64,000 nt of DNA from Aureimonas populi (lineage in GTDB: Bacteria; Pseudomonadota; Alphaproteobacteria; Rhizobiales; Rhizobiaceae): contig NZ_CP072611.1 of assembly GCF_017815515.1 (NCBI RefSeq), positions 3,162,001 through 3,226,000 of the forward strand, read 5' to 3'. Positions within the stretch are counted from its first letter, which is position 1, and the number at the start of each line of letters is the position of its first letter. Under the pieces are notes generated by a model that made no database searches, had not been told where the DNA came from, and was given only the letters and a program-made list of their open reading frames with translations. The position numbers and the translations under genes are program-made. This document shows positions 1 to 64,000 of the stretch, piece by piece.

Positions 1-2788
1 CGATATCGATTTCGCGGCGAACGACGTCCGCTCGGCCATCGACACCATCGTCGCGGAATTGCCCGATGACGCCGATCCCCCGGTTGTCGAGAAGAACAAC
101 AGCCAGGCCGAGCCCGTGCTTCGCTTAAGCCTGTCGTCGACGTCCATGACCCCGATGGAGCTGACGGACTGGGCCTCGCGCAACCTCACGGAGAGGCTTT
201 CGCGCCTGCCCGGCGTGGCGCGCGCGTCGATCTTCGGCGCACGCGATCCCGCGATGCGCATCTGGCTGGATACGAGCGCCATGGCCGAGCATTCGGTTAC
301 GGCACAGGATGTCATCTCCGCGCTGGGGTCATGGAATCTCGAACTGCCCACGGGCGACATCGAGACGGGCGCCCGCCAGATCCAGCTTCTGGCCCGAACC
401 CGTCTCGGCACGCCCGAGGAATTCAGCGAGATCGTCGTGCGGGATCAGGGCGCGCGCCCGTTCCTGCTCGGCGACGTGGCACGCGTGGAAGTCGCGCCGG
501 AGGCGACCGAGAGCAATTTCCGCACGAACGGCGTTTCGGGCCTCGGGATCGGCATACAGGCGCAGGCTCAGGCGAACACGGTTCTCATCTCCGAAGCGGT
601 CCGCGCCGAGGTGAACCGCATCGTCCCGAACCTGCCCGACGGCATGACTCTCGAAATCACCTCCGACGAGGCGGTCTTCATCGAAAGCACGATCGCGGAG
701 GTCCTGCGGGTTTTCGTGGAAGCCATCGTGCTCGTCATGGTCGTGATCTTCCTCTTCCTCGGTTCGGTGCGGCTGTCGCTCGTCCCGGTGGTGACGATCC
801 CCATTTCGCTGCTCGGCGCCGCCATCAGCATGCTCATCCTCGGCTTCTCGATCAACATCCTGACCCTGTTCGCGCTCATTCTCGCCATCGGGATCGTGGT
901 CGACGACGCGATCATCGTGCTGGAGAACATCCAGCGGCACAAACGCGAGGGTGTCACCACGATCGAGGCCGTCCGGCGCGGCACGAACCAGGTGAACTTC
1001 GCGGTCATCGCGATCACGGCCGTGCTCGCCGCCGTGTTCCTGCCGGTCAGCTTCATGGAAGGCGAGATCGGCCAGTTGTTCGCGGAGTTCGGGATCGTTC
1101 TCACCGTCGCGGTTCTGGTGTCCGGCTTCGTTGCGCTGACCCTGTCGCCGGTGCTTGCATCCCTGGTCATGCGCGACGACGAGCGCGCCAATCTTCTCAC
1201 CCGGACGAGCGAACGGGTGCTCGGCGCGCTGGAGCGGACCTATCGCGCAATCCTGTCGCGCCTTCTCCATGCGCCCGTGGCCCTGCTCGCACTGACCGGA
1301 TTCGTCATGGGGATGGCCTGGGTCGTCTACGGCCAGCTTCCGCAGCAGCTGATCCCGAACGAAGACCGCGGCCAGTTCCGCATCTATCTCGCCGCGCCGC
1401 AGGGCACCAGTCTCGAACGAACGGATGTCATCACCGCGCAGGTCGAGGCCATTCTCGACCCCCTGCGGCGGACCCGGTCGCCGGAAGGGGTCATCGAAAG
1501 CGTGTCGACCATCGTCGGTCATACCGGCGACATCCGCCGCGCCCAGATCGAGGTGAACCTCGTGCCGTGGAACGAGCGCAGCGTCACCGTCGAGGACGTT
1601 CTCGCCGAGCTTGGCCCGCAGCTCGACGCGGTCACCGACGCCATGCTCATGACGCGCGTGACCGGCGGCCTGGGGGGCGGTGCCGAGGACGGCTTGCAGT
1701 GGATGCTCGGCGGGCCTGACGTGGAAACGGCCGCGGAGTGGGCGGAAGAGCTGGCCGAGCTCCTGGAGGAGACGGGCAGGTTCGAGGAGGTGGAGATCGA
1801 CTATGCCGTGAACCAGCCGGCGGCGATGATCACCATCGATCGGGCGCGCGCCCAGGATCTCGACGTGGATGCGCATGCCGTCACGCAGACGCTGCAAGTG
1901 CTTTTCGCCTCCCACAGTGTCGGCGAATATGCCAGGGACGGACGCCAGTATCCGGTCATTCTCCAGGCCGCTGCCGGGGATCGCGCCTCGCTTGCGGCGC
2001 TGGACCGGGTGCAGATCCGCAACGAGCGCGGCGATCTCATTCCCCTGTCGAGCTTCGTATCGGTCGAGACCGGCGCCGCCGTCCCCGAGATCATCCGTTT
2101 CGACCGGGCGCATTCGGTGGAGATGGAGGCCGACCTTGGCGAGGACGCGGATCTCGGCGCCGCCATCGCCGCGGTGGAGTCTGCCGCGAGGGAGCTGCCG
2201 GCCGGCGCGACCATAGCATGGCAGGGACAGGCGGACGACTATCTGCGGGCGTCCTCCGGCATCGTCATGGTGTTCGCGCTCGGGCTCGTGATCGTCTATC
2301 TCGTCCTCGCGGCGCAGTTCGAAAGCTTCACGACACCGCTCACCATCCTCCTGACCGTTCCTCTCGGGCTTGCGGGAGCGGTGGGCACGCTTTTCCTCGC
2401 CGGCGCGTCGATCAACATCTACAGTCAGGTAGGCCTCGTCCTGCTGGTCGGGCTCTTGGCGAAGAACGGCATCCTGATCGTGGAGTTCGCCAATCAGCTT
2501 CGGGAAGAAGGCCGTTCACTATACGACGCCGCGCTCGAGGGCGCCGTCACGCGGCTGAGGCCGGTCATCATGACGACGATCACCATGGTGCTCGGCGCGC
2601 TGCCGCTCGCGCTTGCGAGCGGTCCCGGCGCCGAAAGCCGCCGCGCCGTCGGTCTTGTCATAACCGGCGGACTGAGCTTCGGACTTTTGCTGACGCTGTT
2701 CCTCATTCCGGTGGTCTATGTCCTGGTCGAGCGCGCATCATCCCGGGGGCGCCGCCGGCCAAATGTGGAACATGTGCCAGCGCTCTGA
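1..2788 (+). CDS. RND multidrug efflux permease (AcrB/MexF-type), 5' end outside window
   Basis: Inner-membrane proton-driven transporter of the HAE1/RND family that exports drugs through a periplasmic adaptor and outer-membrane channel. The frame is open to the window edge, so about 929 codons are visible of a family norm near 1040; roughly the first 100 residues are missing. Seen: the TM4 acidic pair in GIVVDDAIIVLEN, the TM10 lysine in LLAKNGILIVEF, and the threonine of RPVIMTTITMVLG, which together form the proton relay. Two blocks of hydrophobic segments flank two large periplasmic loops, as the family requires. The adaptor gene should lie just upstream, outside the window. Substrate cannot be predicted. 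The TTG at 59 is only an internal codon, not the start. Confidence 0.95.
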   Translation, partial: DIDFAANDVRSAIDTIVAELPDDADPPVVEKNNSQAEPVLRLSLSSTSMTPMELTDWASRNLTERLSRLPGVARASIFGARDPAMRIWLDTSAMAEHSVTAQDVISALGSWNLELPTGDIETGARQIQLLARTRLGTPEEFSEIVVRDQGARPFLLGDVARVEVAPEATESNFRTNGVSGLGIGIQAQAQANTVLISEAVRAEVNRIVPNLPDGMTLEITSDEAVFIESTIAEVLRVFVEAIVLVMVVIFLFLGSVRLSLVPVVTIPISLLGAAISMLILGFSINILTLFALILAIGIVVDDAIIVLENIQRHKREGVTTIEAVRRGTNQVNFAVIAITAVLAAVFLPVSFMEGEIGQLFAEFGIVLTVAVLVSGFVALTLSPVLASLVMRDDERANLLTRTSERVLGALERTYRAILSRLLHAPVALLALTGFVMGMAWVVYGQLPQQLIPNEDRGQFRIYLAAPQGTSLERTDVITAQVEAILDPLRRTRSPEGVIESVSTIVGHTGDIRRAQIEVNLVPWNERSVTVEDVLAELGPQLDAVTDAMLMTRVTGGLGGGAEDGLQWMLGGPDVETAAEWAEELAELLEETGRFEEVEIDYAVNQPAAMITIDRARAQDLDVDAHAVTQTLQVLFASHSVGEYARDGRQYPVILQAAAGDRASLAALDRVQIRNERGDLIPLSSFVSVETGAAVPEIIRFDRAHSVEMEADLGEDADLGAAIAAVESAARELPAGATIAWQGQADDYLRASSGIVMVFALGLVIVYLVLAAQFESFTTPLTILLTVPLGLAGAVGTLFLAGASINIYSQVGLVLLVGLLAKNGILIVEFANQLREEGRSLYDAALEGAVTRLRPVIMTTITMVLGALPLALASGPGAESRRAVGLVITGGLSFGLLLTLFLIPVVYVLVERASSRGRRRPNVEHVPAL

Positions 2789-3442
2789 GCTCTTGAGCGC
2801 CATGCTGGCAGAATGTTCCCGGAGCGGAGTGTAATTCGGCCTGTTGCACGCCGGCTGAGACACTCGATTACACTTGCCTGATGCCGGCACACAGCCGACG
2901 CAGGCAGGCGCGCTGGCGAAAACTACGCTCGGCTGAATGGCATCCACTTTCCGCGCCGCGTTCCGCCTCACCAGTGAAACACGGCGTCAGAGCAGCGGAA
3001 AGAGGACCGGAACGAAATCGCTGTGCCGCACCTTTTCCAAAAATTCGATCGCCGGAAGCGCCGCGATGAAGAGCAATCCGTCGCGGAGCGTCCGTTTGAG
3101 CGCGGCAGGTGAAAACGTGACCTCCTCGACATCGCGGTAAAGCGACGGCTTTGGCCAGAAGCCGGGGGTCTGGCGGGCATAGTCTCGAATCTTCTGGCCG
3201 AACAGCGATTCCAGATGCGCGGCCTCCTTGTGCCGAGGACGAGATAGGCGACGGGCGCGAGCCCACACGCCAGGCTGAGAACGAAGAAACGGAAAACTAC
3301 GTCTACGCCATAGCCCTCTCAGACTTTCCAAAATAGGTCTATAGTCGGAAGACAATGCATAGTCGTCTGCTGACTGCGGCTTCAAAGAGACCGGCCGATC
3401 ATGCAGACGTTGCTTCTCATGCCTGAGAAGGTGCACCAACCA
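2789..3442. other. Gene-poor gap, possible fragment of a membrane protein
   Basis: No complete gene is convincing here. On the minus strand at 3439-2987 there is an open frame whose last 75 residues look protein-like, with a polar stretch (KIRDYARQTPGFWPKPSLYR) followed by a hydrophobic tail (DGLLFIAALPAIEF). It lacks a ribosome binding site and I do not recognise a family. It may be the 3' relic of a larger gene or a chance frame. The gap separates the efflux pump from the patchwork of regulator and oxidoreductase genes. Confidence 0.2.
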
Positions 3443-4264
3443 TCACCGATGGAAGGTGACGCTCTCCGAAATGGGCGCGCGATCCATGCGAATTCGATTC
3501 CCGGGCGCTTCTTCATCCGGGTAGCCGAACGAGATGCCGAACAGCATTTTCAACTCTTCTGGAATGCCGAGATAGTCACGGATCGCGCCCGCGAAAAACC
3601 CGAGCGCCGTTTGCGGGACGCCGCCTAGCCCCCGCGCCGCCAGCGACAACAAGAAGGTCTGGCCATACATTCCGACGTCGCCGGCGACGCGCACGTTGTC
3701 GCCGAACGAAGGCATGAACAGCAGGGCGGCATGCGGTGCGTTGAAGAACGAGTAGTTCATTGCAGCCGCCCGCTGCCTGCCCTCCCTGTCATCCCGCATG
3801 ACGTTCATGGCTTCGTAGTAGGCCTTGCCCTGTGCGTTCTTGCGCTCTTCATAGGGTCCGTAGAACTCGTCCATGTCGAAGGGGAAGTCGGGCGTGAAGT
3901 CACCCGCGTCGCTCTTGGCGTGCAGCACCCGAGACAGGCCCTCGAGCTTTGCGCCCGAGACAATGTGGACGTTCCACGGTTGGGTGTTGCAGTTGGAAGG
4001 GGCGCATTGGGCGTCTTCGAGTACCTCGCGAATGATGCTCTCCGGGACGGGCGTCCTCTGAAAGCCGCGAAAAGACCGGCGTGTCCGTGCTGTTTCTTCG
4101 AAGGACAACATGCCCTCTTTGGCAATGGCATGGATCTCGTTGCCGAAAGGCTGCGCGTCATCCGCACCTTCCAGTTTCGCAACGTGGACATCGTGTCCCG
4201 ATGCGCTCGGCTTGCGTGCGAGCGCGCGGTCAATATCATCGGTTCCGATGGCGCCGTTCTTCAT
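3443..4264 (-). CDS. Nitroreductase family FMN oxidoreductase
   Basis: Predicted 273-residue flavoprotein that reduces nitro groups or quinones with NAD(P)H. After a nonconserved leader of about 50 residues the classic core begins at MLSFEETARTRRSFRGF, followed by the FMN-binding APSNCNTQPWNVHIV segment and, near the C-terminus, the glycine-rich ARGLGGVPQTALG motif. The ATG at 4264 is chosen because AAGG lies about 9 bases upstream; a TTG at 4279 has none. The gene is divergent from an HxlR regulator, with palindromic repeats between them, so it is probably the regulator's target. Physiological substrate unknown. Confidence 0.88.
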   Translation of the reverse strand: MKNGAIGTDDIDRALARKPSASGHDVHVAKLEGADDAQPFGNEIHAIAKEGMLSFEETARTRRSFRGFQRTPVPESIIREVLEDAQCAPSNCNTQPWNVHIVSGAKLEGLSRVLHAKSDAGDFTPDFPFDMDEFYGPYEERKNAQGKAYYEAMNVMRDDREGRQRAAAMNYSFFNAPHAALLFMPSFGDNVRVAGDVGMYGQTFLLSLAARGLGGVPQTALGFFAGAIRDYLGIPEELKMLFGISFGYPDEEAPGNRIRMDRAPISESVTFHR

Positions 4265-4331
4265 TCGATAGCCCTTCAACCAATTGTTGCTTCACCGTCG
4301 GGATTAGGGGTAAACGGAGAAACGAGCAAGA

Positions 4332-4357
4332 ACCCACCCGGAGGTGGGTAACCCACC
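4332..4357. promoter_or_regulatory. Alternating palindromes in nitroreductase-hxlR intergenic region
   Basis: ACCCACC CGGA GGTGGGT (4332-4349) is a perfect 7-bp inverted repeat, and GGTGGGT A ACCCACC (4343-4357) is a second one sharing its right arm. Three copies of the same heptamer in alternating orientation sit directly upstream of the HxlR start and between divergent genes, which fits an autoregulatory operator. Binding by HxlR is inference. Confidence 0.5.
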
Positions 4358-4371
4358 AAAAGGCAAGTATA

Positions 4372-4752
4372 ATGGACCGGGATTGGCGGTGCGAGGACTC
4401 GAAGCAGCAGCTCATCTGGGCAACCGCGACGAGCGAGACGCTGCGGGTGCTGGAGGGTAAATGGAAGATCGTCATCATCTGCCAGCTCTTTGCCGCCAAG
4501 TCGCCTTTGCGCTTTTCCGAACTTGAAAAACGGGTGGAGGGGGTGAATCAGAAGATGCTGATCCAGCAACTGAAAGAGCTGGAGAAAGATGGTATCGTCA
4601 TCCGCACGGTTTATCCGCAGGTGCCACCGAAAGTGGAGTACGCGTTGAGCAAGATGGGTTTGGCGCTCGGTCCATCCCTCGAGGCATTGATCGACTGGGC
4701 CTTCCTGAAATGCCAGACGACAAGCGAATTGAACGAGTCTATCGAACGCTAG
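4372..4752 (+). CDS. HxlR family winged-helix regulator
   Basis: A 126-residue MarR-like regulator. Seen: the cysteine-containing N-terminus WRCEDS, the family core TLRVLEGKWKIVIICQLF and LRFSELEKRVEGVNQKMLIQ (recognition helix), then the wing RTVYPQVPPKVEYALSKMG. HxlR proteins usually sense electrophiles or aldehydes through cysteines; here C7 (RCEDS) and C36 (IICQLF) are candidates. The ATG at 4372 lies 8 bases after AGG. It is divergent from the nitroreductase, with paired palindromes between, implying control of that gene and itself. Confidence 0.9.
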   Translation: MDRDWRCEDSKQQLIWATATSETLRVLEGKWKIVIICQLFAAKSPLRFSELEKRVEGVNQKMLIQQLKELEKDGIVIRTVYPQVPPKVEYALSKMGLALGPSLEALIDWAFLKCQTTSELNESIER

Positions 4753-4902
4753 GGCTCAGACTCAATCAGAACCAGAATGCGACGGCGGTAGCGATTGCCA
4801 CGGCTGAAAGGAAGTTTGCGGCCAGCTGGAGGGTTCGAAAAGCCTCTTTCTTTGAGGGCCGTCGCATGTTTCCGTTTTCCGACGATTTTGGTGGAGATCG
4901 GA

Positions 4903-5170
4903 ATGCGGCAGCCGGGATTTTTTGACCATGCGTTTTCTCGGGCTGGGGCTGTCGGATCGGATGCCCGATGCCAAGACGATCTGGCTGTTTCGCGAGCGGC
5001 TGACGAAAGCGGACGCGATCGGACCGCTGTTCGAGCGCTTCGACCGGATGCTGCGAGAGGCCGGCTACATCCCGATGTCCGGGCAGATCGTCGACGCCTC
5101 GCTGGTTTCCGCTCCGCGTCAGCGCAATACGAAGGCGGAGAAGGCCGAAACTTCGAGACGAGGCGCTGGC
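4903..5170 (+). pseudogene. IS5-family transposase remnant with internal deletion
   Basis: The start MRQPGFFD (from 4903) is the typical N-terminus of this IS5 transposase group. It is joined, one base out of frame, to MRFLGLGLSDRMPDAKTI (from 4928), which in intact relatives lies about 90 residues further in. The downstream part continues through IWLFRERLTKADAIGPLF and GQIVDASLVSAPRQRNTKAE, then homology stops near 5150 and the rest of the DDE domain is absent. This is a dead relic produced by an internal deletion at FFD and a 3' truncation against the SDR gene. Terminal inverted repeats are not visible. Confidence 0.8.
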
Positions 5171-5212
5171 GCATTGACGAACTGCCTCAGCGGTCGATGG
5201 TCTCCCGGCCGA

Positions 5213-5950
5213 TCACCAGGGTTCAGGCTCCTCCCGGCCGAAGAAGCCGCCTGTCATGCCATCGTCCGGCAGCAGCGCCGCCAGCACGGACGCCTCGGCC
5301 CCTTCTTCCACGGTTTGCGCTCCCGGTCCCCCGCCGTTCAGATCGGTCGCCGTAAAGCCGGGCGCCACCGAGTTCACCTTGATGCCGGTGTCCTTCAACT
5401 CCTTCGCCAAAAGAACGGTCGCCATGTTGAGGGCCGCTTTCGTGCTGTTGTAGCCGGTCAACTGCACCGCCCCGAACTCCCATTCAGGATCACTGTGTCG
5501 GGCGAGCGAGCCGAGGCCGCTTGAAACGTTGACGATCCGGGCCGAGGGCGCCTTCTTCAGAAGGGGCAGCATCGCCTGAGTGACCTCCAGGGCGCCGAAA
5601 AAATTGGTCTCGAAGATGCGGCGGACTTCCAAAAGATCCGCTTTGCCGACAGGGCCGTCCGATGGCGAGCCCATGCCGGCGTTGTTCACGAGAACATCGA
5701 GCTTGCCGAAGCTGCTTTCGATTTCCTGCGCGGCGGCGCGGATCGTCGTGCGATCCGTGACGTCGAGATGAAGGAAACGGGCATCGATCCCTTCCTCCTT
5801 CAGCTTCACGGCGGCCGGTTCGCCGCGCGAGGGATCGCGCGCGCCCAGCAGGATCACATGTCCCTGCTGGCCGATCCGGCGCGCCGTTTCAAATCCGATC
5901 CCCTTGTTGGCTCCCGTGATCAAGGCAATGTGGCTTCCATGGTCTGTCAT
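5213..5950 (-). CDS. Short-chain dehydrogenase/reductase (carbonyl-reductase-like)
   Basis: A 245-residue classical SDR, an NAD(P)H-dependent carbonyl or alcohol oxidoreductase. Seen: cofactor motif TGANKGIG (residues 12-19), NNAG (89-92), catalytic Ser in NVSS (143/144), and Y167-x3-K171 in YNSTK. GARDPSRG at 36-43, with an Arg after the second strand, favours NADPH. The C-terminus ends in GFFGREEPEPW, usual for this subgroup. It is divergent from a TetR gene 43 bases away, probably its regulator. Substrate unknown. Confidence 0.9.
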   Translation of the reverse strand: MTDHGSHIALITGANKGIGFETARRIGQQGHVILLGARDPSRGEPAAVKLKEEGIDARFLHLDVTDRTTIRAAAQEIESSFGKLDVLVNNAGMGSPSDGPVGKADLLEVRRIFETNFFGALEVTQAMLPLLKKAPSARIVNVSSGLGSLARHSDPEWEFGAVQLTGYNSTKAALNMATVLLAKELKDTGIKVNSVAPGFTATDLNGGGPGAQTVEEGAEASVLAALLPDDGMTGGFFGREEPEPW

Positions 5951-5993
5951 GAAGCTTTCCTGTTGAGATTGTTGGTCTCTCTGGATTATATGA

Positions 5994-6650
5994 ATGAATG
6001 CTCAGGTTCGATACTCGCATATGACGGCGCTCCCGCCGGGCAGGCTGAAGTCCCGCAAACAGCCGTCTCAGGCGCGCTCGCAGGCGACGGTGGAGGCCAT
6101 ATTCGAGGCGACCATTCAGGTTCTGCTGCAGGGCGGCGCGCGTGCGCTGACGACAAACCGCATCGCCGAGAAGGCCGGGGTCTCTATCGGCACGCTGTAC
6201 CAATATTATCCGGGGAAAGAGGCCCTGCTCTATGCTCTGGTCGGCCGACACCTCGACAAGGCGAGTGCCGCTGTGGAGCTGGCTTGCCGAGCCCATCGGT
6301 CGATGCCGCTGGCGGATTGCAGTGACGCTTTCGTCAATGCCTACATCGATGCCAAGATCGGTGATCCGGAGGCGTCCCGTGCCCTGTATCACGCCTCAAC
6401 CGCGCTCGATATGAAGGACCTCACCGATACGACGATCAAGCGGCTGCATGGTGCGGCACGCGATCTGCTGGCCAGCGCACAGGACAGCCGGTTTGAAAAT
6501 CTCGACGGCGTGGTCTTCAGTTGGGTCGCGGTGGTGACGGGCGGTACACGTCAAATCTTCGAGGAGGATGAAACGATCGAGCGCTTACCGATCTTCCGTG
6601 AGCAGCTTGCTCGGATGTCACGTGCGTATCTCAACGCGGCGAAAGTATAG
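5994..6650 (+). CDS. TetR/AcrR family regulator
   Basis: A 218-residue repressor-type protein. The helix-turn-helix is clear: ALTTNRIAEKAGVSIGTLYQYYPGKEALLYAL (about residues 50-80, given as the family's core). The C-terminal ligand domain is not diagnostic. It is divergent from the SDR at 5950, and the 43-base spacer leaves one shared control region. ATGs at 5994 and 6021 are both possible; neither has a strong ribosome binding site. It belongs to the same subgroup as the TetR at 9508, which shares the QPKQSR/QPSQAR leader. Confidence 0.9.
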   Translation: MNAQVRYSHMTALPPGRLKSRKQPSQARSQATVEAIFEATIQVLLQGGARALTTNRIAEKAGVSIGTLYQYYPGKEALLYALVGRHLDKASAAVELACRAHRSMPLADCSDAFVNAYIDAKIGDPEASRALYHASTALDMKDLTDTTIKRLHGAARDLLASAQDSRFENLDGVVFSWVAVVTGGTRQIFEEDETIERLPIFREQLARMSRAYLNAAKV

Positions 6651-6768
6651 GCCTTTCCAGAGCGGCTCATTCGGGGGCGACTACCTGAGCCGCCCGACAT
6701 ATGAACTCCCCATAAGGTGGCGCCATCGTCTACGGCACGCCTCATTCCGCAGACGGAGAAGCCGCCGC

Positions 6769-7168
6769 CTATCCCGCTTGAGCGGATTCGTTCTCCGACG
6801 AATTCCGACATCGGCATTTAGTCTCGATGTCCCGAAAGCCGCCATCGCAGATGAGGAACTGTCTATGCAGCGTCTGGTGTGCGTTTCCGATTACGCACGA
6901 AGATGCTACTGGCGACATAAAACGAATGTTCTGCTTGGGCTTCTGATCGGTGGCGAAGGCAAGGATGCCCATGAGTTCGCCGCGTAGCTCGGCGTGGACC
7001 TCGCCGCGCTTCGGGCCGGGGGCCAGAACGATCTCGCCGATAAGCGAGCGCAGCGCCTCGGCGGCCTGCCTCCCGCCATCGGGATCATTGAGGGCTTCGG
7101 TGAACCGCTCCACGTTCCGACGTTAGACGGCGGCGATGTTGGGGTGCACGTCCGGCACATCGGCCGGG
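6769..7168 (-). pseudogene. Serine recombinase C-terminal fragment with in-frame stop
   Basis: On the minus strand DVPDVHPNIAAV, stop (TAA at 7125-7123), RRNVERFTEALNDPDGG and EALRSLIGEIVLAPGPKRGE read as the C-terminal segment of large serine site-specific recombinases. In relatives a tyrosine codon stands where the stop is, so one base change broke it. The catalytic N-terminal domain is absent; the fragment follows directly on a relaxase fragment. The reading frame continues to 6769, but the last 60 residues are not typical. Non-functional relic of a mobile element. Confidence 0.7.
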
Positions 7169-7376
7169 GCCTGACCGAGTCTCCTCCCCGGCGCAAAATC
7201 CATCGTGATGCCGAGTTGCTGCCTGCGTCCGGCGAGGATGGATTCCAGTTGCGGATCGCGTTCGAGGTTCATCGCCATGTTGCCCATCTCTGCCCTTGCC
7301 GCCCGGTGGCCGGAATAGTCTCCCGCCGCATATCTGTGCCGCTGGCCCGGTCGAGCTTCTGCCAGCGCTCCGCGAC
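7169..7376 (-). pseudogene. Ti-type TraA relaxase C-terminal fragment, frameshifted
   Basis: Minus-strand VAERWQKLDRAS (7376-7341) then, in another frame, RYAAGDYSGHRAARAEMGNM and LERDPQLESILAGRRQQLGI match the C-terminal end of Ti-type TraA. The intact relaxase at 31549-34527 has the parallel stretch RQYAAGDYSGYRPARVEMGN and DPQLESLLEGRKKDLGISF. The fragment is frameshifted and fused to recombinase sequence at its 3' side and to an SDR start at its 5' side. It shows that another conjugative element once sat here. Confidence 0.75.
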
Positions 7377-7414
7377 CCGACCCAGCCGGTGGCGCCTGTC
7401 AGGAATACGTGCAT
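7370..7414 (-). pseudogene. 5' stub of an NAD-dependent epimerase/SDR gene
   Basis: The minus strand from 7414 reads MHVFLTGATGWVGSR, the beginning of an extended SDR (TGxxGxxG Rossmann motif), and then runs into relaxase sequence. The stub resembles the start of the intact epimerase at 10849 (MTILLTGATGLVGSR). No catalytic part remains. Confidence 0.65.
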
Positions 7415-7528
7415 GGTCGGGGTCTCCGGTAAGTTCGTAGGAGTGGAGGTTTCGACTGATCCTGCCGGATCAGTCGGCCGGCGCCGCCATGTCCCGGGAA
7501 GGAGGGAAGCTGGCCGTGGCCGCCGCCG

Positions 7529-8686
7529 CTACCGTCTGGTGCCGCCGTAATCCGTCTGTTTGTCCCGCCAGACCGCGTGGACGTGAGGCCGGTCGGTGGA
7601 ATAGGCCGGATCCATGACCAGCTCGATCCACACGGAAGGTCCGTCGATGCGGACGTAATCCCCTTCATTGGTCAGCGAGGTCGAACCGGAGAATGCAAGA
7701 TAGGTGGAGCCAAGCTGGCTTTCGTAGTGGGCGAGGATCGCTGCGGCTTCCGGCTCGGAGATGTCGTTCACGTAAAGGCTGATCGCCCGCATCAGGCGGG
7801 CGCGCTGCTGGTCGTTCAGCGATGACACCGGAACGCCTTGGGCCCTGTCCGGAAAGTTCCAGTCCTTGTTCGACGCTTCGGGGCCAAGCAGAAGCGCATT
7901 CTGGCGGCGGGGAAGCCTGGCCGACGCGACCTGCTCCGGCGTGAGGGAGGCGAGCAGCGCCACGAATGCTTCCCACTCGTCAAGCTGGGGCCGCAGGGTC
8001 CCGCCCTCGAATTCAATTTCGGTTTGCGGCTCGATGGCTCGGAAGGACGGCGTGGCTCCGACCAGGAACCCGTCCCGATAGGTGTTGGTCACCGCGAGAT
8101 GGTGGCCGCCGAATTGGAGCTGCCACAGGCCCGTGTTCGAAGGCTCCCCGAGGAAAGCGATATAGAAGGCGCCGCGGCCGTAGCCGGACCTACCGCCATT
8201 CTGCCGGATCCAGTCATCAGCAGCTAGGTGCTGCTGGATCTCGTCAAAGCCTTCGTTCCGCCCGCTGCCCGTGGCGGCCGCGAGCAGCGCATTGAAGGCC
8301 TCCCACTGGGGGGCGGACAGAGTGCCCAGGGCCAGACCGATCCGCGCCTGGTTCCCACGAAGCCCCCACTGCGGATAGGTGTGCCACCGGGCGGCGTTGG
8401 CGAACGTATAGGGCTGGAGAAGGCTAGCGCGCTGTTCGGCGCTGAGGGCTGCCATGAAGGCGTTCGCTCTCTCCAGCACGACGGTCCCGGAGTTCGCGGA
8501 CGGGTCGCTGATCGGAAGGGCGGCTGTCCCGGCCACGGGCGATGACGTTGAAGAGCGCTCCGCCTGGTCGGGCCTGTCGGCGGCGTTGCATCCGCTTAGG
8601 CCGAGATGGAAGATGAGCGCGCTCGCAAGCGTTATCCGGCTCGCTTCGGCAAGGATTCCGGGCATGGGCTTTGTCTCCTTATTCAT
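7529..8686 (-). CDS. DUF3500 lipoprotein
   Basis: A 385-residue protein of the DUF3500 family, function unknown. The N-terminus has a hydrophobic signal ending in the lipobox LGLSGC with C33 as the lipidated cysteine, so the mature protein should be membrane-anchored in the periplasm. Family marks seen: repeated LSAEQ/LTPEQ segments, WQLQFGGHHLAVTNTYRDG (the HH motif), and the C-terminal IDGPSVWIELVMDP with HVHAVWRD. These conserved histidines could bind metal or haem, which is inference. It stands between the relic cluster and a methyltransferase gene and appears monocistronic. Confidence 0.85.
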   Translation of the reverse strand: MNKETKPMPGILAEASRITLASALIFHLGLSGCNAADRPDQAERSSTSSPVAGTAALPISDPSANSGTVVLERANAFMAALSAEQRASLLQPYTFANAARWHTYPQWGLRGNQARIGLALGTLSAPQWEAFNALLAAATGSGRNEGFDEIQQHLAADDWIRQNGGRSGYGRGAFYIAFLGEPSNTGLWQLQFGGHHLAVTNTYRDGFLVGATPSFRAIEPQTEIEFEGGTLRPQLDEWEAFVALLASLTPEQVASARLPRRQNALLLGPEASNKDWNFPDRAQGVPVSSLNDQQRARLMRAISLYVNDISEPEAAAILAHYESQLGSTYLAFSGSTSLTNEGDYVRIDGPSVWIELVMDPAYSTDRPHVHAVWRDKQTDYGGTRR

Positions 8687-8754
8687 CCGCGAGACCGGAT
8701 GGCGATCCGCGCAAATTTGTTTAGTAGTCCGTTGACCGCCCGGACCGATCGGCG

Positions 8755-9411
8755 TCAGCCGAGCCGGACGGACAACTCGACGTCTTCGGCGAAGGGGAGC
8801 GAGAGGTACGGCCCTGTCGGTGAGCGCACGCGCTCCACATAGTCCGGGCTGAAATCGGCGTTGTCGGCGATGATGATCGAGCCCGGCCTGAGCCGGCTTT
8901 CGACAAGGGTCAGGACATCGCCGTAGAGCGCCTTGGCGCCGTCAAGCAGCAGCAGGTCGATCGTTTCGGGAAGGCCGGCGCTGAGTGTCTTGAGCGCGTC
9001 GCCCTCTCTGATCTCCACCAGGTCGCCGAGATCGGCCTCGATCAGGTGTTCGCGCGCCCGCGCCACCTTGCCGGGCTCGAATTCGGTGGTGATCAGGCGA
9101 CCGCCACCGTTGTCCCTGAGGGCTGCGGCCAGATGCAGGGTCGAAATGCCAAACGACGTTCCGAACTCGACGACCGTCCGCGCACGGCAAGCGCGGGCCA
9201 GCATGTAGAGCAGCCTGCCCGTCTCCCGCGACACCGGCAGCCAGAGGTCCTTCACGCGCTCGTAGAAGTCGAGATACTCGGTCTTGCTGCGCACAAGCCG
9301 CGCGCGCTCGTCAGCGGATATCTCGGCCAGCGCGGGGCTGGTCGCCGCGCCGGCCTGTGCGAACAAGCGCTCCAGGAGAGGCGCGAGCGGTGCGGTCGTC
9401 AGGGTGGTCAT
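8755..9411 (-). CDS. Class I SAM-dependent O-methyltransferase
   Basis: A 218-residue methyltransferase of the caffeoyl-CoA/catechol O-methyltransferase type. Seen: SAM motif I TVVEFGTSFGISTLHLA, the acidic TEFEPGKVARAREHL, the substrate and metal-site DLLLLDGAKALYGDVL, and IIADNADFSPDYVERVR. The start is MTTLTTAPL at 9411; an upstream in-frame ATG at 9480 would overlap the divergent TetR start. It is divergent from that TetR gene and probably controlled by it. Substrate unknown. Confidence 0.87.
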   Translation of the reverse strand: MTTLTTAPLAPLLERLFAQAGAATSPALAEISADERARLVRSKTEYLDFYERVKDLWLPVSRETGRLLYMLARACRARTVVEFGTSFGISTLHLAAALRDNGGGRLITTEFEPGKVARAREHLIEADLGDLVEIREGDALKTLSAGLPETIDLLLLDGAKALYGDVLTLVESRLRPGSIIIADNADFSPDYVERVRSPTGPYLSLPFAEDVELSVRLG

Positions 9412-9507
9412 CAACGGGGGTCCGATCGGCGAAAAACGTTGTTCAGTGGTCCAAATGAAAATACGATGAGTTCGTCGCATTTTCTAATCGCATTCCCGGA
9501 AGCCCAG

Positions 9508-10143
9508 ATGACCGATCGCGCAACACCGCGGATTTCCTCGCGAAAGCAGCCAAAGCAGTCCCGCTCCACGGAACTGGTTGCGACGATTCTGGAAGCCGCT
9601 GTTCAGGTTTTGGCGACGGAGGGCGCCCAGCGCTTCACCACCGCGCGGGTGGCCGAGAGGGCCGGCGTCAGCGTGGGCTCGCTCTACCAATATTTCCCGA
9701 ACAAGGCGGCCATCCTGTTCCGGCTGCAAAGCGACGAGTGGCGTCAAACGACTGACCAGATGGGATCGATCCTTGGCGATGCGACCAGGCATCCGCTGGA
9801 GCGGCTGCGGCGCTTCGTCCACGCTTTCATTCGCTCCGAATGCGACGAAGCCGCCATCCGTGTCGCGCTCGATGACGCCGCGCCGCTTTACCGCGACGCC
9901 CCCGAGACCAAGGAAGCGCGGGCAGACGGCGACCGGGCGATTTCGGACTTCATGCACGAGACGTTGCCCGATGCGCCGAAAGAAACGCGCAGGCTGGCGG
10001 GCAGTCTGATCTTCACCGCCATGAGTTCGGCGGGGAAACGCTTCTCGGAGAAGCCTCGAACAACGGGGGAGATCGAAAGCTACGCCGACGCCATGGCCGA
10101 CATGTTCTGCGCCTATCTCAGGACGCTGAACCGCCATCTGTAA
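9508..10143 (+). CDS. TetR/AcrR family regulator
   Basis: A 211-residue TetR protein with helix-turn-helix FTTARVAERAGVSVGSLYQY. The start at 9508 is preferred because GGAAG lies 6 bases upstream; an in-frame ATG at 9466 has no ribosome binding site. It is divergent from the O-methyltransferase gene with about 96 bases between the two starts. It is related to the TetR at 5994, so the locus may hold duplicated regulator units. Confidence 0.9.
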   Translation: MTDRATPRISSRKQPKQSRSTELVATILEAAVQVLATEGAQRFTTARVAERAGVSVGSLYQYFPNKAAILFRLQSDEWRQTTDQMGSILGDATRHPLERLRRFVHAFIRSECDEAAIRVALDDAAPLYRDAPETKEARADGDRAISDFMHETLPDAPKETRRLAGSLIFTAMSSAGKRFSEKPRTTGEIESYADAMADMFCAYLRTLNRHL

Positions 10144-10352
10144 AAGACGCTTGGTTGTCGGAACGGGCTTCCCCCACCGTGTCGGGGCGGACGGTTTTCG
10201 CCGACTCCAGATAGGACAAGCACACTATATCCGTTGCTCGCGAACGTCTGACGGCATGCAGAGGCGATGAAGGCTACATCCCGATGCGGCGTCACTCTGA
10301 TACCCCCCATTGCGGCAAGCTGAACTTAGCTACCGGCCTCGGCCTGCATGCC

Positions 10353-10389
10353 TTGACATTTTGTCTGCAACCTAACATGATTGTCAGGT
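10353..10389 (+). promoter_or_regulatory. Promoter and palindromic operator of the MarR-epimerase operon
   Basis: TTGACA (10353-10358) is followed after 17 bases by CATGAT (10376-10381). The imperfect 20-bp palindrome ACCTAACATGATTGTCAGGT (10370-10389; 7 of 8 arm positions paired, 4-base spacer) covers the -10 and likely start point. This is the layout expected for MarR autorepression. Confidence 0.5.
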
Positions 10390-10399
10390 GCCTAGCAAA

Positions 10400-10852
10400 A
10401 TGAAGACATCCAATCACGGTGCGGTCGGAGCGTGGGCGAAGCGGTGCTATTTCGCCGGTCGCGCGATGATGGAGACCACGCTTCGGCCATACGGCCTCGG
10501 CGCGACCCAATGGTACGTGCTTTACCAGCTCGCCCATGACGGACCGACGATGCAGCGCGATCTGCTGCGGACGCTCGAGGTCGAACGCGCGACGTTGAGC
10601 GCCATCATCGGCGCGCTCGTCCGGAAGGGTCTGGTGGAGCAAATTCCGGACCGCGTCGATCAGCGTCAGAAGCTGCTTCGCATGACGCCGGCAGGCGCGA
10701 GCCTTTGGCAGGAGCTGCCCGACCTGGCGACCCTGATCCACGACGCGGCGTTCGCTGGCATCGACAATGCCGACATCGCAACCGCAGTCCGGGTGCTGCG
10801 CGTCGCGACCGAGCGGCTCAACAAACATTCAGAGAAGGAAACGAAAGAATGA
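10400..10852 (+). CDS. MarR family regulator
   Basis: A 150-residue winged-helix regulator. Seen: GLGATQWYVLYQLAHDGPT, recognition region LLRTLEVERATLSAIIGALVRKG, wing RVDQRQKLLRMTPAG. Start at ATG 10400 is preferred to GTG 10388, because the operator palindrome ends at 10389. Its stop overlaps the start of the next gene (ATGA at 10849-10852), so the epimerase is translationally coupled. Confidence 0.9.
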   Translation: MKTSNHGAVGAWAKRCYFAGRAMMETTLRPYGLGATQWYVLYQLAHDGPTMQRDLLRTLEVERATLSAIIGALVRKGLVEQIPDRVDQRQKLLRMTPAGASLWQELPDLATLIHDAAFAGIDNADIATAVRVLRVATERLNKHSEKETKE

Positions 10853-11658
10853 CGATTCTGCTCACTGGCGCCACCGGCCTTGTCGGTTCACGCCTCCTGC
10901 CGCGCCTCGCGGGCGCGGACTGCCGCGCGCTGGTGCGCGACGGAAAGACGGTTCCTGCCCCCGCGACGGCGGTCGAAGGCGACCTCTTCGATCCCGCATC
11001 GCTCGCGCCCGCGCTGGAAGGCGTGTCGGCGGTCATCCATCTCGCGGCGGTGTTTCGCACGCGGGACGAGGATCTGATCTGGAAAAGCAATCTCGAGGGC
11101 ACGCGCAGTCTCATCGCCGCGGTCAAGGCGAATGCGCCGGACGCGCGCTTCATCCTCGCGAGCACCAGCAACGTCTATGACAAGGACAATCCGCACCCGG
11201 GCCGCGAGGATGACGCGGTCAACCCGGAGCATGCCTATCCGGCCAGCAAGGTCGCGGTCGAGAAGGAACTGCGCGAGAGCGGTCTCAACTGGTCGGTCTT
11301 GCGGTTTCCTTTCGTCTACGGCGACGGCGACGGGCATCTGGAAGAGCTTCCCAAGCATGTGGTCGCGGGAAAATGGCATCCCGCCCAGCGCATGAGCACG
11401 ATCCATCATCTGGACGTCGCCACCGCCGTGAACCTAGCGCTTTCCGGCGCGATGGACGGCCGCGTCGTCAACATCTCCGACGAGGCCCCGACCTCAGTCT
11501 ATGAGCTGCTACAGTTGGTCGGCGAGACGATGGAATCGTCATCCGAGCCGCTTTCCAACCCATGGTATCTCCACGTGGACGGCTCGCTTGCCCGCAGCCT
11601 CGGCTTCCAGCCCAAGGTCAGGACCGTCCATCAGGCCATGGCCGAAAAGCTGCTGTAG
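10849..11658 (+). CDS. NAD(P)-dependent epimerase/dehydratase (extended SDR)
   Basis: A 269-residue extended SDR. Seen: N-terminal TGATGLVGSR Rossmann motif, acidic GDLFDPASL, VIHLAAVFRT, catalytic-type YPASKVAVEK (Tyr and Lys), and the FPFVYGDGDG segment. Such enzymes act on nucleotide sugars, steroids, aldehydes or lactones; nothing here narrows the substrate. It is coupled to the upstream MarR gene by a 4-base overlap, so it is probably derepressed by the MarR ligand. Confidence 0.87.
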   Translation: MTILLTGATGLVGSRLLPRLAGADCRALVRDGKTVPAPATAVEGDLFDPASLAPALEGVSAVIHLAAVFRTRDEDLIWKSNLEGTRSLIAAVKANAPDARFILASTSNVYDKDNPHPGREDDAVNPEHAYPASKVAVEKELRESGLNWSVLRFPFVYGDGDGHLEELPKHVVAGKWHPAQRMSTIHHLDVATAVNLALSGAMDGRVVNISDEAPTSVYELLQLVGETMESSSEPLSNPWYLHVDGSLARSLGFQPKVRTVHQAMAEKLL

Positions 11659-11677
11659 CGTACGAAGCCTTGGCGAT

Positions 11678-12580
11678 TTACCGATCGACTCTCGGCATCT
11701 CCCGCACCACATCGAGAAAGGCGCGCAGCGCCGGCGGCACACGCCGATGGCCGGGGTAATAGAGCTTCAGCCCGTCGATCGGCACGCACCACTCGTCCAG
11801 CACGGTCCGTAACCGACCCGCCGCGATATGCGGCTCGGCGACCAGATCCACGACATAGGCGATGCCGAGGCCGGCGAGCGCGGCCTCGAGCATCAGATCG
11901 TGATCGTCGAGGACGATGCTGCCGTTCACATCCACCGCGGCTTCACTGCCGTGCCGTTCGAACTCCCAGCGATAGATCTTGCCGCCGGGCATCCGGTGGC
12001 GAATGCAGCGATGATCCTTCAGATCCTCCGGCACCCGCGGTGCGCCCGCGCTATCGAGATAGGCCGGGGCCGCCACGCAGACGAAGCGCCGCGACCCGCC
12101 CAGGGGAACCGCAATCATATCGCGCGGCACCGCCTCGGCCAGCCGCACACCGGCGTCGAAGCCGCCCTCGACGATATCGACGAGCCGCCCCTCGGTGACG
12201 ATGTCGACCACGATCTGTGGGTGGCGAGCGATCACCTGCGGGACCACCTCGGCGACGAGCAGCCGCGCCGCCGACCGATGGGCGTTGATCCGCACCGTTC
12301 CGGCCACGCTTCCACGAAACGCGGCAACCGCCTGTAAGGCGGCGTCCACCCCCTCGAGCGCCGGCCCCAGGCGCGAAACGAGTTCAGCCCCTGCCTCGGT
12401 CGGAGACACGCTGCGTGTGGTGCGATGGAGCAGACGGACACCCAATTCCTCCTCCAGCCCGCGAACGGCATGGCTGAGAGTCGAGGCCGCTACCCCCAGT
12501 TCGTCCGCCGCCTGACGGAAACTGCGGTGCGAGGCGACGGCGAGTAAGGCTGTCAGATCACTGAAGGTCGGTCGGTTCAT
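11678..12580 (-). CDS. LysR family regulator
   Basis: A 300-residue LysR-type regulator. N-terminal helix-turn-helix FRQAADELGVAASTLSHAVR with RGLEEELGVRLLHRTTRSV, followed by a substrate-binding domain of the CrgA/DsdC-like class. The start at 12580 (MNRPTFSDL) is better than 12595. It is convergent with the epimerase and divergent, across 349 bases, from the SDR-SDR-SDR-esterase group, which is its likely target. Confidence 0.9.
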   Translation of the reverse strand: MNRPTFSDLTALLAVASHRSFRQAADELGVAASTLSHAVRGLEEELGVRLLHRTTRSVSPTEAGAELVSRLGPALEGVDAALQAVAAFRGSVAGTVRINAHRSAARLLVAEVVPQVIARHPQIVVDIVTEGRLVDIVEGGFDAGVRLAEAVPRDMIAVPLGGSRRFVCVAAPAYLDSAGAPRVPEDLKDHRCIRHRMPGGKIYRWEFERHGSEAAVDVNGSIVLDDHDLMLEAALAGLGIAYVVDLVAEPHIAAGRLRTVLDEWCVPIDGLKLYYPGHRRVPPALRAFLDVVREMPRVDR

Positions 12581-12929
12581 TGCTGAAAAATACACAGCAC
12601 CGCATGCTGATTCCAGCCTCTAATGCCAGCAAATCGATTCCTTACCTTAGTCGGGAACAAGGAAGGAATGCCGCATGACAAAACACGGCTCTGCTGACGG
12701 ATCTTTACCCCCCATCACGTTGGCAATCGATGCCTTCGCCATGAAGTGAACGGCGGTATGCCGTCGGCACCTGCGCCGTCTCCAACCCTGTCGCCGAAGA
12801 AAACCCAACTGTTCCTCCACGCCGCAATGGCATCCCCGAGGGACGGACGTGGTGCTCGAAGTTTCCACGGAACCCCGATCAGTATGATCAGTAAGTTCCG
12901 CCCATGACCCAATCTGAAAAGAGAACATC
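12581..12929. other. Intergenic region between LysR and SDR operon
   Basis: No gene supported. It should hold the LysR binding sites and the promoter of the SDR operon. A short open stretch from ATG 12675 lacks any recognisable feature. I see no strong palindrome. Confidence 0.3.
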
Positions 12930-13739
12930 ATGCCCCAGACAATTCTTATTACGGGTGCCTCCAGCGGCATCGGAAAATCAACCGCCAGGCTTTTCGCGGA
13001 GCGCGGATGGAACGTTGTTGCCACGATGCGCACCCCTGAAAAGGAAGTTGAACTGCGCGCGTTCGATAACGTCCTCGTAACCCGGCTCGACGTGACGGAC
13101 GGGGCGTCCATCCGGTCAGCAGTGGAAGCTGCCCTCAGCCGCTTCGGGCGCGTCGACGCATTGTTGAACAATGCCGGCTACGCCGTCTGGGGGCCGCTTG
13201 AAGCTGTGTCTGCGGACGCCATTCGCAAGCAATACGACACCAACGTCATCGGCGTCATGGAGACGACCAAGGCCCTACTGAGCCATTTCCGGGACAATCG
13301 CGCGGGCATGATCCTCAACGTGTCGTCGATCGGCGGAATCCTCACCTTCCCCCTCGGGACCATGTACCACAGCACCAAGTTCGCGATCGAAGGCTTCTCG
13401 GAAGCCCTGAGCTTCGAGATGCGCGAAATCGGCGTCACCGTGAAGATCATCGAGCCGGGCGACACGTTGACGGACTTCAAGGTCGACTTCGCTGCGGACG
13501 ACGCGATGCCCGAGTACCAACCGGTCATCGAGAAGTTCGCGGAAGGCTACAAGCCGATCAAGGCGGCAGGTTCCGAGCCCATCGTCATCGCCGAGGTCAT
13601 CTTCAAAGCGGCAACCGACGGCACGGACCAGCTCCGCTATCCGGCGGGTGAAGATTCCGTCGCCAAGGTCGCCAAGCGCAAAGCGGAAGATGAAGCGACC
13701 TTCCTCGCCGATATTCGTCGCCAATTCGCCATTGCCTGA
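12930..13739 (+). CDS. Short-chain dehydrogenase/reductase
   Basis: A 269-residue classical SDR. Seen: TGASSGIG (8-15), NNAG (80-83), NVSS with S132/133, Y146-x3-K150 in YHSTK. ATMRTPEKE after the second strand, with an Arg, suggests NADP. First gene of a four-gene plus-strand run (12930-16357) with short gaps, divergent from the LysR. Substrate unknown. Confidence 0.9.
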   Translation: MPQTILITGASSGIGKSTARLFAERGWNVVATMRTPEKEVELRAFDNVLVTRLDVTDGASIRSAVEAALSRFGRVDALLNNAGYAVWGPLEAVSADAIRKQYDTNVIGVMETTKALLSHFRDNRAGMILNVSSIGGILTFPLGTMYHSTKFAIEGFSEALSFEMREIGVTVKIIEPGDTLTDFKVDFAADDAMPEYQPVIEKFAEGYKPIKAAGSEPIVIAEVIFKAATDGTDQLRYPAGEDSVAKVAKRKAEDEATFLADIRRQFAIA

Positions 13740-13760
13740 AACAAAGAAAGGATCGTTGCG

Positions 13761-14522
13761 ATGACGTCTCGATTCGAAAACAAAGTCGTACTGATCACCG
13801 GCGCCGCTGGCGCGCTGGGTGAAGCCATGGCTCGCGCATTTGCCGATGAAGGCGCGAGAGTCGCGCTGGCGGCGCGAGACCACCACGAGGAGAAGGCCTC
13901 CCGACTGGCGGCCGAGATCGGCAACAAGTCCCTGTTCGTTTCGCTCGACGTGACGAACGAGGCGAGTTGGGCGGACGCCGTCGCCCGCATCGAGGATCGC
14001 CTCGGTCCGATATCGGCGCTTGTTCTCAACGCGGCCTATGCGGCGAACGGAGGTGTCGAGAAGGTCGAGACTTCGGAGTGGCAGAAGTCGATCGAGACCA
14101 ACCTGACGGGAAGTTTCCTCGGAATCCGCGCGGTTGCACCCTCGATGCGCAAGGCTGGCGGTGGCTCTATCACCATCGTGTCGTCCGTCGCCGCCCTCGG
14201 AAAGGCGCCAGGTCTTGTCGCGTACGGTGCCAGTAAATGGGGCCTGAGAGGGCTGGTGCGAACGGCGGCCTGGGAACTAGCGCGGGACAAGATTCGCGTG
14301 AATGCGTTCCATCCCGGGATCATCGAAACGCCGCTCGCATACAATCCCGAGACCGGAGAGCAGTGGGCTCCGACCGACAAACTCGCCATCCCCCGAAACG
14401 CCGAAACCGCGGAAGTGGCCAAGTACGTGCTGTTCATGGCGTCCGACGACGCCGCGTACACCACCGGCGCGGAATGGCTGGCGGACGGCGGCTACATGCT
14501 GGGTCCGGTCGAGCAATCGTAA
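13761..14522 (+). CDS. Short-chain dehydrogenase/reductase (FabG-like)
   Basis: A 253-residue classical SDR. Seen: TGAAGALG cofactor loop (13-20), IVSS (S141/142), Y155-x3-K159 in YGASK, and the C-terminal TTGAEWLADGGYMLG typical of FabG/3-ketoacyl and sugar-alcohol reductases. The usual NNAG is LNAA here. It follows the previous SDR after 21 bases, with an AAAGGA ribosome binding site. Substrate unknown. Confidence 0.9.
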   Translation: MTSRFENKVVLITGAAGALGEAMARAFADEGARVALAARDHHEEKASRLAAEIGNKSLFVSLDVTNEASWADAVARIEDRLGPISALVLNAAYAANGGVEKVETSEWQKSIETNLTGSFLGIRAVAPSMRKAGGGSITIVSSVAALGKAPGLVAYGASKWGLRGLVRTAAWELARDKIRVNAFHPGIIETPLAYNPETGEQWAPTDKLAIPRNAETAEVAKYVLFMASDDAAYTTGAEWLADGGYMLGPVEQS

Positions 14523-14573
14523 CAGCTCTTGGCCGAAGCGCCTGTCTTCGGCCACTCACCTGAGGAATGACAT

Positions 14574-15416
14574 ATGACCAAGACATGGTTCATCACCGGG
14601 GCATCCTCCGGCTTCGGCCGGGGGCTCACGGAAAAGCTGCTCGCCCGCGGAGACCGCGTCGCGGCGACCAGCCGCAGATCCGAGGCGCTGGACGATCTTC
14701 GCGCGCAATACGGAGATCGCCTGTGGACCGCGGTGCTCGACGTGCGCGATCTGGATCAGGTCCGCGCGACGGTCGACCGGGCCTTCGGCGACCTCGGCCG
14801 CATCGACATCCTCGTCAGCAATGCAGGCTACGCCGTGCTGGGCGCCGCCGAGGAGACCACCGACGAACTCCTGCGCGATATCGTCGACACGAACCTGCTC
14901 GGCTCCATCGCGCTGATCCGCTCGGCCCTGCCGCATCTGCGCGCGCAGGGTGGCGGTCGCGTGCTTCAGGTGTCGAGCGAAGGCGGCCAGATCGCCTATC
15001 CGGGGTTCAGCCTCTATCACGCGACGAAATGGGGCATCGAGGGCTTCGTCGAGGCGGTCGCCAAGGAAGTGGCGCCCTTCGGCATCGACTTCACCTTGGT
15101 CGAGCCCGGTCCGGCACGGACCAACTTCGTCCACGGCGTTGTGCAGCCGGAGCCGATCGCGGCCTATGACGGAACGCCGGCGCATATCACGCGCGACGCG
15201 GCGCTGGGCGGAGACTGGATCATCACCGGCGACCCCGATCGCATGACCGACGCGATGATCGCCGTCGCCGATAAGACGCATCCGCCGCTGCGGCTGGCGC
15301 TGGGAGGCACATCCTACGATGCCATTCGCGAGGCGCTGACCGCGCGCATCGAGGCGCTCGACGCTCAGCGCGCCATCGCATTCTCCACCGATTATCCAGC
15401 GGAGGAACTCGCCTGA
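14574..15416 (+). CDS. Short-chain dehydrogenase/reductase
   Basis: A 280-residue classical SDR related to the gene at 12930 and longer at the C-terminus. Seen: TGASSGFG (8-15), SNAG (82-85), QVSS (S134/135), Y148-x3-K152 in YHATK. SRRSEAL after strand two suggests NADP use. It precedes the esterase with only 2 bases between stop and start, so the two are co-translated. Confidence 0.9.
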   Translation: MTKTWFITGASSGFGRGLTEKLLARGDRVAATSRRSEALDDLRAQYGDRLWTAVLDVRDLDQVRATVDRAFGDLGRIDILVSNAGYAVLGAAEETTDELLRDIVDTNLLGSIALIRSALPHLRAQGGGRVLQVSSEGGQIAYPGFSLYHATKWGIEGFVEAVAKEVAPFGIDFTLVEPGPARTNFVHGVVQPEPIAAYDGTPAHITRDAALGGDWIITGDPDRMTDAMIAVADKTHPPLRLALGGTSYDAIREALTARIEALDAQRAIAFSTDYPAEELA

Positions 15417-15418
15417 CC

Positions 15419-16357
15419 ATGGACACGCTGCATCTGGTCGATCCCGAGATGCGCGACATCGTCGCGCAGTTTCCGCCGCTAGCCCCCACCCGGGAAAGCC
15501 TGCCAGCGCTTCGCAAGGCCGTGGTCGGGCTCTATCCACCGGCGGATACGCCATTCGAGGAGCGGCATATACCGGGCCCCGAGGGCGCACCCGAGGTGCG
15601 GGTCCTCGTTCACCGGCCGCCGGTGGACGGGCACGCCCCTCCGGCCATCCTGTACCTCCACGGCGGCGGCTTCATCGCCGGGACGCCGGACATGATGGCG
15701 GCCGACAACGCGAAGCTGGCGCGTGAGCAGGGGGCCGTCGTCGTCGCCGTGCAGTATCGTCTTGCGCCGGAGACCGTGTTTCCCGGGCCGGTGGAGGATT
15801 GCTACGCTGCACTACGGTGGATGGAGGCCGAGGCCGACGCCCTGGGGATCGACCCGACGCGCATCGTGATCTTCGGCCAGAGCGCGGGTGGCGGTCTGGC
15901 GGCGGCCACGGCGCTGCTCGCGCGCGATCGCGGTGGGCCCGCGCTCAAGGCCCAGTTCCTGCTCTATCCCATGCTCGATGAACGCACCGGCACACCCGAG
16001 GCGCCGATCGACAATCCGGTGACGGGCGCCTTCGGCTGGACGCGCGAGTCCAACCGGTTCGGATGGTCCGCGCTGCGCGGGGAGGCTGTCCCATCGTCGG
16101 AGAGCCTGCCCTATTTCTCGCCGGCGGAGGCTGATGACCTTTCCGGTCTGCCGCCCACCTTCGTCGCCGTGGGTTCGCTCGATCTCTTTCTCGAGGAGAG
16201 CCTTGCCTATGCCCAGCGCCTGTCGCGCGTCGGCGTGCCGATCGAGGCACATGTCTATCCAGGCGCGATCCACGGGTTCGACATGTTTGCTGGCGCGAAT
16301 GCCGACAGCTTCCGGGTCGCATTCGGGGCCGCCCTTGCGCGGGCGCTCGCCTGTTGA
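15419..16357 (+). CDS. Alpha/beta hydrolase, acetyl-esterase/HSL type
   Basis: A 312-residue serine hydrolase of the hormone-sensitive lipase family. Seen: oxyanion HGGG (81-84), nucleophile S155 in GQSAG, acid D255 in VGSLDLF, and H285 in AIHGFDMF. Cytoplasmic, no signal peptide. Last gene of the SDR operon; with three reductases next to it, hydrolysis of an ester followed by carbonyl reduction is plausible but unproven. Confidence 0.9.
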   Translation: MDTLHLVDPEMRDIVAQFPPLAPTRESLPALRKAVVGLYPPADTPFEERHIPGPEGAPEVRVLVHRPPVDGHAPPAILYLHGGGFIAGTPDMMAADNAKLAREQGAVVVAVQYRLAPETVFPGPVEDCYAALRWMEAEADALGIDPTRIVIFGQSAGGGLAAATALLARDRGGPALKAQFLLYPMLDERTGTPEAPIDNPVTGAFGWTRESNRFGWSALRGEAVPSSESLPYFSPAEADDLSGLPPTFVAVGSLDLFLEESLAYAQRLSRVGVPIEAHVYPGAIHGFDMFAGANADSFRVAFGAALARALAC

Positions 16358-16659
16358 TGTCGGACGGTGTGTTGTCGATCCTCCTGAAAAACCCGTTTTA
16401 ACGTTCGGTATCGTGCCATTCCGAACTGAAAGCGAACCGACCCATGGCGAGATGGATCGCTGGCCAGCCGCTTGGGAGAGGGTCGACGCTGTTCATAGCG
16501 CTCTACGAGCATCAGGAAGAGGCGGATAACGCCGAAGCCGGCTTGTCTGGGCCGCGATCGCCGCGGTCAGCGCCGCAGCACGTTTCACCGCTTGGCCGGG
16601 CCATTGACGCTGCGGACCGTCATTTCCGCTCGGAATGGACTGACCCGTTGGACAGGCAA
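16358..16659. other. Intergenic region without recognised gene
   Basis: Sits between the convergent esterase and TetR genes. Short open frames cross it in both directions, but they are GC-rich antisense continuations with no family character. No clear hairpin terminator was found. Confidence 0.3.
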
Positions 16660-17256
16660 CTATCCGCGATCGGCCAGCAAGCCTGCCGCCATGAGTTGGA
16701 ACGCCTCTACGGCTTTGGGCAAGGCTGACCGCGGCTCTTCGCTTGCCGCCACCCACAGGGCCGCGTTCAGCGCCGCGCCGCTGAGAAGGCGAGCGGCGGC
16801 CTCGACGTCGACGGGCTTCAGGACGCCCTCGCCGATCAGCTTGGCGACCGCCTGCTTCGTCGCTTCCAGACAGGCGTTCTGGCTTGGCCATTGCGACGGA
16901 TCGCCAAGGAAGGCCGGCCCGTCCAGGAGCACGGTCCGCTGCACTTCGGATTCGAGCGCCATCTCGATATAGGCGGCCCCTTCTGCAAGCAGCCCCTCCC
17001 AGCCGCCTCCCGATGCCGCGCCCGCCTCCTGAGCACGCTTGGCCATCTCACCGTCGACCTGGGCCACCACGGCGGCGAGCAGCCCCTTCTTGTCGCCAAA
17101 ATTATGATAGAGCGCCCCGCGCGTGAGGCCGGCATCCGCCGTCAGTTCGTCCATCGACGCTGCCGCAAAGCCCTTTTCGGCAAAAGCCCTGCGTGCCGCG
17201 GCGATCAGCTTGGCGCGGTTTTCCTCCATCGTTTCGATACGGCGCCTCGCGGCCAT
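16660..17256 (-). CDS. TetR/AcrR family regulator
   Basis: A 198-residue TetR protein. Seen: AFAEKGFAAASMDELTADAG and LTRGALYHNFGDKKGLLAAV, the usual helix-turn-helix. It is divergent from a RidA-family gene, and two copies of a 13-bp palindrome lie in the shared spacer (17298-17338), so it probably represses itself and the RidA gene. ATG 17229 is an alternative start. Confidence 0.9.
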   Translation of the reverse strand: MAARRRIETMEENRAKLIAAARRAFAEKGFAAASMDELTADAGLTRGALYHNFGDKKGLLAAVVAQVDGEMAKRAQEAGAASGGGWEGLLAEGAAYIEMALESEVQRTVLLDGPAFLGDPSQWPSQNACLEATKQAVAKLIGEGVLKPVDVEAAARLLSGAALNAALWVAASEEPRSALPKAVEAFQLMAAGLLADRG

Positions 17257-17292
17257 GGCTCACCTGATCTCTGGATACGGGATGCATGCGAG

Positions 17293-17338
17293 TTGACATA
17301 CGCGCCGTATCTGAATTACCTCTACATACGCAGCGTAT
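17293..17338 (+). promoter_or_regulatory. Twin TetR-type operators and -35 element
   Basis: ATACG CGC CGTAT (17298-17310) and ATACG CAG CGTAT (17326-17338) are perfect 5-bp-arm palindromes with identical arms, centres 28 bases apart. A consensus -35 TTGACA (17293-17298) touches the first one. The position between divergent tetR and the RidA gene makes them strong candidate TetR operators. Confidence 0.65.
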
Positions 17339-17426
17339 ATCAAATCCCGCCGCTCCTTGTGAAGCCGTGACTTGCAAGGGCGCGATCCCCTTCGCGCGGC
17401 GCGAAAACATTTGAAAGGAGCATGAC

Positions 17427-17822
17427 ATGAGCCAACGCGACGCCATCTTCCCCCCGGACCGCCACGCTCTTTACGAGGCGCACGGCTATTCGGCCGCGAT
17501 CCGCTCCGGCGATCTGCTGTTCGTGTCCGGCCAGGTCGGCAGCCGCTCAGATGGCTCACCCGAGCCGGATTTCGCCGCTCAGGTCCAGCAGGCGTTCACG
17601 AATCTCAAGGCGGTGCTCGCGGCAGGCGGCTGCACCTTCGACGATGTCATCGACGTCACGACCTTCCACACGGACCCCGAGACACAGTTCGACACCATCA
17701 TGGCGGTGAAGGGTGAAGCCTTCCCGCAAGCCCCTTATCCGAGCTGGACTGCCGTCGGCGTCACCTGGCTCGCCGGTTTCGACTTCGAGATCAGGGGGCT
17801 GCTGACCAACGGGGGGCGATAG
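17427..17822 (+). CDS. RidA/YjgF family protein
   Basis: A 131-residue RidA-family protein, forming trimers that hydrolyse reactive enamine/imine intermediates or act in related detoxification. Seen: GDLLFVSGQVG, QVQQAFTNLKAVLAAGG, DVIDVTTFH, and YPSWTAVGVTWLA. The arginine that binds the substrate carboxylate in canonical RidA (usually in R..R.AVG) is replaced by SWTAVG, so it is likely a non-canonical subgroup. Divergent from a TetR and probably repressed by it. A short hairpin with a T-run follows. Confidence 0.88.
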   Translation: MSQRDAIFPPDRHALYEAHGYSAAIRSGDLLFVSGQVGSRSDGSPEPDFAAQVQQAFTNLKAVLAAGGCTFDDVIDVTTFHTDPETQFDTIMAVKGEAFPQAPYPSWTAVGVTWLAGFDFEIRGLLTNGGR

Positions 17823-17823
17823 A

Positions 17824-17849
17824 CAATGATATGATCATTGTTATTTTTC
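17824..17849 (+). terminator. Hairpin with T-run after the RidA gene
   Basis: ACAATGAT ATG ATCATTGT (17824-17842) is a perfect 8-bp inverted repeat followed by TATTTTTC. It is AT-rich and weak for a terminator but positioned just after the stop codon. Confidence 0.4.
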
Positions 17850-17903
17850 AATGTCTTATGGTGTGCTGTAGCGTACAAACGGATACTGCCGGAGGGGCAA
17901 AAA

Positions 17904-17921
17904 TCACTCCCACTCGATGGT
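17904..17921. repeat. Left attachment-site repeat (copy of guaA 3' end)
   Basis: TCACTCCCACTCGATGGT, 18 bp, identical to 36461-36478, where it is the antisense of the last guaA codons (Thr-Ile-Glu-Trp-Glu-stop). The match ends exactly at 18 bp on both sides. It marks the far end of the element integrated in guaA. Confidence 0.85.
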
Positions 17922-18128
17922 CAATAGGCTTGAGTTCGCATTGTAGTTGTTGGGCTTTCCGCTCGTGCTCCAAACTCATACCAACTGCGATACCACCAAG
18001 CCAAGGGCTCAGGATTCTCGGATTCTATATGGCGATCCTTCCCGCCATAAACGCGCGCGCATCATAAACAAGCGTCGCGAGAATGCAGACCAAAAGAGTC
18101 TGAGCAGCCACCGCATCATATGGAAAAG

Positions 18129-18201
18129 TCCGCCTTAAAAGCGGATTTTTGAGGATGATTAGACGATGGAATCATATTGAAAATTCCGCACTAAGAGCGG
18201 A
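18129..18201 (+). promoter_or_regulatory. Two matching inverted repeats upstream of abiEi
   Basis: TCCGC CTTAAAA GCGGA (18129-18145) and TCCGC ACTAAGA GCGGA (18185-18201) share identical 5-bp arms and a 7-base spacer. They bracket a stretch with TTGAGG (18149) and TCATAT (18172) that could be a weak promoter. AbiEi antitoxins autoregulate by binding inverted repeats, so these are candidate operators. Confidence 0.55.
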
Positions 18202-18210
18202 TAATAAGAT

Positions 18211-19038
18211 ATGATCCGAGTCGAACGATCCGCCCTGTCCTCCTACGCTTCCAGCCTGCTTGCTGCGGGCCAAGGGGTCTTTTCCGCAGACGAAGCGCAG
18301 AAGGCAATCGGCATCAGCCAGGGCGCATTCCTCGACGCCGCCGAGCGGTTGCAACGCCGCGGCCAGCTCATACGACCCCGGCGAGGCTTCTACGTGGTCG
18401 TGCCGCCTCAGCACGCCACGACGGGAGCGCCGCCACCGGAGTGGTATATCGACGCCCTGATGCGCCATGAAAAGCGACCCTACTATGTGGGGCTGCTGGC
18501 GGCAGCGGCGGCCCACGGAGCTTCCCATCAGGCCGTCATGGAGTTTCAGGTCATCACGAACAAGCTCCTGCCCGACATCGAGGCCGGACGGACGCGGATC
18601 GCCTTTTCCTATCGCAAGGACATGGCGACGGTGTCGGCGGGGATCGAGGATCGCAAGACGCAATCGGGCTATATGAAGCTGTCCTCGCCGGAGCTAACGG
18701 TGCTCGATCTGGTGCGCTACCCGCAATCCGGCGCGGGCCTGGACAACATTGCGACGGTGCTTTCCGAACTGGCCGAACGGCTGCAACCGGAAAAGCTCGC
18801 CTCCCTGTCGGGCGCTTTCGAGAAAGCGGTCGTGCAGCGCCTTGGACATCTTCTTAGAAGGCTGGGGCACCCGCAGATAGCTGAAGCAATGTTTGCCGCG
18901 CTGTCGGCGCGCGGCAAACTGCCGTGGGTCGAATTCGATCCTAAACAGGCGGGCGATCCTGATTTGTCGCCGCCGCCATCCGAACGCGATGACCGCTGGC
19001 GCGTGATCGTTCGCCGGCCGCCGGAGATCGACGAATGA
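18211..19038 (+). CDS. abiEi: AbiEi-family antitoxin
   Basis: A 275-residue type IV antitoxin of the AbiE system. Seen: an N-terminal winged helix (FSADEAQKAIGISQGAFLDAA, then RRGQLIRPRRGFYVVVP) and a C-terminal antitoxin domain with WYIDALMRHEKRPYYVGLL, GASHQAVMEFQV, SPELTVLDLVRYP. It represses its own promoter in known systems; matching inverted repeats lie upstream. Its stop overlaps the toxin start by 4 bases (ATGA at 19035), but the toxin gene is truncated, leaving an orphan antitoxin. Confidence 0.88.
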   Translation: MIRVERSALSSYASSLLAAGQGVFSADEAQKAIGISQGAFLDAAERLQRRGQLIRPRRGFYVVVPPQHATTGAPPPEWYIDALMRHEKRPYYVGLLAAAAAHGASHQAVMEFQVITNKLLPDIEAGRTRIAFSYRKDMATVSAGIEDRKTQSGYMKLSSPELTVLDLVRYPQSGAGLDNIATVLSELAERLQPEKLASLSGAFEKAVVQRLGHLLRRLGHPQIAEAMFAALSARGKLPWVEFDPKQAGDPDLSPPPSERDDRWRVIVRRPPEIDE

Positions 19039-19383
19039 TCCCGCAGGACTACATTACCGCCTGGAGCCGCGTCGCGCCGTGGGCAAGCCAGCGGCAGGTC
19101 GAGCAAGACCTCATCATCAGCCGCGCGCTCGTCGCCATCTTCTCCGATCCGTTCCTGCGCGGTGAACTGCGCTTCCGTGGCGGCACGGCGCTCAACAAGC
19201 TGCATTTCCCCGCGCCGCTGCGCTATTCGGAAGACATCGACCTTGTGCGGACGACGGCCGGTCCCATCAGACCGCTATTGGACCAAGGCCACCTTCGTCA
19301 GGGTGATGAACGAACTGATCGACCGGATACCCGGCGAAGAATGGGCGAAGGCCGGGGAAATGCGGGAGCGGTTTGGGGTCTAG
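19035..19383 (+). pseudogene. AbiEii nucleotidyltransferase toxin, truncated
   Basis: The N-terminal 85 residues are normal AbiEii: SQRQVEQDLIISRALVAIF, then motif I GGTALNKLHF and the catalytic-type RYSEDIDLV. After RTTAGPIRPLLDQ (near 19285) the sequence becomes nonsense in this frame, while the +1 frame shows an unrelated-looking end, YWTKATFVRVMNELIDRI to ERFGV, stop at 19383. Intact toxins are about 300 residues. A deletion joining two genes is the simplest reading; the toxin is presumably dead. Confidence 0.75.
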
Positions 19384-19533
19384 TCATCGTCGAATGCCTG
19401 CTTCCCTTTCACGGTCCAGACGCCGCCTTCTGCCAGAACACACTTCTGGCACAGTTCAATCACCATCCTGCCTGAAGCGCCCGCCCACCGGAAAGGTGTG
19501 CTCGACCCCGCCGCGCCACTTGACATTTCCGGC

Positions 19534-19563
19534 TTGTTAAGCATTGGCGCGCTATTGTAGAAT
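19534..19563 (+). promoter_or_regulatory. Candidate promoter of the hsd operon
   Basis: TTGTTA (19534-19539) and TAGAAT (19558-19563), 18 bases apart, 72 bases before the hsdM start. The region 19384-19635 is otherwise without a gene. Weak evidence by position and match only. Confidence 0.35.
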
Positions 19564-19635
19564 GCGTTAAGTCCGGTCGGGCCGAGGCGATCGTCGTCCC
19601 GATGCTCACTTCCGCGCGAATCGGCCAAAGGGTGG

Positions 19636-21675
19636 GTGATTTGCGTGGATCAGGCCGTAGCATCGAAGGCGAAAGTTCTATCGAATTTTGTTTGGCAGAT
19701 TGCCGAAACCCTTCGTGGTGACTTCAAGCAGTCGGAGTACGGCAAGGTTATCTTGCCCTTTGTTGTTCTGCGCCGCCTCGATTGCATCCTCGAACCCACC
19801 AAAGATGCCGTCCTGAAGGCTCATGCCGGATTGCCGCCCGGCATCGACGAACAAACCCGCGATATGATGCTGTATGGCGCCATCGGTGGTGGCATCCGCG
19901 TTTACAACACCAGCCCGCTGACATTTGCCAAAATCAGGGCGCAGAACCCGAGCGACGTTCACAAGAACCTAATTGCCTACATCACGGCCTTCTCGGACTC
20001 GGTTCGGGATGTATTTCTCGACAAGTTCCTCTTTACGGACCAACTGAAGCGGCTCGCCGACGCCACCATCCTATGGAAGGTGTTCGAGAAGTTCGCCGCG
20101 CTCGACCTGCGGCCGGAAGCCGTCTCCACGCTGGCGATGGGCTATCTGTTTGAAGACCTGATCCGCCGCTTCTCGGAAATCTCCAACGAAACCGCTGGCG
20201 AGCACTTCACGCCGCGCGAGGTGATCCGGCTGATCGTGGACCTCATCATCGTCAACGACGATGAAAAACTCCGGGGCCAAGGAATCATCCGGCAGATTTA
20301 CGACCCGGCGTGCGGCACAGGCGGGATGCTCGCGCTCGCAGAGGAAGCCCTGAAGGAGTTCAACCCCGATATCCGCGTCGAGCTTTTCGGCCAGGAGCTG
20401 AACGGCGAGTCCTTCGGCATCTGCAAGTCCGACATGCTGGTGACGGGCCACGACCCGGAAAACATCGCCTTCGGCAACACGCTGACGCAGGATGCCCACA
20501 AGGACCGGCGCTTTCACTACATGCTGTCCAATCCTCCCTATGGCGTGGATTGGAAAAAGTATCAGGAGCCGATCCGGGAGGAGGAGGCGACTCTGGGCAA
20601 GGACGGCCGCTACGGCGCAGGCCTGCCGCGCATCTCGGACGGCCAGCTTCTCTTTCTCCAGCATATGATTTCCAAGATGCGGACCGATGAGGTCGGTTCG
20701 CGCATCGGCATCGTCATGAACGGCTCGCCGCTCTTCACCGGCGGGGCCGGATCGGGCGAAAGCGAAATCCGCCGCTGGATGTTGGAAAACGACTGGATCG
20801 AGGCTATCGTCGCGCTACCGACCGATCTTTTCTACAACACCGGCATCCAAACCTATGTCTGGCTGCTGACCAACCGCAAGGAGCGGGAGCGGCGCGACAA
20901 GGTCCAACTCATCGACGCGTCGGGCGAACGGTTCTGGACACCCATGCGCAAGAGCCTTGGCTCGAAGCGCCGAGAAATCCGCGACGACGGGCGCGAGACC
21001 ATCACGCATATCTTCCACGAGATGGCGAACGGGGGTGGGCCGTGGAGCGCGGTGTCGAAGATTTTCGACGCCACTGATTTTGGCTATCGCGAGATCAGGG
21101 TCGAGCGGCCGCTCCGGCTGAATTTCCAGTCCAGCCCCGAACGCATCGAGCGGCTGAAGCTCGCCAAGGCGTTCCTGAAGCTGGACCCTGCCGACCAGGA
21201 TGACGTGTTGAACGTCATCGCCAATCGTCTGCCGACCACCCTGTTCAAGGAACGCCCTGCATTCGAGGCGGCCTTGACCAAGGCGCTCAAGGGCGCGGGC
21301 GTGAAGATCGGCGCACCGGTCAGAAAAGCCATCCTTTCCGCGCTGTCGGAGCGGGACGAAACTGCCGCCATCTGCCTCGATGGCGACGGTAAGCCGGAGC
21401 CGGACCCGGAACTGCGCGACCATGAGCTTGTGCCGCTCAAGACGGATTGGAAGTACTATGTCGCCCGCGAGGTGACGCCGTTCATGCCGGACGCATGGGT
21501 TGACGAGACCTATCGGGATAACGCCGACAAGGGCGTGGGCCGCGTCGGCTATGAGATCAATTTCAACCGCTACTTCTATCGCTATGTCGCGCCGCGCCCG
21601 CTGGCGGAGATCGACGCCGAGTTAAAGACGCTGGAGACGGACATCGCCAACCTCTTGAAGGAGGTGGCGGGATGA
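19636..21675 (+). CDS. hsdM: Type I restriction-modification methyltransferase subunit HsdM
   Basis: A 679-residue N6-adenine DNA methyltransferase, the modification subunit of a type I system. Seen: HsdM N-terminal helical domain (FVWQIAETLRGDFKQSEYGK), AGEHFTPREVIRLIVDLI, SAM motif I DPACGTGGML at about residue 223, catalytic motif IV NPPYGVDWKKY at about 299. The extra 150 residues at the C-terminus, compared with the common 500-530, match a longer HsdM subgroup. GTG at 19636 or 19645 is the start. Its stop overlaps hsdS by 4 bases. Confidence 0.95.
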   Translation: MICVDQAVASKAKVLSNFVWQIAETLRGDFKQSEYGKVILPFVVLRRLDCILEPTKDAVLKAHAGLPPGIDEQTRDMMLYGAIGGGIRVYNTSPLTFAKIRAQNPSDVHKNLIAYITAFSDSVRDVFLDKFLFTDQLKRLADATILWKVFEKFAALDLRPEAVSTLAMGYLFEDLIRRFSEISNETAGEHFTPREVIRLIVDLIIVNDDEKLRGQGIIRQIYDPACGTGGMLALAEEALKEFNPDIRVELFGQELNGESFGICKSDMLVTGHDPENIAFGNTLTQDAHKDRRFHYMLSNPPYGVDWKKYQEPIREEEATLGKDGRYGAGLPRISDGQLLFLQHMISKMRTDEVGSRIGIVMNGSPLFTGGAGSGESEIRRWMLENDWIEAIVALPTDLFYNTGIQTYVWLLTNRKERERRDKVQLIDASGERFWTPMRKSLGSKRREIRDDGRETITHIFHEMANGGGPWSAVSKIFDATDFGYREIRVERPLRLNFQSSPERIERLKLAKAFLKLDPADQDDVLNVIANRLPTTLFKERPAFEAALTKALKGAGVKIGAPVRKAILSALSERDETAAICLDGDGKPEPDPELRDHELVPLKTDWKYYVAREVTPFMPDAWVDETYRDNADKGVGRVGYEINFNRYFYRYVAPRPLAEIDAELKTLETDIANLLKEVAG

Positions 21676-23510
21676 GCTTCTGGTCAGCGAAAGAGACAAC
21701 GGAACTGAGGCCGCTCAAATACCTGGCGCGGTTCAATCCCGAAGTGTTGTCCGAGGATACAAACCCGGATTTCGAGTTCGACTATATCGACATTGGAGGC
21801 GTTACGCTCGAAGACGGTGTGCGCCACAAGGAGACAATGCGCTTTGAAACTGCGCCGAGCAGGGCGAGAAAGCCAGTCCGCTCGGGCGATGTGATCGTTT
21901 CCACCGTCCGAACATACCTCAAGGCCGTCGCCAGGATCGACGAAACCCATAACGGTGCAATCGTCTCCACCGGCTTCGCCGTGCTTCGACCGAACGCCGA
22001 TGTTGATGCGGGTTATCTCTATCGGCTTTGCCAAGCAAATGCCTTTGTCTCAGACGTAGAGGCCCGATCAACGGGCGTGAGCTATCCAGCGATCAACCCT
22101 TCGGCTCTTGCGGCGATCAAGGTTCCCTTTCCCGACCTCGCCACCCAGAAGGCCATTGCCGCCTTCCTCGACCGCGAAGCCGCCCGCATCGACAAGCTGA
22201 TCGCGAAGAAGGAGCGCCAAGTCGAACTTCTTCTTCAAAAATCAGCCAGTTGGCTTGACGATTTGACTTTTGGAGCGCGGACGGCCACGCCGGGTCAACT
22301 CGTCCCATTCAAGTGGATATGCAGAATCCCGAATGGTCAGGTTGATCCAACCGACCCCGACTGGGCTGATCTCCCACTTGTCGCTCCAAATCACATTGAG
22401 CAAGGAACCGGGCGCCTCCTCTACACCGAAACAGCTCGCGAGCAGGGTGCAGATAGTGGGAAATATGCGTTCCCTGCTGACACCGTTGTATACAGTAAGA
22501 TCAGACCTAATTTGGCCAAAGCGTGCATTGTGCCTCACGCAGGTCTGTGTAGCGCGGATATGTATCCCATCATTCCTGCCGCACGTTTGCGGCCAATGTT
22601 CCTGCTGATGCAGCTTCTTTCACGAAAGTTCACCGACTGGGCAACGACTGAGTCCATGCGTGTGGCGATGCCGAAAATAAATCGTGAGACAATCGGCACG
22701 TTCCGCCTTCTCGTGCCGCCGATTGAGATTCAGGATCAGGCCATCGGAACCTATCTGACAGTAAGAAAGTGCATTGAAGACGGCCGCGAGGCCATTATCC
22801 AATCGCTGTCCCTGCTGAGAGAACACCGCGCCGCCCTCATTACCGCAGCCGTCGCGGGCCAGATCGACATCCGCGAAAATCTGCCGGCCGTTACATCCAC
22901 GTCAGACCGGGACAGATTCCGCCTCGTCGTTGGAGCGGAGATCATCCACCGACTACCCGACAATCCGAAGCGCGCGCGAGTGAAGGTGCATAAGATCACC
23001 TACCTTGCCGAAACGCATCTCGGCATCGACGCGCTTCGGGGGAACTATCTCCGCGAGGCAGCGGGGCCGCTCGACCGTGCTTTGAGAGAAGAAACGGAAC
23101 GCAGCCTTGAAGCCGCAGGCTACTATCGAGCCAATCAGACGGATGGAACTGGCACCGCCGTTACTTATTCGCCGCTCGCGAAGGCTGGGCAGCACAAAGC
23201 TGAACTTGCCACCTTGTTAGGCTCCAAGGCCGAGGCGCTACGCAAACTGATCGCTATGCTCGCCGACCTTGACCGCCGCGCAACCGAAGCTGTCGCCACG
23301 CTCTACGCTGTCTGGAACGACGCCTTGATTGACGGCGAAACACCTGACGACGCAGCGATCATCAACGGTGTGCTGCACGAGTGGCATACAGAGAAGGGCG
23401 AGAAGTTCACCGCCGCCGACTTGAACATTTGGCTTGCATGGATGAGACGCCGTAACCTGATTCCGCGCGGCCAAGGGCCAAGAACAACAACTGGACGCTT
23501 GTTCGTGTGA
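21672..23510 (+). CDS. hsdS: Type I specificity subunit HsdS with C-terminal extension
   Basis: A 612-residue DNA-recognition subunit. Two target-recognition domains (about 1-155 and 210-355), each followed by a conserved helix: PDLATQKAIAAFLDREAARI with KLIAKKERQVELLLQK, and IQDQAIGTYLTVRK with LLREHRAALITAAVAGQIDI. Normal HsdS ends there near residue 400. About 210 further residues follow (from ENLPAVTSTSDRD), containing RVKVHKITYLAETHLGI and ADLNIWLAWMRRRNLIP, which I cannot assign. Translationally coupled to hsdM. The second recognition domain looks less GC-rich than its flanks, typical of domain exchange. Confidence 0.92.
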   Translation: MSFWSAKETTELRPLKYLARFNPEVLSEDTNPDFEFDYIDIGGVTLEDGVRHKETMRFETAPSRARKPVRSGDVIVSTVRTYLKAVARIDETHNGAIVSTGFAVLRPNADVDAGYLYRLCQANAFVSDVEARSTGVSYPAINPSALAAIKVPFPDLATQKAIAAFLDREAARIDKLIAKKERQVELLLQKSASWLDDLTFGARTATPGQLVPFKWICRIPNGQVDPTDPDWADLPLVAPNHIEQGTGRLLYTETAREQGADSGKYAFPADTVVYSKIRPNLAKACIVPHAGLCSADMYPIIPAARLRPMFLLMQLLSRKFTDWATTESMRVAMPKINRETIGTFRLLVPPIEIQDQAIGTYLTVRKCIEDGREAIIQSLSLLREHRAALITAAVAGQIDIRENLPAVTSTSDRDRFRLVVGAEIIHRLPDNPKRARVKVHKITYLAETHLGIDALRGNYLREAAGPLDRALREETERSLEAAGYYRANQTDGTGTAVTYSPLAKAGQHKAELATLLGSKAEALRKLIAMLADLDRRATEAVATLYAVWNDALIDGETPDDAAIINGVLHEWHTEKGEKFTAADLNIWLAWMRRRNLIPRGQGPRTTTGRLFV

Positions 23511-23520
23511 GGTGATTTCG

Positions 23521-24237
23521 ATGAAGCAATTCCATGGGACCATTGAAGAGCTGAAGGCATTGATCGAAACCTGCGGATTGGCCGGAGAGTGGTCGGAAAG
23601 GCCCGAAAACGGCTTGCACTGCTACCGGGCCAAGACTGGCGAAATACTTAACTGGTGGCCTTCAAAGGGGACCGTGCAGATTCAGGGTAAAAACCCGGAT
23701 GATTTTCGCGATAAGCTCGCGAGTGCTTCAGGTGCTCCGATTACGCCAAAACCAGTCTCCACCACGGCCACCGCAAAGATTTTCCTTGTTCATGGGCATG
23801 ATCGAGAAGCCCGCGACCAGCTTGAATTGGTGTTGATGCGCCTTGGGCTTCAGCCCTTTATCCTTCAGAATGCAGACGGAGGCAGCAAGACGATCATTGA
23901 GGCGCTGGAGCAGCATATCTACGAAGAAGCTGCCTTCGGCATCGTTCTTTTGACGCCCGATGACTTCGGCTACCCAAAGACGAAAGGCGAAGCGGACAGA
24001 CAGCCTCGCGCTCGACAGAACGTAATTCTTGAAATGGGAATGATCATGGCGGCGCTCGGTCGCGCACGCATGGTGATCCTGAAAAAGGGAGCGCTCGAAT
24101 TGCCGTCAGATGCGAACGGAATTCTCTACATTGAGTTCAACGACCATGTGCGCGAGATCGTCCCAAAACTAGCCCAGCGCCTCCAAGGAGGTGGATTTCA
24201 GATCGACCCAGCCAAGATTGCGGCGGCGTCAGCATGA
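23521..24237 (+). CDS. TIR-like nucleotide-binding protein (PF10137 type) inside the hsd operon
   Basis: A 238-residue protein. Residues 1-70 form a small domain with [15 protein letters not shown], reminiscent of a TBP-like fold (inference). Residues 86-225 are a TIR-like domain of the predicted nucleotide-binding/CAP12-TIR family: IFLVHGHD (87-94), [12 protein letters not shown] with E127 as candidate NADase glutamate, [13 protein letters not shown] (139-151), [11 protein letters not shown] (163-173) and [14 protein letters not shown]. It starts 10 bases after hsdS, with a GAGGTGAT ribosome binding site, and overlaps hsdR by 4 bases, so it is an integral operon gene. Relatives deplete NAD(P) during phage defence; here it may act when restriction fails. 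That role is inference. Confidence 0.85.
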
Positions 24238-27200
24238 ATTACGAACAGCCATCTATCTCCCACCCTTACGCCAAGGGATTTTACGAAGACAACGTCCACC
24301 GGGAGGAAGTGCTGGAGGTTCATCTGTGCAAGGCGCTGGTGGAACACCAAGGTTATCGTTCGCGCCGTCCCGAGAACTATGACCGCGCCTCCGCGCTCGA
24401 CAAGACCCTGGTGATCGAGTTCGTCAAGGCGACGCAACCTGACGAATGGGCGAAGCTGGAAGGCCATTACGGTCCTTCCGCCGAAACCGAGTTCTTCAAG
24501 CAGCTTGAGCAGGGATTGAAGCAGCGCGGCACGTTGGATGTGTTGCGCAACGGGCTGAAGCTGGTTCCAAGCCTGAAGTTCTTCCTTGCCGCCTTCAAAC
24601 CGGCGTCCGGCGTCAACCCGGCTTTGGTGGCACTGTTCGAGAGCAATATCCTCAGCGTCATCAATCAGTTCCGCTACAGCGCGAAGAACGAGAACGCTAT
24701 AGACGTGGGATTGTTCGTCAACGGCTTGCCCGTGGCGACGCTGGAACTGAAGAATACCCTGACCGGCCAGAATTTCCGTCATGCCGAGCGCCAGTATCGC
24801 CATGATCGAGCGCCCGCCAATGAACCTCTGCTGACGTTCAAGCGAGGGGCCTTGGTCCATTTCGCGGTGGATCAGGACAACGTGTCCATGACCACCCGCC
24901 TACAGAACGGCAAGACCCGGTTCCTGCCCTTCAATCGTGGGCATGATGGCGGCGCGGGTAACCCGGATGTCGACGGGGAGTTTCGCGTTGCCTATCTCTG
25001 GGCCGACCAGCCCGAAGGGCGGGCGATTTTCTCCCGCGAAATCCTTCTGGATATCATCGGGCGGTTTCTCCACCTCGACGGCACGAACGGCAAGGAAGCG
25101 CTGATCTTTCCGCGTTTCCATCAGATCGACGCGGTTCTGAAAATGCTGGCCCATGCCCGCGTCAACGGTAGTGGCAACAACTATCTGATCCAGCATTCGG
25201 CGGGATCGGGAAAATCCAACACGATCGCCTGGACGGCGCATCGGCTGGTGACGCTGCACGATCCGTCCGACCAGCCGATTTTCGACACCGCGATCGTGGT
25301 GACGGATCGCGTCGTTCTCGACCGCCAGCTTCAGAATACCATTGCCCAGTTCGAGCAGACGCCCGGCGTCGTCCGCAAGATCGACGGAACCTCACGGCAG
25401 TTGAAGGCGGCGATCGAGGGGCAGGCGAAGATCATCATCACCACGATCCAGAAGTTTTCGACCGAGCATCTTCGCGTCATCAGTGGACAGGGAACGCGGC
25501 GGTTCGCCGTGCTGATCGACGAGGCGCATGGTTCTCAGTCCGGCAAGAGCGCCCAGGCGTTAAGCGACGCCCTCAGCCGCGATGAAGAGGCCGGGACGCC
25601 CGATGAGATCGAAGTCTTGATCGCGGAATACCAACGCCAACGTGGCCCGCAGGCGAACATCAGTTACTTCGCCTTCACGGCGACGCCCCGCAACGTCACG
25701 CTTGAGCGTTTCGGCTCGACCGGCACGGACGGCCTCCCGCATCCGTTTCACCTCTATTCCATGCGGCAGGCAATCGAGGAGGGTTTCATCCTGGACGTGC
25801 TTCAGAACTATATGACCTACAAGGCGTATTACGCCCTGGAAAAGACTATCGACGATGACCCCGAACTGGATACGCGCCGCGCGCAACGGAAAGTCGCACG
25901 GTTCGCGGCCCTGCACCCGACCGCCCTGAGCCAGAAGGTCGAGGTGATGGTCGAGCATTTCCAGCGCCATGTCAGGCCGGAACTGGATGGCCAGGCGAAG
26001 GCCATGATCGTGACCTCAAGCCGGGAAAGCGCCCTTCGCTATTATTTCGCGCTCAAGACCTACATCGAAGACAAGGGATATAGCGACCTCAGGGCGCTCA
26101 CCGCCTTCTCCGGCGAGTTGCACGTCGATGGCAATACCTACACCGAGGCTGAGTTGAACGGATTCGGCGAAAGCGAGTTGCCCAAGCGCTTCGATACCCC
26201 GGAATATCAAATCCTCATCGTCGCGGAGAAATATCAGACCGGCTTTGACCAGCCGAAATTGTCCGGGATGTATATCGACAAGAAGCTGGCGGGGTTGCAG
26301 GCGGTCCAGACCCTGTCCCGGCTGAACAGGATTTACCAAGGTAAGGAACGAACCTTCATCCTCGATTTCCAGAACACGATGGATGATATCAAGGAAGCGT
26401 TCCGCCCCTTCTACGAGGTATCCAGCCTCGAAGCGGTTTCAGACAAGAACCAGATCTATCAGTTGGAGACGCGCATCCGTACGTTCGGCTATCTCGACAG
26501 CAGCGAGATCGAGCGATTTGCCACGACCTTCTTCAAGGGAACGCTGGCCACTCAGGATCGCGTAACGCTGGAATCTCTGGTCCGCAACGCCGTGGCGCGG
26601 TTTGAAGCCGAGGACGACGAAGGCCGGCAGGAAGAGTTCAGGCAGCTTTTGAGAAGCTACAAGCGGTTCTACAGCTTCGTCGCGCAAATTGTCCGGCTGG
26701 GAGATACCAGCTTGGAAAAGCTCTATGCCTACACCGACTGGCTGGACCGGATGTTGCCCAATCGGGAACAACCGCCGGAAGTCGAGATCACGGATGAAAT
26801 GCTGCGCCTGCGCGCTTTCCGCGTTCAACAGAAAGAAGTTGGCTCCGCGTCGCTTGCAGCGGGCGACACCGTGCCGCTCACCGCGATCAGTGAATTTGGG
26901 GCCAAGCCCTATACTGAAGATGAAGCGAAGGCTCTTTCGGAGATTGTCCGGTCCTTCAATGACCGGCACGGGACGCAGTTCACGGAAGAGGATTTCATCC
27001 GCCTCGAACAGGTGAAGCGCAAGGCGCTTGATGAGGAAATGGCGGCGGTGTTGCGGAACAATCCGCCCGATGTCTCCCGCCCGACCTTCGTGCGCCGCCT
27101 TCTCGAAGAGACGATCAAGCAATATCAGCGCGACAGCAGCCTTCAAAGCATCATCATGACGAATGCAGAAGATCGCGATCGCATCTTCAACCACCTCTTC

Positions 27201-27242
27201 AGCCGGGCCTTGCGCGAGGTGCGCGAAACACAAATACCCTGA
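24234..27242 (+). CDS. hsdR: Type I restriction endonuclease subunit HsdR
   Basis: A 1002-residue ATP-dependent translocase/nuclease. N-terminal nuclease region with VDVGL-like strand and LELKN (residues near 170), Walker A SAGSGKSN at about 322, DEAH box at about 429, motif III AFTATP, and C-terminal helicase motifs including [20 protein letters not shown] and [10 protein letters not shown]. All motifs are intact, so the enzyme should be active. It is coupled to the TIR-like gene by an ATGA overlap. The three subunits together cut unmodified DNA at a distance from the HsdS site. Confidence 0.95.
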
Positions 27243-27323
27243 TACAGGTTGCTCTTGCACGGCGTTGCCACGCGATGGAGGGCAGCCGCCTGTCCGACGA
27301 TTCCGTGCCAAAACCGGGCGCAC

Positions 27324-28107
27324 TCATTGAGCGTCGGGTTTTATGGGATAATGCAACAAGAGACGATAACCGCCCCGCATCATCTTGATGCCGTGGGCGA
27401 CGAGGCGACGGGCCTTGTTCTTGCGCGGATCGACTTCCCAATCCTGCTTGGTGCCGCTGAATCCGAGCAGCACTTCGGCGATGGTGCGATAGCTCGCGCC
27501 GTGCAGCCGTGCATCCAGGGCGCGTAGCGACAGCATGTGCCATTGCCGGAGCTGGTCGGGCATGACCCGAAACTCCGGCCCCGGTCGGCGGCCTTCGACG
27601 GAGCGCCAGAACCGCCGGGCGGCATGTGATCGCAGTTCGTAGAAGGCATCCAACGGCAGGAACGTGCCGTAGAAAGCCGTGGTGTCAGGAGCGGCACGGG
27701 GCAGCCACAATTGATGCGCGATGCCATCGGCCCGCCAGACGCCGTGCCAGCCATCGGCCGCGCGGCGCAGGTCGAAGCCGTCGAGATGGGCGAGCTTGAT
27801 CGTCGGACCACTGGCGTCGGTTATATGCGCGACAGGCAACAGCATGAAGGTATTCGGATGCACGCGCGGCGACCAGAGCGGAGCTTGCAAATCAGCCGCC
27901 GTGTCGGGGTCGCTTGGGAAAGAGCAAACCCCAGCGGTCCGCAAACGATTCCAGTTGTTCCGCGTCCTGCCTGCGGGCCAGCGCCAGCGTCTGGTAGTCA
28001 TGGCGATAATCGTCGTTGCGGCGCAGATATTCCCAAGCGAAACCGGAAGCGGCAAGCTGCCATATGTACCCGTAGGCCGCATGGTGCCACCATTCGATAT
28101 TCAGCAT
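27324..28107 (-). CDS. DUF6499/DUF2285 regulator split by a +1 frameshift (FseA-like)
   Basis: First frame, 28107-27892 (71 residues), starts MLNIEWWHHAAYGYIWQLAA and is a DUF6499 domain ending WGLLFPKRPRHGG, stop. The second frame, down to 27324, continues as PSDPDTAADLQAPLW and is a DUF2285 domain (PEFRVMPDQLRQWHMLSLRA, LLGFSGTKQDWEVDPRKNKA). Relatives carry both domains in one chain with WGLxF..DPD at the joint, so shifting +1 at CTC TTT CCC (27921-27916) restores the full 260-residue protein; tRNA-Phe can re-pair from TTT to TTC. In ICEMlSym the excision activator FseA is made in just this way. Alternative: an ordinary one-base mutation. Confidence 0.75.
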
Positions 28108-28139
28108 GGCGTCGCGCCCTCCATGCCGCGCCTTCCGGC

Positions 28140-29012
28140 TCACTGCATTGAGACGCCGTCCAAGTGCTGAAGCTTGTCCGGGTTTCTGGTGATATAGATG
28201 GCGACGATCTTGTCTTCCGCGATCAGCAGCGCGGTGGTCTGGACGATCCCACCGCCTTCGATGCTGATGAAGCCGGGAAGTCCGTCGATGACCGCGTAGC
28301 GGATGAGAAGCGACGGCGACTGGCTGAACTCCTGCGCCAGCTGGACATGCCGCGCCATGACCTCGGCGATGCCTATCAGCAGACGCGGCGAGGCCGGAAC
28401 CTTGCCGCCGCCATCCGTGCAGGCGGTAATGTCTTCGGCCAGAAGCGACCGCAGCGCGCCCATGTCGCCATTGCGGGATGCAGCAAAGAACGCGGCGGCA
28501 ATTTCCAGCCCATGTTCCTTCGTCATCGCGAAACGCGGCCGGGCGGCCCGGATATGCTCCCGCGCCCGGCTGGCGAGCTTGCGGCATGCCGCCGGTTCGC
28601 GGCCGATGGCGCTGGCTACATCATCGAAGCTCATGCCGAAAATGTCATGGAGCAGGAAGGCGGCGCGTTCCAGTGGCGACAGCCGTTCCAGCGCGATCAT
28701 CAGCGGAAGCGTGATATCGTCGCCGGCGTCTGGCTCCCCGTCGTCAAATATGGGCTCGGGGAGCCATGGCCCGATATAGGTCTCGCGCCTACGCCGGGCG
28801 GATTTCAACTCGTTGAGGCAAAGGCGTGTGACGATGGTTCGCAGCAGGGCAGCCGGTTCACGCACCGCATCGCGATCCGTCGCCAGCCACCGTGCCCAGG
28901 CATCCTGAACGACATCCTCGGCGTCCGCCACCGATCCCAGCATCCGATATGCCAGCCGGACAAGGCGCGGTCGCAAATCGGCGAATGAGGGTTCTGACTG
29001 TATGTCGTTCAT
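28140..29012 (-). CDS. ECF41-type RNA polymerase sigma factor (SigJ-like)
   Basis: A 290-residue sigma factor. Sigma-2: RLAYRMLGSVADAEDVVQDA; sigma-4: LSPLERAAFLLHDIFGMSFD and GREPAACRKLASRAREHI. The C-terminal third is a SnoaL-like domain with the ECF41 marks WLPEP, DGGGK and NPDKL; in this family that domain replaces an anti-sigma factor and modulates activity. It lies 18 bases downstream of a monooxygenase gene in the same direction, so the two are probably an operon. Cargo of the mobile element. Confidence 0.92.
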   Translation of the reverse strand: MNDIQSEPSFADLRPRLVRLAYRMLGSVADAEDVVQDAWARWLATDRDAVREPAALLRTIVTRLCLNELKSARRRRETYIGPWLPEPIFDDGEPDAGDDITLPLMIALERLSPLERAAFLLHDIFGMSFDDVASAIGREPAACRKLASRAREHIRAARPRFAMTKEHGLEIAAAFFAASRNGDMGALRSLLAEDITACTDGGGKVPASPRLLIGIAEVMARHVQLAQEFSQSPSLLIRYAVIDGLPGFISIEGGGIVQTTALLIAEDKIVAIYITRNPDKLQHLDGVSMQ

Positions 29013-29030
29013 TCCAACACCGTTCTGTTG

Positions 29031-29375
29031 TTACTCCGCGATAACCGAGTTCACCCTGTAGAGGCTGGGTGCTACGGACTTCGCCAACCCGGCGAATTGC
29101 TTGAGCTGCTCCTGCGTCTCGGGCTTCTTCATGAAGCCCTCTAAGTGCTCCTTCGACACCCATTGCGCGTAGTTGACGACTTTCTGGCCGTCGAAACTGC
29201 TGTGAATGCTGACCGAGATGAAGCCGGGCTGATGTCGGATCGTACTTTCGGTCACTTCCGTGAGAGCCTTCGCCAACTCGGCCTGTTTTGCAGGCTCGAC
29301 CTCATACACATTGATGAGCGTCAGGCGCTCTGCCTGGGAGTCAATCGTCGCTGTCGTCTTGTCGGCCATCGTCAT
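29031..29375 (-). CDS. Antibiotic biosynthesis monooxygenase (ABM) domain protein
   Basis: A 114-residue ferredoxin-like fold protein of the ABM family. Seen: LTLINVYEVEPAKQAELAKA, STIRHQPGFISVSIHSSFDG, KVVNYAQWVSKEHLEGF. Members degrade haem or oxidise quinols, or have unknown roles. ECF41 sigma factors are often encoded beside small oxidoreductases that they control, so this is a likely target or partner of the downstream sigma factor. Confidence 0.8.
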   Translation of the reverse strand: MTMADKTTATIDSQAERLTLINVYEVEPAKQAELAKALTEVTESTIRHQPGFISVSIHSSFDGQKVVNYAQWVSKEHLEGFMKKPETQEQLKQFAGLAKSVAPSLYRVNSVIAE

Positions 29376-29446
29376 CTCCTTCGGGAACTGCCGTTACGAA
29401 AGACATGACAACGATGGCCCCGGAAATGTGACACGCCGCGCGTGTT

Positions 29447-29830
29447 TCAGGTGACGTTGGTGGTGTCGGTGGCGCAGACGCGGAGCCGATGGCCGTCCGG
29501 GTCGGTTGCAACGAAGGTGTAGCCGAAATCCAGCACGGTCGGTTCGAGCACCATGGCGATGCACTTTGCTTTCCATTCGCGATAGAGGTCGTCCACTTCG
29601 GTGTTTGTCGCGTAGCTCATGGAAATCTCAAAGCCGCCGAACGCCGGTTGCGGCTTGGGGTCGATCGTGTGCTTCGACTGCAAGCCGACCACGAAATCCC
29701 CGCTCAGGGCGAAGACCGAAAAGTCCTTGAAGGTCTGGATGGGATCGGCGTTCAGAATTGCCTTGTAGAAGGCCGTGCTGGCATCGACGTCATCGACATA
29801 GAGAATGAGGCTGCTTGGACGGAAAGTCAT
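29447..29830 (-). CDS. VOC (glyoxalase/bleomycin resistance) family protein
   Basis: A 127-residue vicinal-oxygen-chelate protein. Seen: SSLILYVDDVDASTAFYKAI, a central FEISMSYATNTEVDDLYREW, and DFGYTFVATDPDGHRLRVCA with the usual C-terminal metal-site acid replaced in the DPDGH.LR context. Divergent from the YafY-type regulator, 114 bases apart. Possible roles are detoxification or antibiotic binding; no specific substrate is indicated. Confidence 0.85.
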   Translation of the reverse strand: MTFRPSSLILYVDDVDASTAFYKAILNADPIQTFKDFSVFALSGDFVVGLQSKHTIDPKPQPAFGGFEISMSYATNTEVDDLYREWKAKCIAMVLEPTVLDFGYTFVATDPDGHRLRVCATDTTNVT

Positions 29831-29944
29831 CGGTTCTCCTGATCTGCTTCGGAGGGTGCGCCTGCCTCGTGGCAGACGGGCTATGGAGCCGCATAGGAAT
29901 ATAGATTACCCTTACTGACAAAAATCGGCAGTAGGGCATTTCCA

Positions 29945-30652
29945 ATGGCACGCAGCGACCGGCTTTTGCGTTTGCTCCAGACCCTCCGCACTTTGCCGTC
30001 GCCAGTCACGGCCGAGCGGTTGGCGGAAGAAACCGGCGTTTCCATCCGCACCATCTATCGCGACATCGAAGGCTTACGCGCGGCGGGCGCCACCATCGAC
30101 GGCGAAACCGGGTTCGGCTATCGGCTGGTCGAGGACATGGCCCTGCCGCCGCAGACCTTCACGCGCACCGAGATCGAGGCGCTGGTGCTCGGTCTCGGCG
30201 AAGTTAGACATGCCGGCGACAGGGAACTGGCGAGGGCAGCCGAAACCGCTTTCGCCAAAATTACCGCCACTCTGCCCGAGCGATTGCAACTGCAGGCGGT
30301 CCATGCCGTCAACCGCATCTACAAGCCCTCGCCGCCAGCAGAACCTGCCGTGGACATGCCGTTTCTGCGGCGGGTGTGCTGGGAGGAACAGGTGCTGAGG
30401 ATCGTCTATATTGATGGCGAGCGGCAGCAGACGGAACGGGAAATTTGGCCGCTCTCCATCGTCTATCTGGAACGTGCTCTCATCCTGCTGGCACGATGCT
30501 GCGAGCGCAACGCCTTCCGCCGATTCAGGATCGACCGTATTTCCGAGGCGACCGCGACCGGCGAGAGTTTCCGGCCGCACAGGGTTCCTCTGTTACGAGA
30601 GTTCGTTGCGCAGATGATCGCGGAGGAGGAAGCGCGAACTGCCGCTCAATGA
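29945..30652 (+). CDS. YafY/WYL-type transcriptional regulator
   Basis: A 235-residue regulator with N-terminal HTH (RLLQTLRTLPSPVTAERLAE, ETGVSIRTIYRDIEGLR) and a C-terminal WYL domain (RIVYIDGERQQTEREIWPLS then YLERALILLARCCERNAFRR). WYL domains bind nucleic acid or small ligands and often regulate defence or stress genes. Divergent from the VOC gene, which it probably controls. It may also affect nearby element genes, but no sites are evident. Confidence 0.88.
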   Translation: MARSDRLLRLLQTLRTLPSPVTAERLAEETGVSIRTIYRDIEGLRAAGATIDGETGFGYRLVEDMALPPQTFTRTEIEALVLGLGEVRHAGDRELARAAETAFAKITATLPERLQLQAVHAVNRIYKPSPPAEPAVDMPFLRRVCWEEQVLRIVYIDGERQQTEREIWPLSIVYLERALILLARCCERNAFRRFRIDRISEATATGESFRPHRVPLLREFVAQMIAEEEARTAAQ

Positions 30653-30720
30653 CCGGCCACAAAGGCACATTTCCTGCTTGTCCCGCTTCGTTTTCGTCGT
30701 CTTTGCGCGGCGTTGCCGCG

Positions 30721-30771
30721 CGATGGCGGGCGGCGCTGCGATATTTGATGTCTCCGCGCCGCCCGCCATCG
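30721..30771. terminator. 16-bp perfect inverted repeat between convergent genes
   Basis: Arms CGATGGCGGGCGGCGC (30721-30736) and its exact complement (30756-30771) enclose a 19-base loop, just past the traD stop and after the yafY-type gene. A bidirectional terminator is likely, although no T-run is present. A diverged copy of the left part, GCGTTGCC.CGCGATGG, occurs after hsdR near 27262. Confidence 0.45.
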
Positions 30772-30772
30772 G

Positions 30773-31039
30773 TCACGGCCGATCCTGCTGCGGGTGCGAT
30801 GTCGTTGGCGTTTTGGTTTCCTGTTCGGCCGCGAACGCCTCTTTCCCTTTTCCGGCCCACAGTTCCCGCGCCCGTTCGCCGTCCTCGCTTGTGAGCTTGT
30901 CGGCCATCCATAGTAACGCGCCGTAGATCGGGGCGCGGTCGTCGCCTGTCAGGTCCACGATGCCCGATTTGACCATGAGGCCGCCGAGTTCGATGAGGTG
31001 GCGTGTGCGCTTGCGGCGCTCGACCTGCCAGCTTCGCAT
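30773..31039 (-). CDS. traD: Conjugal transfer protein TraD (Ti type)
   Basis: An 88-residue small mobilisation protein of Ti-type elements. Seen: MRSWQVERRKRTRHLIELGG and VDLTGDDRAPIYGALLWMADK, the family core. It starts one base after the traC stop. TraC and TraD assist the TraA relaxase at oriT. The C-terminal 25 residues are low-complexity and variable. Confidence 0.85.
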   Translation of the reverse strand: MRSWQVERRKRTRHLIELGGLMVKSGIVDLTGDDRAPIYGALLWMADKLTSEDGERARELWAGKGKEAFAAEQETKTPTTSHPQQDRP

Positions 31040-31040
31040 A

Positions 31041-31367
31041 TCATTCCGTGCCCGTTGCGCCTGAAGCCGGTTGCGCGCTGCCCGGTTGCGTCGTAGCGCC
31101 GCCAGCGTTGCGGTCAGGTGCCGGAGCAGATCGCCGTGATTTCCCACGAAAGAACGCGGCACCGCGTTTCGCCCATGCCTCCCTCTTTCCGGCATCTTTC
31201 GTCTCGGCCAGCGCGACCAGCGCACCGGCCAGTTCCTCGACAGTGAGGTTGTCCGCCCCGGTGGCGATCACCAGTTCGCCAAGCTGCTGCACCTTGCGCA
31301 TCTTGAGTTCCAGCGCCTTGTCTTCCAACGCCTTCAATTCCGCATCAAAGTCCCGTGGCTTGCGCAT
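31041..31367 (-). CDS. traC: Conjugal transfer protein TraC (Ti type)
   Basis: A 108-residue accessory relaxosome protein. Seen: RDFDAELKALEDKALELKMR (coiled coil), VQQLGELVIATGADNLTVEE, and AWAKRGAAFFRGKSRR, then a disordered tail. ATG 31367 is preferred to 31370 by spacing from AAAGGA. Divergent from traA, with the candidate oriT in between, the standard arrangement on Ti plasmids. Confidence 0.85.
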   Translation of the reverse strand: MRKPRDFDAELKALEDKALELKMRKVQQLGELVIATGADNLTVEELAGALVALAETKDAGKREAWAKRGAAFFRGKSRRSAPAPDRNAGGATTQPGSAQPASGATGTE

Positions 31368-31490
31368 CATCGTGTCCTTTCCCGGTCGCAAGTGGTTGAT
31401 GCCGCGATGATAGTTGAGCGCTTCACCGAATGCTGTAATGTTGCCGGGACGGTCTGGCACGGGTTGGTCCATCCCGAGAATTTTTCGAGG

Positions 31491-31525
31491 GAGGGCGCGC
31501 TTATACGTCGTTCCGACGTGCGCTT
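31491..31525. other. Candidate oriT/nic region of the element
   Basis: GGGCGCGCTTATACGTCG (31493-31510) resembles the core of Ti-type nic sites (GGGCGCAATTATACGTCG as I recall it), and ACGTCG TTC CGACGT (31505-31519) is a perfect inverted repeat. It lies between divergent traC and traA, as in Ti plasmids and related elements. The exact nick cannot be determined here. Confidence 0.6.
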
Positions 31526-31548
31526 GGCCATGGCAATGCTTGATCGCT

Positions 31549-34527
31549 ATGGCGATCTATCATCTTCACGTCAAGGTCATTGGCCGCAAGGCCGGATCGA
31601 GCGCGGTAGCCTCTGCCGCCTATCGCTCTGCCTCGCGGATGCGCGACGAACGCATCGACCGCGTGCAGGATTTCTCCAACAAGCGCGGCGTCGTCCATTC
31701 CGAGGTGCTGTTGCCGGAGAGCGCACCCGAGCAATGGAGCGACCGCGAACGGCTCTGGAACGATGTCGAGGCGTTCGAGGTCAGGAAAGACGCGCAGCTT
31801 GCGCGCGAGGTGGAGTTCGCAATCCCGCGCGAAATGACACAGGCGCAGGGCATCGAGCTTGCCCGCGACTTCGCGCAGGGCGAATTCGTCGATCAGGGCA
31901 TGATCGCCGATCTCAACGTACATTGGGACATCGGCGAGGACGGAAGCCCCAAACCCCATGCCCATGTCATGCTCACCATGCGCGAAGTCGATGAAGACGG
32001 GTTCGGCAAAAAGGTGCGGGACTGGAATGCGACCCAGATGATCGAGCGCTGGCGCGAACGCTGGGCCGAGCATGTCAACGAGCGGCTGGCCGAACTCGAC
32101 ATCGACGCCCGTATCGACCATCGCAGCCTTGAAGCGCAGGGCATCGGGCTTGAGCCGCAGAGCCAGATCGGCGCACCAGCGCAGCGTATCGAGGGCGAAG
32201 GCATCGAGGCCGCCGACCGCGCCGACATGCACCGGGAGATCGCCCGCAACAACGGCGCGCGCATCATCGCCGATCCATCCGTGGCGCTGGACGCGATCAC
32301 ACAGCAGCAATCAACCTTCACCCGCCGCGACATGGCGAAGTTCGCCCATCGCCAAAGCGACGGCATCGACCAGTTCAACGAGGTCATGGGCGCGATGCGC
32401 GGCTCGCCCGACCTGGTCGAACTCGGTCAAGACGGACGCGGCGAGGATCGGTTCACCACCCGCGAGATGATCGAGGCCGAACAGCGTTTGCATCGCGCGG
32501 CGGAATTGATGGCCGAGAAGGAATTGCATGAGGTCAGCGACAGGGACAGAGAGGCCGCACTTGCGCGCGCAGAGCAGTGCGGCCTTGTTCTTTCGGGCGA
32601 GCAGGCCGACGCGCTGGCGCATGTCACGGACGGGCGCGATCTCGGCATCGTCGTCGGCTATGCCGGGACGGGAAAGAGCGCCATGCTCGGCGTGGCACGT
32701 GAGGCATGGGAGGCGGCAGGCTTCGAGGTGCGCGGCGTTGCCCTGTCCGGTATCGCCGCCGAGAATCTGGAAAGCGGCTCGGGTATCGCATCGCGCACCA
32801 TCGCCAGCATGGAACACGGCTGGAAGAACGGGCGCGACATGCTCACGTCCGGCGATGTGCTTGTCATTGACGAGGCGGGTATGGTCGGCACGCGGCAGTT
32901 GGAGCGCGTGTTGTCCCATGCCGCCGAGGCCGGGGCCAAGGTCGTGCTGGTTGGCGATCCGCAGCAGTTGCAATCCATCGAGGCGGGCGCAGCCTTCCGC
33001 TCGATCCATGACCGCCACGGCGGCGCGGAAATCGGCGAGGTGCGCCGCCAGCGCGAGGACTGGCAGCGCGACGCCACGCGCGATCTGGCAAGCGGCAGGA
33101 CCGGCGCGGCGATCGGCGCCTATGACGTGCACGACATGGTGCATGAGGCCGCATCCCGCGAGCAGGCGCGCGACGATCTAATCGACCGTTGGGACCGCGA
33201 CCGGCAGGCCGCACCGGACAGCAGCCGCATCATCCTCACCCACACCAATGCCGAGGTGCGAGAGTTGAACGAGGCCGCCCGCGACCGAATGCGGGCGGCG
33301 GGCGATCTGGGCGAGGACATGCGCGTGACGGTCGAACGGGGCGCGAGAGATTTCGCCAGCGGGGATCGCGTGATGTTCCTGCAAAACGAGCGCGGACTTG
33401 GTGTGAAGAACGGCACGCTCGGCACCATCGAAGAGGTCAGCGAACAATCCATGTCGGTCCGCACCGATGACGGGCGCGGCGTCAGGTTCGACCTCAAGGA
33501 CTACGACCGCATCGACCACGGCTATGCCGCCACCATCCACAAGGCGCAGGGCATGACCGTGGACCGGACGCATGTGCTGGCGACACCGGGCATGGACGCC
33601 CACGGCAGCTATGTTGCCCTGTCACGGCACCGTGACGGCACGGACCTGCACTATGGCCGTGAGGACTTCGCCACGCAGGACAAGCTCGTCAGCACCCTAT
33701 CGCGTGACAGGTCGAAGGACATGGCGACGGATTACGACCGCGCCGACCCGACGCAGAGCTACGCCGAGCGGCGCGGCATCACCGTCCGCGAGCGCGATGT
33801 CGCGGTTGAACATTCACGCGCGCCGGGCAATGCCCTCGACCGGATCGACGGCATCACTTTCAACGTGCGCGCGCCCGGCGACCGCGCGGAAGGGCCGGAA
33901 AGGGAGACGGCCGGCAGGGAGATAAGGCAGGAGATCGGGGCGGTGGCGCGGGATGCCGGAATAGATTCGGAGGATGCCATGCGCCACGCCCGCAGAATGG
34001 CGCTCATTCGTCATGCCCATGCCGTTGGCCAAGTCTTCAACGCCGAGGATGCCGGGAGCAAGGCAAGCCCCGCGCAGTGGGATGAACTGGTCGATGCCCG
34101 CAGAACATTCGACGCGGTGCGGCCCTATGGCTGGCAGGACGCGGAAGCGGCCTATGCCAAGGATGAGAGACTTGCCGATGAGGCGGGATCGGGCAAGGTC
34201 AATCGCGCCATCCGAGCCCTGCAACTGGAAACGGAGATTCGCACCAGCCCGGAGCGCCGCGCCGACCGCTTTGTCGAACGCTTTCGCGACCTCAAACAGA
34301 CCGGCGAGCGCCAGTATGCGGCGGGCGACTATTCCGGCTACAGGCCAGCGCGGGTGGAGATGGGCAACATGGTGGCCAGCCTCAAGCGCGACCCGCAGCT
34401 CGAATCCCTGCTCGAAGGCCGCAAGAAAGACCTCGGCATCTCGTTCGAATCAGGCGTGGGAATCCGTCGCGACCTCGCCCTCAGCCACGGCCTCGGCAGG
34501 GGCCGGGGTCTCGGGATCGGCATGTAG
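31549..34527 (+). CDS. traA: Ti-type conjugative relaxase/helicase TraA
   Basis: A 992-residue MobQ-class relaxase with helicase. Relaxase domain: MAIYHLHVKV start, SAVASAAYRSASR with candidate nicking Y25, metal-binding HAH (137-139, in PKPHAHVMLTMR). Helicase: Walker A VGYAGTGKSAML near residue 372, VLVIDEAGMV, VLVGDPQQLQ, and TIHKAQGMTVDRTH. The C-terminal end has RQYAAGDYSGYRPARVEMGN. The start is at ATG 31549, since upstream codons have no family match. All motifs are intact; a diverged C-terminal copy survives as a relic at 7169-7376. Confidence 0.95.
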   Translation: MAIYHLHVKVIGRKAGSSAVASAAYRSASRMRDERIDRVQDFSNKRGVVHSEVLLPESAPEQWSDRERLWNDVEAFEVRKDAQLAREVEFAIPREMTQAQGIELARDFAQGEFVDQGMIADLNVHWDIGEDGSPKPHAHVMLTMREVDEDGFGKKVRDWNATQMIERWRERWAEHVNERLAELDIDARIDHRSLEAQGIGLEPQSQIGAPAQRIEGEGIEAADRADMHREIARNNGARIIADPSVALDAITQQQSTFTRRDMAKFAHRQSDGIDQFNEVMGAMRGSPDLVELGQDGRGEDRFTTREMIEAEQRLHRAAELMAEKELHEVSDRDREAALARAEQCGLVLSGEQADALAHVTDGRDLGIVVGYAGTGKSAMLGVAREAWEAAGFEVRGVALSGIAAENLESGSGIASRTIASMEHGWKNGRDMLTSGDVLVIDEAGMVGTRQLERVLSHAAEAGAKVVLVGDPQQLQSIEAGAAFRSIHDRHGGAEIGEVRRQREDWQRDATRDLASGRTGAAIGAYDVHDMVHEAASREQARDDLIDRWDRDRQAAPDSSRIILTHTNAEVRELNEAARDRMRAAGDLGEDMRVTVERGARDFASGDRVMFLQNERGLGVKNGTLGTIEEVSEQSMSVRTDDGRGVRFDLKDYDRIDHGYAATIHKAQGMTVDRTHVLATPGMDAHGSYVALSRHRDGTDLHYGREDFATQDKLVSTLSRDRSKDMATDYDRADPTQSYAERRGITVRERDVAVEHSRAPGNALDRIDGITFNVRAPGDRAEGPERETAGREIRQEIGAVARDAGIDSEDAMRHARRMALIRHAHAVGQVFNAEDAGSKASPAQWDELVDARRTFDAVRPYGWQDAEAAYAKDERLADEAGSGKVNRAIRALQLETEIRTSPERRADRFVERFRDLKQTGERQYAAGDYSGYRPARVEMGNMVASLKRDPQLESLLEGRKKDLGISFESGVGIRRDLALSHGLGRGRGLGIGM

Positions 34528-34657
34528 GATTTTCCTTTTTACCGCCGATTCTACGCCACAGCACTACGCCAGCTAAATATCTATTGCACAACGATAATTC
34601 GTTGCTCTCACTGGTCTCTGCAATCGTCAGAAACAACCAGCAGGAGGTAGCGCAACC

Positions 34658-35017
34658 ATGCGTGAACCAGACCGTATCGTCCGCCTGAAGACCGTCCTCG
34701 CCCGCACCGGCCTGTCCCGTTCCACTATCTACCGCAAGATCGCTGAGGGCACTTTTCCCGCCCAGCTCAGGATCAGCACCAACGGCGCGGGATGGCATGA
34801 ATCCGACATCGACCGCTGGATCGCCGATCCCGCCGGCTGGCGGCCACCAATGACAACGCCTGACAGACTGGACGCGAGAGACAACGCGTTCAGAGATCGT
34901 CGTCCAGTTCGTCGTCGTGGACCTCGGCGGCACGTCGCTTCGCGTCGGCGATCAGGTCTTTTGCGGATTCCCCCTTCACCCAAGCGTCGAGCATGTCAGC
35001 CCAGCACTGAAGCATGA
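34658..35017 (+). CDS. AlpA-family DNA-binding protein, possible excisionase
   Basis: A 119-residue frame. Residues 1-65 are the AlpA/HTH_17 domain: DRIVRLKTVLARTGLSRSTI, YRKIAEGTFP, SDIDRWIADPAGW. The remaining 50 residues are basic and overlap the 3' end of the convergent integrase gene by 128 bases, so they are probably not conserved. AlpA proteins activate integrases or serve as recombination directionality factors in integrative elements. GGAGG lies about 10 bases upstream of the start. Confidence 0.8.
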   Translation: MREPDRIVRLKTVLARTGLSRSTIYRKIAEGTFPAQLRISTNGAGWHESDIDRWIADPAGWRPPMTTPDRLDARDNAFRDRRPVRRRGPRRHVASRRRSGLLRIPPSPKRRACQPSTEA

Positions 35018-36239
35018 TCTTCCGCTCGGCGAGGTAGCGGTTCACATTATAGACGGCCGCGATCCGGTTCCGGGGCGCGTGGGCCAAGCTCATCTCGATC
35101 CAACGATCGTCGAACTTGGCGCGATTTAGGCCGGTCGAGAACGTGCGGCGCAGGTCGTGAACACCAAAGCTCTGAAAATCAGGATCAGTCTCCCGGATGC
35201 GCTCCACGACCGTGTCGATCACGCGGTTGAGCGTGGCGTTGCTGATCGGCGTATCGCCGTCATATCGGCCGGGGTGGAGGTATCGGCTGGCACCGAACAT
35301 GGTGCGGAACGCCGTCAGAATGTCGAGCGCCTGATCGCTCAGCGGGACGATATGCGCTTTGCCGGCCTTCATGCGCTCGGCCGGGATAGTCCACCGCGCG
35401 GCGGCGAAGTCGATTTCCTTCCATGTTGCATCGATGAACTCCGACTTACGGACGCCGGTCAGCAGGACAAACTTCACCGCCGAACGTAACGTGGGAGCCG
35501 CCGCCACATGATCCAACGCCGTCAGGACCGCGCGGACCTCTGACGGGGACAGGGCGCGGTCGCGCGGCTCGAAAGTGGCGATGGCGCTGGTGCGAATCGA
35601 CTCGGCCGGGTTGCTCACATCCAGCCCACTTCCTTGCGCATGGCGGAACACCAGCAATACGACCTCGCGGACATGCACGGCGACGGCCGGCCCGCGCTTC
35701 TCCTTAACCTCGTCGCACAGACGTTTGAGACGCTGTGGCGTCACCTCCGCCAGCTTGAGCTTCGACAAATCTCCCGCAATGGCGCGATTATAGACGGATC
35801 GGCGCATCGCCAAGGTGCTGTCAGCCAGTTTCTCGGCTCCCGACTTGGGATCGGCTTTGTGCTTGAAATAGGCTTCCGCCCACCCGCCAAACGTGACCGC
35901 TGCGGCTGACGCGGTGCGCTTTTCCACCTTGGCTTTCGACGGGGACTCGCCCCGCTCGACCTGACGCCGCGCCCGCGCCAGCAGCGCTCTCGCCTCCGCA
36001 AGCGATACCTCCATTCCGTATTCCAGCGCGGCGGGCGCCCGTGTCAGCTTGCGCGCCGCGTCGGCGCTATACCGGCCGATAGTCAAGACCTCCTGCCGCC
36101 CGTTCACCCGGTACTGATACCGGAACGAGATGACCCCGGTTGGGGTGACAGCCGCATACATCCCGTCGCGGTCCGCCACCTTGTAGAGCTTGGCCCTTGG
36201 CTTCAGATTTTTCAGTTGTTTATCAGTGAGTTCGCTCAT
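34890..36239 (-). CDS. Tyrosine recombinase (P4-like integrase)
   Basis: A 449-residue integrase. N-terminal DUF4102-type arm-binding domain (MSELTDKQLKNLKPRAKLYK), core-binding domain about 120-220, catalytic domain with R in LLTGVRKSEF, HDLRRTF, LAHAPRNRIAAVYNVNRY (nucleophile tyrosine in AVYN) and the closing LQCWADMLDAW. It lies 220 bases from the guaA-proximal att site and is transcribed into the element. It should catalyse insertion into the guaA 3' end and, with the AlpA protein, excision. Confidence 0.93.
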   Translation of the reverse strand: MSELTDKQLKNLKPRAKLYKVADRDGMYAAVTPTGVISFRYQYRVNGRQEVLTIGRYSADAARKLTRAPAALEYGMEVSLAEARALLARARRQVERGESPSKAKVEKRTASAAAVTFGGWAEAYFKHKADPKSGAEKLADSTLAMRRSVYNRAIAGDLSKLKLAEVTPQRLKRLCDEVKEKRGPAVAVHVREVVLLVFRHAQGSGLDVSNPAESIRTSAIATFEPRDRALSPSEVRAVLTALDHVAAAPTLRSAVKFVLLTGVRKSEFIDATWKEIDFAAARWTIPAERMKAGKAHIVPLSDQALDILTAFRTMFGASRYLHPGRYDGDTPISNATLNRVIDTVVERIRETDPDFQSFGVHDLRRTFSTGLNRAKFDDRWIEMSLAHAPRNRIAAVYNVNRYLAERKIMLQCWADMLDAWVKGESAKDLIADAKRRAAEVHDDELDDDL

Positions 36240-36460
36240 AAATCCGCATCCGGTCAGGGGGCGAACGGATACCATCAACAGGCGCTGTTGGTACCGGAAG
36301 CCCGTTTCTCGACCATCCTGCGCCATACCATCATCGATACCAACAAAGTGGCTCGGCTGGGGTGACATGCAGTGATACGGGGTAGGAAGAAAAATCCTTG
36401 TCAGTCAAAGAGTTGGTGCGATTTTCGGCACGGAGCGAGACGGTCTGAAACGACCTTAAT

Positions 36461-36478
36461 TCACTCCCACTCGATGGT
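36461..36478. repeat. Right attachment-site repeat at guaA stop
   Basis: TCACTCCCACTCGATGGT, the reverse complement of the last six guaA codons including the stop. Identical to 17904-17921. The element carries this copy, so guaA remains complete. Confidence 0.85.
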
Positions 36479-38017
36479 GCCGGGCGGTTTTGATGTTACG
36501 TCGTAGACGACGCGGTTGATGCCGCGGACTTCGTTGATGATGCGGGTTGCGGCGTTGCCGAGGAAGTCCATGTCGAAGGGATAGAAGTCGGCCGTCATGC
36601 CGTCCACCGAGGTCACGGCCCGCAGCGCGCAGACGAATTCGTAGGTGCGCCCGTCGCCCATCACGCCGACGGTCTGCACCGGCAGAAGCACGGCGAAGGC
36701 CTGCCAGATGGCGTCGTAGAGGCCGGCCTTGCGGATCTCGTCGAGATAGATCGCATCCGCCTGGCGCAGGATGTCGAGCTTTTCGCGTGTCACGCCGCCG
36801 GGGCAGCGGATGGCGAGGCCGGGGCCGGGGAATGGGTGGCGGCCCACGAACTGCTCCGGCAGGCCGAGTTCGCGGCCAAGCTCGCGTACCTCGTCCTTGA
36901 ACAGCTCGCGCAGCGGCTCCACGAGCTTCATGTTCATCCGCTCGGGCAGGCCGCCGACATTGTGGTGGCTCTTGATCGTGACGGAGGGGCCGCCGGTGAA
37001 GGAGACGCTCTCGATCACGTCCGGGTAGAGCGTGCCCTGCGCGAGGAAGTCCGCGCCACCGAGCTTTTCGGCCTCGGCCTCGAAGGTCTCGATGAAGAGG
37101 CGGCCGATGGTCTTGCGCTTGACCTCGGGGTCGCTCTCGCCCTCCAGCGCGCCGATGAACAGGTCCTGCGCCTCCACATGCACGAGCGGAATGTTGTAGT
37201 GGTCGCGGAACATGCCGACGACCTGGCTCGCCTCCCCCATCCGCAGGAGCCCGTGATCCACGAAGATGCAGGTGAGCTGGTCGCCGATTGCCTCGTGGAT
37301 CAGGATCGCGGCCACGGAGGAGTCGACGCCGCCCGAAAGGCCGCAGATGACCTTTCCATCGCCCACCTTGGCGCGGATTTCCGCCACCGCCTGCTCGCGG
37401 AAGGCGGCCATCGTCCAGTCGCCGGGCAGGCTGGATATCTTGTGGACGAAGTTGGAGAGGAGCTTGGCCCCGTCAGGCGTGTGCATCACCTCAGGGTGGA
37501 ACTGGACGCCGTAGAAGCGGCGCTGCTCGTCGGCGATCGCCGCGAAGGGTGCGCCCGGCGAGGCACCGATGATCTCGAAGCCTTCGGGCAGCGCGGTTAC
37601 GCGGTCGCCGTGGCTCATCCAGACCTGATGGCGCGTGCCCTCCGCCCAGATGCCGTCGAAGAGCGGCGAAGCCTTCTGCACCTCCACGAAGGCACGGCCG
37701 AACTCCCGGTGCAGCCCGCCCTCGATCTTGCCGCCCAACTGCGCGCACATGGTCTGCTGGCCATAGCAGATGCCCAGAACGGGCAGGCCCGAATCGAAGA
37801 TAGCCTGCGGCGCGCGCGGGCTGTTCTCCTCGATGGTGGAAGCGGGCGAGCCGGAGAGGATCACCGCCTTCGGCTTCAGGCGCTCAAATCCTTCCTCGGC
37901 CAGTTGGAAGGGCACGATTTCCGAGTAGACCCCCGCCTCGCGAACGCGCCGCGCGATAAGCTGCGTCACCTGGCTGCCGAAGTCGACGATGAGGATGGTG
38001 TCGGGATGCTGGGTCAT
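36461..38017 (-). CDS. guaA: GMP synthase (glutamine-hydrolysing)
   Basis: A 518-residue bifunctional enzyme making GMP from XMP, ATP and glutamine. Seen: class I amidotransferase nucleophile in [11 protein letters not shown], the PP-loop [12 protein letters not shown] for ATP, and the dimerisation domain ending in GTIEWE. Length is normal. The start [14 protein letters not shown] at 38017 is the family start. Its 3' end is the target of the mobile element, yet the coding sequence is intact. guaB, which acts one step earlier, lies at 43073. Confidence 0.98.
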
Positions 38018-38058
38018 GGAGGCTTTTTGCCCCAAGGCCCGCAATTTGCAAGCCTCTT

Positions 38059-38679
38059 TCAGGCGGAAGAAGCGAAGCCGGAAGCCGCCGAGGCAAGGCG
38101 GTCCACGACGAGGGCCAGCCCTTCGTCGATCACATGCAGGAGGCTGGCCCAGTCGTCGTAGTGGGCAAGCTCCTTTGCGCCGTCCGAAACGCCGCGAAAG
38201 CCGGCGAGCGGCACGCCGAATGTCTGGCAGGCGCGCAGGATGGCGAAGGTCTCCATATCGACCATGTCTGCGTCGATGCCGTCATAGCCCGCGCCGGACA
38301 CGACATTGCCGCCCGTCGAAAGGCGCACGGCCGGCATGTCGGGCAGGAGAACCGGCAGCGCCATCTCGGCCGGATGGTCTAGAAAGGGCGTCACGCCCCT
38401 GGCGAATCCGAGCGCGGAGGCATCCATGTCGCGCCAGGAGACGGACGAGACCTGATAGATCGCTCCCTGCTCCAGCGTTCGCGAGCCGGCCGAACCCATC
38501 GACACGACAAGATCGGGGGCCTGGCCCGCAACGGCCAGCCGCTGGAGCGCGATGCCCGTGTTGAGCGCCGCCTCGATGGGGCCGACGCCCGTGATCAGCG
38601 GGCGGACGCGCGCCTGGAGGGCGGGGCCGAACTCGGCCGGCGCGGCCATGACGAACAGGACGCGCCGCCCGGCGAGCAT
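38059..38679 (-). CDS. Nucleoside phosphorylase/MTA-SAH nucleosidase-like protein
   Basis: A 206-residue PNP/UDP-phosphorylase superfamily member. Seen: [47 protein letters not shown] (ribose-binding Glu) and [11 protein letters not shown] (catalytic Asp). It is probably a 5'-methylthioadenosine/S-adenosylhomocysteine nucleosidase-like enzyme, but it is shorter than typical MtnN (about 230). It lies 41 bases upstream of guaA in the same direction and 23 bases downstream of tspO. Confidence 0.82.
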
Positions 38680-38702
38680 GACCGGCGCATGGCCACCGGT
38701 GC

Positions 38703-39155
38703 TCAGTTCAGCCACCAGATCGAGGCATTGAGGAGCGTGGCGTAGGCGACCCAGAGCGCGTAGGGCACGAAACTCCAGAAGGCAGCGCGGTCGCGGCTGG
38801 CGGTGGTGGCGAGAAAGCCGAAGATGGTGCCGAGCAGGGTCAGGATGACAGCCAGCGCCGGCAGGATGGCGTGGGCGACGAAGAAGACGGGCGTCCAGGC
38901 GAAATTCAGCGCGAGCTGCCCCGCCCAGGCGGCCAGCGCCGGCCGGTTGCGCGAGCGCCAGACGCGCCAGCCGGCAAAGCCGATGAGCACGTAGAGGATC
39001 GTCCAGGCGATGGGGAAGGCGAGGTCCGGCGGGGTGAAGGCGGGCTTGCGCAGGGAGCGATACCAGCCCGCCGTCTGCGTCTGCGAGCCGATCAGCAGCC
39101 CGCCGCCCACGCTTACCACCAGGAACAGCGCGAGAACCCCGTATTTCCTGCTCAT
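38703..39155 (-). CDS. tspO: TspO/MBR family tryptophan-rich sensory protein
   Basis: A 150-residue inner-membrane protein with five predicted transmembrane segments. Seen: WYRSLRKPAFTPPDLAFPIA and WTILYVLIGFAG, LNFAWTPVFF, PYALWVAYATLLNASIWWLN, all family hallmarks. It binds porphyrins and may help degrade them or signal stress. Its start overlaps the rRNA methyltransferase stop by 4 bases. Confidence 0.93.
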   Translation of the reverse strand: MSRKYGVLALFLVVSVGGGLLIGSQTQTAGWYRSLRKPAFTPPDLAFPIAWTILYVLIGFAGWRVWRSRNRPALAAWAGQLALNFAWTPVFFVAHAILPALAVILTLLGTIFGFLATTASRDRAAFWSFVPYALWVAYATLLNASIWWLN

Positions 39156-40447
39156 CCCCGTCTCTCCAACGCGGCGAAGAAGAAGCCGTCGGTGCCCGTG
39201 CGCCGCGGCGTGAGGGTGAGGACGGCCCCCTCCCCGATCTCCTCGGCCAGATAGCGCGGCCCGGCCTGCGGGAAACGGTCCGCCCACAGAAGGCGCGCGT
39301 CGAGAAGGGCGAAGCCGGTATGCCGGGCGAGGAAGGCCTCCACGCGTTCGGCATTCTCGGCCCGCAACAGCGAGCAGGTGACGTAGAAGAGGTGGCCGCC
39401 GGGGCGTACGAAACGGCAGGCGGCGTCCAGGACATTGTCCTGTTCCTCCTGCCGGCGCAGGAGCTGCTTCTCGCCGAGGCGCCATTTGGCGTCCGGCCGG
39501 CGCCGCCAGGTGCCGGCCCCGGTGCAGGGCGCATCCACCACCACGCGGTCCATGGCGTCCGCAAGCGGCGACAGGTCGTCGCGCGGAGAGTGGACGGTGA
39601 CGTTCGCGGCGCCCGCGCGGTTCAGCCGCTCCCAGATCGGCGCCAGACGCTGGCGGTCGGAATCGAAGGCGTGGACGGCTCCCTCCCCGCCCATGGCCGC
39701 CGCGAGCGCCAGCGTCTTGCCCCCGGCGCCGGCGCAGTAGTCCAGCACCGCCTCGCCGGGCCGCGCCCCGCACAGCTCGGCGGCGATCTGCGAACCCTCG
39801 TCCTGGATCTCGAAAAGCCCGGTCTGGAAGGCGCCCTCGACCTGGACATTGGGATGGCGGCCCTCGCCTTCGATCGGCGGGATGCGCAGGCCCTGCGGGG
39901 CGATGGGCGTCGGCGCCGCGCCGAAGGGCGCGAGCGCGGCCAGAACCGCCTCGCGCGAGGATTTCAGCCGGTTGGCGCGCATGTCGAGCGGCGGCCGGGC
40001 CGAGAAGGCGCGCGCTTCCTCGATCCATTCCTCGCCCAGCGCGGCGCGCAACGGCTCAACCAGCCAGTCCGGCACGTCCGCCTGGACGGCCGCTGGCGCC
40101 CATTCGACATCGGCGGTGAGAAACCGCTCGATCCGCTCCTCCGGCGGCAAGGCAGGTGCGAAGCGGTCGCCCTCCAGCTCCCCCGCCAGGCCGCCGGCGT
40201 CCCGGCCGCCATCCAGAAGCGTGCCGAAGACGAGGCTGGCCGCATCCTCCGCCCCCATGCGCCAGCCCAGGGAGCGGCGACGGCGCAGCACGTCGTAGAC
40301 CAGGTTGCCGATGGCCGCCCGATCACCCGAGCCGGCGAAGCGATGCGCCAGGCCCCAGTCCTTCAGCGCGTCGGCCACGGGCCTGCGGCGCGCGTCCATA
40401 TCCTCGATCACCTCGACCGCAGCCGCGATCCGCCCTCCAAGTCGCAT
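39152..40447 (-). CDS. RsmB/NOP-family rRNA (cytosine-C5) methyltransferase
   Basis: A 431-residue SAM-dependent enzyme. Seen: motif I YCAGAGGKTLALAAAM, catalytic motifs VVVDAPCTGAGTWRRRPDAK (PC) and FYVTCSLLRAEN (TC), with the N-terminal RsmB-like helical domain. The start MRLGGRIAAAVEVIEDMD at 40447 is preferred. Located between katA and tspO; the guaB to guaA neighbourhood in Hyphomicrobiales commonly has this gene. Confidence 0.92.
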   Translation of the reverse strand: MRLGGRIAAAVEVIEDMDARRRPVADALKDWGLAHRFAGSGDRAAIGNLVYDVLRRRRSLGWRMGAEDAASLVFGTLLDGGRDAGGLAGELEGDRFAPALPPEERIERFLTADVEWAPAAVQADVPDWLVEPLRAALGEEWIEEARAFSARPPLDMRANRLKSSREAVLAALAPFGAAPTPIAPQGLRIPPIEGEGRHPNVQVEGAFQTGLFEIQDEGSQIAAELCGARPGEAVLDYCAGAGGKTLALAAAMGGEGAVHAFDSDRQRLAPIWERLNRAGAANVTVHSPRDDLSPLADAMDRVVVDAPCTGAGTWRRRPDAKWRLGEKQLLRRQEEQDNVLDAACRFVRPGGHLFYVTCSLLRAENAERVEAFLARHTGFALLDARLLWADRFPQAGPRYLAEEIGEGAVLTLTPRRTGTDGFFFAALERRG

Positions 40448-40524
40448 GGTCTCTTCAGCCCCCGTTTCCTCGCTTGGTAGTTTCGGACGCGTCCGATCAC
40501 AAGCGGCCAAGGGCGGAATGAGAA

Positions 40525-40548
40525 AAGGCCGGGATCGCTCCCGGCCTT
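40525..40548 (-). terminator. Rho-independent terminator of katA
   Basis: AAGGCCGGGA TCGC TCCCGGCCTT is a perfect 10-bp stem with a tetraloop; on the minus strand it runs into TTTTCTC. It lies 26 bases after the katA stop. Confidence 0.85.
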
Positions 40549-40573
40549 CCTTCGCGGATGGATCGCGCTTTCG

Positions 40574-42079
40574 TTACTCGGCGGCGGCGCTGTGGCTGGT
40601 GGTCAGGCTCTGCTCGGCATCGTCGCGCGTCTGCACCTCGATAGCCTTGCGAACGCCCGCGCCATAGTCCGGATGGACCTTGTCGAAATGCGCGAGCTGG
40701 CGGTCCACGATGAACTGCGGCACACCCTGCATCGCCCCCGCGAGGGTGGCGAACAGGCGCTGCTTCTGCCCGTCGTCGAACAGCTCGAACAGCGCGCGCG
40801 GCTGGCTGTAATGGTCCGCCTCGCCCCGGAAGTCGTAGCGGCCCACCTCACCCGCATAGCGGTGCGGCGGCTCCTCCACGCTGGGGTCCTCCACCGGGCC
40901 GTTGAACGAGTTCGGCTCGTAATAGGCATCCGGGTTGGTTTTCAGGCCGAAGGGCATCGTTCCATCGCGGTTGTAGTGCGCCACGGGGCAGCGCGGCTTG
41001 TTGACCTCAAGCTGCTCGTAATGGGTGCCGATGCGGTAGCGGTGCGCGTCCGGGTAGGAGAACAGGCGGCCCTGCAGCATCTTGTCCGGCGAGAAGCCGA
41101 TGCCCGGCACCACGTTGGACGGGTTGAAGGCGGACTGCTCGATCTCGGAGAAATAGTTCTCCGGGTTGCGGTTCAGTTCCATGACGCCGACCTTGATCAG
41201 CGGATACATGCCGTGCGGCCACACCTTGGTGAGATCGAACGCGCTCCAGCCGGTCTTCTTCTCGAATTCCTCGGCCTCGGCTTCCGGCATCGCCTGGATG
41301 AAGAAGTCCCACTGCGGGAACTTGCCGGCCTCGATCATGCCGTAGAGCGCTTCCTGGTAGCTCTCCCGCGACTTGGCGATGACGCCTTCGGCCTCCTCGT
41401 TGGTGAAATGGGCGTGGCCCTGCCGGGTCTTGAAGTGGAACTTTACCCAGAAGCGCTCTCCCTTGTCGTTCCACAGCGAGAAGGTGTGCGAGCCGTAGCC
41501 GTTCATGCGGCTGGGGTCGGTCGGGATGCCGCGATCCGACATCAGGATCGTCACCTGATGCAGCGATTCGGGGCAGAGCGACCAGAAGTCCCACATGGCG
41601 GTGGCGGAGCGCAGATTGGTGCGCGGATGGCGCTTCTGCGTATGGATGAAGTCCGGGAACTTGTAGGGGTCGCCGACGAAGAAGACCGGCGTGTTGTTGC
41701 CGACGAGGTCCCAGTTGCCCTCCTCGGTGTAGAATTTCAGCGCGAAGCCGCGCACGTCGCGCTCGGCGTCCGCCGCGCCCTGCTCGCCGGCCACGGTCGA
41801 GAAGCGGGCCAGCATCTCGGTCTTCTTGCCGACCTCAGAGAACACCTTGGCGCGCGAGTAGCGCGTGATGTCCTCGGTCACGGTCAGCGTGCCGTAGGCG
41901 CCCCAGCCCTTGGCGTGGACGACGCGCTCGGGAAGACGCTCGCGGTTCTGGTGCGCCAGCTTCTCGATGAGCTGGTAATCCTCGAGAAGCACCGGACCGC
42001 GCGGGCCGACCGTCTTGGAGTTCTGGTTGCTGGACACAGGCGCGCCAGCGGTTGTCGTAAGCCGCGGTCTATCGGTCAT
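40574..42079 (-). CDS. katA: Monofunctional catalase KatA (small-subunit clade)
   Basis: A 501-residue haem catalase. Seen: catalytic His55 in [13 protein letters not shown], Asn in [10 protein letters not shown], and haem-ligand Tyr in [14 protein letters not shown]. The N-terminus has the usual [14 protein letters not shown]. The start at 42079 (MTDRPRLTT) is preferred. Divergent from oxyR, which should activate it on peroxide exposure; the two starts are 100 bases apart. Confidence 0.97.
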
Positions 42080-42179
42080 AACGGTCTCCATGGACTTGAG
42101 TTCAGAACCATTCCAACCGATTCTTTTGATAATTTCCAATCGTATTTCCAAGCCGAGCCGATCAGTTTATCCTATCGCC

Positions 42180-45683
<3,504 letters not shown>

Positions 45684-45730
45684 GACGATGGTCCTCCGTT
45701 GCCGTTTCACGCGCAACTGGCGCGCGGGCG

Positions 45731-47182
45731 TTGCAGGAGAAGGGCGAGCCGGATAATAAGGGGCACTTCCCATTCAGCCGCCCGGCCGCCTTCTTGAAAC
45801 GCATCGTCCCGATTGTCCTCGCCGTCGCCCTGTTCATGGAGAACATGGATTCGACCGTGATCGCGACCTCGCTGGCCACCATCGCGGACGACATCGGAAC
45901 GAGCCCCATCACCCTCAAGCTGGCGCTCACGAGCTATTACGTCTCGCTGGCGATCTTCATCCCCATCTCCGGCCGGATGGCCGACCGCTTCGGTGCCAGG
46001 GCGATCTTCCAGTGCGCCATCGGCGTCTTCATGCTGGGGTCGCTCGCCTGCGCCGTCGCCACCTCGCTCGAGGGCTTCGTGGCCGCGCGCTTCCTCCAGG
46101 GCATGGGCGGGGCCATGATGACGCCGGTGGGGCGCCTGCTGCTGGTGCGCGCGGCGCCCCGGTCCGAGCTCGTCTCCGCCATGGCGTGGTTCTCCATCCC
46201 CGCCATGATCGGCCCGCTCGTCGGCCCGCCGGTGGGGGGCGCGATCTCCACCTATGCCGACTGGCGCTGGATCTTCGTCATCAACCTGCCGATAGGGCTC
46301 GTCGGCATCCTGCTTGCCCAGCGATACCTGCCCTGGATCGAGAAGGTCCGGGACGTGCGCTTCGACTGGCCCGGCTTCGCCCTGTCCGGCCTTGCCTGCG
46401 CGGGGCTGGTGTTCGGCCTTTCGGTGATCTCCCTGCCGGCCCTGCCGCCGATCACCGGCCTTCTCCTGTCGGCGGGCGGAGCCTTCTTCGCCCTCCTCTA
46501 TGTGCGCCACGCGCGGGTGCGCGAGCGCCCGCTGCTGGACATCTCCCTGTTTCGCATTCCCACCTTGCGGGCGGCGGTGACGGGCGGCGGTGTCTTCCGC
46601 CTCGGCGCCGGGGCGGTGCCGTTCCTGTTTCCGCTGATGCTCCAGCTCGGCTTCGGCTACAGCGCCTTCCAGTCCGGCCTCGTCACATCCATCTCCATCG
46701 GCGGGGCCATTGCCATGAAGCTGTGCGCCAAGCCGCTCCTGAAGCGCTTCGGCTTCCGCTCCACGCTCGTCGCCACATCGCTCATCGGCGGGGCCTTCAT
46801 GGGCATGATCGGGCTCGTCCGGCCCGAGACGCCGGTGGCTCTTCTGGTGATGTTGCTGCTGGTGGGCGGCTTCTTCCGCTCGCTCGTCTTCACCTCCATC
46901 AACGCCATCGCCTTCGCGGACGTCTCCGGGCCGCGCACCGGCGATGCGACGGCGATCCTGGCGGCGTTCCAGCAGGTCTGCGTCGCGGCGGGGGTCGCCG
47001 TGGCGGGGGCGATTCTGGAGGCCGGCCTGGTTCTGGAAGGACGCACCGTTCCGAGCGTGGAGAATTTCGCCATCGCCTTCTACATCGTCGGCGGGCTGAC
47101 CATGCTGGCGTCGCTGTTCTTCCTGCGCCTTTCGCCCCATGCGGGGGCCGAGATCGCCGGCCGGCAGGTGCCGGTCGGGTGA
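45731..47182 (+). CDS. MFS transporter, DHA2 family (EmrB/QacA-like)
   Basis: A 483-residue transporter with about 14 hydrophobic segments. Seen: ENMDSTVIATSLATIADDIG (TM1 signature), GRMADRFGARAIF (loop 2-3 motif A), and GPPVGGAISTYADWRWIFVI (motif C region). Start at TTG 45731 is possible; in-frame ATGs lie further in. Divergent from the exported hydrolase. Exports cationic drugs or toxins by family; substrate unknown. Confidence 0.9.
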   Translation: MQEKGEPDNKGHFPFSRPAAFLKRIVPIVLAVALFMENMDSTVIATSLATIADDIGTSPITLKLALTSYYVSLAIFIPISGRMADRFGARAIFQCAIGVFMLGSLACAVATSLEGFVAARFLQGMGGAMMTPVGRLLLVRAAPRSELVSAMAWFSIPAMIGPLVGPPVGGAISTYADWRWIFVINLPIGLVGILLAQRYLPWIEKVRDVRFDWPGFALSGLACAGLVFGLSVISLPALPPITGLLLSAGGAFFALLYVRHARVRERPLLDISLFRIPTLRAAVTGGGVFRLGAGAVPFLFPLMLQLGFGYSAFQSGLVTSISIGGAIAMKLCAKPLLKRFGFRSTLVATSLIGGAFMGMIGLVRPETPVALLVMLLLVGGFFRSLVFTSINAIAFADVSGPRTGDATAILAAFQQVCVAAGVAVAGAILEAGLVLEGRTVPSVENFAIAFYIVGGLTMLASLFFLRLSPHAGAEIAGRQVPVG

Positions 47183-47251
47183 GCGGGCCGGGCCGCCGCT
47201 CCCGCTCGACGACAGGCCGGCCCCGCGAGGTGTCGCGCGGCGCCCGAGCCC

Positions 47252-47977
47252 TTACGCCTCGCCGCCCGCTCCCACGTTCTCGTCCACTGCCCGCCCACGC
47301 GCCCCGCGAAAGCTCTTGGCCAGAAGGTAAAGCTCCACCGAGCCGTCTCGCGAGGCAGGCGGCTTGACGTGGTGCACGCTGGTGAAATTCTTTTTCAGCA
47401 TGGCCAGAAGCTCGCCCTCCGTGCCGCCCTGGAAGGTCTTGGTCAGGAAATGGCCGCCGGTCTTCAGCGTGCGCACGGCGAAGTCGGCGGCCACCTCGCA
47501 TAGATGCATGGTGCGTAAATGGTCGGTGCGCCGGTGCCCCGTGGTCGGCGCGGCCATGTCGGAGAGAACGATGTCGGGCATCCCGCCCAGCGCGTCGAGC
47601 AGCTTTCGCGGCGCCGCGTCGTCCAGGAAATCCATCTCCAGCAGGGTCGCACCGGGAATGGGCTCGACCGGCAGATAGTCGATCCCCACCACATGCGGCT
47701 CCTCGGCGCCCTTCCTCGTGCGCTCCACGCTCACCTGGCACCATCCCCCCGGCGCCGCGCCCAGATCCACGATCCGCATCCCCGGTTTCAGGAGCTTGTA
47801 GCGGTCGTCGATCTCGATCAGCTTGTAGGCCGCGCGCGAGCGATAGCCGTCCGCCTTGGAGCGGCGCACATACGGGTCGTTCAGATGGCGCTCCAGCCAG
47901 CGGCGGGACGATTCCTTGATCCCGCGCTTCTTCTTGACGCGGACGGTCAGTCCACGGTCATCACCCCGTCCACTCAT
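47252..47977 (-). CDS. rlmE: 23S rRNA (uridine-2'-O)-methyltransferase RlmE
   Basis: A 241-residue FtsJ enzyme methylating U2552. Seen: [13 protein letters not shown] (SAM), the K-D-K-E catalytic tetrad with [14 protein letters not shown] and SVELYLLAK, and N-terminal [16 protein letters not shown]. The ATG at 47977 overlaps the Ppx/GppA stop by 4 bases (ATGA). The two genes are coupled, as is usual in this order. Confidence 0.97.
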
Positions 47978-49548
47978 GCGCCTGCTTTCGATCTCGTCCG
48001 GGCGCCGCGGCGCCACACGCCGTCGGCCACCATCATTTCCGTCAACAGCCCCTCGCGAAGCCCGCGATCGGCCACCCGCAGGGAGCGCGCGGGCCAGACC
48101 CGCCTGATGGCCTCCAGGATGGCGCAGCCGGCCAGCACGAGGTCAGCCCGCTCGCTGCCGATGCACGGATTGGCGATACGCTCCTCGAAGCTCCATCCCG
48201 CGATCGTGCTCACCAGCCGGTCCACCTCCGGCTCGGTCAGCCAAAGCCCGTCCACCTGCCGCCTGTCATATCGCTCCAGGCCGAGCTGAACGCCTGCCAG
48301 CGTCGTCACCGTTCCCGAGGTGCCGAGCAGGTGGAAGCCGGGCTTGCCGACGATGTCGGCCAGCCGGTTGCGCTCGGGGAAGGCCTCGATCTTCTCGCCC
48401 ACATGGTCGATCATGGCCTGGAAAAGCTCGGGCGTGACATGTCGCCCGCCAAAGCGCTCAGCCAGGGAAACCACGCCGACCGGCAGCGAGGTCCACGCCA
48501 CGATATGGTTCGAGAGCCGGCGCGTATGGCCCTCGCGCAAATCGAGCAGCGCGACTTCGGAGGAGCCTCCGCCGATGTCGAACAGCACCGCGCCCCGGGC
48601 CGAGCGGTCGACCAGCGAGCCGCAGCCGGAGACGGCCAGCCGCGCCTCCGTTTCGCGGCTGACGATGGTCAGCTCCAGCCCCGTCTCGCGCCGCACCCTG
48701 TCCAGGAATTCCTGCCCGTTCGCGGCCGCGCGGCACGCCTCCGTTGCGATGAGCCGCGCGCCGGCCATCTGGCGCGCCGAGAGCTTCTGGCTGCAGATCT
48801 CCAGCGCGCCGAGCGCCCGGTCCATCGCGGCCGAGCCGAGGCTGCCGCTGCGGCTCAGCCCCTCGCCGAGCCGCACGATGCGCGAAAACGCGTCGATCAC
48901 CCGAAACTGCCCCGGCCGCGTTGGCACCGCCACGAGCAGCCGGCAATTGTTGGTGCCCAGATCCAGCGCCGCATAGACCGGCGCGGGGCCTTGCTCGCCA
49001 TTCTCCCGGCCTTGCCCGCCGCCCCGTTGGGAGGCGGCCAGCGATGCCCGCCCCGCCGCCGGGGCGCAGCCCGCACGGCCGCCGTCGCGCGCGGGCCCGT
49101 TGGCCGCGTCGGCGCGCGCCTGCCCCGGAACCGCCCCTCGGCCGGCCACCGCCCTCTCCGGCTCGGACGACCGGCGCACCGCCCGGCCGAGAGCCTCCTC
49201 CGCCTGGCGAAGCTTCCTGGAGAGTTCGGCCGGCAGCTCGCGCCCCTCCGGCATATGGGGCGGAACGCCTTCGCCCTTTCGCCGCCGCCGCCGGCGGCGA
49301 CGCTTGGAGGCGCGCGCCTTTTCCTGCCCCGATATGGCCGCATTCGAATCCGAAACGAGCATCTCGTCGCCCGCCGGCTTCGGCGCACGCTGGGTTGCGG
49401 TCCGATTCTCGGCCGCGCACGAACGCGCGCGCTTCTTGCGCTTTCGTGTCGGTCTCCCGTCAGGGCGAGGGCGCGTTTTCGAATCGCCCTCCCCCTGCGC
49501 CGTCGTCGACGGCAGGCTGCCTTCCCGCCCCGATCCGCTGTCCCTCAC
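47974..49548 (-). CDS. Ppx/GppA-family phosphatase with basic N-terminal extension
   Basis: A 524-residue protein. The exopolyphosphatase/pppGpp phosphatase domain starts near residue 185: [53 protein letters not shown]. The first 180 residues are low-complexity, with an eight-arginine run near residue 85. The extension is seen in rhizobial relatives and may bind nucleic acid or polyphosphate; a start at Met63 (49362) is possible. Coupled to rlmE. Confidence 0.88.
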
Positions 49549-49801
49549 GGTCGCCGAGGCCGGGCTGTGTCGTTCCCGTACATGGCCGCTCGCATATCAG
49601 CCTCGTGCGCAGCCCTTGCAGCGCGCAGGAGGCGAAGTTCTTCGTTAGCGATGAGTTTAGCAAGCTGCCCGGCTTTCACAAGGCGCGTTCGCGAGGCCGG
49701 GCGAAGCACATGGCGCATGTCGATGCATTTTGGGCTTGCATCGCCCGCACGAGGCAGTATGTAGACCTCGTCCGGGCGGCACGCCGCTTCGGCGCCCCTG
49801 C

Positions 49802-49875
49802 TGGGGGATAGTTTAAGGGTAGAACAGCGGACTCTGACTCCGTTAGTCTTGGTTCGAATCCAGGTCCCCCAGCCA
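49802..49875 (+). tRNA. tRNA-Gln (anticodon CTG)
   Basis: TGGGGGA acceptor arm pairs with TCCCCCA; discriminator G and encoded CCA end at 49875. Anticodon stem GCGGA/TCCGT with loop CTCTGAC gives anticodon CTG; T-arm TTGG TTCGAAT CCAG (one mismatch) follows. 74 bases with CCA. Stands alone between the Ppx/GppA and RidA genes. Confidence 0.95.
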
Positions 49876-50096
49876 CTCCTTCTCAAGTTCTCGGCCGGAT
49901 CGTGATCGGGGCCACCTGCCTCGTCGGGCCCTTGGCGGCCCGCGCGTGAAATCGCGGCCGGGGCGTCCGCCAGCCCTGCGACGTCGCCCCGGACAAAGGG
50001 CCTGTCATGCAGGTGATTCCAGCCATCGAGAGAGCCGAAGCCGGGCTCCGCTCGCGCCCCATGGCGCCAGCCTGGCGGCGGACGCGACGGTGATCG

Positions 50097-50125
50097 GAAG
50101 CAGGCCGGGGAGCCCGGCCTGCTTC
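50097..50125 (-). terminator. Strong hairpin after the ABC/dehydrogenase operon
   Basis: GAAGCAGGCCGGG GAG CCCGGCCTGCTTC is a 13-bp perfect stem with a 3-base loop, 13 bases past the RidA stop at 50138. No long T-run is present, but the stem is very stable. Confidence 0.7.
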
Positions 50126-50137
50126 GTGGCGCGTTCG

Positions 50138-50482
50138 TCAGCGCGCGGCGGTGACGACGATTTCGATCAGGACGTTCTTTCCCAGATCGGCAACGCCGAT
50201 CGTCGCGCGGGTCGGAAGGTCCGGCGCCTCGATCCAGCTCGTCCAGGCTTCGTTCATCTCGCCCTTCTGCGACATGTCGGTAACGTAGAGCATGGCGGAG
50301 AGGAGCTTGCTCTTGTCCGTGCCCGCCTCGGCCAGGAGCTTGTCCAGCTTCTGGCAGATCTGCGCCGTCTGCCCGCCCATGCTCTGCGACAGGTCATCTG
50401 CGATGAGGCCGCCGAGGAAGACGATGCCGTTGTGCTCCACGATGCGATGCATGATCGGCGTCTGGAGAATGCGGTTGACCAT
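50138..50482 (-). CDS. RidA/YjgF family protein
   Basis: A 114-residue RidA member. Seen: GIVFLGGLIADDLSQSMGGQ, AQICQKLDKLLAEAG, LLSAMLYVTDM and PDLPTRATIGVADLG, where the conserved substrate-binding Arg precedes ATIGV. It probably hydrolyses imine/enamine products released by the flavin dehydrogenases encoded upstream. Last gene of the operon that starts at 58387; distinct subgroup from the RidA gene at 17427. Confidence 0.9.
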   Translation of the reverse strand: MVNRILQTPIMHRIVEHNGIVFLGGLIADDLSQSMGGQTAQICQKLDKLLAEAGTDKSKLLSAMLYVTDMSQKGEMNEAWTSWIEAPDLPTRATIGVADLGKNVLIEIVVTAAR

Positions 50483-50560
50483 GGAAATCTCCTTTGGGTC
50501 TTTCGGTGGATGGCGCGCCAGGCGGACGCGCGGCGCGTGGGTGGAACCGGGCGGGCGCGT

Positions 50561-51685
50561 TCACGCCGTGCGGGCGGTGCGGAAGCGCTCGACAGAGAAG
50601 GGCGCGATCGGAAGGTTCGTGCGGCCCGTCGAGACGAGCTCTGCGAGGATGGCCCCGCAGACCGGGCCGAGCTGGAAGCCGTGCAGCGAGTAGCCGAAGG
50701 AGTGGAAAAGGCCCTCCTCGGTGGCGCTCGGCCCAATCACGGGAATGCCGTCGGCCGTCCGCGCCTCAATGCCCGCCCAGGCCCGGACGACTTGGGCGTC
50801 GCGCATTGCCGGAAAGAGCTCGCGCACGGTGCGGGCATTCTGTCCGAGCCTGGCATAGTCCAGCACAGTGCGGTTCGTGTCCGGGTCCGCGTGGCCGAGA
50901 TAGCCGCCGCCGATCAGCACGGTGCCGTTGGAAAACTGCTTGAAGGAGAGCGTCCGGGAGGTGGCGCCCACCACGGGCTTGAGGAAGGGCGCCCGCCGCT
51001 CCGTGATCATCAGCATGGGGGCGACGACATCGACCGGCACCGTCTCGCCGAATCGCGCCGCGATCCGGCCGCCCCATGCGCCGGCGGCATTGACGAGAAC
51101 CGGCGCGCGAAGCGTGCGCCCGTCCGCAAGGCGCGCCGCGAAGGCCGCTCTCTCCCGGCGCACGTCGTCCACCGCCGTCCCCTCGATGATGCGGGCGCCA
51201 AGCTTCCGGGCCTTGTTGCGAAAGGCCTGCACTGTCCTGAAGGGCAAGGCCGCGCCATCCGCGCGCGATATCAGGCCGCCGACGACATGGGGAGCGGCGG
51301 CCGGCACGAGCTCGCGCAGCTCCTTCTCGCCGATCACCTCCTCATGGTCGAAGCCCGCGGCCCGCAGCTCGGCCGAACGGCGCCGGCACGCGTCGAGATC
51401 GGCCTCGGATTCGGCCAGCTTGATCTGGCCGTGGCTTTCGAAGCCGCAATCGTCGTCCACCAGGTCCTCGATGCGGTGCCAGAGCTCCATCGAGGCGACG
51501 GAGAGCGGCACCTCGGCCAGATGACGGCCGAGACGCCTCACCCCGCCTGCGTTCACGCCGGAGGCATGACGGCCCGCATAGTCCTTCTCGACCAGCGTCA
51601 CAGACGCGCCCCGCATCGTCAGATGCAGAGCCGCCGAGCAGCCGTGCAGGCCGCCGCCGATGATCAGGACGTCGCTCACGCTCAC
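50561..51685 (-). CDS. FAD-dependent amine/amino-acid oxidoreductase (DadA-like)
   Basis: A 374-residue glycine-oxidase/sarcosine-oxidase-type flavoprotein. Seen: FAD dinucleotide motif VLIIGGGLHGCSAALHLTMR, VNAAGAWGGRIA, and C-terminal FHSFGYSLHGFQLGPVCGAI. Start is GTG 51685, overlapping the upstream stop (GTGA). Second beta-like subunit of the operon, besides the one at 53398. It may be an additional dehydrogenase for the same imported substrate. Confidence 0.88.
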   Translation of the reverse strand: MSVSDVLIIGGGLHGCSAALHLTMRGASVTLVEKDYAGRHASGVNAGGVRRLGRHLAEVPLSVASMELWHRIEDLVDDDCGFESHGQIKLAESEADLDACRRRSAELRAAGFDHEEVIGEKELRELVPAAAPHVVGGLISRADGAALPFRTVQAFRNKARKLGARIIEGTAVDDVRRERAAFAARLADGRTLRAPVLVNAAGAWGGRIAARFGETVPVDVVAPMLMITERRAPFLKPVVGATSRTLSFKQFSNGTVLIGGGYLGHADPDTNRTVLDYARLGQNARTVRELFPAMRDAQVVRAWAGIEARTADGIPVIGPSATEEGLFHSFGYSLHGFQLGPVCGAILAELVSTGRTNLPIAPFSVERFRTARTA

Positions 51686-53118
51686 CCCCGGGCCACGGTG
51701 CGAACGTCGCTCTCGCTCTTCTCGAGCGTGGCGAGCTCGGCCAGTGTGATCGGCTTTACCGGCGCGCGGAGGCGGTAGTAGCCGACCGTTTCGGCAGAGA
51801 CGCACCGGGCCTCGGCGATGGTCTCCGAAACGGTCAGGCCGCAAAGCCGGCCCTGGCACGGCCCCATGCCGCAGCGGAGGAAGGACTTGAGCTGGTTGGG
51901 CCCGGTGATGTTGAGAGCCTTGACCGCGTCGCGGATCTGGCCCCCCGTCACCTCCTCGCAGCGGCAGGCCAACGTGTCGTCGCCCGCCACTCGGAAATGC
52001 TGCGCCGGCTGGTAGAGGCGGTCCAGGAAGGCGCGCCCCCGGTCGTAGCGGGAGAGCACGGCCCGCACCGGGCCGGCACGGCGGTCGCGCTCCGCGGCCG
52101 ATATCCGCCCCAGCGCCGCCAAGGCGTCGAGCCCGGCGATCCGCCCCCGCTCGGCAGCCGCTTCCGCCCCCGCGATCTCGGCGCCGTCCCCGGCGACGGA
52201 AATGCCGGCGACGCTCGTGCGGCCCCATTCGTCCAGCTTCGGCTTCCAGGCGAGCTGGCGGGGATCGAAGTCCAGCTCGCAACCGCTCGCGCTCGCCATG
52301 TTGATGTTGGGCACCACGCCCTGATGCAGGAAGAGGTGGTCGGCCTCGATCTCCCGCGTCTTGCCGCCGCGCGTGTATCGCACGCCCGACAGGCGGCCCG
52401 AGCCAAGAGCCTCCAGCGCGGTCACGCCGGTCAGCACGCGCGCCTTGCGCCGGACCTTGGCCATCAGCCTCAGCCCTTTGGCCAGATAGGGCGAGGCGAG
52501 GAAGCGCGGCAGGTCGGCAAGCGCTCCGGCCCAGTTCGATCCGGGCGTCGTGTCGAGGATGGCCTCGAAGCGCTTGCCGCTTTCCAGATATTGGGCGGCG
52601 ATGAGCCACAGGAGCGGGCCGCTGCCGGCGAGGACGACCTTGCCGTCCGCAGCAAGGCCCGACGTCTTCAGGAGAATCTGCGCGGCCCCGGCTGTCATCA
52701 CGCCGGGCAGCGTCCAGCCCTTGACGGGGAACGGCCGCTCCATCGCGCCCGTCGCCATCACCACGCGCCGCGCCTGGACCACCGCCGTCCGGCCGCCGGA
52801 GGAGATGCCGAGCTCGAGATCGGGAGAAAGCTGCCAGACGGAGGCACGCGGGAAGTAAGCGGCCTTGCTCGCGGCGAAGGCCTTCGTGAGCGCCTCTCCC
52901 TTCCAGTAGTCCTCGCCGAGCAATTCACGCCGCTGAAGCGGCGTGGCCCCGATGCCCCGGTAGATCTGGCCGCCGGGCGCCGCATTCTCGTCCACCAGAA
53001 GCGTGGAGGCCCCGCCCTCGGCGGCGAGGGTGGCGGCCGCCATGCCCGCCGGCCCGGCGCCGATCACGACGAGGTCATAGGTTCCGGCAAGTTCGCCCAC
53101 ATGGCCGAGCGGCGTCAT
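51682..53118 (-). CDS. Flavin/Fe-S dehydrogenase alpha subunit (HcnB/OoxA-like)
   Basis: A 478-residue protein. N-terminal GxGxxG LVVIGAGPAGMAAATLAAEG binds FAD; a second GxGxxG lies in VVLAGSGPLLW. The C-terminal BFD-like domain has C-x-C (LACRCEEVTGG) and CGMGPCQGRLC for a [2Fe-2S] cluster. This is the alpha subunit of alpha-beta-gamma amine, proline, opine or hydroxyproline dehydrogenases. It is coupled by overlaps to the gamma subunit upstream and the flavoprotein downstream. Confidence 0.9.
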   Translation of the reverse strand: MTPLGHVGELAGTYDLVVIGAGPAGMAAATLAAEGGASTLLVDENAAPGGQIYRGIGATPLQRRELLGEDYWKGEALTKAFAASKAAYFPRASVWQLSPDLELGISSGGRTAVVQARRVVMATGAMERPFPVKGWTLPGVMTAGAAQILLKTSGLAADGKVVLAGSGPLLWLIAAQYLESGKRFEAILDTTPGSNWAGALADLPRFLASPYLAKGLRLMAKVRRKARVLTGVTALEALGSGRLSGVRYTRGGKTREIEADHLFLHQGVVPNINMASASGCELDFDPRQLAWKPKLDEWGRTSVAGISVAGDGAEIAGAEAAAERGRIAGLDALAALGRISAAERDRRAGPVRAVLSRYDRGRAFLDRLYQPAQHFRVAGDDTLACRCEEVTGGQIRDAVKALNITGPNQLKSFLRCGMGPCQGRLCGLTVSETIAEARCVSAETVGYYRLRAPVKPITLAELATLEKSESDVRTVARG

Positions 53119-53417
53119 CGGGCCAGCTCCCTCTTTCCGCGTCCGATCTGCGTTTCCACCGCCATTCCCGCCCGCAGCGGCACGAGGCAGCCCTGCTGGT
53201 TGCCCACGCCGTCGATGGTCACGAGGCATTCGAAGCACACGCCCATCAGGCAGTAGGGCGCCCGGGGCTCTGCTCCGACGGCACTGGTGCGGCAGGTCTC
53301 GACACCGGCGGCAAGAAGGGCGGCCGCCACCGTGTCCCCTTCCCGCCCCTCGGCCGTTCGGCCGTCGAGCGTGAAGGAAACCGGCGCGCCGGAAAGGTCA
53401 GGAAGCCGTTGGAACAT
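53115..53417 (-). CDS. [2Fe-2S]-binding gamma subunit (HcnA/OoxX-like)
   Basis: A 100-residue ferredoxin-like protein. Seen: VSFTLDGRTAEGREGDTVAA and the cluster cysteines C42 and C55, C60, C63 in ETCRTS, PYCLMGVCFECLVTID, then GNQQGCLVPLRAGM. Small electron-transfer subunit of the alpha-beta-gamma dehydrogenase. ATG 53417 overlaps the end of the beta gene by 20 bases; its stop overlaps the alpha start by 4. Confidence 0.9.
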   Translation of the reverse strand: MFQRLPDLSGAPVSFTLDGRTAEGREGDTVAAALLAAGVETCRTSAVGAEPRAPYCLMGVCFECLVTIDGVGNQQGCLVPLRAGMAVETQIGRGKRELAR

Positions 53418-54519
53418 GAAAGCGTCTCGTGGAGAAGGCATCGAAATCGGCAGGCAGGGCGCCATCATGGAAATGTCCGGCAAGCACCTGCGCATGGGCG
53501 GCGGCAAGCGTGACGCCGGAGTGGCACGAGGCGACGAAGGCGCCCGGATGGCTCGGCGACTGTTCGTAGATCGGGAAGCCGTCGCGGCTGTAGACGCGCA
53601 GGGCCGACCAGGAGCGGACGACGTTCAGGCGCCCGAGGCGGGGAAACATGCGCACGGCCCGGTCCGCCATCACCGCGTTGATGCCGGGGCGCATCACACC
53701 GTGATCGTCGGCTTCCTCCTGGCTGTCGCCGATCATCACCCCGCCCTCGTCCGTCTGGCGCACGGTGGAGAGGGGCACGTCCAGGAAGGGCTCCGTCTTC
53801 TCGGTGACGATGACCTGCCCGCGCAACGGACGCACCGGCACATCGAGGCCGACCATCTTGCCGAGGCGCAGATTGTCGAGGCCCGCCGCCAGCACCACGC
53901 GCGAGGCGTGGAAGGTCTCCTCCGCCGTCTTCAGCGCGAAACCGCCCGCCCCGCCCGCGATGGCCTCCACCAGCGCGCCCGGGCGGTAGGTGCCACCCAG
54001 TGCGGCGAAACCCGCATGGAGGGCGCGGAAGAGCTTCAGCGAGTTCACGTCGCCATCCAGCGCGCAATAGGTGCCGCCCACGACCTGCGGCCCGACCTCC
54101 GGCAGATGACGCCGGATTTCGTCGCCGTCCATGATCTCGATGCGATAGGGCTCGACATCGGCCTGGTTGTGCAGGCGGTTGATGTTGGCCGCGCGCCGCT
54201 CCAGCTCGTCCTCGGACAGGCACAGATGGAAGCCGCCCGGCCGCCGGTAGGCCAGCGGGAAGCCCGCATGGCCTTCGAGCTGCGAGGCGAAGGCGGCCCA
54301 GCCGTCGGAGGACTGGCGCGTCCAGGTCGCGTAGCGCGGCATGCCGAGGCCCTTGCTCTGCACCCAGACGAGCGCGAAATTGCCGCGCGAGGCGCGCCGG
54401 GCAACGTCGCCCTCGTCGAGCATCAGCACCTTGAGCCCGCGCTGGACGAGGCCGTAGCCGATGGCGGAGCCGACCAGCCCGCCGCCGACGACGGCGAAGT
54501 CGTAGTCTTTGGTCATCAT
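53398..54519 (-). CDS. FAD-dependent beta subunit (D-amino acid/opine dehydrogenase-like)
   Basis: A 373-residue DAO-family flavoprotein. Seen: FAVVGGGLVGSAIGYGLVQR (FAD), RRASRGNFALVWVQSKG, and the C-terminal SCHSGVTLAAAHAQVLAGH. It should carry the substrate-oxidising active site of the complex with the alpha and gamma subunits. Start MMTKDYDF at 54519. It lies 9 bases after the permease gene. Confidence 0.9.
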   Translation of the reverse strand: MMTKDYDFAVVGGGLVGSAIGYGLVQRGLKVLMLDEGDVARRASRGNFALVWVQSKGLGMPRYATWTRQSSDGWAAFASQLEGHAGFPLAYRRPGGFHLCLSEDELERRAANINRLHNQADVEPYRIEIMDGDEIRRHLPEVGPQVVGGTYCALDGDVNSLKLFRALHAGFAALGGTYRPGALVEAIAGGAGGFALKTAEETFHASRVVLAAGLDNLRLGKMVGLDVPVRPLRGQVIVTEKTEPFLDVPLSTVRQTDEGGVMIGDSQEEADDHGVMRPGINAVMADRAVRMFPRLGRLNVVRSWSALRVYSRDGFPIYEQSPSHPGAFVASCHSGVTLAAAHAQVLAGHFHDGALPADFDAFSTRRFHVPTAS

Positions 54520-54527
54520 CACGTCCG

Positions 54528-55328
54528 TTAGCTGCGGCCGGGGCCGACCAGGAGCCGTTCCATCCCGAAGATGCGGTCGATCACCGCCATCACGATCACC
54601 GTCAGAACGATCAGGATGGCCGAGACCGAGGCGACCAGCGGGTCGATATTGTCCTGGATGTAGAGGAAGAGGCGCACTGGCAGCGTCGTCGTCTGCGGGG
54701 TGGAGATGAACACGCTCATCGTCACCTCGTCGAAGCTCTGGATGAAGGAGAGGATCCACCCGGAGACCACGCCCGGCAGGATCAGCGGCAGCGTCACCCG
54801 GCGGAAGGTCGTCCAGCGCGAGGCGCCCAGCGAGACGGCGGCGTTCTCGATCTGCCGGTCGAGCCCCACGGTCGTCGTCAGGATCAGCCTGAGGGCGAAG
54901 GGAAACACCACGACGAGATGTCCGGCGACGAGCGTCCAGCCCGAGATGCCGAGCCCGGCCTCGGTGAAGAAGCGCAGCAGCGCGATGCCGAGCACCAGAT
55001 GCGGGATCATCAACGGCGACTGGAACAGGCTGAGCAGCGCCCCCCGCCCGGCGAACTGCATGCGCCCGATGGCGAGGGCCGCGGGGATCGCCAGAACCAC
55101 GGCGATCGTCGAGGCGACGGCGGCGAGCCACAGGCTCGTGCGGAACGAAGCCAGGAACTCGGGCCGGTCGGCGATGGCGTAGAACCATCGCAGCGAGAGG
55201 CCGTCGGTGGGCAGCGACAGGTAGCCGTGGGGCGTGAAGGCCACCACGCAGACGATGAGGATGGGCGCGAGCGTGAACGTCACCACGAAGGCGTGGAAGG
55301 CGAGCGCCAGCGGTCCGTTTCGGTTCAT
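54528..55328 (-). CDS. ABC transporter permease (PotC-like)
   Basis: A 266-residue inner-membrane permease with six predicted transmembrane segments. The EAA loop reads ENAAVSLGASRWTTFRRVTL followed by PLILPGV. Belongs to the spermidine/putrescine, opine and iron importer class. Start overlaps the second permease stop by 4 bases. Confidence 0.92.
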   Translation of the reverse strand: MNRNGPLALAFHAFVVTFTLAPILIVCVVAFTPHGYLSLPTDGLSLRWFYAIADRPEFLASFRTSLWLAAVASTIAVVLAIPAALAIGRMQFAGRGALLSLFQSPLMIPHLVLGIALLRFFTEAGLGISGWTLVAGHLVVVFPFALRLILTTTVGLDRQIENAAVSLGASRWTTFRRVTLPLILPGVVSGWILSFIQSFDEVTMSVFISTPQTTTLPVRLFLYIQDNIDPLVASVSAILIVLTVIVMAVIDRIFGMERLLVGPGRS

Positions 55329-56233
55329 TGGAACACCTGCGAGTAGCGACGCTCCACCAGCCTGTTGCAGCCGAGGATGATCACGATGTTGGCGAGGAGC
55401 AGCAGCACCGCGATGGCCGCGCCGAGCGGCCAGTTCAGCGTCGAGAGGAACTCGTCGTAGGCCAGCGTCGCCGCCACCTTCAGCCGCCGTCCGCCGATGA
55501 TGGCTGGGGTCGCGAAGGCGGAGGCCGCAAGGGCGAAGACGATGATGGAGCCGGTGAGGATGCCCGGCATGATCTGCGGAAGCACGATGCGGCGCACGAC
55601 CGTGAAGGGCGAGGCGCCCAGCGAGATCGCCGCATTCTCCACCTGCGGGTCCAGCCTCTGGAGCGCGGCCCAGACCGAGATGACCATGAAGGGCATCAGC
55701 ACATGGGCCAGCGCGATCACCACGCCCGTCTCGGTATACATGAACTGGACGGGAGCGGAGAGGATTCCGAGGCCGAGCAGCATCTGGTTGATGACGCCCG
55801 TCGACCCCAGGAGCATGGCCCAGCCGAGCGTGCGCGCCACCACCGAGATCAGAAGCGGGCCGAGCATCACGAGAAGGAAGAAGGCGCGCCAGCCCCCCTT
55901 CATGCGGTGCAGGATATAGGCTTCCGGCGCGCCCAGGGCGGCGGCCAGAAGCGTCGTCAGGAACGATATCCTGAGCGTGCGCAGGAAGATCTCGTGAAAA
56001 TACGGGTCGCGGACGATCTCGGCATAGTTCTTGAGCGAGATGTCGCTGGAGACGCCCGTGTACATTCCGAAGGAGTGCAGGGAGAGGATCAGCGTCATCG
56101 CCAGCGGCACGAGCAGGAGCGTGCCGACGACGAGGAGCGCGGGAAGGTTCAGGAGGTAAGGCGCGAAAAGAAGGCGGCGACGGGGCGCGGAGGCGGGCGC
56201 CGGCTTGGCGGGCTCGGTTGCGACGACGCTCAT
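55325..56233 (-). CDS. ABC transporter permease (PotB-like)
   Basis: A 302-residue permease with six predicted transmembrane segments. EAA loop VENAAISLGASPFTVVRRIV, then LPQIMPGILTG. The cytoplasmic N-terminus (PAKPAPASAPRRR) is family-typical. ATG at 56233 overlaps the ATPase stop by 4 bases. Partner of the permease at 54528. Confidence 0.92.
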   Translation of the reverse strand: MSVVATEPAKPAPASAPRRRLLFAPYLLNLPALLVVGTLLLVPLAMTLILSLHSFGMYTGVSSDISLKNYAEIVRDPYFHEIFLRTLRISFLTTLLAAALGAPEAYILHRMKGGWRAFFLLVMLGPLLISVVARTLGWAMLLGSTGVINQMLLGLGILSAPVQFMYTETGVVIALAHVLMPFMVISVWAALQRLDPQVENAAISLGASPFTVVRRIVLPQIMPGILTGSIIVFALAASAFATPAIIGGRRLKVAATLAYDEFLSTLNWPLGAAIAVLLLLANIVIILGCNRLVERRYSQVFQ

Positions 56234-57270
56234 CCGACCCTTGCCTCCTCGCGGGAGAGAAGGCGCATGTCCTCCATGCTCCACGCCAGATGAACGTCCT
56301 CGTCCACCGCCGGCAGCGTGCCGCTGCCATTGGGGGCCAGGACGAAGATCGGCCCGGCCTCGCTCTCCACCGCGAAGAACCACTGGCTGCCCTGGAAGAC
56401 GCGCTTGCGCACCTTCCCGGCAAGCCCCGTCCCGCCGAAGGCGACGCGCTCCGGCCGAACGGCGACGAAGATCGGCCCCGCCTCGCGCGCCTCCGCAAGC
56501 GACCAGACCTGCCCGCGCACGGTGACGCTGCGTCCGTCGCACAGGCCCTCCAGCGTGTTGGTGCGGCCCAGGAAATCGGCTACGAACCGGGTCGTCGGCG
56601 TCTGGTAAGCCGTTTCAGGCGGGGCGACCTGCTCGATCGCGCCCTTGTTCATCACCACCACGCGGTCCGAAAGCGCCATCGCCTCGGCCTGGTCGTGGGT
56701 CACGAGAATGGTGGTCAGGCCGGTGCGCTCCTGAATGTCGCGCAGTTCGCCCTGCATCTCCTCGCGCAGCTTGGCGTCGAGGTTCGAAAGCGGCTCGTCC
56801 AGAAGCAGGAGATCGGGCTCGATCACGAGCGCGCGGGCAAGCGCGACGCGCTGCTGCTGGCCGCCCGACATCCGGCGCGGGTAGCGGTCGGCCATCGTCT
56901 GGAGCCCGACGAGCTGAAGCGCGGCGGCGATCCTCCTGTCGCGCTCGGCGCGGCCCACGCGCCGCATCTCCAGGCCGAAGCCCACATTCTGCGCCACGGT
57001 CATGTGCGGGAACAGCGCGTAGCTCTGGAAGACGATGCCAAGGCCCCTCTCGGCGGGCGGGACTTGCGAGAGATCGCGGCCGTTGAGGAGGATGCGGCCC
57101 GACGTGACCTCCACGAAGCCGGCGATCATCTGGAGCGTCGTCGTCTTGCCGCAGCCGGACGGGCCGAGCAGGGAAACGAACTCGCCGCGCTCGATATCGA
57201 GCGAGATGGCGTCGACCGCCGTGATCTGGTCGTAGGTCTTGGTCAGCCGTTCGATCGTAAGAAAGCTCAT
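56230..57270 (-). CDS. ABC transporter ATPase (PotA-like)
   Basis: A 346-residue ATP-binding subunit. Walker A GPSGCGKTTTLQ, Q-loop FQSYALFPHMTV, signature MSGGQQQRVALARAL, Walker B LLLLDEPLSNLD, H-loop THDQAEAMALSDR, then a C-terminal TOBE domain. Typical of the polyamine/opine class. Energises the importer with the two permeases below it. Confidence 0.95.
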   Translation of the reverse strand: MSFLTIERLTKTYDQITAVDAISLDIERGEFVSLLGPSGCGKTTTLQMIAGFVEVTSGRILLNGRDLSQVPPAERGLGIVFQSYALFPHMTVAQNVGFGLEMRRVGRAERDRRIAAALQLVGLQTMADRYPRRMSGGQQQRVALARALVIEPDLLLLDEPLSNLDAKLREEMQGELRDIQERTGLTTILVTHDQAEAMALSDRVVVMNKGAIEQVAPPETAYQTPTTRFVADFLGRTNTLEGLCDGRSVTVRGQVWSLAEAREAGPIFVAVRPERVAFGGTGLAGKVRKRVFQGSQWFFAVESEAGPIFVLAPNGSGTLPAVDEDVHLAWSMEDMRLLSREEARVG

Positions 57271-57346
57271 GGCGGAAAACCGTTCGATTGGATGTGCCCC
57301 GCCCCGGCGGGGCGGGGCACGCAGTTGGTTTCTGGCGTGGTTCGGC

Positions 57347-58387
57347 TCAGCCTTCGACCTCGCGCGTCCAGCGCGTGTTCCATTCCTCGCGAACCGGATT
57401 GACGTAGTCCCAGTCGATGACGCGCAACTGGCCGACCTGCTCGGGGCCGTAGGGAATGCCCTCCGCCTCTTCCTCGGTGAGCGAGGCGTTGCGATTCACC
57501 GGCCCGTAGCCGTAACCGCGCGCCACGGTTTCCTGCACCTCCGGAGACACGAGATACTGCAGAAGCTGCTGCGCAAGCGGATTGTCCCGCCCCGCGACGG
57601 GGCAGCCGACGATGCCGAGCGACACCGCGCCCTCCTGCGGATACACCATCTCCACCGGAAAGCCGGTATTGGCCAGCGAGTTGACGCGCGCCGAGCCCCA
57701 TACGCCCAGAACGGCCTGCCCGCTCTGGAACAGCGCGGTCATCTGCCCCGGAGAGGCCTCGTAGGCCAGGACGTTCGCGTCGATCTCGTTGACGAAGGCT
57801 TCGAAGCCCGGGTCGATGTTGCGCTCGTCCCCGCCGCCGAGTTCGGCCTGCATCACCAGAGCGTGCAGCCCGTAGGTGTTCGACAGCGGCGGGATGACCA
57901 GCTTGCCGGCGAACTTCGGGTCCTTCAGGTCCGCCCACGAGGTCGGCGGCTCCCAGCCCTGCTCCTCGAAATACTGGGTATTGTACATGAGGCCGGTGGC
58001 CACGGCGCCGAGGCCGACCGCCTGGTTGCCGCTGATCTTGGCCATGTCGTACAGATCGTCATAGACCGGCGCCGCCTCCAGGTCGCCGCACAGGCCGAGC
58101 GCGATGGCCTGGTAGGCCGGCCCGTCATCCATGATCGCGACGTCGATCTGCGGGCTCGAGCGCGTCGCGACCAGGCGGGCGAGAGTGTCGGTCGAGTTGC
58201 CGGCGGTGTATTCGATGCGAACGCCGTGCTCCTGCTCGAAGGCTGGAAACACCTGCTGGCGCATGAGTTCCTCATAGGAACCGCCATAGGCGGCAACGTA
58301 GAGGACATTGTCCTGAGCGCTCGCGGGGATGGCCCAAACGAGCGACATGGCGGCGGATGCAAGAAGGGCGCTGCGTGGTTTGCTCAT
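57347..58387 (-). CDS. Periplasmic substrate-binding protein (PotD-like)
   Basis: A 346-residue extracellular solute-binding protein of the polyamine/opine class. Sec signal peptide MSKPRSALLASAAM to ASAQ. Seen: VLYVAAYGGSYEELMRQQVF, PEVQETVARGYGYGPVNRNA. Substrate cannot be fixed from sequence; the attached dehydrogenases suggest an amine, amino acid or opine. First gene of the operon, 122 bases from the divergent LysR start. Confidence 0.92.
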   Translation of the reverse strand: MSKPRSALLASAAMSLVWAIPASAQDNVLYVAAYGGSYEELMRQQVFPAFEQEHGVRIEYTAGNSTDTLARLVATRSSPQIDVAIMDDGPAYQAIALGLCGDLEAAPVYDDLYDMAKISGNQAVGLGAVATGLMYNTQYFEEQGWEPPTSWADLKDPKFAGKLVIPPLSNTYGLHALVMQAELGGGDERNIDPGFEAFVNEIDANVLAYEASPGQMTALFQSGQAVLGVWGSARVNSLANTGFPVEMVYPQEGAVSLGIVGCPVAGRDNPLAQQLLQYLVSPEVQETVARGYGYGPVNRNASLTEEEAEGIPYGPEQVGQLRVIDWDYVNPVREEWNTRWTREVEG

Positions 58388-58508
58388 CTTTCGACCCCTG
58401 TCCAAAACCAGTCACCCTGTAACCTTTCGAAACTTGCTCCCATTCGTCAAATGCGTTTATTTGAGCCTCTCATGCATAAATGTTATATCGAATGAATGGT
58501 GTTCAGGA

Positions 58509-59435
58509 GTGCTGAAAAGTAGGCAGGTTGAGGCGTTCCGTGCCGTGATACTGAGCGGTTCGGCGACAGAGGCGGCGAAGTTTCTCGGTATCACCCAGCC
58601 TGCCGTCAGTCGCCTCCTCGGCGATCTGGAATTCCATCTCGGCTTCAGCCTGTTCGAGCGCCGCGGCAGCAAGCTGCTGCCGACCGCCGACGCGGTGACC
58701 CTCTATCGCGAGGTGGACCGCTCCTTCATCGGGCTGGAGCGCATCGAGAAGGCGGCCAAGGATATCCGCGAGCGGCGGGGCGGCACGTTGCGGGTCGCGG
58801 CCCTCCCCGCCCTGGCCACGAGCTTCCTGCCGAAGGCGACGGCGGATTTCGTCGCAACCAGGCCCGCCGTCGACATCACCCTCTACGGCATGACCTCGCC
58901 CTCGGTGCTGGACTGGGTGACGGCGGGGCGGTGCGACCTCGGCATCGTCCACGAGCGCATTCCCCATTCCGCCATCACCACCTACGACCTGCCCGCGATG
59001 GAAGCCGTCTTCATCGCCCCCTCCGGCCATCCCCTGCTGGAGAGGGATTTCGTGGAGCCGAAGGACCTGCACGAGCGGGACATCGTCGCGCTCGCCTCCG
59101 CCTCCTCCATGCGCCGGCGCTTCGATGCGGTGATGATCACGCATAAATGCGCACCGAAGATTCGCATGGAAAGCCCGCTCACGACCATTATCTGCGGCCT
59201 GGTGGATGCCGGCTTCGGATGCGGCATCGTCGATCCGTTCACGGCTTCCTACATGCCGTGGCGCAATCTCCAGGCCCGCCCCTTCCGCCCCGCCATCACC
59301 TTCGAGTGGTCCATGATCGTGCCGAACTTCTCGCCCGTGTCCTCCCTCACGGAGGATTTCGTGGCCCAGCTCCTGTCTTCCTTCACCCACGGCCTCGAGA
59401 ACCTCGCCATGGTGCGCCACGACGCCATCCGGTAA
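58509..59435 (+). CDS. LysR family regulator
   Basis: A 308-residue regulator with HTH LSGSATEAAKFLGITQPAVS and a substrate-binding domain. Divergent from the ABC/dehydrogenase operon and probably its activator, with the transported compound or its metabolite as ligand. Start GTG 58509 is the best in-frame choice; no strong ribosome binding site is visible, so the true start is uncertain. Resembles NocR/OccR-type opine regulators in layout. Confidence 0.85.
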   Translation: MLKSRQVEAFRAVILSGSATEAAKFLGITQPAVSRLLGDLEFHLGFSLFERRGSKLLPTADAVTLYREVDRSFIGLERIEKAAKDIRERRGGTLRVAALPALATSFLPKATADFVATRPAVDITLYGMTSPSVLDWVTAGRCDLGIVHERIPHSAITTYDLPAMEAVFIAPSGHPLLERDFVEPKDLHERDIVALASASSMRRRFDAVMITHKCAPKIRMESPLTTIICGLVDAGFGCGIVDPFTASYMPWRNLQARPFRPAITFEWSMIVPNFSPVSSLTEDFVAQLLSSFTHGLENLAMVRHDAIR

Positions 59436-59476
59436 CGAACCGACCGATCCGCCAGCCGCAGGCATGGGAGCACCAC

Positions 59477-60547
59477 ATGGACAGAAGACGCATCCTCAGG
59501 CTCCTGACCGCCGGCGCGCTTGCCACGCTGTCCGGCGGCGCGGCCGCAAGGTCCGTCTTTTCGGGCAACCGCTACTACAAGGGGCCCGTGAGCGACCATT
59601 TCGACGGCCGCGTCTTCTTCAATCCCGGCGGCGAGGAGCCGCTCGGCTTTGCGGACCTCATGCGCTGGCGCCTCTCGGGCGAGCGGGAGACATGGCCCGC
59701 GCGCTGGCCGGAGGACGCGCTGGAGGCCAGCCCGGCCGCGCGGGTGGAGGGCGAGAGCCTGCGCGTGACGATGGTCGGCCACGCGACCATGCTCATCCAG
59801 ACGGCCGGCCTCAACATCCTGACGGACCCGGTCTTCTCCGAAAGGGCCTCGCCGGCCAGCTTCGCGGGGCCCCGGCGCGTCAACCGGCCGGGCATCGCCT
59901 TCGACGCCCTGCCGCCTATCGACATCGTCCTCGTCAGCCACAATCACTACGACCATCTGGATGTGGATACGCTCGCAAGGCTTGCGGCGCGGCACGACCC
60001 GCTGGTGGTCACGCCGCTGGGCAACGACACGATCATCCGCGCCCGCGCGCCGGGCATGCGCATCGAGGTGCTGGACTGGGGCGGCGCCCTTTCGCACGGC
60101 GGCGCCACGATCCACTGCGAGCCGGCCCATCACTGGTCGGCGCGCGGCCTGACGGATCGGCGCATGGCGCTATGGGCGGCCTTCGTGATCGAGACGCCCG
60201 CCGGCAAGATCTACCATATCGGGGATACCGGCTTCGGCGGCGGAAGCAATTATCGGGACGCTCGGGAAAAGCACGGCGGCTTCCGCCTCGCGCTTCTGCC
60301 CATCGGCGCCTACGAGCCGCGCTGGTTCATGAGCGGCCAGCACCAGAACCCTGCGGAGGCGGTGGAGGGGATGCGGCTTGCCGGCGCGCGCTTCGCGGCC
60401 GGGCACCATTGGGGCACATTCCAGTTGACCGACGAGGGCATCACCCGTCCGCTGGATGCCCTGCGCGCGGCGCTTGCCTCCTCGCGGATCGAGCCGGACC
60501 GCTTCCGCCCGCTACGGCCCGGAGAGGCGTGGGACGTGCCAGACTAA
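59477..60547 (+). CDS. Exported Zn-dependent hydrolase (UlaG/NAPE-PLD-like MBL fold)
   Basis: A 356-residue metallo-beta-lactamase-fold protein. The N-terminus MDRRRILRLLTAGALATLSG looks like a membrane-anchored or Tat-type signal. Seen: HATMLIQ, SHNHYDHLD (HxHxDH), IGDTGFG, and AGHHWGTFQLTDE. This pattern suits the NAPE-PLD/UlaG group; lipids or phosphoesters are possible substrates. Convergent with the GGDEF gene, 10 bases away. Confidence 0.88.
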   Translation: MDRRRILRLLTAGALATLSGGAAARSVFSGNRYYKGPVSDHFDGRVFFNPGGEEPLGFADLMRWRLSGERETWPARWPEDALEASPAARVEGESLRVTMVGHATMLIQTAGLNILTDPVFSERASPASFAGPRRVNRPGIAFDALPPIDIVLVSHNHYDHLDVDTLARLAARHDPLVVTPLGNDTIIRARAPGMRIEVLDWGGALSHGGATIHCEPAHHWSARGLTDRRMALWAAFVIETPAGKIYHIGDTGFGGGSNYRDAREKHGGFRLALLPIGAYEPRWFMSGQHQNPAEAVEGMRLAGARFAAGHHWGTFQLTDEGITRPLDALRAALASSRIEPDRFRPLRPGEAWDVPD

Positions 60548-60557
60548 GACGCGCCCC

Positions 60558-62243
60558 TCACGCCGGCACGCGGGACACCAGGCGGTCGGCCTCGGCGCCC
60601 GTCACCAGCTCGCCGCTTCCCTGCCCCTCCCGCACGCCCGAGGCCAGGAGGAGGCCCAGTTCCTCGGTATTGTCCAGCCCGTCCGCGCTCACCGCCAGGC
60701 CCAGGCCGTGGCCGAGCCCCGCCAGCGCCCGCACCATGCGGTCCGCCTCTTCCTCTCCCATGTTTTCCACCAGCCGGCGGGCGATCTTGACCTTGTCGAT
60801 GCGAAATTCGCGCATGTGGTAGAGGTTGGAGTAGCCGGTGCCGAAATTGTCCAGCGCGATGCCCACCCCCGCCGATCTCAGCGGCCCGAGCGCGGCCTTG
60901 GCCGCCTCCAGATCATGGACGATCGTGCTTTCGGCGATCTCGACCTCGAACCGCCGCGGATCGAGTCCGGTGCGCTCCAGCGTGGCGAGGATCGACTGCC
61001 CGAGATTGCGATCCTTGATCTGTCCGGGCAGGACGTCCATCGAAAGGGTGATCGCGTCGGGCCAGCGGGTCGCCGCGCGGCAGGCCGCTTCCAGCACCTG
61101 GGCGGCCAGTTCGTGGATCAGCCCGGTTTCCTGCGCGATCGGCAGGAAGCGCTCGGGCGGGATTTCCTCCCCGCTGTCGCCGGTCCAGCACGGCACCGCC
61201 TCGAAGCCCACCACGCCTCCGGTGCCCAGATCGAAGGATGGCCGGTAGCGCGGCTCGATGCGGCCACCCTGCATCGCCCGCTTCAGATCGCGCTCCATGG
61301 CCTCGCGCTCGCGCAGGAGCCTATCCATCTCTTCCTCGAAGAAGCGGAAGGCGGAGCGCCGCTCCGCCTTGGCCCGGTAGAGCGCCACATCCGCCTTGCG
61401 CAGGGCCTCCTCCGCCTCCTGCGCATCACCCGGCATGAGCGCGATGCCGATCCCCACACTCACCGGATGCTCGGCATGACCGGTGGCGACAGGCCGCTCG
61501 AACCGATGGAGAATGCGCATCGCGATGCTTGCGGCCGCTTCCGGCCCCAAGAGATGCTCGGCGAGAATGACGAACTCGTCGCCCCCGATTCGCGCTACGA
61601 AGGCGTCCTGCCGGACCGCGCTCATCAGCCGCTGCGCGCAGATCACCAGCACCTCGTCGCCGACGCCGTGCCCATAGGTATCGTTGATCTGCTTGAAGCC
61701 GTTGAGGTCGAGCAGGAACACGGCATGGCTGCACCCTGCCTCGGGCGGCGCGGCAGCAGCCCGGCGCAGCGAGTCCTCGAACTCGCGCCGGTTGGCAAGT
61801 CCGGTCAGCGGGTCACGATAGGCAAGCTCCCTTGCCTTGCACTCGGCGGCGCTGCGCCGCGCGATCTCGCTTCGCAGGTCGCGATAGCGACGAATGGCGA
61901 AGATGAGCAGGCCCAGGACGAGGATGCCGCCCAGAAGCAGGCTCTCGTTCAGCGCGATTCGCCTCTGGGCGTCGCTCATGGCCCCTTCGGTGCGGAAGAC
62001 TTCGATCTCGAACGCGACGTAGGCGAGGACGAGCAGGAGGCCGGCAAGCGCCCCGAGATCCTGTATGCCGATACGATGTCTCACGTAGAAGCTCCACAGG
62101 CGCGACGGGGCGGATCGGGGGCCGTGTCGCGCGCCTTTCGCCTGCCCGCTGCCGAGATCGATTGCCAAGGTGAAGCCCTCATCTCCCGAATGAAAGGTAA
62201 CGAGCCTCCGGCCCGGGAAGTTTCGACTCACGCGAAAACGCAC
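60558..62243 (-). CDS. GGDEF diguanylate cyclase with degenerate EAL domain
   Basis: A 561-residue membrane protein: two transmembrane segments (about 65-82 and 100-117), then GGDEF (FVARIGGDEFVILAE, intact) and an EAL-type domain. No RxxD inhibition site is seen at the expected spot. The EAL domain is decayed: GFEAVPCW for EALLRW, LDNFGTGYS for LDDFGTGYS, and ADGLDN for AEGVET. It probably makes c-di-GMP but cannot hydrolyse it; the EAL part may only bind it. Confidence 0.9.
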   Translation of the reverse strand: MRFRVSRNFPGRRLVTFHSGDEGFTLAIDLGSGQAKGARHGPRSAPSRLWSFYVRHRIGIQDLGALAGLLLVLAYVAFEIEVFRTEGAMSDAQRRIALNESLLLGGILVLGLLIFAIRRYRDLRSEIARRSAAECKARELAYRDPLTGLANRREFEDSLRRAAAAPPEAGCSHAVFLLDLNGFKQINDTYGHGVGDEVLVICAQRLMSAVRQDAFVARIGGDEFVILAEHLLGPEAAASIAMRILHRFERPVATGHAEHPVSVGIGIALMPGDAQEAEEALRKADVALYRAKAERRSAFRFFEEEMDRLLREREAMERDLKRAMQGGRIEPRYRPSFDLGTGGVVGFEAVPCWTGDSGEEIPPERFLPIAQETGLIHELAAQVLEAACRAATRWPDAITLSMDVLPGQIKDRNLGQSILATLERTGLDPRRFEVEIAESTIVHDLEAAKAALGPLRSAGVGIALDNFGTGYSNLYHMREFRIDKVKIARRLVENMGEEEADRMVRALAGLGHGLGLAVSADGLDNTEELGLLLASGVREGQGSGELVTGAEADRLVSRVPA

Positions 62244-62312
62244 ATCGCCCGGAAAATGCGCCCCGACAGGCCGCGCGCGATGCTATGCTCTCGCCTTGGA
62301 GGAAATGGCACG

Positions 62313-62513
62313 ATGCAAAAGCGCCGTACTGCGAGCGTGGCCATCCGGTGGGCGTTGCTGGCCGCCTGCCTGTTGATGGCCGCCGCCCTCATCCGCCTGT
62401 TCTGGTGGGATGCCAGCGACGGACGCGAGGCGCGCGAGACCGACAGGATGCAGGGCGCGCAGGAACCCGCGCAAGGTATTGGCGCGCCGCCGCCGGCTCC
62501 GGCACAGGAGTGA
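62313..62513 (+). CDS. Small single-pass membrane protein
   Basis: A 66-residue protein with one transmembrane segment (WALLAACLLMAAALIRLFWW), preceded by a basic N-terminus and followed by a charged, proline-rich tail (GIGAPPPAPAQE). GGAGG lies 10 bases upstream of the ATG. Not recognised; between divergent GGDEF and convergent queE, so monocistronic. Confidence 0.6.
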   Translation: MQKRRTASVAIRWALLAACLLMAAALIRLFWWDASDGREARETDRMQGAQEPAQGIGAPPPAPAQE

Positions 62514-62540
62514 GGCTGCCGCCCTCCTTGCCCGCCGGAC

Positions 62541-63290
62541 CTAGACGCCGCGCCTGTTGCCCCAGATCAGCACGTGAAGCTGCGGCAGCACATGGGCCTC
62601 GAACCAGCGATCCTCGATCACCCTGTCCACCAGCCAGCGCATCCGCTCCATCAGGCCGTCGATGTCGATCGGCGCGTCCTCGGCCTCCGGGGGCGGCGGG
62701 GTATGGTTTCCCGGTTGCAGGTAGACCGGCAGGCGGGGGTAGCGAGCCGCCGCGTCCCTTGCATATTCGTAGTCGGCCTGGTCGAAGACGATGAACTTAA
62801 GAACCACCCTCGGCCCCGCGCCCGCAGCCTTCAGGCAGTCGTCCAGGGCCGACCAGTCGGTCTCCATTCGCGAGGAAGGCGGCTTCGGGCTGAGGACCAG
62901 CGTCGAAAGCTCGGCGAACCAGGGGCGGGCGAGCGAGCCCTGCGTTTCCAGCGCGAAGCGGTATCCCTCCGCCCGCCCCCGCGCGATGAGCGGCCCGAAG
63001 GGTTGGATGGCGGGGTTCCCGCCCGACAGCGACACGGTGAGCGCCCGCCCGCCCGAAAGCGCGACCACCTCGGCCCACACCGCCTCGGTCGAGAGCGGCG
63101 CCCACTCGTCGCGAAAGCGGCTTTCCACGGCGTGCAGCGTATCACACCAGACGCAGCGGTAATCGCACCCGCCCGCGCGCACGAACACGGTCGGCTCGCC
63201 GATCAGGACGCCCTCTCCCTGGATCGTCGGGCCGAAGATCTCGGCGATGCGCAGCGTCGGAGCGGCGCTCACGGGCGATATTCGGCCCAT
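62541..63290 (-). CDS. queE: 7-carboxy-7-deazaguanine synthase QueE
   Basis: A 249-residue radical SAM enzyme of queuosine synthesis, turning carboxytetrahydropterin into CDG. Cluster cysteines C-x3-C-x2-C in [27 protein letters not shown] at the N-terminus, and [10 protein letters not shown]. Start at ATG 63290, overlapping the queD end by 22 bases. Confidence 0.96.
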
Positions 63291-63625
63291 GTCTTGGCCG
63301 TCTCCGAAACCCGCACGGCCGATGTTTCGGGCAGGCGCGCGCGGCACCACTCGTAGAAGTGCCGGGCGAGGCACTCGGCCGTGACGCGATCGTGCCCCAG
63401 GACGTCGTTGAGATGGCGGTGGTCGAAGCTGCCGTCGATATAGGCCTTCAGCACCGTCAACTCCCGATAGTCGCGAACGAAGCCGTGCTCGTTCAGCTCC
63501 GGCGCGCTCAGTTCCACCTCGACCACGTAATTATGCCCGTGGAGCCGCGCGCAAGGGTGGTCGCCGGGCAGAGAGGAGAGCTGGTGGGAGGCCGAGAAGT
63601 GGAATTCCTTGGTGATCCGGTACAT
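63269..63625 (-). CDS. queD: 6-carboxytetrahydropterin synthase QueD
   Basis: A 118-residue enzyme making carboxytetrahydropterin from dihydroneopterin triphosphate in queuosine synthesis. Zinc His in FHFSASHQL and [10 protein letters not shown]; catalytic Cys in HPCARLHGH. Short form typical of alphaproteobacteria. Start at 63625 overlaps the queC stop by one base (TGATG). Confidence 0.96.
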
Positions 63626-64000
63626 CAGCCGGCCCGCCCGCCAACGGCGCCGATCCAGAAGTCGCGGTCCTCGTACTCCGTCGGGTCCTCCACCTTCGCC
63701 AGATGGAAGGCCTCGCGCCGCTCCACGCAGGTGCCGCAGCGGCCGCAGTGCTTTTCGCCGCCCTTGTAGCACGACCATGTCGCCGCGAACGGTGTTCCCA
63801 CGCGCGCGCCCTCCACCACGATGTCCGCCTTGGAGCGCTCGACGAAGGGCGCGAGGAGATCGACCGCCGCGTATCCATCCAGCGCCCTGCGCTGCATGGC
63901 GCGGAAAGCGTCGATGAAATCGGGGCGGCAGTCAGGATAAATGAAGTGGTCGCCGCCATGCACGGCCGCGGCCACCGCGTCCAGCTTCTGCGCGGCGGCA
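63625..64000 (-). CDS. queC: 7-cyano-7-deazaguanine synthase QueC, 5' end outside window
   Basis: The C-terminal 124 residues of QueC, which converts CDG to preQ0. Seen: [20 protein letters not shown] and the four-cysteine zinc site [15 protein letters not shown] near the C-terminus. The frame is open to the window edge. Part of the queC-queD-queE operon. Confidence 0.95.

Follow-up and report, generated by a model that had tools for sequence, protein, structure and literature searches.

The window, a 64,000-nucleotide stretch of the Aureimonas populi genome, contains a type I restriction-modification operon in which hsdM, hsdS and hsdR all carry the expected domain families (Pfam, PADLOC). 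A fourth gene, encoding a TIR protein, interrupts the three; the sequence-only reading of this DNA had placed it at 23521–24237, and both the ORFs and Pfam bear this out. The features of the locus are:

19636–21675, + strand: hsdM, GTG start, 679 aa, type I DNA methyltransferase (Pfam N6_Mtase 1.3e-57, HsdM_N 1.4e-24; PADLOC MTase_I 1.8e-265)
21672–23510, + strand: hsdS, specificity subunit, 612 aa (Pfam Methylase_S 8e-14; PADLOC Specificity_I 3.1e-68)
23521–24237, + strand: TIR cassette gene, 238 aa, PDC-S35 family (PF10137 8.3e-34; PADLOC PDC-S35 6.3e-101)
23521–23742, + strand: N-terminal domain, residues 1–74, predicted TBP-like (helix, four strands, helix), with conserved N44-W45-W46 and Q55-G56
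23776–24141, + strand: TIR domain, residues 86–207; R165, N167, E171 and D197 match the TIR-STING NAD pocket
24031–24033, + strand: codon of E171, the glutamate predicted to be catalytic, conserved in all 77 aligned sequences (window plus 76 of 79 loci)
24234–27242, + strand: hsdR, restriction/translocation subunit, 1002 aa (Pfam HSDR_N 1.5e-14, SWI2_SNF2 2.5e-25, T1R_D3-like)
23490–24232, + strand: exchange slot, where blastn similarity with operon L105, which lacks TIR, ends at 23489 and restarts at 24233
19513–27289, + strand: hsd unit common to the window and L105, about 90–92% identical in long pieces, the slot and most of the hsdS target-recognition part being unshared

The four genes form a single co-directional unit (ORF positions and Pfam). 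hsdM and hsdS overlap by 4 bases, and the spacing claimed earlier for the TIR gene is recovered from the ORF coordinates: it starts 10 bases after hsdS, at an ATG (the mechanical ORF opens at GTG 23512), and its stop overlaps the hsdR ATG by 4 bases. The TIR gene is a module set between the subunit genes of an otherwise complete hsd defence operon. HsdR also matches TIGR00348 at 1.4e-60, under the cut-off of that model (NCBIfam). HsdS carries a C-terminal extension (approximately residues 417–612) of no recognised family, with no Pfam match above cut-off. A tie between this extension and the TIR protein was considered and dropped: the HsdS of locus L003, at 419 aa, is too short to possess the extension, and the TIR gene is still present.

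The TIR protein matches PF10137, the CAP12/Pycsar TIR domain, at 116.6 bits against a curated cut-off of 24.7, and the motifs on which the sequence-only reading had based this assignment are found in the translation. The arginine, asparagine and glutamate that line the NAD pocket from one chain, and the aspartate supplied by the partner chain, as in SfSTING, are all present; E171, within RQNVILEMG, aligns with the catalytic glutamate E84 of TIR-STING. Judged from these residues, the active site is intact and of the NADase type, and NAD+ hydrolysis is predicted. The earlier suggestion of E127 as the catalytic residue fails on the same alignment, which makes E127A the wrong control. The protein resembles TIR-STING (CBASS Cap12) in its PF10137 domain and NAD-pocket residues, but differs in that Pfam detects no STING domain; the N-terminal domain looks TBP-like instead. 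A receptor for a Cap12- or STING-type ligand was set aside, the NCBIfam Cap12 models reaching 29.6 and 27 bits where 450 is required, and cyclic-nucleotide binding, which had been offered as an alternative function, finds no support in a match to an enzymatic TIR domain with neither a STING domain nor a Cap12 score near cut-off. A relative of PrrC, an ABC-ATPase/HEPN anticodon nuclease according to PMC3710099, was likewise set aside: Pfam finds neither of those domains in the TIR protein, PF10137 being its only match there.

The sequence-only reading knew of no described system with this gene order. The family is, however, catalogued as the PADLOC candidate PDC-S35 (model PDLC05003), which the protein matches over its full length (residues 1–237 against profile positions 1–244 of 245). 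PDC-S35 is known here as a model name, with neither a domain reading nor a mechanism attached; in the literature searched the term does not occur, nor did we find there a description of the trigger of PDC-S35 TIR candidates.

Relatives of the TIR protein occupy the same place in other genomes. The best 80 of 273 confirmed relatives, corresponding to 79 loci, were retained; at 22 of these loci, from five phyla, the relative shares its strand with hsd neighbours, hsdM/hsdS to one side and hsdR to the other, and the arrangement is therefore more than chance. The order in L028 is R, TIR, M, S, and full-length relatives also occur without hsd genes, one of them within an E. coli prophage. Among 385 genomes of the window's class, eight match the PDC-S35 profile at E ≤ 1e-30, but only in the window's own genome is the match full length; the other seven start no earlier than profile position 54, which makes the complete architecture rare among these genomes. 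Against viral_contigs, the TIR protein used as a single query gave three pattern matches and no relative.

What occupies the position between hsdS and hsdR differs among close kin. In four operons with HsdR proteins 87–96% identical, the slot holds the TIR gene (the window), TIR plus a HEPN-like gene, that HEPN-like gene alone, or the HEPN-like gene plus an Mrr nuclease, where the HEPN-like label is a weak one (E 0.019, 15.5 bits against a cut-off of 22). These operons amount to a natural experiment on cassette exchange at the hsdS–hsdR joint, and on the DNA comparison the slot is an exchange site for cargo. The HEPN-like genes of L105 and L106 were missed by the gene caller and seen through DNA comparison and tblastn; for this reason small cargo may go unseen at other loci, and slot counts are lower bounds. 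Cargo was followed by a slot walk that favours 4-base-overlap joints, preferring such an overlap wherever an ORF of at least 100 codons permits. Of the 23 HsdR places in the order besides the window's, 20 were covered by wide stretches, and the walk took in all of these save L108 and L123; the remaining three were viewed in the short stretches from the search, where hsdS lies immediately upstream of hsdR in L102 and was not recognised in L101 and L103. The cargo label DUF4357 was tested on L113, and L115 and L118 are so named from near-identical first 60 residues. In L117 the cargo is a 488-codon ORF in the slot walk; the ORF scanned for domains sits in a different frame.

Other defence modules are described within type I operons. 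DarTG2 of E. coli EPEC is reported to sit between hsdS and hsdR, the same joint as the window TIR gene, and the joint is termed a potential recombination hotspot (PMC12255303); TgvAB, in a type I operon of V. cholerae VPI-2, is reported to protect independently of HsdR restriction activity (PMC11411939). The likeness is that of a second defence module within a type I restriction-modification operon. The effectors differ: DarTG2 is described as a toxin-antitoxin system and TgvAB as a type IV restriction system, whereas the window cargo is a TIR protein.

On lines of evidence that are individually weak, residues 1–74 of the TIR protein resemble a TBP-like domain, with RnlA and the domain by which RNase H3 binds RNA/DNA hybrids as its apparent relatives. 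In a profile alignment the conserved aromatic at position 45 and Q55-G56 fall on the hybrid-contact region of RNase H3. Pfam DUF3378, the RNase HIII N-domain family, gave no match in the window protein and one, at E 0.034 and short of the cut-off, among 41 N-domains (the window plus 40 loci chosen from the 79). The N-domain profile, run against PDB sequences, returned five weak, unrelated matches; the window's own genome contains no member of the RNase HIII family; and the absence of RnlA_toxin from 240 genomes of the window's class is uninformative, as no control matched either. RNase LS family HEPN toxins, the kin of RnlA, are described as pairing a toxin with a TBP-like domain that resembles that of RNase HIII and is taken to target RNA paired within DNA-RNA duplexes (PMC3710099). 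The window protein would share with them the fusion of an effector to a TBP-like domain, a relation drawn from weak scores; the effector is an RNase there and a TIR domain here.

The explanation we prefer, to which we give about an even chance, is that the TIR gene is an autonomous abortive-infection cassette lodged in the hsdS–hsdR joint: a nucleic-acid-triggered NADase carried as interchangeable cargo. It builds on the gene order, the cassette exchange, the conserved active site and the predicted folds. We infer from these that the N-terminal domain would sense a nucleic-acid form arising in phage infection, the RNA/DNA hybrid being the most specific candidate, and that ligand binding would draw TIR domains together, whereupon NAD+ would be hydrolysed and destroyed. 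The hsd operon would provide coupled expression and a first line of defence, and the cassette a second, swappable for others and presumably protective against phage. The narrower proposal, that a single protein joining a TIR NADase to its own hybrid sensor acts as an immune receptor reading phage replication or transcription R-loops or primer hybrids, and is traded as a plug-in among restriction operons and prophages, is put forward tentatively. Should RNA/DNA hybrids prove to be what the N-domain binds, the question of the trigger would reduce to a gel shift and a NADase assay, and RNase H3, RNase LS-type toxins and a NAD-depleting receptor would be seen to share a domain.

An equally autonomous cassette might instead use its N-domain for oligomerisation or protein binding and respond to a phage protein. 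The kept motif falls, in the profile alignment, where RNase H3 contacts the hybrid; this argues against such a trigger, which we regard as unlikely.

The sequence-only reading had proposed a PrrC-like guard. On this view the restriction-modification complex keeps the TIR protein inactive until restriction is blocked by a phage inhibitor, Ocr for example, and the protein is released. PrrC of the PrrI operon is similarly an extra effector gene within an hsd operon and is reported to be kept inactive by its restriction-modification partner (PMC3710099); the tight packing of the window operon is in keeping with this, as is the retention of TIR throughout some clades of the HsdR tree (where L028, L007 and L040 sit on very long branches and are placed unsurely, the HsdR call of L028 most of all). 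Against the guard, the TIR protein follows HsdR less closely than HsdM does. The TIRs of the window and L007 are 56% identical but adjoin HsdR proteins only 20% and HsdM proteins 22% identical, and over 18 operons the Spearman correlation with HsdR identity is 0.46 for TIR against 0.83 for HsdM. (The 18 were retained from 24, the window and 23 embedded loci; L077 and L080 have a different N-domain, and four lack a long enough HsdM, HsdR or TIR ORF.) Together with the unrelated genes that occupy the slot beside HsdR proteins 87–96% identical, the order in L028 and the homologues free of hsd genes, these comparisons make the guard improbable.

Some bacterial TIRs are described as making a cyclic ADP-ribose-type signal that acts through a separate effector, the Thoeris arrangement (PMC13142454); with no such effector recognised among the hsd-operon proteins scanned (Pfam, PADLOC), and the TIR gene alone in the slot in at least four operons (the window, L003, L016 and L036), a signal maker appears more doubtful. 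Least credible is that the N-domain, which resembles a nucleic-acid binder, guides the TIR domain to transcripts that carry an NAD cap, so as to decap them: some TIR proteins are reported to remove nicotinamide from NAD-RNA (PMC10937652), but nothing specific points to it here, and the PF10137 relative TIR-STING is described as using free NAD+ (PMC9402430).

The genes hsdM, hsdS, TIR and hsdR occupy the positions and the order on the forward strand that the sequence-only reading gave them, and each could be assigned to a Pfam family. The first two overlap by 4 bases, 10 bases separate hsdS from the start of the TIR gene (window 23521–24237), and the last 4 bases of the TIR gene are also the first 4 of hsdR. 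The TIR product has 238 residues: roughly the first 74 form an N-terminal domain, and the PF10137 TIR domain spans 86–207. PADLOC-DB (2023) already holds a full-length model for it (PDC-S35, E 6.3e-101), and the protein is therefore a catalogued defence candidate; the PDC names are said to stem from the 2024 survey by Payne et al., which dealt with genes lying inside defence systems. At its C-terminus HsdS is extended by about 196 residues (window 22920–23510). This extension, kept in L002, L105 and L106, has no Pfam family over the cut-off, and it matches some of the PADLOC type I models in their C-terminal portions.

HsdR was searched for in the window's order (297 genomes, that of the window among them), with matches at E <= 1e-100 in 23; wide stretches were examined for 20 of 23 HsdR places outside the window. 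The closest operons differ in what lies at the hsdS–hsdR joint. L105 (genome G050) has HsdM and HsdR 94% and 95% identical to those of the window, and in place of the TIR gene one of 206 codons that gives a weak HEPN signal; DNA similarity ends at window position 23489 and restarts at 24233, immediately ahead of the hsdR ATG. In L002 (MKVW01000001; HsdR 96%, TIR 76% identical) the TIR gene is followed by a relative of the HEPN-like gene (53% identical) and then by hsdR. L106 (genome G265; HsdR 87% identical) pairs an Mrr_cat gene (PDC-S02) with a HEPN-like gene whose identity to the L105 copy is 86%. The contents of the slot, namely TIR, TIR plus HEPN-like, HEPN-like, and HEPN-like plus Mrr, form a natural series.

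HEPN-like genes in the slot
L105:6733–7353, HEPN-like gene, weak HEPN signal
L002:10717–11307, HEPN-like gene
L106:8271–8888, HEPN-like gene

The L105 copy, the single one checked, has no PADLOC match, and this exchanged family of about 200 residues is a possible unlisted defence candidate.

Across the order, 12 of 18 operons with hsdS upstream of hsdR have cargo between the two genes and six have none. The gene-by-gene walk got as far as hsdR in 15 of these 18 operons, halting at a gap of more than 40 bases in L110, L112 and L117. In nine of the 12, hsdS and the cargo gene next to it share 4 bases, a joint that the walk favours.

Other cargo of the hsdS–hsdR slot
L107, Mrr_cat
L109, Septu PtuA/PtuB
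L110, 195-codon gene plus TIR
L111 and L119, DUF4268
L112, Fic
L113, DUF4357; also L115 and L118, on near-identical first residues only
L117, 488-codon gene

The 195-residue gene directly upstream of TIR recurs in L010, L011, L012 and L018; the L110 copy, apparently from L011's operon, bears weak likeness to PADLOC PD-T4-4_B and PDC-M47B. In L122 a GmrSD_N gene (5278–7074; Pfam) lies between hsdM and hsdS, showing that this joint takes cargo too; a gene after TIR at L019:10723–12534 begins with nearly the same residues. That the hsdS–hsdR joint receives defence modules is already known: DarTG2 occupies it in E. coli, at a site termed a potential recombination hotspot (PMC12255303), and TgvAB lies within a type I operon of V. 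cholerae (PMC11411939).

To define the distribution of the TIR protein, contigs of GTDB genomes were scanned, the query being an alignment of the window protein with 31 relatives (32 sequences). This confirmed 273 relatives, of which the best 80 were retained, representing 79 loci. Neighboring hsd genes were sought with profile HMMs seeded by the Hsd proteins of the window; since distant Hsd proteins may escape these, the counts are lower bounds. The sequence-only reading had proposed looking in hsd operons for PF10137 between hsdS and hsdR; a relative lies between hsdM/hsdS and hsdR, on one strand, in 22 of the 79 loci from these best 80 relatives. L028 alone has the relative between hsdR and hsdM/hsdS, three loci have an hsd gene on a single side, and in 53 none was recognised within 7 kb (the full 7 kb was present on both flanks in 29 of these, and not in 24). 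By tree labels the 23 embedded loci span Pseudomonadota, Armatimonadota, Verrucomicrobiota, Planctomycetota and Bacteroidota. In both Bacteroidota loci (L077 and L080) similarity begins at residue 79, which implies a different N-terminal domain. Twelve Bartonella loci (L038, L044–L053 and L055) carry a relative with no hsd genes recognised; in most, the adjoining ORFs are alike in size (approximately 177, 387 and 220 codons), a comparison of size only.

Mapped onto a 43-member HsdR tree, the presence of TIR in the operon requires nine changes, eight forced by well-supported branches. Shuffled labels gave a mean of 14.3, with none of 500 as low as nine, so the label also follows descent within HsdR clades; two clades of six rows each are entirely TIR. 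Because the sample was picked for TIR and for likeness to the window HsdR, what the tree shows is that TIR was gained or lost repeatedly, and it gives no frequencies. The tie between TIR and HsdR identity is loose: over 18 operons the Spearman coefficient is 0.46, compared to 0.83 for HsdM and HsdR. Between the window and L007, TIR is 56% identical, HsdR 20% and HsdM 22%.

Nearly full-length relatives exist outside R-M operons. Three of 50,697 phage records, all E. coli phages, match over 97% of the query (49% identical, residues 9–238), and in the one phage examined the gene directly follows that for DNA polymerase.

Nearly full-length relative in an E. coli phage that is also found in E. coli chromosomes
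L138:5956–6717, TIR relative
L140:8001–8762, TIR relative

The phage gene occurs at >=95% identity in 36 of 5,426 E. coli genomes. In the one chromosome examined its neighbours are phage-like and an integrase gene is close by; the 16.8 kb inspected around it contain no gene annotated as hsd. Among 72,556 plasmid records 1,121 match at E <= 1e-15, only four over >=80% of the query.

These occurrences bear on the notion that the TIR protein guards its operon's HsdR, being restrained by the R-M complex and released, in the manner of PrrC, once restriction is inhibited. A protein that guards one particular HsdR should neither be exchanged so freely in the slot, nor occur beside unrelated HsdR proteins, nor in prophages, and we consider this role improbable. 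The best reading of the TIR cassette is that of an autonomous predicted NADase, probably triggered by nucleic acid, that rides in the hsdS–hsdR joint; its activity, trigger and protection we infer.

Upstream of the hsd unit (window 18211–19475) an AbiEi antitoxin gene is intact, and the AbiEii match is limited to residues 1–84 of 260, with no further match to the model PDLC02294 in the window's genome. The AbiEii break falls just upstream of 19513, the left limit of the hsd unit common to the window and L105. Directly downstream of hsdR, on the opposite strand, lies an ORF matching the RovC DNA-binding domain (window 27324–28082, reverse strand).
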